DNA of 64,000 nt from NCBI GenBank assembly GCA_026874595.1, contig CM049315.1:11098664-11162663 (forward strand). The letters run 5' to 3'. The stretch comes from Sipunculus nudus (Eukaryota > Annelida > Sipuncula > Golfingiida > Sipunculidae). This document shows positions 1-64,000 of this stretch, in pieces. Under the pieces are notes generated by a model, which was not told where the DNA came from, ran no database searches, and saw only the letters and a list, made by a program, of their open reading frames with translations. The position numbers were made by a program, and so were the translations under genes. How positions within the stretch are numbered: position 1 is the stretch's first letter; every line of letters starts with the position of its first letter.

Positions 1-391
1 AGTAGGTGAAGAGACAGTTTGTAGTATTTGCCCACGGCAGAAGACTTAGAGGCCAGTATGTCAATGTGTCCTTACCTGAAGTAGGTGAAGAGACAGTTTG
101 TAGTATTTGCCCACGGCAGAAGACTTAGAGGCCAGTATGTCAATGTGTCCTTACCTGAAGTACTTGAAGAGACAGATTGTATTATTTGCCCACGGCAGAA
201 GACTTAGAGGCCAGTATGTCAGTGTCTTTGTTGCCTCACCTTAAGTACGTAGATGAAGAGACAGATTTTTAGGATTTGTCCACGGCAGAAGACTTAGATG
301 CCAGTGTGTCTGTGTCTGTGTGGCCTTACCTGAAGTAGGTGAATAGACAGATTTTAGGATTTGCCCACGGTAGAAGACTTAGAGGCCAGTC
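1..391 (-). repeat. 79-bp tandem repeat copying an exon end and its splice donor
   Basis: Copies begin at 1, 80, 159, 244 and 334. The first two are 79 bp and nearly identical, the next two are about 85 and 90 bp, and the last is partial and lies inside the coding exon. Read on the minus strand, each unit holds the last ~57 bases of the CNBD2-like exon plus the start of its intron. Intact GT donors occur at 75/74, 154/153, 239/238 and 329/328. The contexts are CTTCAG|GTAAGG three times and CTTAAG|GTGAGG once. The repeat is probably a local tandem duplication across an exon-intron boundary that has started to diverge. The left edge of the window cuts the array, so its full length is unknown. 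Confidence 0.9.
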
Positions 392-559
392 CTGCAGCAT
401 GTCGACCTGCCGCAGGAAGCGGATGTGCTCCGGTTCCCGGTTCTTCTCGATGTGCATGAAGATGTCGATGAAGTCCTCTCGGCCAACCGCCAGTAGCTCC
501 ACATCGTCCTTACACGTCACAGTCGCCGTCCGCTTCCCACCATGCATCAGGGCTAGCTC
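330..559 (-). CDS. CNBD2: CNBD2-like exon: second half of CNB domain and following linker
   Basis: Exon of 230 nt. The acceptor ACCCAG precedes 559 and the donor GTAAGG follows 330. It starts in phase 0 and ends after two bases of a codon. It opens with ELALMHGGKRTATV, completing the FGELAL phosphate-binding cassette begun in the exon at 1614. The cassette Glu and the Arg before T-A, which contact the ribose and phosphate of cAMP in CNB domains, are both present. The last beta strands (ELLAVGREDF) and a C-helix region follow. The tail resembles the linker towards a second CNB-like region in CNBD2 proteins. The first in-frame stop lies just past the donor, so the exon must be spliced. The downstream exons lie beyond the left edge of the window. 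Confidence 0.88.
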
Positions 560-1613
560 CTGGGTAATGACGTTTTATGTATTAAGGATTAAGTATGGAC
601 TCATATTATAATACGTCAGATCGTTTTATGCATAAGTAGGGCTTATATTAAATATCGACAATGTGGTTGGTTTTATTTTCGCGACTAAATTTTTTAGGAC
701 ACTCCCTTGTTTAATGTTTCTCGAGGGTTTCATTTTCTTATTTTACAGTAAAATGCAGTATAACACTTTAAAATGACTTATTTAAACAATTCCGAACAAG
801 GTAACGTGAATCAAAGGGGAAGTAGACATCCCTATCTATCATCTGTCAACAACAGGTGGCATTTCAAGGGCATTAAAATGCCGGCGAAACATCCTTGTGC
901 TGTTTGTACCATGTGGTAATGTTTCTCTTACTGCTTTGTTGATAGTATATTCTGGATAGAATGTATAATCAATCAGCCTTATCGATCGCTGAATTCCTTC
1001 ATGAAAAAAATTCACTTTTATAAAAAAAAACTTACAAACAATTATTTATATACGCTTATTTATACCATTTTATTAATTTTGTGGAAAACCTTTGATTTTG
1101 ATTAATGAAATGAGAGTAAAATGAACTATAAGTTTGAATGCAGTGCAGACACAAAGTGTATCTGACATGAGAGATTTTGGCGTCAGTCCTCCTCCATTTG
1201 TTATAACTGACAAATCGCCTGCGATGTTAGTATTTCATAATTTTTCCACTGATTGATATAGAAACATAAAAGGTACCCCATTTATCCCATAACATTCTTG
1301 CGAAAGTCACACAGAAAATATGATTTTTTTTTTCGAAGATCATGTGATAACAGAAAAATGTCCAAGTAACTTTCTGTTGTGTAAGTATTTCTGGGATGCA
1401 TTTTGGTGTTCCATATTTAAATCTACAAAATAATATTTTTTCTTTCCAGAGAATTTTCAGCATGCTCCATCGTGCTAAGAATCGCACACCTGAACTAAAG
1501 CACAGCTGAGTACATACGACTATAGAAGGACAAAAGGTTTTTTTTTTTGTGAGTAAAATCATATCCTTCTCCGTCTAAAATCCCTCATCGTATAAGGTTG
1601 CCATATAACTTAC
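560..1613 (-). other. Intron of the CNBD2-like gene
   Basis: AT-rich intron with short A and T runs. The only long open frame, around 1227-1562 on the minus strand, resembles no family I know. I see no mobile element here. Confidence 0.7.
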
Positions 1614-1702
1614 CCCAAAACTGTTGCCTTTACCGAGAAAAGCCACTGTCCGTCCGTACGGCTCACCTGTCTTTGGATCCTTGTCCATCACCGTCACAAC
1701 AG
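1614..1702 (-). CDS. CNBD2: CNBD2-like exon: CNB-domain core beta strands
   Basis: Exon of 89 nt. The acceptor TTCTAG precedes 1702 and the donor GTAAGT follows 1614. It begins with two bases that complete a codon from the exon at 4401 (G plus CT gives Ala) and ends in phase 0. It encodes a beta-hairpin segment ending FLGKGNSFG, the standard run into the phosphate-binding cassette. Joining it to the next exon gives SFG-ELAL, the CNB signature, which confirms both splice sites. The loop DPKTGEPYG before the cassette is longer than in PKA regulatory subunits; long loops here are common in CNBD2-type proteins. Confidence 0.9.
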
Positions 1703-4400
1703 CTAGAATTAATTAAAAAAATGAAGTGGTCAATTATCCCAAATTATACACACACATATGTATCATTGGATAAATTTCAAGCTTGTACTCTCAGAGTAGA
1801 GATTTCTTAGACCAGGCACCGTGTTGATATCTTTTACCTGTTCATATACATACACCTGTCGCAATGGCAACGTAATCATAAGGTGTAATAATGTATGTAA
1901 GATTAAGGAACTTGTTATTGAAGCTAGAAGTACACCTACTTCCTACTCTCCTATTTTCTGTAGAGATTGTATCTAGTTCTAATAACTCGTACTGTCGTCA
2001 GTGATTAACTTAAATGCTCAGATAATACAAACGCATTGTTTGCTGAACTAACATTTTCATGGACTCATTTATACCAGTGCAGTGCGTTTGTCTGATACGT
2101 ATGTAAAATGTATTTGTTTATTTTCTAGCCGATAAAGCTATGCTATTTGGTTATGCCACACAGCAGTTGCTTGGCCCCTAAATTTCATATTTGCAATAAA
2201 TGATATCTTATCTTTATTACTAAACATCTTATCACAAAGTTTTCGATTTGAGAAACTGTGTTACCGTCTTTAGGAAAAAAGGAACTTCTGCAATATTAAT
2301 TTTTAAGATGACAATACGTATTTGGATAGAATTACACAGATACCGGATATGATATGACCCTTTTATGATTCTTTGTTCATGATCATCTTGAATAAAAAAA
2401 ACTTTACAATTATAAGAGTTTCTTGCTTAATACTGGTTTCATTTACATGTATTACAATTCAAATGGTAATTTACAAACAAAACCAATATGTGATCAAATC
2501 TATTATTTTGTTCTTATTTATATGGAAAAAAATCGTCGATTGTTCGGTCATTAATATGGTCGTTCGTCTAAAAAAATGTGAGAATATCTATTTCTTTATT
2601 GAACTGTCTATATGTCAGTTGTTTGTATATCTCATGGTTTAAATTGCAGCAGGACCTCATTGAAAAACAGCATTTGCTGAACTAGCGATCCAGTTGAAAC
2701 TTTTCGTAATAAATGTAATAAATAAATTTCAAGCTTTAAGTTTTTTACATAATTCGGTTAAAATGGTGCGACAATTAAAAACAATTCTTTAGCTCTCACC
2801 TCATAGGTTTTAGCTCTCACTTCCATTCTAATTACAATACTCATTATAATAAAGATATTTTAATCAGCAGTTTGTTAATCCTAGACAGGAATATACAGTA
2901 AGTAAAACATACCGCGAACGATATTGACATAATGTATTGATTCGTATCCATAAATCGGTATGATAATCAAGCCAAGATATTTAAAGTTTAAGTTCACCAC
3001 GGTAATGTTTCTTGATTGTGACCATAAGTTTTAGACAGTAATAATGGTAAACAATAGTGAAGGAATAAATCGGAAAGCTTATAAGAATGGTGGTTTGTAA
3101 TTGGTGATGGGAAGACCAATTATTACAAAGCGAATGATCGAATTGCCGCGTGTTTGATTGGATACCCCACAGGGGCCTTGCCCATGGAAAGTGCAATTGT
3201 TTAAACGACGGCAGGTCCACGGAATCAATGAAGTTCAAGGGTCACGGTTTCAGGGACACTGGGAAATTTAGTTTGTCGATGTAGAATGGCAGATCCCGCC
3301 ACTCGGAATCACTTAAACAAACAGCCATTTCAACAGGAATAGGTATGGATTTCTACCACTTAAAGTGGATCATTAACCCGTCTACCCTTGTATTCAGTGA
3401 TTTTCAATATTCCCTCAACTGCCCGTTATCACATGACTTAGATACACAGAGCGTGCGGGATTCACGTCAGATAATCCATCCACGTCATTTTGCTTTTTTC
3501 TACCCAGTGGCGGATCCGGGGGGGGGGGGCAAGGGGATCCCCCACCCCCTTGTTTTATCCGAAACAACCTTTCTTTATGGTTTCAACTAAACAGTGCGAC
3601 CCTGACCCCCTCCATCCCGGACCAGAGGACCTTTTTAGGTTTTCTTCCGGTCTTCCTGGGTGTGACCCCCCCCCTTTGCACAATCTTATATACGCCCCTG
3701 CTACCAGATACAATAATTGCAGAATGTTGAATTAGATAAAGTCAAAGATCTCCCACGGTTACTCAATATTCTGGTATTAAAACCCTTTTAATTTTTAATC
3801 TGCAACTTTTTTGTTATTTGACAATGCCTGATATAACGTGCCATAACAGACATATATGTATTTATATATGTAACTTTTCCTGAAAGTAATAATACCCTCT
3901 TATTTTCTCATGGAATTAAAGAATCAAGTGGTGCACGTTGGAATTATAATAATGTGAGAAATCGGTCTCGATAAATTTTCGATAATGTTAACATTTTGAT
4001 TGAGAGGAGATACAATCATATCGATAGAAAAAACAATGCATTATTTGCAAGTTTCTTCAGGTTCAAAGTCAAAACAGGTTTCAGACGTAGTGTACAAACT
4101 GTACACACATACTTGTATATCATTAACATACTATTTTTAGAGATTACACCAGAAATACCTATTTTTTCATTGGTGCATGCTTTTTTAACTTTTTTTTATT
4201 TTTTTCAGATGAAATTACATAATGTAGGTCGCTGTCCATATTATGGGTGAAGTATATGATATTATCTTTGCGTGTCTTCTTGCATGTTACGGAACTTACA
4301 CATATATGTCTATATACATGAATATTTATGTGTGTGCCTGTGTTTAAAAGAACGTACCAGCGCAAGGTAAATATATTGTAGCAGAGTGAATATTTCTCAC
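1703..4400 (-). other. Intron of the CNBD2-like gene
   Basis: AT-rich intron holding the MITE at 3505-3700. I saw no further exon in it: the flanking exons already join in phase and give an uninterrupted CNB fold. Confidence 0.65.
3500..3705 (+). mobile_element. G/C-run MITE with 5-bp target duplication
   Basis: A 196-bp element (3505-3700) flanked by the direct repeat CTACC at 3500-3504 and 3701-3705. The left end is CAGTGGCGGATCC followed by a G run; the right end is TACGCCCCTG. No coding sequence is present. The interior (GACC, then TTTTTAGG, then TCTTCCTGGG, then a C run) matches copies at 11862, 56520 and 57950, all in the same orientation. The CAGxGGCG terminus resembles hAT termini, but a 5-bp duplication is shorter than the usual 8 bp for hAT, so I leave the superfamily open. 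Confidence 0.8.
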
Positions 4401-4474
4401 CTGTTCCTGAGATGATAAAATAGAAATTCTCTGCTTTGTGTCCTTGTCGAATGATTATCCTTTTAGACTCAAAA
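4401..4474 (-). CDS. CNBD2: CNBD2-like exon: start of CNB beta barrel
   Basis: Exon of 74 nt. The acceptor TTGCAG precedes 4474 and the donor GTGAGA follows 4401. Its first base completes a His codon from the exon at 5598 and its last base begins an Ala codon finished at 1702. It encodes FESKRIIIRQGHKAENFYFI followed by ISGT. This is the classic first half of a CNB domain: a beta strand with I-R-Q-G, the A-E-N-F-Y turn, and the F-I-I-S-G strand. It fixes the gene's family as cyclic nucleotide-binding. Confidence 0.92.
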
Positions 4475-4591
4475 CTGCAAAAATAAATACAAAATGCTTT
4501 GGAATAAACAATATAAAACAAAACATTAAAAATACAGCTATCAAGCTAAGTTCAGTTTCCTCTTGACATACTAGCCAAACAATGAAGCGCT

Positions 4592-4601
4592 TATATTATA
4601 T

Positions 4602-4648
<47 letters not shown>

Positions 4649-4651
4649 TAT
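4592..4651. repeat. (TA)n microsatellite
   Basis: An imperfect TTATA start runs into an uninterrupted TA dinucleotide tract inside an intron. Confidence 0.95.
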
Positions 4652-5288
4652 TAGATTGAATGGAAATAGTTTCAGGGTATCAATTCTTATATTCAGTTCT
4701 ACTAGGTTGACAGGCAATGACACAAAAATCAAGGAAAGACCTCAAATATAACTCTGTAGTGCCTTCTCACGCAGAAACATGGGTACCCTAATTGTGACTT
4801 ATGTATATTTTCAAAAGATGTTTTGATAACTTTTAAAATAACCTGAAAAGAAATTTCCTAAAAGACCAAGAAAGTTTATTGTTCAAAGTGACAGAAACTT
4901 GAATGGTTTGGTTATCAAGGCTCGTTTTTCGTCACTGCCATGCCCTGCCAAACTAGTATGTTTTGTATGTCAACTTAGATGGTAAATGTTTGTCTGAAAA
5001 GGCTCCTGAAAGCGTGTTATCAAAGAAGATCAAAGTAGTGATAAAGAAACCCCGAGGGTTACAGGCTTGGTACGATAATATGTAAACATTGATTCCCAGA
5101 AGTGAACACCATATGAGGGCAAATGTGAAAGTTTAAATGTCATTTGGCATTTGTAATCATAGAACACGAAAAGCTTAGCGAGAGAATAGTCTTATATAGA
5201 ATGCTAAATCATAAATGTAATGGTAAACAAGTCTAGTTTCTTTTTTGTTTTCATTTTAGAGTTGTGTACATTTTCCAGAATCAAACCT

Positions 5289-5493
5289 GGGACGGATTTA
5301 GATGAAATGCGGAAGGGGCCCCTCTTTTCACCTTAAAAAGCTGGGAAATGGAACAACGTACGCTTAATACCGAAGACAAGTCTTTTCTAGCCGTTTTCTA
5401 CCCTGAATAATAATAATGTTACTAGCAGTCCGGGCCCGCTTCAGCTGTGCCAGGGTGTTGAGCCCCCTCTTTTTATGATCCTGAATCTGTCCC
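5289..5493. mobile_element. Putative 205-bp MITE
   Basis: The ends are GGGACGGATTTAG (5289) and CTGAATCTGTCCC (5481-5493), a 13-bp inverted pair with two mismatches. The subterminal GGGGCCCC and GAGCCCCCTC blocks are also roughly complementary. There is no coding sequence and no clear target duplication. The family is not identified. Confidence 0.5.
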
Positions 5494-5597
5494 GGAAAAC
5501 TAAGATGACAGTGTGACAGTTCTTGGCCTAATTACTTTCCAGATGGGTCATATGGAGCACATGATTTACAAGGTTGATATCAAACCGTTTGACTTAC

Positions 5598-5764
5598 TGT
5601 TCATACCAGCCAACCCCGACCAGGGCCCTCTGCATGTTGATGGGAAACTCCCCGAAGGCGTCAACCGCGTGCTTCAGTGCTACCATCGCAACGTGCAGGT
5701 GGTCGTCTCGTCGGTCACGTGGGTCTTGTTGCAGGATATGTTTTGCTTCGGAGCTTAGGTGATG
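5598..5764 (-). CDS. CNBD2: CNBD2-like exon: helical segment leading into the CNB domain
   Basis: Exon of 167 nt. The acceptor TTACAG precedes 5764 and the donor GTAAGT follows 5598. It starts in phase 0 and ends with two bases (CA) completed by T at 4474. It encodes HHLSSEAKHILQQDPRDR, a mostly helical stretch containing LKHAVDAF, and then MQRALVGVGWYEH at the join. This is the N-terminal helical bundle before the CNB barrel, where the pattern 'SxEAKxIL...R...L......L......F..F' is usual for CNBD2-like proteins. The third codon positions are GC-rich compared with the flanking introns, as expected for real coding sequence. Confidence 0.9.
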
Positions 5765-7043
5765 CTGTAAATAAATAAAACTTCTTAAACACATTAAAAT
5801 ACGAATTGAAAAGTGAGATGATGTTACAACAGCCATCATATCTTGCCAGAAGACTTATATCTGATGTAAAATGAATTCTTTTAATCTTATTTTATGTAAG
5901 ATATGATGTGCCGTATTAAATATTACCTTTATAAATTATTCCTTTATTATTCTTGATACCAAATAGTGTAGAGGCAACTCTTAAAGCAGAGCGTGGAACG
6001 GAGTCCTGTAGAGCACGCCTTGGTTGTGATCCGGAATAGTTGATTTTAATTACAATGTTCATGTTTTTATCATCATTTCGAATAGCAAGGTATATTTATC
6101 GATAAAAACAACCATAAAATAAAAATTGAGGTTGCTGAAATTAAGTTTAATTTATCATCAAACCGTTGAAACAAATATTTTCCAAAATTCACAACAATCA
6201 ACAAGGGAAAAGCTAAATGTATTTTGCACTTTGATTTCGGTGGTGAATTGAACAAGATTTGGAAAATGCATGGTCCTGGTAGTCTCATAGTTGTGTATCT
6301 GACAACTGAGCGTACACTAGGGGGTGCGGTATCAATTCTTGGAGCCACAGTTTTCTGCCATGTACCGGATTTTCACTCGGTATTAAAGTAATGGTGAGAT
6401 TATGAGCATACTGGCAAAAACATATGGCCATGGGTGCTCACAATCGATCTCTCTCTGGCGTGCCAATGTGTTAACACAATGCAGGAGTTGACTTATAAAA
6501 AAACTTTATACATAACTTGTGAAAATAACTAAGAGAAAACTTTACAGCGGATATCTCCAACAATACATTAATCATTTATTTAATGTATTTCTTTATATAC
6601 TTAATTAAGGCCATGGGTTATTTTTCAAAGGATAGGTACATTGCTTGTTGTGGACGCTGTTTACAGACTGACAATGAGGGGAACCGTATGAAAAGATAGA
6701 AATGAAATTTTTGCCGTCTGGATTTTAGGATTTATAATCACGGGGCTATAGGAAGATTCTTTGTTCTCTGCAACCCCTCAGTTATAGAAGTACAAGAAGC
6801 GAGACTTAACTGAATCAGGAAATGTGCATGCATGTGTCTCAAGTTCGATCCTACTGGATTTTATAGTGTGTACATTCTTAAAATATAATATTCATTGTCC
6901 TGAGTTTTCTGCACGATGACGTGTTGTATCCCTGCAGTGAATAAACTAAATTCTCAAAACACTGCCTCATTCATGAATCACATATATCGTAAGAGAGAGG
7001 GAGAGAGAGAGGGGGAGAGAAGAGAGAGAGAGAGAGGACTGAC
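5765..7043 (-). other. Intron of the CNBD2-like gene
   Basis: No recognisable element apart from the GA tract at about 6992-7037, which ends at the splice donor of the exon at 7044. Confidence 0.65.
6992..7037. repeat. (GA)n tract beside a splice donor
   Basis: Imperfect GAGAGG/GAGAGA tract. On the minus strand it is a CT-rich run starting six bases into the intron that follows the exon at 7044-7179. Confidence 0.85.
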
Positions 7044-7179
7044 GTCTTTCGGGGCCTTGAAGATTTCAGGGTCAAAGTCGATGTCGTTGTCACTGCGTTG
7101 CTGTTTGATGTCCTCCTTGATCTCCTCCTGGATCTGAGAGAACGACAGGAATTTGGCCTCGATCTTCTGCTGGTCAGTG
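7044..7179 (-). CDS. CNBD2: CNBD2-like exon: Glu/Lys-rich helix and FDPEIFK motif
   Basis: Exon of 136 nt. The acceptor GAACAG precedes 7179 and the donor GTCAGT follows 7044. Its first base completes a Gly codon from the exon at 7707 (GG plus C), and it ends in phase 0. It encodes a charged helix (QIQEEIKEDIKQQRSDND) followed by IDFDPEIFKAPKD, which joins HHLSSEAKHIL of the next exon. A nearby donor (GTCCTC, four bases further on) would break phase, so GTCAGT is preferred. The order of charged helix, FDP-x-IFK and then the SSEAK helix is what I recall for CNBD2 proteins. Confidence 0.85.
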
Positions 7180-7706
7180 CTGTTCGTAAACAAGGTAAGA
7201 AATGAATAACTGTAGAAACGCCTGAAACCATCATGTAATATAAATATTAAATGACGGACAACCGAACAAAGATGCCATAGTTGGCCTATCGAAATAACGG
7301 CGTATTCTTTATACTTGTTCCAACTTGCGTTGTAAATTAAAGTGTATCTATACGCTAAACATTACATTTGTAGACCATTAATAACCAAGTTTCGCCTTCA
7401 TTAACTGTCATTCAAATGACCAACACAGATTGTCGTTATGGTAAGAAAAGCTTTGTCTGAAAACCTAAAACTTAACGTCTACATATCAGGAAAGATTCAA
7501 ACTGGTAGTGTTGGTTGAACCCATGTAACATTGCTCAATATGTGATAATATGTATGACAAATGTATTGTTATTATGGCATGAAAGAGTTAGTGACCACGC
7601 TAACTATGACGGCTTAATGATACTGAAGAAACTTGATCAAACGTGGATACACACAGATATTCCTCCATTATCAATTTCATAAAAATGTTCATTCATGTAT
7701 TCTTAC
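7180..7706 (-). other. Intron of the CNBD2-like gene
   Basis: Short AT-rich intron; nothing recognised. Confidence 0.65.
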
Positions 7707-7774
7707 CCGCCACTTCGGCTGAACCTTAATAGAAGTCTGACAATCTTGGCTGCCCGACGAAACCGCTCGATCGG
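7707..7774 (-). CDS. CNBD2: CNBD2-like exon: basic helix PIERFRRAAKIVRLLLRFSR
   Basis: Exon of 68 nt. The acceptor TTTCAG precedes 7774 and the donor GTAAGA follows 7707. It starts in phase 0 and ends with GG, completed by C at 7179. It encodes a strongly basic amphipathic helix beginning P-I-E-R-F-R-R-A. An F-R-R-A-type basic helix at this place is characteristic of CNBD2-type proteins. Another minus-strand reading frame here is also open, but it gives no family resemblance and does not join its neighbours. Confidence 0.85.
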
Positions 7775-9721
7775 CTGAAAGTACAGAAAATTAAAGTGAT
7801 GTAGTTCGGAATTAACCAAGAACACACGACAACCTCTTCTAGGATTCCTGTTTGGGAAATAATTATCGAATCACCATTGTATATCACAGTTCGAGAAAAG
7901 AATGTCCGCATGAGTTCAACTGAAAATATAAATATCTTTAGAAAATTGGTATACAGTTTACAAAGGATCTACATTCAATGAGCAGTTCACGAAATTTGCT
8001 ACAAAAATATTCCTGTATTTATCTTACAGTCCGGTTACCAACAATAACTTGACATAAATGAAATTTCAAAAGAAATCTTCGAAAAGATATCAATAAAAAA
8101 CAGACCATTTATTGTAGAGAATGGATTTACACCGAAAGAGACACAACGTAATTGAACTCTGCTGACAGTGACTAATAACGTAAATAGTAGTATACATATA
8201 AGCTTGAAACTGGCTTTATATGGTAATACTTGAAATAACTTGTAATGTCCAGCAAAAACATTCGACACAAGTGGGTTACTAGATTGAAGCAAACTAGACA
8301 CAGAGGGTTATATATATAATATATATATATATATATATTATAGAGACAGGGACAGATAGTTGTGTCGTCATGTCCCATGACGGTTTCATACAGTGCTTAT
8401 TCTAAACATACATAAAGTTATCAATCAAACGTAAAACAGCCAAATTTTCTTTTTTGGATGTCATTCAGCAATGTCGGTTGGTCTAATCCACGGCGGGACG
8501 CGTGACTGCTGCACCTGGTTTAGCCTGTTCGCCGCGGATTATCGGATTATTCCGTGTCACGAGGAACCAACAGTGAACCCTTGATACCTGTCAAGAGGGA
8601 TTAGGCTGGGACACAGAAACACCTATACGTGAAAGAGCTGTTCATTCCCTTTAATCGCGCTCAGGGTTTCAGAAACTTCGCCCGTAATGGTATGAAATGT
8701 TCTCCGTTCGGATTATGATACAATTAAACGGCGCCAAATCTCTTCCTATTGGCTTGTCCTGCAGGTCTGAGCAATTATTACGACAAATTATGACATTGAG
8801 AACCTTTTATAATTTCAATATCATATTCAGATGTCCTGTTGGTTATAAGGGTTTCCGTAAGGATGTGGAAGGGGCGCGGTGTAAAACACGTTTTTGTTCT
8901 GGATCAGCCCGCATGGCATGTTTTGACCACAAATCGCTATTCATTATGAAACAGATGGTACTCACTGAAGAGCAAATACCTGCTTCCTCCAACGAACTAA
9001 TACCCCTCAAGTATACAAGTTAGCTACCCTGTTTTTCGTATACGTATGTGCACATATATTGATTTGTTAAGCATAAACATGAATGGCATATTATATAAAA
9101 GAGCTTTAAATACAGCTTCATTTTCTTTTAATTTTTATTTGTATTGTTTTAATTGCAATAATAATTTCGAAATATACGAACTGGTCTTAGGAGTGCAACA
9201 TATAAACGAATAATGTTTGAAGTTTCTCCTTATATCTTTCTAATTTATTTATGTATACATAATGTTTATAGGTATCGAGCTAGTTTTACACAATCAAATG
9301 TGGTCCCATCTGATAGTACTACACTGATCAGCCTACTAGTATACTCAAGGAAATAACGATCGAGTTTGATCATCCACCCGGTCGGGTTACTATTTTTCAT
9401 TAAAGTTTTTGTATTTACGTAGCACTTGTTACATTAAAATAATCTACAGCAGTTTGCAAAGTTTTGCTGATAACAGTGACATTTGACATATATTTATATC
9501 CATATGGTATGCGTTTCTACTGCACAGGTATTATTCAGACATGGCAAAACTGGTCCTGATTAATAAGGATTGACATATCTGGCTTTGTAAATTTAGAGTT
9601 TGACATGTCATAAGTGAGGTTATATTAAGTCGAAGCTTATTGATGTAAATAAGCACCCATAAAGCTCTGTTATTCTGAAAATAAACATAAATACATCGAA
9701 AAAAAACGAAAGGAGACAAAC
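7775..9721 (-). other. Intron of the CNBD2-like gene
   Basis: Contains a short (TA)n tract at about 8309-8340. The plus-strand open frame at 8697-9023 has no recognisable similarity, and I treat it as chance. A GC-richer patch at 8480-8600 has no visible element ends. Confidence 0.6.
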
Positions 9722-10360
9722 CTTCCCTTTGAAGACAGGCGTCCAGGTGGACACCGTGATTCCGGGGGTTGAAGAAGAGGTCCTTCTGACAGTGCTTGGT
9801 GCTTGTACACCTCTCTTTGTTGCCGATGTGGTTATAACTTCTCCTTTCCGTGACCTTTGTCGACGCACGGCATTTTTATAAGTAACTAGAACTTTACCGA
9901 TATTAGCAAACAAAGCCCTTCGTTTCTTGTCACGTAGAATATCCCAGCCACTCGGATTTCTTCCCATTTTTAAGTTTCCTTCCTTGTTTGTCTGCCAGTT
10001 GGCGATCTTCTTGTCCGTGCGTGCGTGTGTCAGACTCGGCATGCTGGGGATATCCGTGAAGTCGTAGGAGGAGCTATTCCCGAATAAATCATGTCTAGTC
10101 GTCACGACGCCTTGCGAGGAGATCTTCCCTTCTATTGAGTTTTTTCTGCTCACGGTGTCTTTAATTTTACTGATAACTTCAAACAACGTCTCCCCCTTAG
10201 TCACTTGCCTCTTGCTGTCGGTCCGAGTCAGAGAGGGTTGTTGAGTATTGTCACTTAAGCCCGAGTGTTCGCCCTGTCTGTAGTTATAGAGAAGGGCCCG
10301 CGGTGTGTTTCGATATGCCACTTTGCTCTCCATTATGGCCAACTGTTGCCAATTTACGGC
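9722..10360 (-). CDS. CNBD2: CNBD2-like exon: long, low-complexity N-terminal region
   Basis: Open for more than 210 codons on the minus strand. The donor GTTTGT follows 9722 in phase 0, giving VFKGK|PIERFRR at the join. The protein is rich in Ser, Thr, Arg and Lys and probably disordered. It has a basic stretch around NAVRRQRSRKGE and a short helical segment, FEVISKIKDTVSRK. The 5' boundary is uncertain. AATAAG before 10360 gives phase 0, matching the exon at 14034. Other possible acceptors precede 10342 (CAACAG), 10380 (GGGGAG) and 10385 (GTGAG). The frame has no ATG upstream before a stop, so this is an internal exon. Homology of this part is not claimed. Confidence 0.75.
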
Positions 10361-11856
10361 CTTATTGAGTGTGTTGAGGGCTCCCCTCACGTCAGTCAAT
10401 GTGAAAACCCTCGTTTATTATCAGTTACACGTACCACGGTGTCATATTTCTTACTTACAGTGTATATCTTTGTATATTAAATTAAGCTGGTAATATGCTA
10501 ACATATGTTTATGTAACATCTAGTTAGGTCGGACAATTTTCCGACGTTAAGTGAACAACGCATTCAGACCAAGTTGTTTTACGTCCCCCACGCTCAATAA
10601 GTATGATTGAAACTAATTGTGCTGGCAGCGAGTCTAAGCCAAGCTATACCGGAAACTGTCTTTTTACATGTAATCAGCCATGTATTATACCACAGAAACT
10701 CGATTTATTAATTTGTCTTGATTAATGCCCATTTTCCTCATAGCATACTGCACACCTCCCAATTAAAGCCAACCCGTGACGTCAATTTCAATGTGAATTC
10801 TGTTCGGACGTATATTTCCAAAGGTGGTATGCATAATAACGACCTCTATAACGAAGTTCAAAGCGTCACTGTTTTCATATACTATTGGTGATGTTTCCGA
10901 ATTGTCCACCGACGTTCGCTGTTTTCGTGCACTCCCAGTTGCCTATGTTCAGTGTGGTCTGTCTAAGACTTGCTTTCGAGCAGGTAGTTCTAATTCTTCT
11001 CTGTGCACAGATCTTCCCCGTACTGGTGTGTTACCCTGGTTTACGGAAGGCGTCTCTGCGTGTCGTAATGCGTGTGATCTGCACTCAGCATCAGGCAGGC
11101 CCAAACTCCTTTCTATAGCCGTAAATCGGATAGGAGACTTTACCAGAGCCTGGTTTATAGGGGGCCTATTGTAAACATGGTAATCCAGCAGGGTGTCAAG
11201 GTAATCATATACTAAACAAATGCCAATCAACCTACTTGAAAGACCGACAATCCGATATCAACTAATGGTCGCTTTACGCCGGCTTCCAGTTGAACCTGCT
11301 TATACTTGGTGTTTTCTCTTCTTCTGGCTTGGACCTGACCACTTGCTCAAAGCGGGGGTTCACCGGGTGACCGTCTTTTGTTCTTTATCCTCTCGTTATT
11401 TGCCTTCTCTAAGCTGCTGAATGCTGGGCCAGTACTGCCGAGTGCTTTGTTGGTTTTGCCGGCAGCACTGCTGATAGACAAAGCTTGATAATGAAGGTTT
11501 TACCTGAGTCTCCCAGCTTTGCTTCGATCCCACAGATGATGGTAGCGGATGTAAACATGATGGTTTGTTATACACTCGATCGACATTCAGAGCCCGGGGG
11601 AAGTGCTGAGCGTAAATGTACTCAATACAATCCTATGATATTTAATGATTTTATAATAACATAATAGCACCGTCTTATGACTGGATTGACGGCTGTGCAA
11701 TTAGTTCATTGCACAAATCCATATGGTTCACGTATTGCGTATCTAGGTATATAGATGTTATATACTAGGTAAAATTGCGAAAAAATATGTATGTCTGCGT
11801 TTGTGTATGGCAATGATTTTACCGTTGTATTCTAAACGATTTATGCTGACGAGTCT

Positions 11857-12076
11857 TAAAGCAAAAGTGGATCCGGGGGGGGGGGTCCAGGGGGTCCGGA
11901 CCCCCCCCCCCTTTTTTTCATCAGAAACGTTTTTAAGGGTTTCAGGCAAAATTTTGCGGCCAGACCCCCCCCCCCTTTCCAGACCTGGGGACCTTATTTT
12001 AGGGTTTTCTTTAGTCCTCCTGGGTTGGAACGCCCCCCCCCCCCCCTTCCTAAATCCTGGATCCGCCCCTGTAAAG
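11857..12076 (+). mobile_element. G/C-run MITE with 5-bp target duplication
   Basis: A 210-bp element (11862-12071) between direct repeats TAAAG at 11857-11861 and 12072-12076. The ends are CAAAAGTGGATCC at the left and GGATCCGCCCCTG at the right; they are inverted and differ at four positions. Long G and C runs and the TTATTTTAGGG...TCCTCCTGGG interior match the copy at 3505. No open frame of its own is present. Confidence 0.85.
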
Positions 12077-13120
12077 GGAACAATATTAATATAAATTTCA
12101 ACAGAATACACAAAAATGAATAATTTAAAGACGAGGAATCAGAACTCATATATCGAGGAACAGAAAAACAAAACACCTAGAGAGGAATTAAGGTGTAAGT
12201 TTCATAAAGAAATATCATTTCATATCATAAGAAATATCATAAAAATCATAAAGTATTAATTTATTTCAGCATATTTAACTATAAGAACAAGTTAATACCC
12301 AACTTGTTACAAAATGTGTTTTTGACATCACATTTTATCATTAAGTAAAGGTAACAAGCAGCTGATTTGTCAACCTGACTTGAGATGTACGCAAAAACCA
12401 CACGTACGTCCTGAGGACAGCAGCACCTCCGTTAATTGCCTATCGGTACAGCTAGGAATGTGACCAGTACGCACGTAAACACTACTTATCTTGATTAGTA
12501 GCTCCTGTTTTTTTTTTTTTTTTTTTTTTTTTTCATTAATAAGCACAAGCCCGGGCAGCCCAGCGACCTAATAACCAGTGGATAGGCCCTTTACTCGTAA
12601 GCTCTGAAGAGTTTGACACTTAGGAACTTCACCGTTCCCCTTTTTAAACGCCATAAATGATACGAGGCGAGAGAATAGCAATAAAGCAGAACATGGATTT
12701 ATGATGCATGATTGTGAGTGACGTCCCCTTTAGAGTTAGCAAGTCGGAATTAAATTATTCCTATAAACAGTTTTGGTCATTATGTAAAAACAGTTTTCAG
12801 TCAAATACAGAGACTGGGCAATAATGAAGCTTTTCAATTTTACAAATATGTTTGGAAATACGTAATCTGAAACTGTTTTCCATATATATAAATATATATA
12901 TATATGCGTGTGTGTGTGTTTTATAAAGGAGTTACAGGCCGTTTTCGGACAATTCAATGTTTATTTTTTACACTCCTTTTTTATTTATTTATTTTTTTTT
13001 TTAAGTTTAAACTTAAAAAGATATTAAATACACAATAAAGAAATTACTAATAATTAGGACCACTTTATTACAGATCATTTCAGGAGTGCGCAGATAATTA
13101 GTTTCTATACACCTCTATAT

Positions 13121-13272
13121 ACTCAGGCATGGTAATTAGCAGAGCGTGCCAGGAGTGTACATGTAATTAGTTATACACCTTAGGCCAATCTGGCATGGCA
13201 GTGAGTGGCATAAGTTGTATAACTAATTACATGTACACTCAAGGCACGCTTTGTTAAATACCATGCCTGAGT
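13121..13272. repeat. Foldback element with ~58-nt arms
   Basis: The left arm is 13121-13178 and the right arm 13214-13272, separated by about 35 bases. The pairing includes CTCAGGCATGGTA with TACCATGCCTGAG, and GAGTGTACATGTAATTAGTT with AACTAATTACATGTACACTC. Further weaker AATTAG/CTAATT pairing extends outwards. It is either a palindromic MITE or a potential hairpin transcript within the intron. Confidence 0.85.
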
Positions 13273-13322
13273 GGAAACTAATTACATTTCACTTTACGTC
13301 TTAAAACATACACATCAAAAAC

Positions 13323-13325
<3 letters not shown>

Positions 13326-13402
<77 letters not shown>
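13326..13402. repeat. (TA)n microsatellite
   Basis: Nearly pure TA dinucleotide tract of about 76 bases. Confidence 0.97.
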
Positions 13403-13404
<2 letters not shown>

Positions 13405-13489
13405 AACATTCAGGACTGGAATTATAATAGAACAGATGCTAAGATACTACTTGCATAAATATTAATCCCTGCGATTTTATGTTATATGT

Positions 13490-13893
13490 TTTGTTTGGAG
13501 GTAACCGCCTCCATTTTTTTAATGCTGACTTATTTAATTCTTAACCTAGATATATACATTTGCAGAGATCCATTCCGGGTTGGGGCAACGTAGCATTCGC
13601 TTCTTGTCATTTGTTTTTGTTATATCCTGGAGTCACCCAGGCCCGGTGTCCATCGCACCTGCAGATTAAGGTTGTGTTATCATCCCTATTGCTGAGTCAT
13701 AATACGGAAGAACCTCCTAAAGACGTAGTTGTTTGTGAGTGATACACGGCTGTTGGGTAAAGTTTTTCCATTAATCATGCAGAGCGCTCACCCTGGGTAG
13801 GGCCACTGTGAAAATCTCACCATACCTCGGCTGAGATCTGAACACCCTGCTTTGAGTCCTATGGTCTACCCTTAGACCAGATAAGCCGGTTAC
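13490..13893 (-). mobile_element. tRNA-derived SINE, copy 1
   Basis: Read on the minus strand, the head (about 13893-13825) looks like a decayed tRNA with a box A-like GGTCTAAGGGTAG and a box B-like GTTCAGATCTC. The tail ends with the hairpin GGAGGCGGTTACCTCC (13497-13512) next to a poly-A run. The whole element aligns by eye with 18310-18645, including CTCGGCTGAGAT, GCAGAGCG(G/C)TCACCCTG and GTTTGTGAGTGA blocks. Two related copies with Pol III-like promoters support a SINE family. Confidence 0.75.
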
Positions 13894-14033
13894 TTTTGTT
13901 AAACTTACACGCAGAACAAAAGACGAGAGATAGAAAAAAAATCTTATCTTTCTCAAGCAAAAAAAATCACATGTGCGCACACACATTCTCAGAGAGGGAG
14001 GGGGATGGAAATCAATGTATAATTTTAACTCAC

Positions 14034-14157
14034 CCTTTGCGCGACAGGTGGCAGTCTGCCGTGACCATATCCGAGAAGACTGGTCGGACGTCGCTTCAGC
14101 TTGGATACGCTGAATCTCCCGCCGTAGGCGTCTGTCGCTCCATTTCTCTTGGCCAGC
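14034..14157 (-). CDS. CNBD2: Likely 5' coding exon of the CNBD2-like gene
   Basis: A 124-nt GC-richer block with a strong acceptor (TCTCCCTCTGCAG before 14157) and a good donor (GTGAGT after 14034). Two of the three frames are open. I prefer the one encoding LAKRNGATDAYGGRFSVSKL and a basic, Pro-rich tail ending in PPVAQR. In that frame the exon starts with one base, matching the two-base ends at 37603 and 22424, and ends in phase 0 for the exon at 9722. The sequence is probably disordered and I recognise no domain, so membership in the gene rests on strand, order and phase. Confidence 0.6.
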
Positions 14158-14295
14158 CTGCAGAGGGAGATAGATCGTATCAGTTTCCTATAGGAATGAG
14201 CTCTACATGGGGATTTATGTATATGCGTAGTCCGTACTACGTGTTGATTGGTGCTCAAATTTTCTTTTTCCTGTATGCCATTTCACCACATAAGT

Positions 14296-14628
14296 CCAAA
14301 ATAAAAAAAAGGTATGGTTCTCAGGCACTTTTTTTTCAGAAATCAATGGGGGCGGGCGGTTTTTTTATTTTTCATTTATTGGTATGTTTCGATAAAAATG
14401 TAAAATGAAAAGGGAAAAGCATTAAAATAATAGATTTATTTTGCCAAACAAGTAACGACACTACAAAACAAAGGAAATTGTATGATTTTTTCTTCTTGAA
14501 AGAAATGTCTGAGCGGCTGTAGCTCGAAATTGGTGAGTTTCTATTGAAAATCAAAATAAAAATTTTTGATGCGGGAGTTTAAAATTGATGCGGGCGGTGC
14601 CTGAGAACCATACCTTTTATTTTTTTGG
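14296..14628. mobile_element. 333-bp MITE with long terminal inverted repeats
   Basis: The left terminus holds GGTATGGTTCTCAGGCAC (14311-14328) and the right terminus its perfect complement (14597-14614). The flanking A-rich and T-rich ends pair as far as CCAAAA/TTTTGG, giving inverted repeats of about 32 bp. Subterminal GGCGGGCGGT motifs recur in direct orientation at both ends. No transposase is present. The insertion lies about 140 bp upstream of the exon at 14034-14157, in gene sense. Confidence 0.85.
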
Positions 14629-15689
14629 CCTAATTATTGTACATTTTATATGTTAGCAGCTAACGATGGGTTAAAATGATGTTCACGCCTCAAGATTGAG
14701 AAAATACTTTGGGTGTTATAAGTATAAGCAACACAATAAAAATAATGGCAAAATGTTTAGTATTCCAAAAGAACAATGTTGGAAATGCCATTGATATCAG
14801 TTGGAAATAGAGAATATTAATACAACAGGCCTTAAAAGGGAAACTGCACGCTTAAACCTGAAATTGATAAGGTTATTTATGTGCGTAATGCGACGGCGCG
14901 CATATAAGGACCACGCATACAGACTACGAATACATGCTACGCATGCGGGTGAACGGAAACGACCGAATTAAAAACTCTACAGAATGATTTTTGCGGACTG
15001 TGTATACGGATAATGTATGCGAACTTATACGCCAACTTAATTTATGCTATTTGTTATTAGTAATTACCGCGCTGGTAAATACAACACATTAACAACCATT
15101 TCATGCCAGAAAACCTCGGCAAGATTGTAAAAGCTTTCAGAGCCAATAATGTATAGACGAATATATACAAGAGCCACACGCCACTTATGGCAGGAATTTC
15201 CAGGACAACATATTATTTTCTGTACATATATGGAGAATTATTGTTAAGAGCACACTCACCCTCTCTAATTTATCAAGTTTTAAACTTCTGAATGACTCTT
15301 TTGATTTGTTCGCTATATTAAATCGAATTCTTGCGACAAACCAAATTGCGTGAGCAAATTTAAGCTCGACAAATAATATTGTCTTTTCCTAAAAAAATTG
15401 GTAAATAAAACAATATTCCCTATATTTTCTTTTAGCTCAGCTGATTGAAAATCATCTGTGGTACGGCGCTGGGCCTTTGTCTGTCGTTTTAATTTCCGTC
15501 TTTAATATATTCCTTTAAGGTAATTAGCATTCCAATTTTCAACTGAATCGAACCAATTTACTACAATACTTTAAAATATCACGTGTGCATGCAAACACAA
15601 GTTATCTTTCAAACATTTCAGGAACAGCTGATATTATCAGCTTTAAATTTTACAATTAATAAAAATCATGCCACAAGTACATGTATTTC

Positions 15690-16165
15690 AGCTGCGTAGG
15701 GTCAGCTTTGTTGTCCCGTTTTCTGCAAGCCAAAATGCATATTCGACTTTTCACAATTAAAACAGACATAATCTAGAAATGTGCATCCAAGTTGATAATG
15801 CCTCCGCCATGGGAGCAAAAAACGCTCTGCGAACACATTAGACACCGTTACTTGGTGCTTTGCGCTAGACCGTGACCTGCACAGGTGGCCGGGCCACACT
15901 GATGATTCGGGACCTTCTGTGCATTCACCTATTTTTTACCCATATTCCAAGGTTCTTTTTTGTATAAGTGACCGTACATTTGTTTATATTCTTGTTGACT
16001 TTGTTGACGCTCCAGGGCCCGTAGAAGATGTAGGATCAACACCAAAATCTATTTGTTTCTTTCTTGGCACATTCCCGAAATGCCTTGAAAATTTCATAAG
16101 AATCCGTTAATGATTGCGTGAGTTATATTGTGGACAACATACAAACAAATACACACGCATATCAT
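15690..16165 (+). repeat. Dispersed repeat, copy 1
   Basis: Shares ordered blocks with 33060-33535: CTCCGCCATG, GA(C/T)CGT(G/A)ACCTG(C/A)ACAGGTGG, a CCAAG/TTCC block, and GAGTTAT(A/G)TTGT followed by an ACAAACA...CACAC tail. The copies are too diverged for exact ends. No open frame or Pol III promoter is clear, so the family is unknown. The minus-strand open frame at 15702-15899 lies inside it and is not a gene. Confidence 0.6.
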
Positions 16166-16183
16166 CCTGGTGGGGGCAAAAAC

Positions 16184-16242
<59 letters not shown>
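16184..16242. repeat. (TA)n microsatellite
   Basis: TA dinucleotide tract directly downstream of dispersed repeat copy 1. Confidence 0.95.
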
Positions 16243-16245
<3 letters not shown>

Positions 16246-18309
16246 GCAGCTTCAAACAGAAAAAAATCTGCAATCATATTTGTGTTACAAGGTTAATACT
16301 GTTTGGTACAGACGGGAGACACGGGGCTCATTACGCCGCCTCGGAATCGTATAAAGTTGTAATGTTTGGTAATTTGCTTGGTCAGTGCTTGTTTGTTTAC
16401 TTTTCTTATGCTTCAAAGTCTAATGAGCACGAGTGGTAACTTTTTCTCATGTTCATTGCACCCCCTTTTTCTCATAGTCCATTATACCCCCTCGCCAAGC
16501 TTCACCGTGTTCCTGCACAATGTCACGTTTCAGTAACACGGGTTCGCCTTGTCAGTTTCTTAACAAATGCAAGCCCAAATACTATTGAACCTCGAATATC
16601 TGAATAGTTTGGGGTACATAAATTTTGTTCGGATGTTTGAGGTAACGGATATGCGAGTTACACCATTTTTTTCAATTAGTATACTATTACTACACCCGTA
16701 CAGGTACACGAGACCGTATCAAGGTTTAAATATGCTAATCCTGATCCTGCCAGTAACGTTATCACATCAGAAGATTTTTCCTAAATCTATTTTATATATA
16801 TATAAAAAACAACGAACGTTAACCAATCTATTAATATAATAAAAACGCAACTTTCTGTATATCTATACCACTTGCATGGGTAGCGTTTATATCCAATGAA
16901 TTGACGGTAATTGGTCTAAGCAGCCATACTGAAAGTTTGCACACGGTACGCTTGTTGAAGGCTAACTAGTGCTGCCATCTACGCGTAGTAATTTAAAAAA
17001 TTTTACATGTAATTCAATATGACGCACTTGTGTCATGTCTTTGGAGCAAGGAGCTTTATTAAATATCGCAGGTGAAGATCGTAGGCTATTCAAATACCTC
17101 AGGTGTAGGTCTTTGATATAAATGACTGAACGATTAAAGTGGATTGTAATAAACCTTTTATCCACACACAAAAATGCGGGTGTCACAGCCTGTCACGGCA
17201 CAGGAAACATTCAAGTTCTTAGTCTGTGAAACCTGACTGGGTATCGTTATCACCGAGCTAAACTGATGACACGGAAAACTAAATATGATGAACTTTAACC
17301 AAACTTTGAGTGAGATTACTAACGGGGAAGCACACAGAAATAATCATAGAAAGATCAAAACAAGGGGGACAGTGTAACGTCAGTACACTTATAGGTGATC
17401 GGATGAATGCGTGCACCGCACCGACGTAACGAGCTCAAAATAACCCATAAAGCTTAATTAGACGCGCTGACCGGGCCATTTGTTATTCTCGACGGGCGAG
17501 GGAACGCTACTCAGCAAGTTTCATTGGAATCACATTCGGTAATTTTGGAAAATATATTTTCCGAATGATGTATTTCTGCTTATCGGTTAAAAGAGGTAAA
17601 TTTTGGTTCCTCAATTCAAATTTCGGAAAAAAACGAATTTGTCGAAAAACGAGAAACATTCAGATTGTCCATAGCGTGTTATCCTTACGCTCGACAAAAT
17701 ATCATAAAAATATGTTAAAATCTTTTTTTTGCGTAAAGTTGCTGAAATACATACCAAATAACCAAGGGTAAAACATAATACCTGTCGCCACCTGGCTGAT
17801 ATGCAATAATGGAGCGGGGGCTGTACAACACACCACATTCTTTTTGGCCACGTGACATTTGTTGTAATGCATCGTAGCACGGACTGTCCAGTCTGACCAT
17901 ACGGAGCGGACATAATCCAGTCTCCTACAGGCCTGAGCCGAAACTACGACCTACAGACACAGACATTCAGCAACTCCCCCCCCCCCCCTTATTGTTCCAC
18001 GTATTCACATTTTAGAAAATTAATGATGTAATATATCTGCTTGATTCTTCACCAAAAACAAATCAACTGTTGATTGTCATTGTGAGACTGTTACCAGGCT
18101 ACTGAGATTTGATGTATATGTAACTGCTATGACATTAGGAATATAACACTCCAAGGACACGGCTTTAAGATTGCATTGTTATCTCTTCTCCTCTCCAGGT
18201 GGCGCATCGATCTGTTCTGAACAGTGTATATACCGAAGATATGATAGTTCCCCCACCAACTCCCCACCAACACACGAACACATCAACAACTACACACTTT
18301 TTCAATTTT

Positions 18310-18645
18310 ATTTTTGGAGGTCACCGCCTCCATTTTTGTATTGCTAGATTCAACAGTGCAGTATCACATGCTTCCTTTCATTGTATATCCTGGTGTTAGG
18401 CCTACCCGGGCCTGGGTGTGTTATAGCTCCATTGCAGGGTCATACCACCGAGGGACTTCCGATAAGCGCACTCGTTTGTGAGTGAAACACGGCCGTGAGG
18501 CACGGCCTTGCCATTAAGCCTGCAGAGCGGTCACCCTGTATAGGGGCCGACCGTGAAAAATTCCCTGCCTCGGCTGAGATACGAACTCACGATTTCCCAG
18601 CTTTGAGTTCTGTGCTCTACTCCTGACCCACAAAGCCAACTAAAC
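18310..18645 (-). mobile_element. tRNA-derived SINE, copy 2
   Basis: On the minus strand the head contains a box A-like TGGGTCAGGAGTAGAGC and a box B-like GAGTTCGTATCTC. The T-arm can pair (TGAG/CTCA around TTCGTAT). The 3' end carries the hairpin GGAGGCGGTGACCTCC (18316-18331) followed by A-rich sequence. It is the better preserved of two copies (compare 13490-13893). It is not a functional tRNA gene: the acceptor stem does not close. Confidence 0.8.
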
Positions 18646-18898
18646 ACTGTGCATTCGTGTTCTTCCTCTTACAAACTATACACAAACTAACTTAAGGTTC
18701 AATCCGATGCCAGAATGGTTAATTTTATGAGAGTAAAATGTATCGATAATACTCCATCCACCCGTACCTGCATGTGTTTTAGAGATAAATAGAATAATAA
18801 ATCTGATGGCCAATGGACTGAGAGCGTGAAATCATCTTAAATGCGATATGATGTTCTGCAACACCATGTTTGTTTCTTTAAATATTCTTCATTTTATT

Positions 18899-18899
18899 A

Positions 18900-18962
<63 letters not shown>
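18899..18962. repeat. (TA)n microsatellite
   Basis: TA dinucleotide tract with one CA interruption. Confidence 0.95.
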
Positions 18963-18965
<3 letters not shown>

Positions 18966-19227
18966 TTTGTACTTAAAGTTTGTTATAATGATTGTATATC
19001 ATTAACACTAACCGTTCATAGGTTACAAAAAGATTAGCATTTCTTGAACACACAAAAACTCACGCACACCCTCACACACTTGAGCACTATATATCAACCA
19101 TCGCTGTCGTCTGATCTCGTGTTAACAATCATATGCATAATATTTATGTATTGTTATATATTTCAGTTGGATTATCACTCTTAAATCAAACGACATTATT
19201 TTGTATGATGAATCTAAGCGTTATTAT

Positions 19228-19228
19228 A

Positions 19229-19288
<60 letters not shown>
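19228..19288. repeat. (TA)n microsatellite
   Basis: Pure TA dinucleotide tract. Confidence 0.95.
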
Positions 19289-19292
<4 letters not shown>

Positions 19293-19570
19293 CTGAACTT
19301 AGGCGCGATTGTAAACAGCAAAACTAGCAGGATATAATTTTTTTGACGATAATTGAATTAACCGAATGAAGTCTATTTTGAAAGAAATCGCGGAAAACCA
19401 CCAATAAAGTTTTTTTATCACGAAGGATGTTAAAACCAACTTGAATACTGATAAAATGTATAACGTAGAGCTGTTTTTTTTTCACTTAAGCAGCTGACTG
19501 TTTGCTTTTTTAAACTACACACATATCGATCGAAGCAAACGGAACCGAGATATAATGGAAGATCGGCTAT

Positions 19571-19616
19571 GGATTGTACGACCTGGGAAATATGGATTGT
19601 ACGACCTGGGAAAATA
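19571..19616 (+). repeat. 23-bp tandem duplication
   Basis: Two adjacent perfect copies of a 23-base unit reading TGGATTGTACGACCTGGGAA. Confidence 0.85.
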
Positions 19617-22067
19617 AAGATCAGGGGCAAATCTGTCACATATAACTAATATTTCCCCCATGATATTACAAACAAGGACTAAAAAAAGGGGAAAAAGGAA
19701 AAATGACAAAATGTAATCGATTTTTTTTTGCGCCGGGGACGGACCTTACAAACTCCATCCAAAAAAATTCACATAAATCGATAAAGAAATAAATCCATCA
19801 ACCGTTAAATGTCAAAAGGAAGAGGCTTCATGACACAGTAAGTGAATATACTGACCTTTAAACTGGTACCATCCATGCACGTTACTCACTCATTTTTTTT
19901 TTTTTACCCATCACACCATGTAAGGTGTTTGTAATCACATATTTTAAGCTAAAATTATCACAACAATGATGTTGGCTTACATTTTCAATTCACTTTGCCA
20001 GCATGGACTACTTTGCTACACAATGTTTACAAAATAAATTACAATACCCGTTAGGAACATATAATATACACACAAGTGTATACAAACAAACATACACACA
20101 TACAACTCACTGCGTGTAGGATGGATCGTTGTCCATGCTCTCCCGTGATATCACAAGTTACAGCGATAACAATTCAACTCAGCGCTGGCATTTCATCGAC
20201 CAATCCTAAATAGCATCGATTTCTGGAGTAAATAGATAGCTAGTTAATTTCGCTTTGTTTACAATATCAATATTTACCAACCGTGCGGCCCCAGTAACTT
20301 GAAAGGACTGTCGCCTCTGTTTCTAAAAGGTTGTTTGTAAGACCAATGGCCAATCCAAGCTTGTAAAAATAACGGTGATTCACGAGGTATTAATTACTTA
20401 TTATGTTCATGAACAATTCATAATCAAACAAACACACGTTCAACAAGACTGATGAGCTCAGCTAGGATGCTTTTTATAATGCATGTGATAATTATCTCAC
20501 AGCTGGTTCTTTGGACAAACACAATCGTTTAAGTGATATATCAATATAAAACGAAATGTAATAAAACGGCCACATCTGAGACTGACGAAGATGGATGAGT
20601 CAGGGAAATGGTACTCTGTCAAATAGAAATAAGAAACAAAAAACACGTGGGGAAATTCAGCATTATAGAAATGTATAACCACCTCCGACAACTGTCTATT
20701 GATGTTGGTGAGGCCCCTGCTTCAACCAAATTTTAGGAAATTCGAAAGTGAGTAAAGGGACATAATCAGGAGCAAATATTATGCCTATTATTTCACACCA
20801 ATAGTTCAGTTTTGCTTTGTACAAAAGATTCCCTGCAAAACCATCCCAGAAAACAGTGTCATCGGTAAGTCCCATACGGCTGTTTAACACCTTCTTTTGG
20901 TTCTGCGTGTGAGCAAACAAAGTCGTGTCTGTTTACCATAAAAAGGCCGCATAACCGAAGGTTTGATTTTGCACATGCGCGACAGATCCAAAACATTCCA
21001 AATTAGTCCATACATATACATGGACCTTCTTACCCTCTGATTTATCTCTGCTGGATGGACATTACGGTCCATGGACTGAATGTAAATTCATAACAAAACC
21101 TGCCGGGAACAAGTCTTGGCAAAGCCAGTCCATCTCCTTACTGACGGAGTGTTTATGTTGATCGCGCCCGGTCCACTATTTTTAACACACGTCTACAGGA
21201 ATAAACGACGGGTTCGGGGTAATATTTTGGCAGGTACCAATTTATTTATAAGGGAAGACGCTATTTTCGTGTAAATTTAACATGCTTCATAGGTGATTAG
21301 GCCACTTCTAATTTTGAGTTTATGCGGATGAAAGGTCATGTTATTAATTTTGTTGTGTACAAGCTTCCCAGCAGTGCTGCCATCTGACGGAAGAATATTT
21401 AATTAAAACGGATAAGTGTTTGATAAGTTTTTGACTAGAATGCTGCTGTACCGGGATATATCTCCTGAAAATCTATAATGGCAAATGAATAAAAACCGGG
21501 TCTTCTCAAGGTAAAACCTGGCGCTTGCCTGTGACTTTCCACACTGTGGCCCTGGCAAAAAAACGGTCGGTTAAGCACCCACAAAATATATCATACAACC
21601 TCCAAGTCGCACATGGACATATTTACAGGATCACAAGTTCCATCATAGACGGGTTCCGTACACTGCAGAATTAATTGTAATGGATATTTTACAGAGTCGT
21701 TGATTACAGTCGACTGGCCATCAAACGTCAAAATACAGAGCTATTGTTATATATGTTTTGGATGACATTAAGTCAACAGCAGCCCGTCATGTGAAGCGGC
21801 GATATGACGATGTCTCAATGACCAGTCTTTTAAAGGCAATATTCATTAGCCGCCATGTGTTGACTCTAAACCAACAGTTTAAAAAAAAAACCTCGCAGAG
21901 GCGACATCGATAGATGCATTGTCACTTCATAAAATAGTCATAGTGTCTGTACATGTCTTCCCGTTCATATACTGAATTTCTTTAAAGGACAACACGAGAA
22001 TAGAGATGGGTGTCAATACATTGCTTCATGTCTGGTCTCAGCAGTTTCATAGGGCATGCAGTGGCCC

Positions 22068-22068
<1 letters not shown>

Positions 22069-22150
<82 letters not shown>
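22069..22150. repeat. (TA)n microsatellite
   Basis: TA tract with two CA interruptions, about 80 bases. Confidence 0.95.
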
Positions 22151-22153
<3 letters not shown>

Positions 22154-22423
22154 ATAAAAGGAGAAGTCATTAGGAAAAAGGAAAGGAGGCGCCGATTGTG
22201 TCTTGTTCTTTTTTAATTAACTCGTCTCTGGATACTTCATATGTTGCCGAACATTAATAATAGGAAGCATCCCCTGTCTTTCCTGTCTTGTCAGTAATGT
22301 TAATTAATTGTTAACAACTGCTGAGTAATTCATGACACCAGCCACCACAGACTGGAAACTACAGCGTTTATGCGAGGGATCGGCAAACAACATAACTATC
22401 ACGTGAACATTTACACACCTCAC

Positions 22424-22513
22424 GCAGCGATAAACACAGAAGCAGTTCTTGATCTCTCCGTCGTTTCCACCGCTGCTTTGTTTAGCGGGTTTTTCGGGGC
22501 CTCGAAACCAGGG
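22424..22513 (-). CDS. Possible 5' coding exon of the CNBD2-like gene
   Basis: A 90-nt stretch with a good acceptor (TTTGTACCAG before 22513) and a good donor (GTGAGG after 22424). Reading from the second base gives 29 open codons: PGFEAPKNPLNKAAVETTER, a short SRTASVF stretch and an Ala at the end. It starts with one base and ends with two, so it can be added or skipped between 37603 and 14157 without changing frame. The sequence is GC-richer than its surroundings. However, the plus strand also has a passable acceptor (CCTCACGCAG) and an open frame here. I call this tentative; cDNA would decide. Confidence 0.4.
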
Positions 22514-23139
22514 CTGGTACAAAGCCAAGAATCAGGCAAAGGGGGGCGGACTCTCGCGGATTTAAAACTTGAGTTGGATGCACGATGCGATACCTCGCTC
22601 TCATTTGTCTGATTACGATTGTTTGCTCTTTGAGAGCCCTGGACGTGTAACCCGGAGGATCTCGCTCTGCAAAGCAGCGTTTAAAAAGGAGAACATCTAG
22701 AAAGAATGCAGTGTCACTGCTGAAATAGTGTAGTGGACATTATGAAATGCTGTTTCAAACAGGAGACTATATCAGTAAAATAATCTGTCATGCATTACAT
22801 TTCCTCCAGAATTAGAAGGAAATGTGAGATCTTTTTACGGTATATGTTTGGTCCCAGGCTTAATTTGGGGCGGCGACATCACCCGAGAACTGGATGACAG
22901 TCTGTCTGATTAGCATAGACGATATAGCCAGGATGAACCGGTGGCACGCCATTGAGACAATGTTGTCTGGCTTAGCTTAAAATGAAACCTGCAAGCCCAT
23001 GCATTACTTATTATATAAATGCAACTATCGTGGGGAAAAATACAATTTTATTTTATGCCTGGATCGACTTTACTGAAACAAGAACCACTGCAGTTGCTTA
23101 TACAAGCGGCTTGTCAAGTGAGCGAGGTTAATCTTTGGT

Positions 23140-23575
23140 ATTTGCATTTTACTGCATCACAAGGCCCTCTCGTTTACGTGTTAGTACGTAATGCCTAAGG
23201 TGAAGGTTGATAATGACTGAATTAAAACTGCATTATCCGCAGTAAAATCCTCGAAAAAAAAGCCTAAACCTCGCTAAAGTCCAAAAAAAGAACCCCAAGG
23301 TTACCTATAACATATTGATACAATAAACGCCAGGCGATGAACTACGATATAATTGCAGCGAGCGCCTGTGATTCAAGACTCTCATTTGCATGTTAGTACG
23401 TAACGCTTTAAGTCAAGGCTGGTGATGACATAATGACCACCGCATTATCCGCAATGAAACCCCCGAAAGATCCTTAGTATTGCTAAGCACATATACGTAA
23501 TATGCCATGCGTTTGGTCATGAAAGGCGATGAACTCAATGTAATTGCAACGGAAACCCGTGATTCAAGACTCAAA
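23140..23575 (+). repeat. Diverged ~0.2-kb tandem duplication
   Basis: The blocks TGTTAGTACGTAA, GCATTATCCGCA and GTGATTCAAGACTC each occur twice in the same order, about 190-210 bases apart (for example 23179 and 23391 for the first). About a third of the positions differ, so the duplication is old. Confidence 0.7.
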
Positions 23576-24353
23576 TATCGTTGACATATCTGGAGATCAA
23601 TCTCATTTCAGCTAGTAGGTAACAGCTGGCGCTGTCTACCGGCAAGTTGTCACTTTTCAAATCTGAATGCTGGCAGCGAATTTGAAAAAAACATGAGATC
23701 TACTAGCAATATATTCACATTTAGAGGCAAATTCTTGATCTGAATCATTGGCTGAAAACTGATAAATAAAATAATTGTCGATGCATACCGACGTGGAATG
23801 TCTAGAACATACCTACGTTGGAGCACGTCCAAACTGGCATCATCTAAAATGGCATATTGCCAAACTATTGTGTCAGCTAGAATAGCGTCAGACACACCTC
23901 GATAGGTTATTCCTAACGAATAAATTAAAAAAAAATATCGATTTTTCCTTCATCAGTTATCACGGATATAGACCATTATGTACATTAATTATATAGTTTA
24001 CGTGCAACAAATTTATATCGTTAGCATATTTTCCCTAATATTTATTCAAATCTAGAATATTTTGCACTGAAGTTTTATACTTCATGCAAAGAGAACCATT
24101 TTTTTTTACTATTTTTGTTATTCCTTACTTCACATGAATCGTATAAAAATCTAAATTATTCTCTGTTAAACCTGGGAACATTCTGCAACTATACCCTCCA
24201 AGTATTTTTAATTTATTTTATAAAACACAGCTGCAGCATTTTTTATATCGTTACTTCCGGTCATGTGTCGGTATACATGATTATTCCGGATACAAGACTA
24301 TCGATGAGGGATTAGGGAAATAAGGATTAGTAATATATGATTTAATAACTTAC

Positions 24354-24449
24354 TTGGTACATGCTGAGGACATGATGGATTTGGTCTTACGGGATTTGAT
24401 GCTACTGAATATCAGGAGTGCTCCAACTCGGGATTCGTCACCATTTCCT
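24354..24449 (-). CDS. Candidate exon of unknown gene
   Basis: A 96-nt block with a polypyrimidine-rich acceptor (TTTTTTCTCTGGCTGAG before 24449) and a perfect donor (GTAAGT after 24354). Reading from the second base gives 31 open codons containing GNGDESRVGALLIFSSIKSR and an internal Met shortly before the donor (IMSSACT). I do not recognise the sequence. It starts with one base and ends with two, like the exon at 22424. However, direct joining to the 37603 exon would create TG|A, a stop. It may be a poison exon, an alternative first exon using the internal ATG, or part of another gene. Confidence 0.35.
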
Positions 24450-26149
24450 CTCAGCCAGAGAAAAAATTAATGATTTAAAAATGTCCATTTAAAATTGATC
24501 ACTGGACCATAATCATCAATCTTCCATACAGTCTGTTTCACGAGGTGACTATATCTCTCCTTCTCTTTGTGCTATAAACTTATATCCTGTTTATGAATTC
24601 TCCCAATGGAGCTAATCCATTTAAAGAATGGAAAAATCTTAACGTCTTCGTCGAAGTAAAAGGCACGAGCCGCAATATATGTTCGCACCCAAAGTTTTTG
24701 TTACCATGTACATGTACATATGTTTTGGGTTGTTTCTCTGCAGATCATTAGTCCCTGCAAATTAAAATCATCTCAGAATAACACTTATTCGTGAAACTGA
24801 ATTCGGACACGATTTACGCATGAAAGCATTTCAACGTCAAATTTTCCCCTTGCATCTGTCTTCTGTCATGAAGTGAATCTTTGAGCATTCCTTGATATAT
24901 TTATATTTATTTTTCTTCAAATCCCTGTATCAAAATTTTTTTTGTATTTGTTCATATATACGCCTGCCTGATGCAAGAAGCGTCCATTGCCATGATGTAG
25001 CAGTCCCGCCTGTAGAAGCTCAAACGTATAGTTGATTGGCAGGAGTTAACGTAAGGAACGTAAAGTTGTGACTGATCACGTGACGGCTTAATTTTAACTT
25101 CGTAGAATAAAATTATATAGGTAATCCATTGCAAACGTGCTATTCTGGACAGAAAGCCCCATCAATTAATACAGCCCGCGTGTATCAAGCGGGTTGGTAT
25201 CGTCCTGCCGATTTATCGGTCATAGGAATGAAGATAAACTACACAGTTATCAAAGCCATTGTTCAATTCACCGTCAAAATAGACCCTGGCACCACTAGTC
25301 AATTCCGACGTCATCACGTGTTAACAGCTGTATTATAGGAGATTGATTAGCGAAGAGCTGTTTTTGAATTAATAAATGTTTTTTCCTCAAAAGGGCTGTA
25401 GTCCTCAATATTCCTTTTACATTTTTGTTGCCTTTTTTTAACTTCTGATTGCATGTGGCACCATCATTAAAAGAACTTAATAAGACTAGTAGTAAATTAT
25501 AAATGACACACCGTATGTTATTATTATGACAATGATATACTATTTGGCTTTGTAAGATACAATAAAAAGTGTTCCTCTGCTGGACCTTTACTTAATTGAA
25601 TACATAAATCATGTTACCATGGAAATGATACCATTCATGTTATGTTGAGAACCTGTGTGTACATGTCCACCTGAATATTGCAGCAAACTTACTTGCAGTC
25701 TGTAATCATTCATAATCGTTGGCTTTAAACCTGTGTCAGTCGACTGAACAAAGCTCTGTTCTGACAATACCAGCTTTTGTACCGAAATTTAAGCTAACAC
25801 CAATTCAAATTAAAACACCGGTAAACAGATGTGCCTTTATACCTTTAGCACTGCCAAGTCAAAATATAAATACATCGTAGGAGCTAAAATAATTGCAGGT
25901 TGAGAACATATGGTGACCATCGGAGTGTATTATTTTCAATAAAGGCCTAACCAGCAAGAGTTCTTATCATGCTAGTCCTTATTTTATAACAGCAAGTATC
26001 ACTTTGGCATGCTGAGAAGACAAACTAGAATATCAGCAGAAGCTGACAAAAGCCCTCAGCCAAAAGAACAGTGTTGATAGGCGGTAACAGTAACAAGTAC
26101 GAAATATCTGTTCTCACATTGATGTATATCTGTACATGTCTCAGTTATA

Positions 26150-26760
26150 AATTTAAACTGGAGAGGTATGTACCATGTTTCATTACAATCCACAAAATGC
26201 TTCCTGAGAAATAAGTTCCTAAACTTGTATTACTCTATTCTAAGCTATGTGACCTTGAAATGTAGGTCAAGGTCACCCATCCTTGAACATTACCAAGATT
26301 TTGTAAATATGCATCAGCACTGAAGAAATGAAGTTAATGTGTTGAATTCCTTTAAGAGATATCCCGCTCACAAGGTCAAAGTGGAAAAATCCGAGAAAAA
26401 TTCATAAAAAATCAGAAATTGTAGGTGGCGCCATCTAACTTGTGCAGCAGGTTCAGACCATCAGTCTTAATGATCACAGTAAGTTTTGTGAAAATCCACT
26501 CAATACTTCCTGAGAAATAAGCTTCTAAGTGAAGTTTTTTATATTCTGCTCAAAAACGTAGATAAGTAGGCCAAGGTCACCCATCTTCAAACTTGACCGA
26601 GTTTTGTCGAGACACATCTTCACCGAAGAAATAAAATTCCTACGGTGAATCCTTTTAGAGATATCCCGCTCACACGTTTAAAGTTAACGGACGCCGGACG
26701 GACGGACGGACAGCTTGGGTGACGACGATAGCCCATCAGCCTAAGGGCTGAGGGCTAAAA
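26150..26760 (+). repeat. Dispersed repeat with internal duplication and GGAC tail
   Basis: The block CTTCCTGAGAAATAAG, then GGTCAAGGTCACCCATC (second time CCAAGGTCACCCATC), then AGAGATATCCCGCTCACA, occurs twice about 0.3 kb apart. The second unit ends in a GGACGGACGGACGGAC run and GCCCATCAGCCTAAGGGCTGA. Similar GGAC-run repeats are, as I recall, very common in bivalve and gastropod genomes. No coding sequence is visible. Confidence 0.7.
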
Positions 26761-26810
26761 ATGATACCTCGAGAAGGAAAAGGTCAAAGATGTTCCTTTG
26801 GGCATCTTTT

Positions 26811-26955
26811 AAAAGGTGGGGTTAATCCCAGAAAGACATGAAAATGAGGGCCTCGGGTCCGGAGAAGGGTTGGGTCAAGGCCACAAAAAACATTGTCGTC
26901 ACAGGTGGAGGGGTCCAGGGGTGCCGCCCCCACCCCCGGATCCGCTTCTACACCG
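26811..26955 (-). mobile_element. Degenerate G/C-run MITE fragment
   Basis: On the minus strand it begins AGAAGCGGATCCGGGGGTGGGGG and continues with a CCCCTGGACCCC block, like the left half of the elements at 3505 and 11862. The opposite end is not recognisable. It is the only copy seen in the reverse orientation. Confidence 0.5.
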
Positions 26956-29900
26956 TCATCGGGTGGAAACGACTGAAAGAAAAAAAAATAGGAGACTACG
27001 ATCGAAACATGGTAGGAATTAATCCGCTCAAAAGAAATAGGCAATAGAAGTATAGAAAGGTGACGTCTAAATATTTAATTCCCAGTTATCACGAACATAG
27101 CAAGAACAAGAAACGAACAAGAAACGTGGAAATATTAACGAAGCATTCACTTTGTCTCGGTAGTGTCCCAGAATATCCTGCGCAGACAGTATAATCTTAT
27201 GTGCTATGCATACAATACAATAAGTGAAAGAGGTTAAGATCAGTATGCCTACCATGGATCACATTTAACAAAACTCTAACAATGATATTAACATAAAGAT
27301 AAATAACAGCCATTCTTAACAAGATGTCTGAAATCGGAGGACAAGGAAGGTATAATGAACCAATCTTTTACTTTATTATAACGAAATTGTGCCCATAAGC
27401 CATTATTTAAATTGTCCATATTCCAGATATAACACAAACAGGGGCACAAGACAGACATGGGGTAATAGTAATAGTTACATTAATAGACTATTACAGATTT
27501 TTCTTCTGTTAACGTAAGAGTAATAGTAAAAGACCCAGAATAAGAGCTGTAATAATATAATAGCAAAAGATATCAAAGTAATAAAGTAATACATATTTAT
27601 ACTTTCTATTATTTAAATTCCCATTTCCTACTTGGTCATTCAAAATTTTAGCAAATAATGCTGAACTGAATTTTTCTGGTCCAGTGTCTGTCTGGGATGT
27701 TGCCTATAGTTAGAGCAAGCATGGACCAGCTATTTTAAAGGGGGTGACTATTGATGGTTATGGCACAAGAGTAATGGACAGAGCAGGTTTGAGCCAACAA
27801 GCTACCTAGCTCTATTTGGCTCTTGACGAATAAAACATAAGTAAACAAAGGCAAAGTTATATCTTAAATCATAATTAATGTGTTTAAATACTAAAATAAA
27901 TCTATCTTCCTCTTTTTTTTTTTTTTTTTGATTCCTTAAGCTTAATTTTCCTATTCTGGTATTAGAATCAAGCATTTTTATTACGGAGAAGACTTCTACA
28001 AAAACACGCTTACTTTTGAAGGACTTCTAATTTTCATATAAATTTCATTCCATTTCACAATCTTTACTGAGATAACATTGTGCTATCTACTCACTTTTAA
28101 AGATAAATTCATATTTATGTATCTCGCAGCAGCTTTGTCGCTACAGGTTTTCCAAAGGAGACCTTCACTACCGTTCAGGCAATAAGAAAGATAATACTCT
28201 ATCCTAGAAATCAATACACGACTAACTGAATGTCACAACCGAAGCAAGCACATAACATGATAGCAAGGACGGATATCCCGCTTCCGCGGCACGTGTCACA
28301 TACAAGGGTATCGTTTTTATATGTTTACCTCTGATAATGGTTTAATTTAACAGCTGCATTTTGATTGGCTGCTTGCGCTGTAACAGGAACACACAAAATA
28401 CGGACGAATAAAAGCAAAAGCAATTAAAAGTAAAAGCATTTAAAATGTAGAATTATAACAATGAACATACACTGCGGTTTTACAGCCTTTTCCGCTTACG
28501 GAGGCTAAGGAGGGTATTTTTTTTATCAACATACCGAAATTTATACAGATTTATTTAATACATTGTGAATTATTGCGTTGGGGGTAGAACCTATTTCCTT
28601 TATTTTTATGTGTGCGAGCATATAACATGGATTGAAACTCTTTTTCATTATCGACAGAAAATATAATTCATCTGCAAATCCTTTAAACATTAATCTTTTA
28701 TTTTCAGGTAACATGATATATACAGTATTATTTATATTAACCATCATACTAATAAATCACGTATATTTGAGAAACCTATATGTCTATCCAGCTGAGCTGA
28801 CGTGGCGTCTAACTGAGAAAGGTTTAATTTTCGCGAGAATATCATTTAGCGAGTATCACGAATTTGAAATCGTCCTGGGTATTTAGCCAACCATAGTAAC
28901 CAGTGATTGACAGAACGTCAAACAGCATCACCGTCACAAAAGGATATGCTTTTTTTCAAATAGGGTGTGTGTAGATTTCTGTCCATTGTACCAAACCTTA
29001 CCCAAAAGCTGTGCACAGAAATACACACAGGCTAAACGATAAGTCAGCAAAATTTACGAACACAAACGCCAATGAAAATTGATGCTTGAAATTTCAATGA
29101 ACAAAAAGAATTATAAGCGGCTGTATTTAAGTATAAACAACATACCGGTAACCTTGTTTCCCGATTTGTCGCCCCGGTAAAAGACTTCCACTTGTTCTAC
29201 TCCGCGCAAACAGAGAATGCGGCTTCTGATTGGCTGTTGTAGCAAAGGAGCCTAAATTAAGACATCCTTGAGACGGGGATTTGACGAACGTACAGCGTTT
29301 GTTACTCATCCTTACTGGTGTGCAGGGTATTGTTATTCGTTTTATCCTCAAAAGAACACCGTGACAAATCACGTTTCATAATCAGTAATACACATTAGGA
29401 AATGTATACTTGTTCAGTTTTTGTAGTTAATTTTCATACGATATTTCTTTTTTATACAGCTTATATTTTAGAGATCTGTACCGTACGTCCGTTTGTACTT
29501 ATCAAACATCAACTGTTGTATCATATTTTTCCCATAACCTGGCTACTTTCAACCTGACGTTACAATGAAGTGGAGCATTTATGTAGTACTGTAATTAGAT
29601 GTCAGATGACGTAATTAAAATCCTCACACTGCAGAAACGTCCTTGATATTTGGCGAATGTTGTTGTCAAATTCACCTCAAATAACCTATAAATGATGATG
29701 TCACCAATTGGACTAGAACGAGTCACCAAAGGTCACGTGACCAGGACATTTTTCAAAAGCTTTATCCAGCAGATATATCAAAGTCCATTGCTTGTATTTC
29801 GACAGCCTTGTAGCACTGAGCAGATACCCAGCATGGAATTATAACCATGGCTGCACGCCGGGGCATGTAAACCACATCGTCGACACCTTGGCATGTGTAT

Positions 29901-30129
29901 ATGCTTTCCCTGTGACATTAAACGCCTACACAAATAAGTCTTCGTATAATTTGCACCGGCAACAAACAATACCAGAATTGATTTCTCAACCCGTAAGGTG
30001 GTACTTGTAGTCATGGCAACACAAAAATCGTTACTATTTGTAAAGATTAGAATACAAGTTCGGCTGCTAGGACTGGGCCTAATTCCTCACTGTCAGAGAT
30101 AAAAGCTAATATGAATTTACCTTTAATAT

Positions 30130-30375
30130 TCAAATTTCTCGTCTAAGCAACCATGCGGCATATCCTGCTTGATGTCCTGCCCCAACAGCATCAAATAATA
30201 CATTGTGGCTTCCCTTTTCATGATCCTTTAATTTCTTAATCAAAGGGATATTGGATACAACAAAATCGGGGATGTATTGTTGTGAAAATTGACCTTTTAA
30301 AGGACTCATTGTTAAGACCTTTGATATCCCCAGTAGTGACGGCCGACAGGAAAAACGTGATCTCGTATTCGCCAT
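30130..30375 (-). CDS. Unrecognised 81-codon ORF with good start context
   Basis: A minus-strand ORF starting AAACATGGCG, a strong Kozak context, and ending in TGA, nine bases before a splice-donor-like AAAG|GTAAAT. The protein includes IPLIKKLKDHEKGSHNVLFD and a GHQAGYAAWLLRREI end. I recognise no domain, signal peptide or membrane segment. It could be a short independent gene, an upstream ORF in a 5' exon, a retrocopy fragment or chance. Nothing else in the area supports it. Confidence 0.25.
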   Translation of the reverse strand: MANTRSRFSCRPSLLGISKVLTMSPLKGQFSQQYIPDFVVSNIPLIKKLKDHEKGSHNVLFDAVGAGHQAGYAAWLLRREI

Positions 30376-30476
30376 GTTTCTTTGATCTCTAATTGGGGTC
30401 TTTACCTGATCGAACTAGCTGAGCCGTTGTCTCTCCCTCCATTAGATATCGCCATCATTTAGGACGACTCCTCATA

Positions 30477-30494
30477 CATATATATATATATATA
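30477..30494. repeat. Short (TA)n tract at left flank of a transposon
   Basis: An 18-base TA run touching the left inverted repeat of the element at 30495. Confidence 0.9.
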
Positions 30495-31267
30495 CAGTCA
30501 AGCCCGCTTATTGTCATGTCAGTGGTGCATGCATAAATTATGATAAATTATTTTACAAGATAATTATTTCCCCGACTATTGCGACTTATTTTCCGGATAT
30601 CTTCTTAATGACTCAAATTTCCATGTTCGTCGTTATGATAGGACTGTTTGGGAGCGGGCATCGTCATGCCAATGTCAACTTTCTAAGTTTCGCCGCGATT
30701 GAGGTTTTGGACCGTGTATCTCCTCGAGTGCTCACAATCCCTCCAGGTTTTCGTGGAGCCTTAAAGGGGATTTCAAGTCGTAAGCAACGTTAGCTCGTGC
30801 TTCATATCATCTCGGCGAAACGTCACCGAGGTGTGAACCACGGCCTTGCAAAGGCCTTGAGTTCAATATGGATGACGTGATCGCAAACATCGGCATTGTT
30901 AACGTACGAAGAAACGCAATGGTCTGGATTACTGGATTACAGTGGTATCTTAGGACGTTAATTAGCTAAGTGACCTGCATGCATCACTGCACCTGCCTGC
31001 CGCACACAGGCGGGAGATGTGATCGTTTGATATGCCTGACAGATTTCGGATGTTGTTCGCCATGTCAGCGTCTGATGTGATATTAACTGCGATCTGGTAT
31101 CACTGCCACGGGTTCCAAGCATGACAATAAACGGGATTATGACAATATTCCATGATATTAAGCGGTCAGATTAACCATTGTTTATACAGAAAATGATTTG
31201 GGATTTCAGAATTATGTGACTATAAACGGGATTTTCTATTAACCGATATGACACAAAGTGGGCTCGA

Positions 31268-31270
<3 letters not shown>
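30495..31270. mobile_element. 776-bp non-autonomous TIR transposon inside (TA)n
   Basis: The left end CAGTCAAGCCCGCTTATTGTCAT (30495) is mirrored by the right end ATGACACAAAGTGGGCTCGACTG (ending 31270). The inverted repeats are about 23 bp with four or so mismatches. TA-rich DNA flanks both sides. A CAGT terminus and TA target fit the Tc1/mariner superfamily, but no transposase frame is present. The element seems to have inserted into a TA microsatellite, leaving 18 bases on one side and about 60 on the other. It contains the small open frame at 30608-30793, which I treat as chance. Confidence 0.7.

Positions 31271-31332
<62 letters not shown>
31271..31332. repeat. (TA)n tract at right flank of the transposon
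   Basis: TGTA followed by a pure TA run directly after the right inverted repeat of the element at 30495. Confidence 0.95.
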
Positions 31333-31338
<6 letters not shown>

Positions 31339-31561
31339 CCAAACGAATGACACTAAAATGTTTCACATTTTTTTCTACAATGCGCGAATGAAATTACTAA
31401 AAGAAAAACATTGCGAACACCCCCTAAAAAGCTGGAAATAAATAATAATGTAGAAAAAAACACTTCAACTCATATTAGCTTTTCCCTTCTGCTACAAAGG
31501 CATACCTATATTAACATTATTGAAACGATAATTCTTGACCTAAGCTCAGATGATTCAAAGC

Positions 31562-31735
31562 AGGGTTGGGGTAATCGTAATCAGTAATCTTAATCGATTA
31601 AAATCGATTACATTTTAAAATGTAATTGTAATTGTAATCGATTACATTTAGTTTCATAGCATAGTAATTGTAATTGTAATCAATTACATGGAAAAAGTAA
31701 TCGTAATCATAGATTACACTTATTACTTTTCACTA
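31562..31735. repeat. GTAATC/GATTAC-rich repeat (possible hAT-type end)
   Basis: It begins CAGGGTTGGGGTAATCGTAATC and continues as alternating TAATCG and TAATTG motifs, forming many short inverted pairs. Termini of this style occur in non-autonomous hAT elements of several animals. The opposite end was not found, so it is truncated or the end lies beyond a diverged interior. Confidence 0.5.
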
Positions 31736-32750
31736 TATCTCTTTAAAATGGTTGTGTTTATTTATATCACTTAAAACTAAAAGTAGATAATTAAATTTAA
31801 TTTCTATCATGTTTAGAATGGTCATCATAACTTTATCAAAGACCATTGCTTAGTGCTTACATTTGTACAACATAATGTCCAATGGTGACTTCAAAACACG
31901 AACCTGTCTAAATAATCAGAGAACTTTTCACCAAAGCATGCATTACTATGACACATATCTTACAAGTCAATGCCTCTGTGTTGCCCGTTTCAAAGACTAA
32001 TGAGATTAGCTGTTTTCCATTTTCGACTGGTCAGCTGTCTGGTACAGTTGTATCGACTGATCGATTAATCGACTTCACCTTCGGAAACATACGTCAACAT
32101 GATCAAACGGTACAGTCATCGATACTTCTCTGTCTACGCCAAACGTTTTTATGGTCAATGCCACAACCTACTGTATACGTCATGGATAAGATCCGAAAAT
32201 AAACGAGTAAACATTGTAAGGTCAGGTATAAGTTAACCCATGGTCAGCAGTATGAAACCCCACATTAATAGTCCATCTGAATTATTCGTAAAGGGTTAGC
32301 ATCATTACCACGGTTGACAGTATAAAGCAGGGCCTAATAATTTTGAGTATGAGTAAGTAGGGAAATTTTACCACATGATATTGTTCTACCCTGTGGAATG
32401 GACAAACACATTTAGTTTATTTAAATTCGAAATGCGCCGCATGTAAATGTTATAGCTGTAAAGTTTGTAGTCTTGAGGAGCCAACAAAAATAAATGATAA
32501 CAGCTATATCGGAAACCCATTGTTCTGAGTTAGATGTAAATCCTTTCCTCACAGATACATTCAGATTGTTGCATTTCTCAACACGACCTCATTATGTATA
32601 GCGCCATCTTGTGTTCGTATCTGAAACAAGTTATACCTCACCCGGAAAGGTATTGTTTTCTCCCTTTTGTTTTCTTGTTTGGTCGAAGGTTAGAGAATAC
32701 CCTAGAAACAAACCTTAATCTGGATCACCTTGATATACTTTAATCCAGGG

Positions 32751-32955
32751 CGATCCCCTATGTGGCCACAACTAGGATATGCACGTTTGTGTTCTTGAAT
32801 CGCGTGGATGATGCTAAGTGTGTCCTTAGGGGTTTATTTTTCAAAATTTACCACGATCCCCTCTGTGGCCACGACTAGGATATGCACGTTTATTTTCTTG
32901 AACTGTCGGGGATGATGTAGTGTCCTTAGGGGTTTATTATTCAACATTTTACGTA
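32751..32955 (+). repeat. 103-bp tandem duplication
   Basis: Two adjacent copies start at 32751 and 32854 with CGATCCCCT. They share TGTGGCCAC and ACTAGGATATGCACGTTT, and end GTGTCCTTAGGGGTTTATT. The copies differ at a modest number of sites. Confidence 0.9.
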
Positions 32956-33059
32956 CAATCCCCCCCCCCCCAAAAAAAAAAAAAATAACTAATATTTCAC
33001 AGGGACTTTCCTAGGACCATCTGTATAAACTACCTTTGTGTGTCAAGATGATGAACGTG

Positions 33060-33535
33060 AAAAGCCGTCTGTCACATTTAAAACTAGAAATCTGCATTCC
33101 AAGCCTCCGCCATGCGGGGGCTCCCTATTGTCGGAAGCAGACAGCCGCTCACCTCAAAAAACGCTTTTCGAAGATTGAAATCACGGTGCACGGTTTATAC
33201 TTTGACATTGCCGGTGTTCTCAAGCGATATTGCAGATAACCATAGGATACCCTAACTCTGAAGTACTGGGAGCTCGATCGTAACCTGAACAGGTGGGCAG
33301 GTGACCTGCCTGACGCACGAGGCTGAACCCCGTTTCCATTCCCTTATTGGCCAAGATTCCCAGGTTTATTCGTCCATATGTGAGTATTTCTCAAGTCCTT
33401 CCTGGACTGAACACCAGCCGGACCTAATCAATTCTTCATTGGCCCATACCCGATCTGATGGAATTCCCTTCATGATAACATGAGTTATGTTGTAAACAAA
33501 CACACACAGAAACACACACACACACACAAACACGT
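33060..33535 (+). repeat. Dispersed repeat, copy 2
   Basis: Same family and orientation as 15690-16165 (CTCCGCCATG, CGTAACCTGAACAGGTGG and GAGTTATGTTGT blocks, then a CACACA-rich tail). The plus-strand open frame 33036-33239 falls inside it and is not treated as a gene. Confidence 0.6.
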
Positions 33536-35460
33536 ACACAAACAGGAATGAACGCATACTCTCCTGGCGGAGACAGATACTTAACTGCATGTCTGCAAAG
33601 TGCAAAATGATAAGCGGGTAATTTGGTAATAAATGGAATACCTGGTTGATGGATTTTGTACGTATTATTATATTATTATTATAAGTTATTACATGGAGAA
33701 AAAGGTACAACATGTCCTTCAAGTACTCTAGCTGTTCGCTGACTTGTCACTTCATATTTTAATCAAACACACGAACGTCTAAATTTGTATATGTTTTCTT
33801 TTTTCTTGAGAAGCAATGATTAATATAAAATTTCACTGATGCAGCGCCATCTCATGGATAAGCGGGATACTAAATAAGCTTATCGGACAGGGAATTAATT
33901 ACCCGCAATCAACACAAGCAAAACATCGTGAAATTCCTTTTTATACTATGTCTACATGGTTACGCCCCCTTATATCAACCAGTGTTTACATGTAAATGAC
34001 TATTGATAACGAGCGCCTGTGATGGCAACTACTGTGTACCCTCGTAATTCTGAACTCCTTCTATCCGTGCTTCCTATATCTGTACCTTGTATATCCATCC
34101 CTTGATAGTCTCGAAACCAAGGAACCAGTTATTCTCTCATGCAGTCGAAAGTAAGTGTGACATTAATTAGCAACTATTCTACTATGAAATCTTTGGAATG
34201 TTTTAAATTTGTGTGTTAGTATGCTTGTGTGCCTTGTCTAATCAGCACAGACGTGTGTTTAGGAGTTATAGTTTTATTAATATCTATTTATATTCCTCTA
34301 CGTCAAAGTTCTTACATAATTTGTCTCGTTTTACTAAGGCGAATCAGTCTAAATCCAAAAGGCTCTGTGAGTTAATGGTGGAAGAATACATGTCATACTA
34401 GTAAAAAGATATTTAGGGACTTCTACACATGCATATCACCCATTACCCTGCTCATATATATGTGGCCTCTTTTACTCATATATAACATTATTAATGTATA
34501 TAACTTTAAGTACATGAATAAAAATATTGGGTGGGAAATATGTAATCTTTTTCATGAAATTCTGAAACAATGACGTTCGAAGATGTCGGTTTAACAAAAC
34601 CTCGAATCATGACACCATATGTAAATTGTTACCCTTAAATTACCGCAGGACGTCGTGTTTTCGCGGTTACCAGATGGGCAGTCGGTCATGCCTGAGGTTC
34701 CTGCGGTAGACTGGTCGGCTGGGGGTGTATTGTACAAACACCACGTCAATACCCGGTAATCAAGTTCCGAAATGGTCTCCTACAACAAGGACTCGAGAGA
34801 CTCCGACATGTCAAGGAGGGATTTATGTGCGTAACAGGAGGGATTTATGTACGTTACATTGGGTTATGAGAGCACAGCACTTTACGTAAAGAGGAGCGTC
34901 ATGACATCGCAGATTTACACATAATTTATCTATTAATCCAAACATATATATCAACAGGATGGCTCATTCAGCACGTTCAGCGGATTTCCCACTAAAAACA
35001 TCCCAGAGGAACAGACATTTATACTTACATTTATTCTCTCATGAATATAAAGTATTTATAAAATAATCTAAAGATATATATTTAAAATACACGGATGGCT
35101 AAATATGAAACAAATTTAAAAATATAGAAACACTAAAGTGGACAAGTAAGACTATAACATTTTTGAGCCTTAATACATGGAAATTATAGATATTTTGCAT
35201 GAGCAACGCATCTTCAATTACTCGGAAGTTGATTTCAATGACGCGGACCTGCATGAAGAAATGTTGATTTAACCTATCCGTAAACAATGACAAGATCGCT
35301 AGTAGCCGTTTGCCGTGTATTGTATGGGTTACGTGCATGTATACATGTATTTGAGACTTTGTCGAAAAGCAGTGGTTGCGTCACCAGATAAACAATTAAA
35401 AAGTAAATGATTTATAAAACAGCGATACCTCATGTCCATGGTCATCCAATCTAACTGACT

Positions 35461-35640
35461 GATTAGTGATGTTGGGGAAGAATTTCAATCGAAGTATTTT
35501 TGTAACAATGCGAGTAGCATAATTTTGGAGCCACTGGATTTGTGATATGTGAGATTTTGAACTTCCTCCCAATAAACAGAAATAGAGTAGTTAATGTGGA
35601 TTTGAGTTGGAGAATGTCCAAACTATAGGAGTTTGTCAAG
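35461..35640 (-). pseudogene. LINE reverse-transcriptase C-terminal fragment
   Basis: One minus-strand frame reads SKSHISQIQWLQNYATRIVT, which fits the 'xLQRLQNxAARLV' block that follows the reverse transcriptase thumb in jockey/CR1-type non-LTR elements. Stops and frame changes lie just upstream. It is a short fossil, clearly different from the LINE at 42810. Confidence 0.45.
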
Positions 35641-36458
35641 TACTGTAGAATAATCTGTTCAAAGTCTTTCTTTATGCTCATAAAGCACGCAGCGTTGATG
35701 ATATTTTTTTATCATGATTAGTAATATATCCATAGACTAGAGTGTGCAAAGTGACTGGAGTTTTATTAAGGTTGACATGGTGTTTTACGAAATTCTCTAC
35801 CATATTAGCGACGTGTCCAGCGACGGAAAGGAGACAATGAAAGTGAGGGTCACACTTGCTACCAGCACCCTTGTAAGTTTGGGTGATACGCGCAGCTTTC
35901 TATTCTTGAGGGACACTGACAATTGAAAGAGAAAGTTTAACAGATACCAAGACATGGAGAAACTACAGATTAAGCTATTTTGAGCAAAAATTCAGACATC
36001 CCTAACACATCAGCCTTTAAGGTTTCATCTAATTTCAGTAAACGAGATGGACATAAGGCGTAAAATGAGAAGAAAGTTTTTCTTTATATGTTTTCCTACC
36101 GACCTTAGGTTATCTTCAGTCGATATCTGATTTATTTGTTTTATTTTTTTCTGACTTTATATGCTTTAGTATTTTCCAGATTGTACTAAGTTTAGAGACG
36201 ATTGAACGAATTCGATCAAGATAACAAAGAGGGATTTTTCTTCGGAATTCCCGAGTGTATATGTATATAATATTCAAATACATTCTCACATTCATCATAC
36301 GTATCAGATATCATCATACGTATCACGTTTGCAAATTGTAATTTAATCTTACAATTCTTGCAGTTATGTAATTATATAATTAAACAATACCAATTATAAC
36401 AATACCAATTCAATATTTGGCGATATACCTTTCGAAATACATTATGCATATTTATTGA

Positions 36459-36462
<4 letters not shown>

Positions 36463-36527
<65 letters not shown>
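36463..36527. repeat. (TA)n microsatellite
   Basis: Pure TA tract of about 64 bases. Confidence 0.95.
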
Positions 36528-36529
<2 letters not shown>

Positions 36530-36545
36530 CGATCGGGATTCAATC

Positions 36546-37062
36546 CGGCCTAAATCCCGATCTTCAATTAATATCAAAGAGGATGACTTCCTGTCTAATC
36601 AGTTGATAAGTTTACCAATGCCCCTGATCAAGCTGGTATGCGTCCAAATTGCTCTTTTTAATTTATAAACTCAATATAAAATTGCTTACATTTGTAAACT
36701 GTTTTTGTTTATTATATATATAGAATTAAATAATACTGATTTGTACATACATGATGCATGTAGGTAATACAAGCCAGAAAAAGTTTATTCATAAAGTTTA
36801 ACATATTTTGAATTTTACAAAGGTTTAGATTAGCCGCAAAGTCAGTATTATTCTTTCATTCCATTGATACATTCAGGTCATGAATCAGTCATACTAATTA
36901 TTCACTTGTTCCACTAACTCTTATTTGTATTTTCCTTTATTTAAATCAAAATTATGTGGTAAAGGCACTGTTTAGTAATATGTCAACTCTAAGTCTGAAT
37001 CAGGATTTGGGCTGGACCAGATCTTGAACGGAAATTGAACCTGTCAGATCGGGATCTTGGCC
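36546..37062. mobile_element. Possible inverted-repeat element between two (TA)n tracts
   Basis: The left side has GGCCTAAATCCCGATCT (36548) and the right side has AGATCGGGATCTTGGCC (ending about 37060). These are inverted over 17 bp with two mismatches. (TA)n tracts lie close outside both ends. No coding sequence is present. This is a weaker parallel to the element at 30495. Confidence 0.4.
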
Positions 37063-37066
37063 TTGA

Positions 37067-37072
37067 CACACT

Positions 37073-37104
<32 letters not shown>

Positions 37105-37105
37105 A

Positions 37106-37163
<58 letters not shown>
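37067..37163. repeat. Compound (CA)n-(TA)n microsatellite
   Basis: CA run at 37067-37100 followed by a TA run at 37107-37163. Confidence 0.95.
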
Positions 37164-37166
<3 letters not shown>

Positions 37167-37504
37167 CCCTGAGGATTCAATAAGAGAATTTTTAGCTGGT
37201 CTAATCACTTCAACAATAATTGTTATGTATATCCTTACTGCGACAATACCCTTATCTATGTGTGCCGTAGAAAAAAAAATAATGCCATTTTTAGTGTCAC
37301 ACCATCCTCTATATCTACAGATTTAATACATTTTGGTGTGAACTCACTAGTACATTGCCTGCAAAAATATGTCAGTAATAGTACAATAAAGCGAGATGTC
37401 ATAATAATAAACTTGATCATTATAATTCACTACAAATAATTTTCTGTGGAGATGTGAAGATGGGTACATTGACTGTGTGATTGAAAATTATAATGTAATA
37501 AACC

Positions 37505-37592
37505 ACTACTAATACTACTTCTACTACTACTACTACTTTTACTATTACTAGTAATGATAATAATAATTATAATAATAATTATAATAATAATG
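37505..37592. repeat. ACT/AAT trinucleotide microsatellite
   Basis: Imperfect ACT repeats pass into AAT repeats. The tract ends eight bases before the splice donor of the exon at 37603, in the intron. Confidence 0.9.
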
Positions 37593-37602
37593 ATTGACTC
37601 AC

Positions 37603-37682
37603 CATTTGCGTACAGTCACGTTGTCCCATGGAGAGACGTGGTGCAGGTTATCCAGACTGACCGGCAGGCGAGGGAGCGCCAT
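37603..37682 (-). CDS. Strong first coding exon, possibly the start of the CNBD2-like gene
   Basis: The start AAAATGGCG has a textbook Kozak context. It is followed by 26 open codons, MALPRLPVSLDNLHHVSPWD then NVTVRK, and two bases (TG) before a strong donor (GTGAGT). The block is much GC-richer than its surroundings. The 5' UTR may begin after a CACAG acceptor near 37730. The two-base end fits the one-base starts at 22513 (TG plus C, Cys) and 14157 (TG plus G, Trp). That makes it the best candidate for the N-terminus, but a 15-23 kb intron would be required. It may instead belong to another minus-strand gene. No signal peptide is seen. Confidence 0.6.
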
Positions 37683-37731
37683 TTTGAAGATATCGTCCCT
37701 TCTCTCGTCGGCTGTGCTTACATACTTGTCA

Positions 37732-40645
37732 TCAAGATGTCATCTACGTCACTCTGCTTACAAACATGTCAACTAAATCCTTCGCTCAACAAGGCTCGCG
37801 AGAATTCAGAATCAAGGGGATAGAGATCGGGTGTTTATGCCGTATAGATGGTTCAAGTCGCTCTCCGCGGGATTATAAGACTCTTTGCCATTGAACGACG
37901 CGGTTTGTTTACCCTCTCAGCTCGCATTGCTCAACAAATCTCACACGACCCTCCCCTCTTAGTACACACAGAAGGGTAGTTAGGGACAGACAATGCGTTT
38001 ATGCTATGTCCCGTATGAAGGGGTATGAAATCCATACCTACATATATAAGGATAAAAGGTTCAGTTCGCCCTCTGGTGATATTTTCTGATTTGTAATATT
38101 TGTTGGTAATCAGTCCGCGTACCAGTTCAGGTTACCATCTATATTCATCGTGTAATTGTTTGTTTGCCTGAGGCTGAAACGGAAATGAGACGCATTCTTG
38201 AAGGTTTTCGTACATTTTATTATCCTATATCTTTAAAAGGAAGGCTGTATATTAGGTTTCGATCGTTTGGATTAGATTCCGTAGAAAATATACAACCTGC
38301 TTGCCTATATATGTCTAAAAAAATGTCCGTTACATACCCATGCCCTCAATTGTCTGAGGAAACTCTCGTTTCAAATTCTACTATTGTTACGTCATAAGTC
38401 ATTTCTGTTCGAATTCACCATTGTGACGTGATAATCCTGTGAAAACGTACTGAGGTTTTCGTAAGATACCGACATAATAACTATCAGAACCAGTTACATC
38501 GTTCTCAATGTCCACCACACTCCATGGCGAGAGTCATTTATATTAACGTAACATACATAAATGTCCATAATTTGTCCATAACCAACATTGTTTTCAAATA
38601 CGCTATAGTTAGTTATTGTCGTGCTTTCATACTATGAACCTCATGTTTCACCTATGGTAATTTAACACTGCTTCTCGCGGATTCCTTGAACTTGGTATAA
38701 TTTCTGGTTCAGTCGGATTTAAAGGAGAAGCGGATAGTTGCAAAGCTGCTTGCACGAGGTTTTCTGATTCCTTTTAGATTTTCTTCTTACCGACGGTGAC
38801 CGTTAAGGATTCCACACGAGCGACTTTCTTTTCACCGACAGGCACCTTTGAGATTTCCAGATGAGTTACTTTTTCTTGACCAACGATAACTGTACTGACA
38901 TATGGATGAGCCCCGTCATCTGTTAGTTTATTTTTACTGCTGCTGAGGAGCAGTCAGTGGCTTCAGGCCAGGGATGTGGCTACCTGTTGGTCTCCTGCAG
39001 AGCGCTGCAGCGGCAGCAGCAGTCACAAGTAGAGTCTTAATAGCTACACCACTAACGGGCCTAAAATGAACACACACGCATCTTACAACAAGTATTTGCT
39101 TAATGCAGCTTCTGAGAGCGAAGCCACTGGTTGTTGCCTAGATACAGCAGGGTTTATCTCCATTGTCGCCAATATTACCTCATTTTGCGGGTATATTTCA
39201 CTTTACTGGCGATCCATCTATTTGACCTGATATCAGCCTGTGCCAGCCGGCAGCCCGACCTAATGTGTTTGATGAGCTATCGACTTGAAGCGTTAGATGT
39301 AATTGAGCGGACTTAATTTGTCGCTGATGCCCACCGCTGTTCGAACATTAAGATTGTACACCTGATTTCTTGTGTAGTGACAAAATAGATGTGATTCACT
39401 AATGGCCTGCTGTTGGCATATAATGTCTGATGTTTAAAGGGAGAAATGCCCGATTCTCGTCTCAAGCAAAATCTTTGGAAAACGCGAAACAGACCTCAGA
39501 GTTGCGTTATTAATAGACTCGTATATAATATCTCGTATCCTACGTGCAACCGTCAGGATATAAATAATAACATTTCATCATAGGACATAGCTTATGTACT
39601 TCCAATAATCACCAGAAAATAGTCTTCCGAAATAGTACTAAGTCTTCTGCAAAAGTCAAGAGGATGATAGAGTCTCAACACAGACGCATTAGAATTGCGT
39701 GTTTAAATCTATCAATTCCTTAATGGTCCTGTATACCCTGAAATGGCGCTGCCTTAGTAATACATGAAACTGGCAAGCAGTGGAAACTTGGCCGGGTAGA
39801 CACCGCTAGAACAGACCTTCGGACTCTGAACAGACCTTTTGATCTTGTTACAGGTGCTCTTTTTATCATGTGACACGGGCGTAACTCCTGTTGTGGCACT
39901 CGTGTATTGCCGTTTGTTACATTCTATGTTTAATCCAAAATGGTTGAACTCTCGTTGTCATGTTAGCCTTGAGCTTTCACGCCTGGTCGTGGGCCACGTG
40001 ATGACCCTGGTGTGTGGGGATACACACGGCTAGGTTCTTCTAGATAATTCTTGAAACGCGTGTTTACTGTGTTGTGTGGGATCATTAAGACTGTTCGAGA
40101 AGTGAACAAATTCTCTGCTTGAGGTGTAAAGGTATATGAAGGGGCTGTGTTTTAGAACGGGCAGAGAGAAAGGATAGCAGATTCCAGCGGACGCAGACGC
40201 GTGTGTCAGTTTCTAGGGCCTTATCCGACAAATGTGGCAATTATAGATTTTCTAAGACTTTCTCCTGGATTTCATGCATTTTGGACTTAAATTTACTTTC
40301 TGGATTGTTACAAGAATTTTACACTGGACTGTCATCCTCCGAGAGTATACGTTTAGAGAACTTATCGTTGTGGCGGTGTTGGTATCCAGGTACTGTGCAC
40401 ATTATTTTTCTGTGTGATTGCATTGATTCCTTGTTATACCACTGTTTTACTGTATAATTGTATTGATTTAGTGTATTGTAATTTAAGGGTTGTTTTAAGA
40501 ATAAATTATAGTTATTTGTTAACAAAAAACCACTGACTTCTTTATTCATTCCCCTAGACTTTTCACGCTGCCTAGTGTTACAGAATCTGATTTTTTTATC
40601 TCCGTTACAGAATTTGTGTTCATCACGCATACGTGATCTGTTTAC
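37732..40645. other. No supported gene
   Basis: A GC-richer zone at 37850-37960, just upstream of the 37603 exon, could hold its promoter, but no defined motif was identified. 40060-40600 has an AATAAA-like signal and a TGTTACA end reminiscent of an LTR, but no partner LTR. Open frames such as 38164-38397 and 39839-40033 resemble nothing I know. Confidence 0.4.
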
Positions 40646-40856
40646 ATTAGGTTCCGTAACAATCTTGATAATCTCTCCATAAGTTACGTAACAGTGACGT
40701 TACTACAAAACTAAACCATTAATTCATAAACCTCTGCAAACTATTAGCTTTTATTTCCGTGTCCTTTTTATCATGTGTGGAGTACACAGAAAATCACCTG
40801 GTTAACTTTATTGGCTTTTATAGATCATAAATTTTTGCTGTGTTACGGAACCTAAT
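40646..40856. mobile_element. 211-bp MITE with perfect 16-bp inverted repeats
   Basis: ATTAGGTTCCGTAACA at 40646-40661 is perfectly complementary to TGTTACGGAACCTAAT at 40841-40856. The outermost TTA/TAA may itself be the duplicated target, giving GGTTCCGTAACA termini. There is no coding capacity. The perfect ends imply recent activity compared with other elements here. Confidence 0.85.
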
Positions 40857-42799
40857 ATCAAGAGTCACGCTAACGACGATTAGTGGGGTTGGCTTTTACG
40901 ACAGGACCAGATAACGTTATGTCAAAGATTATATAGAAAGGCAATCTAATTAATTCATTTAGTGCGTTAATTGTTATATTTTATTGATAGAAGAAGCAAA
41001 AAATAAAAAGGAATCTCTTTTATTTATATTTAAGTACATTCCAACTTACTGGATAAAGCAAATATTAGTGGTGTGCCAATTAATCGATTATATCAATAAT
41101 TGGTCGTTTTCTTTCATAATCGATTTAATCGTTTGAATTTGTGCATAATCGATCACAAACGATTATGTATGCATATCCTAAGATGTCATATTATTCATGT
41201 AAAATATTCCAATTCTGCAAGAATTATGAGAAAGACGGAGCAAAAACAACGAACAGCATTAAAACTTAACCTTGTGCAACGAATACGTGTCAACAACCCG
41301 ACCATTATCTTGACCTTTGAGCCTGAAATACGAGTTAGACTGAATTTACTCGGTCAATATTTTAGGTATAATTCTGTACAGAAGATTTCACGATAATATG
41401 AATGAAACATAAAATAATCGATTAATTATTGATCATCGGTCGTTTTTTATCTTTCAATTATCGAATTTGATTTTGCAACCGATTTCTTCCACTAGCAAAT
41501 ACAGTAAGAAAATCTGTTCTATGAAATTCTTCCCATGTTGTTTGGATAAGCTGACAAACCTTGCAGAGAGTTGTCTGAATTCTGCAATATTAAAAAGAAT
41601 GTCTGATATGGGAATACATCGGTTATTATACAAAACAGCGTGAGTAAGAACATGTCCAGATAAGAATAGCTCTGGTTATAAATTTCTAATTTAATCGCAC
41701 TGTATTTAAAAAGGGGGAAAACATTTTCTTTTGTGTATTTTAGTTTTGTAAAAATAACTATTGGATTCGCAGCACAGAAGGGGCCCCCATGAACAAAAAG
41801 TGCGTGTCCTCGCCGCATGGTGTCACTATAAATCAGAATTCCTGGAGCAGAAGGGGGTGAACGAACATAAAGTGCGGTGTCGGTGTAATTGCCAAGCCAT
41901 GGGTTTGGACAGTCTCCACACAGAATATCTGCTGTACGTTGGAGTTAGGGTCTCTTGCTTTATGATGATATGGCTAGTCGTCTTTAGAAGAAGGCTAAAT
42001 CATGATATATCATACGTCCGTCATCATTGCAACCTGCCTTTCAGTCTGTGTGCATGTTTATGTATGATTTGTATGTTGACAGCTCATGTACCTGTTTAAA
42101 CAACCAAGAGTATATGCCCAAATCTACAAGTGTAACCTGTAACATTTATCTGTGGACACTTTTATATCTGAAGGTATACATCGAGTGATCGGCTCTTTTA
42201 TTATGATTTTTTTTCATCCAATGTAAGGGACACCAATATTTTATTAATGATCTTTGTATATGCTGTATATGTGATGTATATAGATGTAAATGTTCTTACC
42301 GCATGACTCCGTACAGAAATACAATATGTCATGCTTTCGAGCTTATGTTTCATACTGCCGGGGTATACAAGAATAGTTTTGGTTTTTTTTATGAGTATCC
42401 TCTATGGCAAGAGTGCGCCCTGTGACGAAGTAAACCAGTCATCAAAACAAAATTCAATAAAGTACTGTCTAAAAAAAGGGAAAAATCTGTACGATCAAAT
42501 CGATTCCCCAGTCTGACTTCCCCAAATGTAGTGAACAACTGAATATCCATACTGATTAATACATCACTGTCCTAGCAAATATGGATACCTGTCAGTTACC
42601 GTAAACAGCCGGCCATGCAGTGAATTGCGTGGTAAACCTTGACTGACCGTGAAGCCGTAGTCCGATTCGGCATTAAAACGCATTTAATTAAATGCACTTT
42701 TTGTATGTTTCCATAAAAAAACGGACGATTAAGGACCGTTTTTTTTTATTTTTTAGGCCAGTAATGACTCTTTGCAGTTGTTGGTCAATGGTTAAACAG
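40857..42799. other. No supported gene; diverged ATCGATTA-rich repeat
   Basis: 41074-41145 and 41412-41475 share a direct, diverged block (AATCGATTA, TCGGTCGTTTT or TTGGTCGTTTT, ATCGA(A/T)TT), so the interval is probably an old repeat. The remainder shows no element or exon I can support. Confidence 0.45.
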
Positions 42800-42809
42800 C
42801 CTGCCATCC

Positions 42810-44195
42810 GGTGAAATGGTCCGTCTCCATTTGTTATAGAAACTTTAGATACCAAGAGAATTCTTGCCTGCTTAAACATACGCAAGGTGGCTGGTCCTGA
42901 TGGTATAACGCCCCGACTGTTAAGAACTTGCGCCGATCTCAAATGCTGTATTTCAGAAACTTTTATCCTTTTCAATTCGCCTATCGTAGTAACCGCTCAA
43001 CAGATGACGCTGTATCATTCACACTTTACCGCATTTTAAAACATCTCGACTTACGAGAATCTACCTGTGTAAGGGTTTTATTCATTGATTTCAGCTCAGC
43101 CTTTAACACTATCTTTCCCCATAAATTAATCGGAAAACTATCAAAACTGGGTCTTAATATTAACATGTGTAACTGGATCTTAGACTTTTTATTAAATTGG
43201 CCTCAAGTGGTTAAGATTGGTAACATTATTTCCGAAGAATTGGTCTTAAACACTGGTGCACCCCAAGTTTGTGTGCTTTCACCAAAATTGTACTCTCAAT
43301 TCACTTATGACTGTGTCTCTACTTCTGATGATTGTCTCATTGTAAAAAAATTGCAGATGACACAACAGTTTCTGGGCTCATCCGGGGAAATACCGCAATG
43401 AAATTAAAACTTTAACTTCGTGGTGCTCTGAAAATAATCTGGAGTTAAATGTAAAGAAAACCAAGGAGATGATAATTGATTTTAGACGGAAGAAAACTGA
43501 AATATTACCCTTAGTAATTGAAGGCTCCGAGGTTGAAATCGTTGACTGTTTAAAATTTTTAGGAATTTTTATTTCTTCTGATTTGAAGTGGGCCAAAAAT
43601 GTTAATTACTGCGTAAAGAAGGCACAACAACATTTATTCTTTCTAAGGAACCTAACAGATTTCGGGCTCAGCCAACCGATTTTATTAAAGTTTTATTGGG
43701 CGGTAATTCAGGGAGTCCTGACGTTGTTAGTCACTGTATGGGGAGGCAGTATCACTGTCGAGGAAAGGAACCATCTTTCGAGGGTAGTTAGAACAGCTGA
43801 GAGGGTAATTGGGGTTCCTTTGCCCACAATTGACTCCATATTTCAAACACGATTGTTGAAGAAAGCAAACGACATTATAGAAGACTTTAGTTATCAGGCG
43901 CACTATTTGTTTAAAAAATGAAATCGGGGGTTCGCTATAGGTCGCTATCAGGCAATTCCAAAATAACTCAAACTAGCATTTACGCGTCAGCCGTTCGGGA
44001 ATTAAGTATATCACTTGCAGCACAATAATCTAGTCAAACATTCTTAGTCATACGTCTTTTTTCTTCACACAATTTTAGATTATCATTTCTTGTTTAATGT
44101 GTTTGTTTAAGCAAGCCAGTCAAGCCAAATACTATTGTATGTGATGATTTTATTACATATAAATAGCAATAAACTATATCTTATCTTATCTTGAA
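42810..44195 (+). pseudogene. 5'-truncated, broken non-LTR retrotransposon (CR1/L2-like) reverse transcriptase
   Basis: Reverse-transcriptase blocks appear in the usual order. [20 protein letters not shown] lies at 42880-42938, [15 protein letters not shown] from about 42972, then [24 protein letters not shown] (Gly lost from the usual PQGxVLSP), and a FADDTTV-type catalytic box readable only in another frame near 43350. LKFLGIFISSDLKW and the WGGSITVEERNHLSRVVRTA thumb follow. Sequence is missing between CADL and FQFAYR, and there are at least two frame changes. The 3' end is a TATCTTATCTTATCT repeat at about 44178-44191, typical of LINEs that end in a short tandem repeat. The 5' half, including the endonuclease, is absent. 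It cannot produce an active enzyme. Confidence 0.88.
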
Positions 44196-47100
44196 AAATT
44201 CATATTACATCCCCCTTCTGCAGTTTTAATCTGATTAAATCTATTAAAAAAATTCCAATTATGAGAAATGCATTTATATTAGAATTTATTTTAAATTTTG
44301 CCCAAAAGTAGCACAAAGTGTCGGTTGTTGCGAGGAATCGTTAGGTCGACTAACTGACATTAACCTAATTGAACCTACAGAGGATTTTATGCTGACAGTA
44401 AAGTAACCTTGACAAATGGTTAGGAACACAAGGATCCGAAAACATGATAGTCCCTTCAGTTGTCGCTACATACACTCTCCCAACAACGGTAATTAAGGAA
44501 AAAACAATTTAATCCTCCAAGGAATCAGTAATGTAAGCTACTAACCAGGTGGGCGAACTCCATCCAGAGAAAAAGGCTCCTCTGCCGACATCTGTCTGTC
44601 AAGTTCAACACTAAACACCAGAAGCGGACCAAAGAGAACGTATCATTAAAAAAAAAAAATACAGGTCCCAAGCAAAGTACAATTATATATTTTTCTATCA
44701 GCATAGGATTTCGAGCCGGGGGGGGGGGCGCAGAGGAGGGTCAGTGTGACTATTCTTTGAGAAATGACGCAAAATCCATCAATTTGCATGGAGAATCCAT
44801 TTTATTTCTTCTGAGTCTACATGCCTCATGTGAAATCAACTCAAACTTAATTTCTCTATAGAGTGTGTAAAGTAACATAAGTCAGTACTGTGTAAATTTT
44901 GGAGGCAATGTTATTATAATGCAATTCACTTTGAGTGAAAACGGTGGGAAATATTCTTTTATACTTAATATTTAAATTGATAACCTTTTAGGCGGGTCTG
45001 CTTTGGAACAATTTTAACAATTTTGCGTATTGCTCAATATGTAATTATATATGATTGAAAAAAGGTCAATGTCTGTAAATTTACACATCAATATTGGTTG
45101 CAAGCCTACGGCTAAAATTAAAAACTAGTAACGGATCTGAAGTTTTATTTGGCTTTGAAGAAGAACGTATTAGGGCATAAATATTATCCATTTGACAAAC
45201 TTAATATTTGATAAAAAAATTCTGTGCGCTGCAGCATGTGATTAAGCGTGGGAAAATGGTCCTAATACTTATACTGCATTAAAAATACATATATTATTTT
45301 TTTTCAAAATTTTTCATGTATATTGTTAGAACTTGCAGAAATGCGCCCCTCCCCCCTCCCCCCTTGAATAACGCAACAGACTATGATTAATGACTGAATG
45401 ATCCTATAGTTTACATATATACTGATGCTGAAAAGTGAGTACACGTATATTTATGTACATGCATACACATATATACATAAACGTAAAAACATGCACCTAT
45501 ATATAAAATATAATGTTAAAAAACATAAACATAGTTCGCACGTTACCCCATGGCCGTACCTTGCAACTTTTCTGTTAAGTAAATATAAAGTAATAGCGGG
45601 TGAAAATGTACCTTTTGTAGCAAATGTTAAGGCATATGAGAAAACGCCCAGGTTTTTCAGCTGCACCCTTATAGTTTAGTCTCCATCAGCAAACGCGGTC
45701 GTAGGTTTAAATGTCACAGATTCATTCTCTTCTCTGTTTATCTCCATGCAAGGTATATATCAAACTTCGGAGTCGGCTTTGGAGTGTACAGCTTTGGGAT
45801 AAGATCAATATCTGGAGCAAAATTGTGTGGACTTAAACTCGAATGTTGCAATTAGCATGTTAGAATTAAGGATATACACTCGAAAACGTCCTCTGAGAAG
45901 ACGTTAAAACACACACGTATATGTCATCCTGGACATACCCATTAATTATTTCCTTACGGGAATTTATGTTTTCAACCGTGATTGAAAGACTACCCGACCG
46001 ATATCAACGTAACTTTGCAGAGGTCATGTCAAATATGGCAGGGAAGGTCCTACTAAATGTTGCTGCTGATCCGGGTGGGTCTGTTTGGAAATTAGTCGAT
46101 GTGATGAGTGTCATTCTAGTACCGAGGGAGGCTTATAGGAGTTGATCTATAATCTCAAATATGGGTGATTTTCAATAATTTGGCTTTAGGCACAATATAC
46201 GACGGTCGTATGCACTGTACAGCCGATTCCTCCATTATCGCTTAGTTGCCGGGAAGCTTCCAGTGATCGCTCGGCGTACATCTACAGTCCATCTGCTGTC
46301 CACCTGTTTTGTTTTTGTTTTTTTTTTTAGATAATTTTCTGAAAAGTTTTATATTTTCAACAATTTTCTAGAAAACTACATTAAATCTCCCGCTGATGTT
46401 TCAAAACTTTTTGGGATCTTTACATTGATCTGACAGATCAAATGTCTCCCTACACAATTAGCCATATTTATTTAAGCTGGTTGTATTTTTTACAGTGTTT
46501 AAATGATACCATCCAACCAGCGGCTGCCAATTGAGGCTGTTTTTGCATGTGTATGACCAAAGACCTTGACCACCGCCACAAGTGAGTCTGATATGTTGTA
46601 AAATGTAGACCGATTCCTCATATCTTCAAATATTAAATTAGCTTGTTGAAAATTAGGTCCTTTAACCATCTACTCTGTACTATAATTGTTTCCCTCGAAA
46701 TGTATCTAATTAAATTTTTCATAGAAAAAAAAAACAGGGGAACAGGAGGGGATGAAACGGAATATAGTTTCATCATTAGCCTGGAATCAGTTCATACATA
46801 AATACCATTTGAGTCCGCTTTACTTAGCTTTACCTCCTCATAACAATTTCTCCCCATGCATAGGAACTTCACTTATACATTTACAGACGCGGTATTCTTC
46901 AACACGCCTCTGTCCTCGCTTCACTGGCGCAGGAGCGCAAGGAATAGTATAATGTTTTAAAAAACGTTTACAAACACTTAATTGGAGGGCGTGTTTTGTA
47001 TATAGATGTCTGTAATTTGATATTTTTAATCTTTAGCGAAGCTCTCATCTACAAACGGGACACCTTTTAATTATTGGGGCAGCATTATATCAACAATCAA

Positions 47101-50100
47101 TAGAAAACAAACCTGGTCAGCTACCCATGGGTACCTAAATATACAACTATTCTGTATGATAAAGGTAGTCAAACAAACACAACAAAGGCCTTATTAGAAT
47201 ACGCGAGCGCTTTATGATACATTAATAAACTTCTATATGAACTCAAATATTTATGTGGAACCCTATATATAATATATGCTCTCAAAGCGACTAGCCCACC
47301 AGGCCACGCCCGACCCATTGTCCCAGTGTATTACAGAAAATCTTGATTGAAGGGATGTTGGCTGTTATAATATAGACCTGACACAGTAACTATACACCAT
47401 TTACTCCTGTTTGTTAGAAGTATTTCCATATTTCATCCATGAGTGGACATGACTCCAGGTGTATGAGGAATGAGTACAACTCCCTCCACGGCGTATAGAT
47501 AATATTATACTACAACTTATATTAAGCCCTCAATGGTAATACTGCTCTAACAGACTGTCCACCGATACTAGTACATTTGTATTTCATTTTCCTTATTTCA
47601 AATGGTCTTTCGTGTAATTAAGTTTAATATTACCTTCTATCTTCCTAAACTTATGGAGAAAGGCATACATCATTGATATGTACATGAGAATAATTATTAA
47701 TTTCATTTCATTTCCCCTCAAAGAACTATAGTCATGTGTACACATTTTTTTTCATTAATTTTGTAAGTACCAAGATACTGAAACATAATAGGAAAATGAC
47801 ACCAAAAATATATGGTGGTCGGCCTTTTGTTCGCGAGGGTTTCAAATTCAGGAAAGGAAATTCATCGCGAAAATTGAACCTTCGAGTTAATATGTTTATT
47901 CTGTAGCCTCGCTTGCCTCATGATATAATCAATATTTTGCACTGTTGCGTTGTGAGAACAAACGGTTGATATCAATATTAACAGAGATGGGTGTTATATC
48001 CTATATCTTTAATTGATATAAGAAAAAATATGAGACTTTTTTGCATTATCTGGCTATAATGAACCAGAATTTCCACTGGTTTGACATTCACAGGGCTCTT
48101 TTAAAATGGTGAAGGTTTTACAAGCATATAAAATAGTTCATATAATAAAGGATGTGTCCTGTGTAATTTTCCGCATGTATGGTGAGATCGCGCAAACCGA
48201 ACTCTCGCGAAACACTGCAAAAAGTTGAAATCGCAAAATTTAACTTCGCGATTATTAAGTCACCCACAGTGAGCGATATAATAAAACGTAATGGCAGCAT
48301 ATATAGGTATGGAAGTAGAAGATTACCTTGAAAACCTGAATGGATGTTTACGCTATTGCAACTGCTTCCATTCTATAAGAGACACTGAAATGTCATTTCT
48401 GTTCCTGTATGCGCCCAATGAGTCATGTCAGTTGTATCAAAGATTTCTCTGTGTTAAAATTATTACTAACCTCATACATTTATAAGACAGTTTTTTAAAT
48501 ATCAGTATTTTCTGCTCCCATATTGCAGACAGGATTATGGTAGGGCTCATGTTACAGCTTTTTATGTATTACTTTCATTAGTATAGAATGCAATACATTA
48601 ATTTAACATGTGAAGAACTGATAATTGTGAAGAAGCGGTGACGGTAAAACTGGAGGTCATAGCTAGGATTCAGTGGCTCTCGTGGGATGTCTTCATGGAC
48701 TGTTTGTGTGATTAATAAGTTACTGGCCATAGACCAGCAGAGAAGTCCAAGTCAGATCTCAGGTGATACCGTCAGCCATAGATCATGCTGGATGCTCTAA
48801 TTTGAATATAACAGTGTTAAAGAAATCTAGTGAATAGCGATGACCTGTTTTTGTAAGAACTGGTATCTTTTGATAAAGTAACATACAAAAATTTATAATT
48901 AAATAAGTTTTTGAATTCGTTAAAATCGATAGCTCTAGAGAATCAAACGAATAAACCTGTATTACTACTCGAGTCAAGTAATTGCAATACCTGTTGAAAT
49001 TTTATGATAAAAGGAAATTCACCCAATTAAAAGGAATGTAACTAAACAGAATAAATTAAATTTCGATCAGATTGCACAAGTGACTTATAATTATATTACA
49101 TTCCCCCGATCTAGTTATATTTACTGCCTCGTCATATTTAAGGAGAGTACGATATTAATCCATAAATAGTGATAAGAAAACCCTTAATGGCCGTTTAAGG
49201 TCAAGTGGCTGTCAGATTCTTGGCTGATAGTGGTCGTGGGTGGTCAGTGCTAACACCGAGGCGCTCAGCCAGACCCCTCAACAAAAGACCCTCGTCTGAA
49301 GCTATTAATAAAGTCCACTGAATAATTGGCGGGAGTGAACTCTGACCCCGGCTGTGTCGTCTGCTGTTGACGTTATCACCTCGGCGGATCGGCGGTCGTG
49401 TCATTTTCCAGAGTGGCTCTGGACTGCGCGCTGGACACGGGCGGATTAGGAACTAATCAAGAGTAGGTTTGACAGAGATCATAACTGAAGCCTTGAAACC
49501 AGTGCTAGGATAAACTTTACAGCTCCTCTGACAGTGACGTCCCCGCTCCTTGGTTCTTAACAAGTTTCAGGTCACGTGTTTTAAGGACGGGGTTGGTACG
49601 GCAAGCATTGTTCCGTGGATATAGTATGAAGCATCGGTAACTGCATAAGATGACCAAACTTTATAGACGACGAATTTACTGGCCTGAAGTCAAGATAACA
49701 GTGAACATATGAAAGAGGGAGAACCATACTTTGCTGAATAAAAATCAAACATAGGTGGGGCCTGATATTCTGGTAAGTAAATCATTATGAAATTTATATT
49801 GCTACCTCGATTACTCTTCACATGGTTTAAAAAGGCAAATAAGTGCTTTTCTCTTAGCACATTAACGTGTCAGCTTTGGTAAGTTGAATTTCTGAGTGAA
49901 ATTCGAGCATTTTATAGAGGAGGAATGGAAAAAAAAGTTATGAAGTGTCTAGCTGATGCGGGAAACAATGTACGCTGAATTACTTAATGTTTAATAAAAA
50001 GAAATAAAAAGATTGATATTCTATTAAAATTATCTCTCGATAAATGACTATTTGTGCCCTGATTTCCTTTAAATCTAAAAAACTCTACAGTATAAATGTA

Positions 50101-53100
50101 TCATAGCATTCATTTGCTTCAGCTATCTAGAATGAAGAAGCATAATGGATATATACCGTATCTGCTTTTTTTTTTGTGTGCAAGACATTTCAAAATTCTA
50201 TGCAATTCCGTGTTAAGGTGGCCATTCTTAGACAATACTCGAGTTGATATGGATATATATGACATATGTGTAAATTATTCTTTCCAATCTATACTCAAAA
50301 GAATCTGAAAACATTGCAAACGGTTCACTTGAAAAGTTAAATGTATGACAGAGTATAGAGTGCTGTGTGTTTTGTGGCTGTTAGAGGCAAACCTTTATAC
50401 TTTTCTTTCTTTTGTGTAACTTGGATTTTCAGTCGCGGCATGGTTAGGTTTCAGAAAAGGCTCTAGAGATTCTAGAAAATACTGTTTATATCCTCAAAAT
50501 TATAATTAACCTATCTTGCATACATTTAAATATATATAGAAAAGGATAAATTACTTTCTTTAGAAAACATGAAATTAATAAGGTATGAATTAATGCCTGT
50601 ATACGTATAACATTCGATTCGAAATCAATCGTTACATTCTCTCTACGTGACGGAGCAGCACTGGAACGTGTAAACTGAATGTGTGTTTACCGTATGGTAT
50701 GTGTAATACGGGCGAATGTAACAACACAGACTGCCTAGCCACAAATACTGTCGTTGGGTTCATATATGAGGGGCCAAACGTCTAGAATTACTCGTTTTCA
50801 TTGTTTCCCGAAGGGTTCCATTTACGTGATCTAACCATACAGTTACCTAATCATAGTATATCCATGGGAAGTAATCATGTCCAATAATATATGCGCAGAT
50901 ACTTAACAATTGAACCCAAGGTAAAATTTATTATCGTTCATTACTGGTAAATAATTTGAAAGATAGATATAAATAACAACAACAATATTTGGTTTACAAG
51001 TAACATGTATGACATATTATTTTTATTAATTAAATCGATCTTTTGCCTTTCCATTTATCCTGACAAGCCATTATTTTCGGTATGATTTGCCTTTCGCAAA
51101 TGTCTCGATTTTTTTAACCCTCGTGGATATTTTTTGGTTCAGCCCTGTCCTTAAACATTTAATGGTGCAGAAGCCATTGTTTTCGAGCAGGCCCTACTTT
51201 CATTAATGACTGATGCGAGTTTTGCGTTGTTTCTGCTATTGGTGGCGTTTCGTTGCCGGGCACACAATAAAATGACACAGAGTTCTACCCTTCACGTTTT
51301 ATCTATGTTTCACGTGTTACCATAGCGGGCGGGTCGGGGCCTCCTGGTACAGCTCCATGACCTATCTCCGCATTTTATTACCAAGATTTTTGCTTTTACG
51401 AATTCTTAGGAAAATGTTCCATGGTTTTCCCGTTTGAATTATATAACAAATCTTTGTTGCCTAAAATATGATTTTTCTCACATTTAGTGGAAAGGGAAAC
51501 CACGCCAGCAAAGAAAAAGAAAATTATATGAATTATGCTTCATACGATATTATAATTTTATAATTGTTCTCATGAAGATCTTTTTATAGAGCTTCATCAT
51601 TTGTAAAGCTTCTTGATCATCCAAAATATGTTGCGCATATACGCAGGTTTCAATTTTATAGTGATCAAAAGTAGAGGCACAGAGAGGGTATCTGCCATGC
51701 GCAAAAAAAAATCACTAATAAAACTTCTTCCTGTTTTGGCCTGGAATAGAATTAATTCCGCACTTCCAAATTAAAAAAAATCACCCGTCTCATAATCCAT
51801 ATCATTTAATTGGAATTTATTACAAATATTTGATAACCTTTGACAAAACACATAGTTCTACCGACCCCAGATGGCCACGAATATTATGTAATACCCTTGG
51901 TTTGTCTGTATGCTTTTAAACGCAAAAAGTTCTGGGCGTGCTTTGTTTGATTTTTATGAAGGGTTACATAACAACACCCCAAATCTGGACTACCATAACA
52001 TTGTTTCTTTTGTCCCTGTGGAGGCTCAGAGCCATTTTTATAGAACTGCGTTGTATTGTTTGTTTAGAATCCTTTTCGGAAGTTGTGGCCTCCGACCATT
52101 TCTTGTTTATCTCGTTTCTGGGTATAATCACCTGTAAATTTCATTCGAAGGCACAGGTAACTTTTTCTTAATATATATACATTTTATATTTCTCCTATAT
52201 CCAAATAAACAAAGTGACGTCATGGCAGCCTGAAGAACGCAGTTCCACGTGCATCATCTTTGTTAACAGGATACGCTTTTCAAGTGTACTTAAGCGGCCC
52301 TTGGCGTCGCTTACGTACACAACCATCGTTAAAGGAACTCATTCAACAAAGCAACCACAAGAGTAATTGTGTACTTATGCTCGGTTAAGTACACGCCCTT
52401 GTCACATACACCGTGTGTTTTAGCTTCCGTTGAGTGAGTAAACACACGGGAATCATCCCTTGGACAAATTTGTCGTCGGGGTTACCAAGGGCTATCGGCA
52501 CGCAGACGGGATGATCGCTCATTGATATACACAATTAGCTCTGACTATGAGCAATGTTTCTGTACTAAAAATATTATCATTGCGCTTGACAGTTCGCCTC
52601 ACGCTGTGTACTCTGTCCTGTACAAATGTATCATTTGGAGACAAATACCTTCATCTTATATGATGTCTCGCTTTGGTGTATTTAATAAGTCATGACTGGA
52701 TAGAAAATACTATATATCTGCTAAAGCGCAAAACAATCAAGATTATTATGCCCTTTTTATACTGATTGTGACTTCTAGATGATAATAAATTAAATTTCGT
52801 GTTAATTAAAAAGTAGCTACAATAAATAATATGATCTTTCTTATAATGGAACCTTTATGATATTTTATAACAATAAAGTGCCGCATTTGTTTCAAAATTT
52901 ATAAAGTACCGACGACCGACCAGTCGGAGTCGTGTATTTCGGGGCCAGGCGACTTTTTTATTTAGATGAATTTCGAGAAATGACAGGGAGTGCCTTGGTT
53001 TTCATGAAGTCCGCACACCACAAAACCAGTTTCTGTCTGAATATTGTGCAAAGTCTGCTTGTGTGACTTATTGTTCACCTTTCGGAACACGTGGTCCTAT

Positions 53101-56100
53101 AAACATATCGTTTAACACTATAAAGCTTAATAAAGCTCTTAAATCCACAATCGGATTCTTTTTTAAAAACGTTACTCATTTTGTAGATGTTGTGCGAAAC
53201 ACAAATAGGACACAAGAAGGAACACATTTTGATCAAGACCTATATTTAAATTTTACTATTACCAAAATTTTACCTTTTGTTCTATCGTTGCTGAAATTCA
53301 GAGAGACCTTTCGGAAATATTATGTTGACAACAAGTAAACGAATTCACAAAATAACAAAAAACAGCCGCTAGTCACGTAAATATCAGTTATCTTTTTATG
53401 AGGTAACGATGTCATATAGGTCATAAGAGCTTAATTCATTTTCCATATTTCTTATAAATCCGGAGGTGTTTTGTTTTTTTGGATAGTGTTTGTCAAAGCT
53501 GAATCAACCAGAAACTACGCCGGTTAAACTTGTATCGCCATCTCTCATATTTTGAATGAAACTGGTTTTCAGGAGCGAAATGATACTAATACAAGAGGAA
53601 AAGAACCAGATGGATTATAGAAATATCACATTGACGACGAATAGCAGCCTGACAGGAAACCAGATCCGAACGCATCTCGGTTTGCTCGAACTACGTATGT
53701 TATTTCCCCAAATCATTACAACTGGACTTGCTGTTACAGACAACTGCCATTTGTCACAAGTGCAAAGCAAGCTCCCGTAAACACTGAGTTATTTTTTAAA
53801 ACCTACCAATGCTCAAACGAGAATCGACTAAAATATATTCTGAAGATGCTCATGATCGTATTTTTGTGTTGTCAATCTGAAAACAGTTTCTTGGCAGAAT
53901 GTGATGTTGGAAAAGTACAGGTACGTAATCATTACAGTAATGTAAAGCTAGTTTAGTCAGAACTTATCTCCTGGCGTTTTTAACATTAAATATATATTAA
54001 ACTAGGTTTCTGTATTCGCGACTGCTTGTGACGCCTCACCCTGCTGGTGAGGAGGAGGATAATAGAAGTTGGTGAGTATTTCTATGTCATTATTTGGGTA
54101 AAAACTGTTGAGTGATAGGCACCGTTTATTTATTTATTTTTCTTTCCTTTTGCGCGTATTTTTTTCTTTCTAGTATGGTTGATTTTCATGAAGGGACCTA
54201 TTTGCACAGTCATAATCATAAGTTAGAAGGTGTGCACCTGATGTTAACTAGACTGGCCCAGTGCGTGAAATAGTTATGAGTATATTGTTGCTTCTGACAG
54301 AGAAATCAAACGTTCCCGCGTTGTATCGCACTCAGTATATGTACCGCCATCTTGCGGCAACTCATAACTTATTTACCACGATCTGACCCTCTTATTTCAT
54401 GGACTGGTAGTCTTGGCCGTTTCCCGGACGGTCAGCGCCACACATCACCACCTTGCTGAAATGAGGTCTTTTCCAGTGACGTCAGCATTGGTCTTTCCCA
54501 GATTTTTTTTTTTTCAAAACCAACATGGATCATTCAGTCATCGCCTATTCCGGACTTCCAATTGGCTACTAATATTCCTATTTAATTTGTCTTAATATTT
54601 TTTAGGCCGTCGCTTATGTTGAGTTCGGCGAGACTTTAAAACACTTTAACTCTCAGCCTCAGTGTTAACGTTTATCGGACCACCACTCTTTAAAGTGGGC
54701 CTGTTTGAACATTACGTAGGCCTAACAAACTCTGGCTCAGCCAATCAGCCCGAGATATTCAGGTGCACACGCGACGAGCGCAGTCAAAATGTACCGGCTC
54801 ACTGAAACGATCACGATTCGCAAGTCGCAATTTGACAGTTAATACACGGGTTCAGACAAATGCTGCTAGCTGCTCTTATCATCTCGTCAGTGGGAATTTT
54901 ACTGGACCTGTCGGTACATATTTTTTGCGATAGTGTCTACAATATGCACCTTCATTTGGCCCATGGGCCTTAATATTCGTTCAGCAGAGACATATCAGAG
55001 GACACGAAGATCCATGTGTGGACCACCTGAATACATGATTTCAGTGAGAATGTAACCAAGCGGGTCGAGCTGTGGGACCGCTGTTGGTGTTCTTATAGCT
55101 ACGATGCCGCTCACATGAGGCGTGACGGCCTGATATGCAAATACGATGGAATCGTCAGGTCCTCAAAGAGCCTTGTGAAGCCTTAATATGTAAATATCAG
55201 GTATTCACCATAGGGACTTTACAGGGCTTTAGTGATAAGAGCTTGCACTGAATTAAGTCTATCGGTACATATGGATTCACGTTTTATTTGAAGCATTTTA
55301 TTAGTAAACGCAAAAACTAAAGCCCGGGCAGGGCCAGATGTTAACCTTTGACTTTCACGTAGATTCTATAGCCGATGCCCGCCCATTACAGCCTGGAGCT
55401 CCTATATATGGCTGATTTAAAAAAAATAACCTTATATCAGGGCAAAATAATATTGGCAGGTAACAGAAATGCACCTGATATTTAATTAAACCCTATTGTT
55501 ACTCATTTGTGGTTAACTGGTTGCCGATTGCGGAAGGTTTCCTTGGTGCTAGAAACTAGATGTTCCCAGTACATCGTCCAAATCAACCCGGTGTGCCCCT
55601 CGATGTGGTGTCCCGATCCTAAAAATGTTCAAACATGTTACAAAATGTCTCAATATATCTCCGATCTTTTCCATCCCCGTTGTTATACCGATGTGTCCCA
55701 ATTTAATCCCGGTGTTACCCCGATCTCCAGCCTGTATATGTGTACGGCAAATCGGGGACGACACTGGCGACGTGTCTTGTCTAAACCCATCAAGTGTACC
55801 TGGTGACCTCTTTGACCGTGGTGTCCTGTTTTTCTGTCCCGGAAACTTCAAACACTTCCTATTGTCAATTATATATTATTGTGAGAAACCACACTCGTAA
55901 GGAGTAGAAGGGTAGCGGTTCACATGTTTAAACAAAGGCTATGAGGAACGAATAAAAAAAAACTTTTTGTGCAGATTACAAAAATGAATATAAAATGGGT
56001 GCGTCGATGTGTGGGTGGATGTCAGGGGATCCAGGACACTGGTAAATACAAACATGATTATGTGTGTCACGATTCTAGGCATACGCTTGGATCTAACAAT

Positions 56101-56519
56101 AATGATCAGACAATAGGGACTCGCATTCTAGTGAATATATTATTGTGGTTTCTTGGCCGTTGTTTACATTTTGGATCACGGGAAGTCTTTCTTAAAGAGC
56201 GGGTATTTTAGCGCCCATACGAGTTCTATTCCGCAGTTTCTGCTTCCGACATTCTATTCCTATACATAAAACTTTACCTTTTCCTATATAAAAAAAATGT
56301 TCATTTTTTACCTGAATCTTCTCTCCCCCCCCCCCCCCCCCCCCCCCCATAGTTCCTTTACACTAATATCCGAAACGTGGCTTTATGCATTTGCACATTC
56401 TTGCTTATGCCTACCCTCATGTGAACTTCAACATCAAACGAAATTTCCATGAACCCGTTCCCTAATTCCACACCCAACAACCAATTCAGCCTTTTGCCAT
56501 GAAACCATGGTCTCAGAAT
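44196..56519. other. 12-kb stretch with no supported gene
   Basis: AT-rich single-copy-looking DNA. GC-richer patches at 49200-49450 and 54640-54860 (the latter with a CCAAT box, GCCAATCAG) might be regulatory. TTCGCGA-type motifs near 47835 and 48205 suggest an old dispersed repeat. The longest frames (45921-46145, 53063-53338, 55507-55900) carry no recognisable domain. Confidence 0.4.
55540..55850 (+). repeat. Possible degenerate CCC(C)GATGTG-type minisatellite
   Basis: Motifs of the type CCCGATGTG/GTGTCCC recur (CCCTCGATGTGGTGTCCCG, CCGATGTGTCCC, CCGGTGTTACCCCGAT, ACCGTGGTGTCC). The spacing is irregular and no unit length is fixed. The repeat explains why open frames on both strands coexist here. 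Confidence 0.35.
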
Positions 56520-56639
56520 CCCCCCCCCCCCCCCCGGCCCCAATAATGAATTTGTTCCCACAGAGGGCCTTTAATAGGTTCTCTTATTAGTCTTCCAGGG
56601 TCTGACCATCCCCATTCAAAAATCCTGGATACGCCCCTG
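56520..56639 (+). mobile_element. 5'-truncated G/C-run MITE
   Basis: The right half of the family seen at 3505 and 11862: a C run, GAGGGCCTTTAATAGG, TCTTATTAGTCTTCCAGGG, and the terminus GGATACGCCCCTG ending at 56639. No left terminus was found. A longer C run lies at 56326-56348. Confidence 0.65.
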
Positions 56640-57710
56640 TCACTTTCTCGGTCGCTATCGCTTTCTCTTTCACTCTGTCTTGCATTGGTTTTATGATGTA
56701 TTTATGCCCTATTTAATGGTTTACTTTGAAACAGTTAGCACTTACTGTTAACATATATTTAAGTGTCTACTTGTAATGTTTTCGGCATGATGTCGTTTCT
56801 CGCTTGACAAACTACAGGTGTCGCCACGTATACAATATCTCTTATCGAAAAAAGTTGTTGATGAATAAGGAGGGCCGCCCCGGGTCTAAAATACTCCACG
56901 ACGCCGGCATCTAACAAACTCACTTATCAGTAAATTAATCGACGATTCATGATACATAATGACAGGATCTGTATGTTGAGGACTTTTTTTCGCGCGCGCG
57001 GTTACCTAGCAAACATCAACAAGCTCTTTGACCCAAGTGGCCGACGCTGTTTCTACATGAGAACTTATAGACGTCTTGTAGATTAGATCTAATCCTAAGT
57101 GCTCTTCATGCACAAGACACTGAGGCAGTGATTAGTGAGGCCGGTATTTGCCGTTTCTTGATGATAACTGACTTATTAAGGACGTTTGAAAACGTGATCA
57201 AGCATTGAAACGAGCGGTGCCTCCACATGATGCACCCGGAGCGTTAGGTTTGTACGGCTGTCCAGCGACAGATCAACTTGTAAATATCTTATAATAACAC
57301 CTGGAGGGTTCAACCCACGAGCTGTGTATAGATTTATTATATCTAGTTGTGTACATACAGACCCGCTACTGTAGTGACCCGGGACACACTACACGACATC
57401 GAATGCCTGATTATTTATGATATATACGGCTTCATCAAGGGGTCGCGGTCGTTTTGTTCGGTAATACTGATCATGTCTAGTGTCTGACAATCAGCTTGCA
57501 GGCAGAAGCGGAATCTACTAAAGGCGGAGTAAACGCTAAAGTAAACTTTGGGCGATCTCCGGTAGAACATTACAGACCACGAGATAACCAGGCTGATCAT
57601 GTTGAAACATGAGTATAATTAAGTGAATCCGGTAGAAACTGGAGATGTTTGAGTGATTCCTGTTAAGACATGAACTGGTTTTACCTCTCTCTATGACATT
57701 TTCCCCTCAG
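56640..57710. other. No supported gene; upstream of the mini-exon
   Basis: Moderately CpG-containing sequence (for example 56870-57060 and 57180-57270) without a recognisable element. It could include the 5' flank of the transcript with the mini-exon at 57711. Confidence 0.35.
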
Positions 57711-57743
57711 TCCATCTAGAACAGCCACCATGAGTCTGTGGGG
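57711..57743 (+). CDS. Putative start-codon mini-exon (MSLWG...)
   Basis: A strong acceptor (CATTTTCCCCTCAG) is followed by 19 bases of 5' UTR, the perfect Kozak start GCCACCATGA at 57730, the codons M-S-L-W plus two bases, and a strong donor (GTGAGT). All three signals fit within 33 bases, which is unlikely by chance. The exon would hold the end of the 5' UTR and a five-residue N-terminus, a layout common in animal genes. I found no convincing downstream exon in the remaining 6 kb and do not recognise the gene. Confidence 0.5.
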
Positions 57744-57949
57744 GTGAGTATTTTGTTTTCTGTTTCCCGTACTTTGTGACGATCATCAATGCTGACATGA
57801 TCTCAGTTTAACACGGAAAGCAGGAACGCGTCTTCACACTGTATAAGAGAAGGTCTGATCCACAATTATTGATATCAATATTCAATATTTTGCATTCAAA
57901 AGGAACCTTTTTCATTGCAAGTTATATATATAAATACAGTAGCACATTA

Positions 57950-58127
57950 AGCAGGTCGAGGGGCTCTAAAGCCTCCACAATTTTTTTTTTAGGTGGGGGG
58001 GGGGGGGGTTCAAGCCAGTTCTTGCGCCCTGGATCCCCTTTCCAGGCCCGAGGACCTTATTTTAGGCTTTCGTTTTAGTCTTCCTAGGACGGAACCTCCC
58101 TTTTCCAAAATCCTGGATCCGCCTTTG
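57950..58127 (+). mobile_element. Degenerate G/C-run MITE
   Basis: G run at about 57994, then CCCTGGATCCCC, GACCTTATTTTAGG, TCTTCCTAGGACGG, and the right end CCTGGATCCGCCTTTG ending at 58127. The left terminus is eroded and no clear target duplication remains. Same orientation as the copies at 3505, 11862 and 56520. Confidence 0.65.
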
Positions 58128-58309
58128 CAAGTATACATGCTAATATGAACACACACACGCACGTTTTTCCTCATGCATCGTGCTAATGTTATTGACTACC
58201 ACCAGTTCCTTATGTAAAATACAAATTAAACCAACGTATGAACTCCTCTGTGTGCGCCTTTAAACAAGTTCATCGATTATGATGTTAAGGGGTGACATAA
58301 AAGCAGACC

Positions 58310-58620
58310 GAACTTTCTCGCTAGTGAAGCTTGCTTTTCTAGCGAAGCGGTTGGAACGCCGGACATGTGCGCCACCGACATGAGTTCGACTCCCGGAAAG
58401 GCCCAGTATTTTCATTGAGCTATTTGTCTTCGTAACAATTCCAGGCAGGGTTCTGCGCAGTAGACTGAGTGGGGAACCTTTAAGGGTTCTAAATGGAAAC
58501 TTAAACACGTGGTCCTTTTAAACCTTCCCAGGCATCTTTTATGGGACATGTGGTTCCATCCAAAACCTATTTTAAAGGTTTAGAGAGGAACCCTTCAAGG
58601 TGTGGGGAACCTTTAAAAAT
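58310..58620 (+). mobile_element. tRNA-like SINE with canonical Pol III boxes
   Basis: Box A TAGCGAAGCGG (58340-58350) and box B GAGTTCGACTCCC (58382-58394) match the Pol III type 2 consensus closely and lie about 32 bases apart. Downstream, TGGGGAACCTTTAA occurs twice (about 58471 and 58601). The acceptor stem does not close cleanly, so it is more likely a SINE head than a functional tRNA. The 3' limit is approximate. Confidence 0.6.
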
Positions 58621-58793
58621 TTCAGTTTTAAATTGTGCATGGTAATTCCTTTCTAGTGAAATTAAAACTTCCACATTGGCCAGGATAATGTAATTTTTTT
58701 TTCGGCGCAGTAACAGGAGAAAATTCTGAAAAGGGTTTGAAATACCTCAAATGAAGACTTAAAATGCGCCTACAAATGTTATACATACATTTA

Positions 58794-58815
58794 AATATAT
58801 ATATATATTCATTCA

Positions 58816-58860
<45 letters not shown>
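58794..58860. repeat. (TA)n microsatellite
   Basis: TA tract interrupted by ATTCATTCAT. Confidence 0.95.
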
Positions 58861-58866
<6 letters not shown>

Positions 58867-59620
58867 ATGTATTCACAAGAAAATGGCCAGTTAAACATGA
58901 ACAAGTGTTTCCATGCCTGTGGAATCATCAGACATGTGTTGTTAATGACTGAAGTTGCGATTTTAAATAATATATGTTAAGCACTCATCCACGGTCTGGT
59001 GGGAATGAATGGTAATTAGGATTATGCCTGCATTTAAAACAAGCTCATGTCTTTCGGTGAGTTATGATATGAGCCTTTTCATCAAGCTATGATATGTACA
59101 GCTTTCACTTGGGAGCATTCCCAGGGTGTGCGCTTCACGACCCGCCAACTGATTAAATACGGGGTGTTTGTTTTTATTTGGAGCCACCTGAACATGCATT
59201 CATCCCTCGAAATTAAATTTTAAAGCACATGCGGGGAAGATATTTCATTCGTGTGAAACCTGTAGAATATGTTATAATAATATGATATTGCACCTGTAAA
59301 AATGCACGACGGTTGGCCTTAATATTCACCAGGTGCGGTGCATCGAGCAGAATTAATTGTATCAGTAAGTTTGGTAAATGTTGTAATATGGCCGTTTTAT
59401 TGTCAGCGATAAACTGGATTTGGTTAATTTATGTTCTTACATCAAGTGACCTTATTATCGTGTGTAATGAATTTTGTCTTAATCTCTGCATTTAATGTCG
59501 CAAGTCATTTTTGTCTGTTATATCAATAGAGTATGGCGCCTCTAAATGTTTCACTGGCTATATATAGGCCTTGAGTGTACTCGAATATGTTATAAAAAAC
59601 GTATGATATTGATAAACTCG

Positions 59621-59623
<3 letters not shown>

Positions 59624-59665
<42 letters not shown>

Positions 59666-59702
59666 GAACAGATGGCATGAAGGATAAGAGAGAGAGAGAA
59701 AT
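59624..59702. repeat. (GA)n microsatellite
   Basis: Pure GA run at 59624-59664, then shorter GA runs to about 59710. Confidence 0.95.
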
Positions 59703-59865
59703 CGAGAGAGAGATGCTATGCGCCTTTCCATCCTGATTTTATTCTTTGTATTATGTCATATGGAAGCCGGTTATGTTTTCTCGATTATTATCTTATACAA
59801 GAATACGGGAATTTAGTTTTAGTGCCTTCGTCGTTATTTCGTAGACATTTATAGTTTTTACCGGG

Positions 59866-59868
<3 letters not shown>

Positions 59869-59934
<66 letters not shown>
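59869..59934. repeat. (TA)n microsatellite
   Basis: Pure TA dinucleotide tract. Confidence 0.95.
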
Positions 59935-59936
<2 letters not shown>

Positions 59937-60269
59937 TTTAATTTTCCTTAAATACATTGGACAAAACCTACACCCCTTACACATACTGTGCATATTACTT
60001 TCATACCATCCTTGACGGATAGGGAATTTTTCTGCGATCAGGCACCAACCTCCCCAAGACCTCTATCTGCATCCCGGCCGGCCTCAACATTCAATCAACC
60101 CATGTATCGACATTCCACATTAATCACTAAAATTCACTGAAAACCATTGAAAACTTTAGGTGTTGTGAAAAATGAAATTTTGTGTCTGCCGGCTCTGATT
60201 GAATAATAATGACTTAAAATAACAACTGAGTGTGATGCATGTAACGTTACCGGGAGCAGGTGGATTGCT

Positions 60270-60330
60270 GGACCCCCCATCCCCCTCCCCCCCCCCCCCC
60301 CACCCCTCCCACGCGCCCATCCCCCACCCA
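60270..60330. repeat. C-rich low-complexity tract
   Basis: CCCCCCATCCCCCTCC followed by a C run of more than ten and CCACCCCTCCC. The glycine-rich open frames on the minus strand here are artefacts of the tract. Confidence 0.9.
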
Positions 60331-60334
60331 AACT

Positions 60335-61020
60335 TCGTCGACTAGATTTAGGCGACGCGACCCGCCCGACTGAACAGGTTTCCTCAAGTTTGCTACAGTT
60401 TCTTCCAGTTTATTGACCCTGCAGACTGACGACAAACGGGGGTGCATACACACAAGGACCTGACTCAACTCAGCTGTATTGACGGCAGAGGCGGTACATT
60501 CAAATCAACAAAAAATGGTGACCAGCCTGTGACAAATGAAAGCAAAGTCATTTATACATGTCATTTTATTTATCAGTTTTCATGTATATATCTATATCTC
60601 GCCCTTTCAATTCTTTCCATCACATAGCTGAATTATTTTAGTTTGATATAATTAAAGTCTATAAAATAGTATTTGGTGTTCTGTAATATACATTATTTAT
60701 TTTTCATCCGTGAACATGAAGCATATTGTTATAATATTGCCATTGTACTGAAAACATTTTGAAACAAAAATGGGCCCCACCCCTAATTCTGATTAACAGT
60801 AGTACAGGGATGGGGTTTTTTGCAATTAATTAGTTTGGGTAGCGTGGCTGAATTTACAAATACTCCTCCATGCATCCAACAGACAATATGGACTAAGGCA
60901 GTTAAAAGTCAATAAGTGGCCACAAGAATTTACTAGAAAGAGCTACAGAATTACACAAGGATACATCCCCTGATATAACATGAAACAAATGTACCTATAC
61001 GAACCAGAATCTGGTTGTCC
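60335..61020. other. No supported gene
   Basis: AT-rich sequence with no recognised element or exon. Confidence 0.4.
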
Positions 61021-61026
61021 AGGTTT

Positions 61027-61082
61027 TCCCTGGTCCCTGTATTCTCAGCTTCTGCAAGGCAGAAGCTAAGATGGACCAGGGA
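61027..61082. repeat. Nested hairpin sequence
   Basis: The outer arms TCCCTGGTCC (61027-61036) and GGACCAGGGA (61073-61082) are perfectly complementary. The inner arms AGCTTCTGC and GCAGAAGCT pair perfectly around a 3-base loop. Unequal internal bulges of 10 and 5 bases separate them. It may be part of an unknown short repeat. Confidence 0.75.
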
Positions 61083-61463
61083 GGCTCAGAGCCTGGTGGG
61101 ACAGACACCCGCACATCTGCCGTGTTCATGAGTCCCGGCATAAGAGAAAGGGCTCAGTCATTTTAGCCCGGCATCACCAGCTCTGTGGTCATTTGTCAAC
61201 CCAAGAGATCTGCATCTGATGGCATTAATACCAAGTGAGTCTCCCCTGCTAACCATGATGTCATAGGGTGTTCCCCCGGTAATACCAGGGGTAGGGCATT
61301 CGTGTAACAATTTGCTATACAGATCTATTCATATATAATGCGCGCATAGTGCTCATGTAATGTAATGTTGTCTTTCTCTGCACCATACGATTTGGCCTTG
61401 AAGATCACATGACCGAGGTAATCAAGTGATCAGAGACGTAGCTGTGATTGGTTGCTGACTGTG

Positions 61464-61660
61464 CTTCTGAACGACGCGACTCAACTGGACACGATTATTT
61501 CTCACACTACCAGAAACCAAAAACTAACGCAGACTGTTGCCGACTCTGGTTGAGTCGGATCGTTTTCGCGCATACACTTTGCGACGCGACTCAACTCAAC
61601 CCAAATAAACATTTTTTAACCTGTTGAGTTGAGTCGGGTCGCAACGTGTATTCCGGCCTT
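61464..61660. mobile_element. Palindromic GCGACTCAACTCAAC element
   Basis: Arms 61581-61600 (GCGACGCGACTCAACTCAAC) and 61623-61642 pair with one mismatch around a 22-base A/T-rich loop. A third copy of the motif (GACGCGACTCAACT) lies at about 61473 and an inverted fourth (GGTTGAGTCGGATCG) at about 61547, so the whole segment is two nested inverted pairs. It is bounded on the right by TTCCGGCCTTAAG. No coding sequence is present; it is probably a foldback MITE. Confidence 0.75.
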
Positions 61661-64000
61661 AAGAAATTAAGTAAAAATCCGAAGATGAGCGAAGTCACCA
61701 GTAGAGCAGTCACACAAGCCTGGTATATAAGCCTAGACATGGACTCCTACATTATTTTAATATTAATTTAGAAAAATCTTTGTAAAAAAGTACTGTTAAG
61801 TCGCCGTGGGTTGCTTATTCGGGTTAGGGGAGTATGACAGTGTGCCCCACAGTCTAGATCTCGAGTCTCCCAAAGGCCTTAGCAGTCATCAAGCAGCAGC
61901 ATGACGATTTTTATGACGTCATTGTCACTGCACAAAACATATGTGGCTGACGACACCATGACGACGTGTCAAGAATGTGGATGGATCTAGATCCAGTGCC
62001 GCACTTTAATTGGATTTAAATCGAATAAACATTATTTTTTGTTTTTTTTTCCAAATTAATCGAAATTCATACAGAGCCTTCCAAGATATGGCTAGAACAC
62101 ACACGCAAATACAAACCCGACGTATCTTACAGTCCACCCAGCACCCCTGTAAACGAGCTTTATGTTTAAAACCTTCATGAATGTCATGTTTCAGTAAAAA
62201 GTGCTGGCTCCAATAGCTATGAATGGATGGGTCTCCCAATGGACAATGGGGTCGACCTGTGTCACACTGGTATATTATCGTTGAATTAGAAATATGTTCT
62301 GGTGATTTTAATTACCTTAAAAAAAACAAATGGATCGTCCTCGGGTGTTATTTAACCCTCCACATAAGTTACTTAAAATTCGTTCAAAACTTCATAGGTG
62401 GAGATGTTAACAGACAAATCGACGAACAAAGGGAAGAACTGTTTAACCAGAGTAACTTATAAAAAAAAATAGCACTAATGTACTCTTTGATGTTATTTAT
62501 CCTCTCTCAGAAAACGAGCGTTAAAACAAGTATATTAATAAAATTAAATAAAATACATTTAATAAAAAGGGACGTGCTTGTAGACATATCACAAAGCTGT
62601 CTGAGTGTTACATAAATTAAGAGGCTCCTCACACCTCAGTCACCGTTAACACCCTTTATGTGTACCACGTGACTAGAGGCGTCTCCCTTGTTATTTTTAA
62701 GGTGTTATCTAGCAAGACGGTTATTGCTACCTAACATTAGAGTAAGGATTATATTAATATTTTACTTATCTCAAGAGTGTCCATGATGATATTTATTTCT
62801 TTGGAATATTTCTTGTCTCGAGCTTAGTATTTTCACTGTTATATATTCATATTAACCCATCAATATGCTAATATGTTTTGACGTTGTGTTGTGGGTGGTA
62901 AACTTCAAAGGCTTTAGAAGACTGTAAAATAGCAATGCTTTTTTAACTTTTGAATTTAACAGTCAGTTAGAACTAGTTGTTGAGTGATGTCGTGTATTGA
63001 AAACCTCATTACAAATGAAGAATAAAGAACAATCTAACCTCTGGTGTAACATATCAGCTGCCAATCTGTCACCTGTACACGGCACCTTTGTGATATTGTG
63101 TTATATGTACACACGGCGCTTTTGAATGTCGGGCACCCTGCAGTATGCTATATTTGTATACTCTCATTGTGTAATTATTATGACAACGTGTTAATCCCAA
63201 ACTTATCAGTGCGTGGCCTGAACCCTCAGACACGTGAACCTGTACACTAACCTTGAGTTGCCTTAGCACATGAGGCATGACATGAAGACACGCGTCTGGG
63301 CTAGTTTCCTAAAAGTCTGGGTCGTTCGCAGCATTTGTTGGTAAAATACAGACAGCTGTTAGAAACCTACAGACCTCAGGTTGCTGGTATTTGTGAAATG
63401 CTGTGTTTGTTCTTTCCGATTTCAGCCTTTCTTTGCCCCACACCCCCCAGGTTGACACTAATAAGTATTCTACACAAACAACTCTCTTACTGAAAACGAT
63501 CTGTTTTCCGGCATGCAAGTGAAAACTAAATTTTGATGATGATGATGATAATGATGCTGATGATTATGATGAACATTCGGCGCTTGCTGCGACATGTCCT
63601 CTCTTGATGTCTGGATGCTGATAGCTTGTGATTATTTAAATAAAAGTTCTGAGCAACATGCTACAGGATAGTGTGTATTGATAACAGTGCACTTGGGATC
63701 AGGTGAAGTCGGTGCAATTCGAGTTGGGACAACCTAAATATAATATTCTGCATCAGGTATACTAACTAGTGAGATCAAATGTTTATCAGTAAATTATTCA
63801 CAAAACACTCTGGTACAAAGACTAAAGTTTACGTGCTGTCATAAAAGTGAGTTGTTGCTGTCGCCACTGAAGGCATTGATGGCCATTTAAACAGGGAAAG
63901 TCTGAATGTGAAGTGCTATCTTGAATCATCACGGCAAACATTATATTTTTGTGACGCCGCACTGGCGCGGACGGAGGCACCTCGAGTGTTTATATATATA
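61661..64000. other. No supported gene to the right edge
   Basis: Only a GAT-rich microsatellite at about 63533-63571 and a short TA run at the very end are recognisable. The ORFs at 62223-62462 and on the minus strand at 63069-63518 resemble nothing known to me. Confidence 0.4.
63533..63571. repeat. (GAT)n microsatellite
   Basis: Imperfect GAT/GCT trinucleotide run. Confidence 0.9.

Follow-up and report, generated by a model that had tools for sequence, protein, structure and literature searches.

The exon-intron boundary at the 3' end of one exon (E2) of a Sipunculus nudus gene has been multiplied into a tandem array of 33 units, each with its own copy of the 5' splice site, and a second array multiplying a 3' splice site lies two introns further on in the same gene. 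We consider it most likely that the array at E2 is a near-neutral minisatellite of the kind called 'mirages' in amphioxus, with splicing probably proceeding via the donor attached to the exon (junction 330/329), a reading made from genomic sequence. The stretch that was analysed (the window) spans 64 kb at C10:11098664-11162663, C10 being the contig that holds it, and genome searches covered 1.43 Gb. Literature searches, which were not aimed at the species, found nothing published on the gene or the locus.

Tandem Repeats Finder, run on the 64-kb window, placed a tandem array with a period of 79 and 4.7 copies at positions 1-390. An earlier note on this DNA had described its unit as the 3' end of an exon plus its donor and early intron, repeated in gene sense, and had proposed reading the sequence to the left of the window. 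When this was done, the array proved to run past the left edge to C10:11096425, and 33 units of just this composition were found after the exon's own copy (copy 0, the last 61 nt of E2 at 390..330), which gives 34 donors in total. Unit length ranges from 67 to 90 bp and is often 79 bp, and each unit consists of a piece derived from the exon, 61 nt long in copy 0, followed by a donor and usually ~18 nt of intron. Read in gene sense, on the minus strand, the order is E2 (559..330), the donor at 330/329, the 33 units, 1,067 nt of further intron, and then the acceptor of exon E3 (TATCAG/GCGCGG, at C10:11095358, 1,067 nt beyond the last array donor), so that 2,567 of the intron's 3,634 nt belong to the array. 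Its last unit passes into unique intron sequence, as is expected if the duplication spanned an exon-intron junction.

The part of the array inside the window (1..329, minus strand) contains units whose first intron base lies at 329, 239, 154 and 75. These four positions had been named as donors before and are real, but the exon junction itself falls at 330/329 and not at 329/328. The exon-proximal donor (324..332, minus strand) reads CAG/GTAAGG, as do those of copy 2 (149..157, minus strand; score 11.45) and copy 3 (70..78, minus strand; score 11.45), and copy 1 has AAG/GTGAGG (234..242, minus strand; score 11.17). Donor positions were found with a pattern requiring GTRA; since their spacing never exceeds 90 nt, no unit with a broken donor was missed by this pattern. 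Elsewhere in the window, at 32751-32949, Tandem Repeats Finder also listed a 103-bp unit in two copies that match at 86%.

The units show the turnover expected of a minisatellite. Three consecutive 79-bp stretches (starts 154, 75 and -4) are fully identical, and 26 of the 561 aligned unit pairs are identical as well, with a mean difference of 10% and a maximum of 20.5% among pairs. The array is known from a single assembly, which would leave room for a mis-assembled expansion. We regard this as hardly credible, because units that differ by up to 20.5% and follow one another in an irregular order of 67-, 71-, 79- and 84/85-bp types would not arise from simple read stutter, and because the array sits inside a 79.6-Mb contig. 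The genome search gave no second place for the array DNA among its best-scored candidates.

The host gene probably encodes a cyclic-nucleotide-binding protein, which may resemble CNBD2-type proteins. Coding exon E1 (1614..1702, minus strand, 89 nt, from its open reading frame) ends in the donor GGG/GTAAGT (score 9.52), and its ...GKGNSFG joins the ELALMHGG of E2 in phase 0. E2 (330..559, minus strand, 230 nt, from its open reading frame and Pfam) starts in phase 0 and ends in phase 2. Alone, it matched the cyclic-nucleotide-binding domain PF00027 with an E-value of 2.3e-05 and 24.7 bits (Pfam cut-off 27.5), and the joined E1, E2 and E3 reached 52.9 bits, with the best stretch within E1-E2. E3 (minus strand) continues E2 in phase: joined in phase 2, the two read FTYF-R-RGVVMCRDSNKTDWIYIIKSG. 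E4 (C10:11092157-11092056, minus strand) ends KDVF/GTAAGT, and E5 (from C10:11090877, minus strand) begins GLVHIAF.... A single open frame runs across the joined E2-E5, for which PF00027 gave 40.2 bits in two stretches, the best one inside E2.

Homology support for E3 is thin. It had no Pfam match of its own, and the piece of E5 had only a chance-level one (CadC_C1, E 0.051). Among solved structures, PKG 1 gave a weak alignment (E 0.13) that spans the E2/E3 junction, with a fish-egg lectin ranking higher (E 0.073). With the middle stretch removed, E2-E5 hit domains of PKA and of PKG, the best at E 0.0032 and PKG 1 at E 0.0044 over positions 2-118 of the 130-residue query. The modelled E3 donor is weak (CCG/GTGTCA, 1.71) and the end of E5 was guessed (TCT/GTAGGT, 2.77), so that the gene model away from the arrays is provisional. 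The open frame, the phases and the weak homology agree on the two junctions that bear arrays, and the phase-2 join of E2 and E3, the open frame across E2-E5 and the weak PKG 1 alignment identify copy 0 as the coding copy.

The other copies have no coding role, which is ruled out by indels and stops: 13 of the 33 units have an indel in their exon-derived part, and compared with copy 0 these parts contain 20 distinct non-synonymous variants, of which two are stops, besides 9 synonymous ones. At two synonymous sites copy 0 is distinct from the array (33/33 and 32/33 units differ from it), so homogenisation within the array does not extend to the coding copy.

Every copy had been said to keep its donor, and GTRA is indeed present at all 34, with the full CAG/GTAAGG at 26. 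On a Shapiro-Senapathy type matrix that is, like the acceptor matrix, of vertebrate origin, 31/34 donors scored at least 11 and the remaining three 7.24, 9.13 and 7.67. Sites scoring at least 9 numbered 32 in the 2.6-kb array and 0 in the other 1,061 nt of the intron; the next 13.7 kb downstream had 5, and the minus strand of the whole 64-kb window had 18, including the four array donors that lie in it. Donors of this strength exceed what chance would give: in 200 kb of the same genome, a donor of at least 11.4 was present in 21 of 4000 random 79-mers, and one abutting an acceptor of at least 8.8 in 1 of 4000. The best consensus donor in other tandem arrays of this 200-kb sample (19 Tandem Repeats Finder rows of period at least 20 and at least 2.8 copies, equal to ~15 separate arrays) was 7.68, versus 11.45 here. 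Strong acceptor-like sites were not rare in these comparison arrays, with scores of at least 9.5 in three rows. One sampled stretch, C4:25000001-25010000, was entirely satellite (35-bp units, ~283 copies).

Such a row of strong donors could in principle act as a length-variable splicing switch, as had been proposed, in which regulated use of distal donors yields a truncated or NMD-degraded transcript in a share set by copy number. This reading could appeal to the 31 donors that score at least 11 and to the shorter distance between the distal ones and the downstream acceptor. Turri et al. are said to have described in 1995 a human IFI6 minisatellite with multiple splice donors. According to a citing source, two downstream repeat units of the human IFI6 (6-16, G1P3) minisatellite reportedly act as donors and yield isoforms (PMC4526556), which is a human precedent for a repeat unit bearing a splice donor. 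Here, unlike in IFI6 as described there, a retained unit would mean an immediate stop: every unit starts GTRA after ...TTC AG, which creates the codons AGG TRA at 34/34 junctions, and repeat donors giving translated isoforms were not found at any of them. Because the intron is in phase 2 and the donors are GTRA, this stop arises whatever the number or length of units kept, and it stood in the same place when 1, 2, 3, 5, 10, 20 or 33 units were retained. The expectation that retention brings in stops was correct; the unit length of 79, although indeed not a multiple of 3, plays no part in it. With one stop codon shared by all retention products, distal donors alone would give truncation at the end of E2 and no graded protein series.

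The conservation of the units also speaks against a switch. From an alignment of the 34 units we derived a FastTree tree, on which parsimony changes were counted per site, ignoring recombination among units. The nine donor positions had 8 changes against 5.9 expected (mean 0.66 per site). As few changes as in the donor, or fewer, were counted in 55 of the 71 nine-base windows, and as few in 84% of 100,000 random nine-site sets. Selection on the donors finds no support here: they are no more conserved than other parts of the unit, so there is no sign of selection for a switch. Three positions (G-1, G+1 and T+2) are invariant in all 34 donors, which is unsurprising at a mean of 0.66 changes per site and may reflect weak constraint. 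Folding of 316 nt of the array revealed no extra stability relative to shuffled sequences (z 0.03; 50/100 shuffles as stable). In amphioxus, Adh3 data and globin RT-PCR suggest that boundary arrays leave regular splicing undisturbed (PMC3087553), and mRNA is reportedly unaltered by them (PMC3087553, PMC3902484). Altogether, we consider a regulatory switch very unlikely, and the neutral minisatellite, which had been offered as its alternative, is the best fit.

The array has a further property that the donors do not reveal, namely an acceptor-grade AG before most units, which is a new detail. In 24/33 copies the AG before the array donor equals or exceeds the true intron acceptor (8.72) in score, and a pyrimidine-rich stretch precedes most of them, giving the AG/GT with pyrimidine-rich tract that characterizes recursive splice sites. 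The median score of 8.86 corresponds to the 99th percentile of the 3375 AGs in the window on the vertebrate acceptor matrix. CTAAAA or CTACAA, candidate branch sites picked out by eye, lie ~20-30 nt upstream of many of these AGs. Each such copy could, judging from its sequence, be a mini-intron. One hypothesis is therefore a self-erasing intron, in which head-to-tail GT-AG units of 67-90 nt would be removed singly, in blocks or recursively without leaving a scar, and in which the product of a distal donor could be spliced again to normal mRNA; such behavior would be compatible with neutrality. The near-identical CAG/GTAAGG on both sides of most units is in line with it, and a block of retained units begins with GT and has AG as its last two bases at the exon junction. 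So is a published two-copy analogue, in which tandem duplication of an AGGT-containing segment creates an intron (PMC4974935). In that source (covering the Rogers model, ATP2A1 and 24-bp repeats in fission yeast), the copies gain a GT start and an AG end and become spliceable, and this model is our basis for expecting removable units. The present array resembles that case in its tandem AG/GT copies with a GT start and an AG end that are potentially removable, but differs from it in that an existing exon-intron junction was duplicated and an existing intron lengthened; no new intron position need therefore have arisen.

To follow such splicing, we considered a toy simulation with 1000 runs of random legal GT-AG splices, in which all pairs were weighted equally and internal acceptors were always present. 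With 33 units, normal mRNA was the outcome in 97%, 87% and 76% of runs for a minimum intron of 60, 75 and 80 nt, respectively, and in 71%, 62% and 53% for minima of 86, 91 and 160 nt. With 4 units, it was reached in 100% (75-nt minimum) and 83% (80-nt minimum) of runs. At the 60-nt minimum, the failures are attributable to copy 11 alone, which ends in CCG and has no AG. Although 33 units mostly end in normal mRNA in this toy model, the outcome depends on copy number (83% with 4 units versus 76% with 33 at the 80-nt minimum), and the equal weights and the internal acceptors in every run bear on these figures. Both score matrices are vertebrate ones. In addition, the AG is weaker than the true acceptor in 9/33 copies (with scores as low as 2.96, 4.26 and 5.71 in copies 1, 7 and 2), and the AG of copy 0 likewise scores 8.86, which means that the acceptor likeness came with the E2 codons and was inherited, not necessarily evolved. 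We hold self-erasure to be rather unlikely. Recursive splicing at ratchet points also relies on a juxtaposed acceptor and donor, AG/GT; those of Drosophila are features of long introns and depend on a cryptic RS-exon (PMC8605326), whereas here up to 32 putative points would follow one another at 67-90 nt.

The second array occupies the E4-E5 intron (C10:11092055-11090878, 1,178 nt), to the left of the window, where ~31-bp units at C10:11090859-11091377 and 11091654-11091783 multiply the 3' splice site. These units have a T-rich tract and usually TAG/GG, and the last of them, which by eye also matches the first ~20 bases of E5, forms the E5 acceptor. Among 20 pattern-listed upstream AG sites, 11 outscore this authentic acceptor (6.25). 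Reading from the upstream AGs into E5 in phase 0 meets a stop in 19/20 cases; use of the remaining AG would lengthen the exon by 31 nt and change the reading frame, and no stop occurs over the 114 bases that were examined. The correct splice site thus lies closest to the exon in either array. A third repeat, considered as a possible further boundary array (C10:11094912-11095011; 31 bp, 3.2 copies), ~200 nt past the proposed end of E3, has no strong donor in its consensus, where the best donor scored 1.37 and the best acceptor-like site 6.98.

These features parallel the amphioxus mirages, which are described as tandem, minisatellite-like duplications of the exon-intron boundary that can affect either end of an exon, with many units bearing AG/GT, unstable in length and subject to concerted turnover within an array (PMC3087553). 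The genes concerned there are Adh3 and the globins BflGb6 and BflGb9 (PMC3087553), to which PMC3902484 adds repeats in TnC and PGBD5. In Sipunculus, too, the units span an exon-intron boundary (a donor array at E2 and, with exon-start likeness judged by eye, an acceptor array at E5), the authentic boundary is the exon-attached copy 0 with all other copies between it and the acceptor at C10:11095358, and minisatellite turnover has left identical units while copy 0 stands apart at two sites. Shared with amphioxus, as far as described, are the boundary-spanning units, the presence of both 5' and 3' boundary arrays, the AG/GT and the turnover. Unlike BflGb6, for which 6 and 3 copies in two haplotypes are described, there are 33 copies here, read from the DNA of one assembly; moreover, compared with the mirages described, donor and acceptor arrays occur here in one gene and all array donors are GTRA. 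Anatomically, both arrays are mirages, and the one at E2 is real, large and probably neutral. The amphioxus arrays of both kinds and the second boundary array in this gene lend support, by analogy, to a mirage at E2.

Under this mirage reading, a tandem duplication would have spanned the 3' end of the exon and its 5' splice site together with ~18 bases at the start of the intron, and the duplicated segment would later have grown to 33 copies by ordinary repeat turnover. Donor scores are nearly alike, and no feature of donor sequence singles out the proximal site. We infer that the spliceosome probably picks the 330/329 donor, which gives the shortest exon (230 nt), and bypasses the other 33; a transcript retaining units would stop at once.

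If the units do erase themselves, almost any order of splicing would lead to the same mRNA and copy number would be free to drift. Since site strength in the array is near-constant while distance grows, RNA data from this one gene could tell apart exon definition, recursive removal and co-transcriptional choice on a first-come basis. A gene with both a donor and an acceptor array offers a natural setting in which to study the spliceosome's choice between near-identical sites, and, as a large example that combines the two boundary types, it extends a phenomenon known from the literature consulted mainly in amphioxus.
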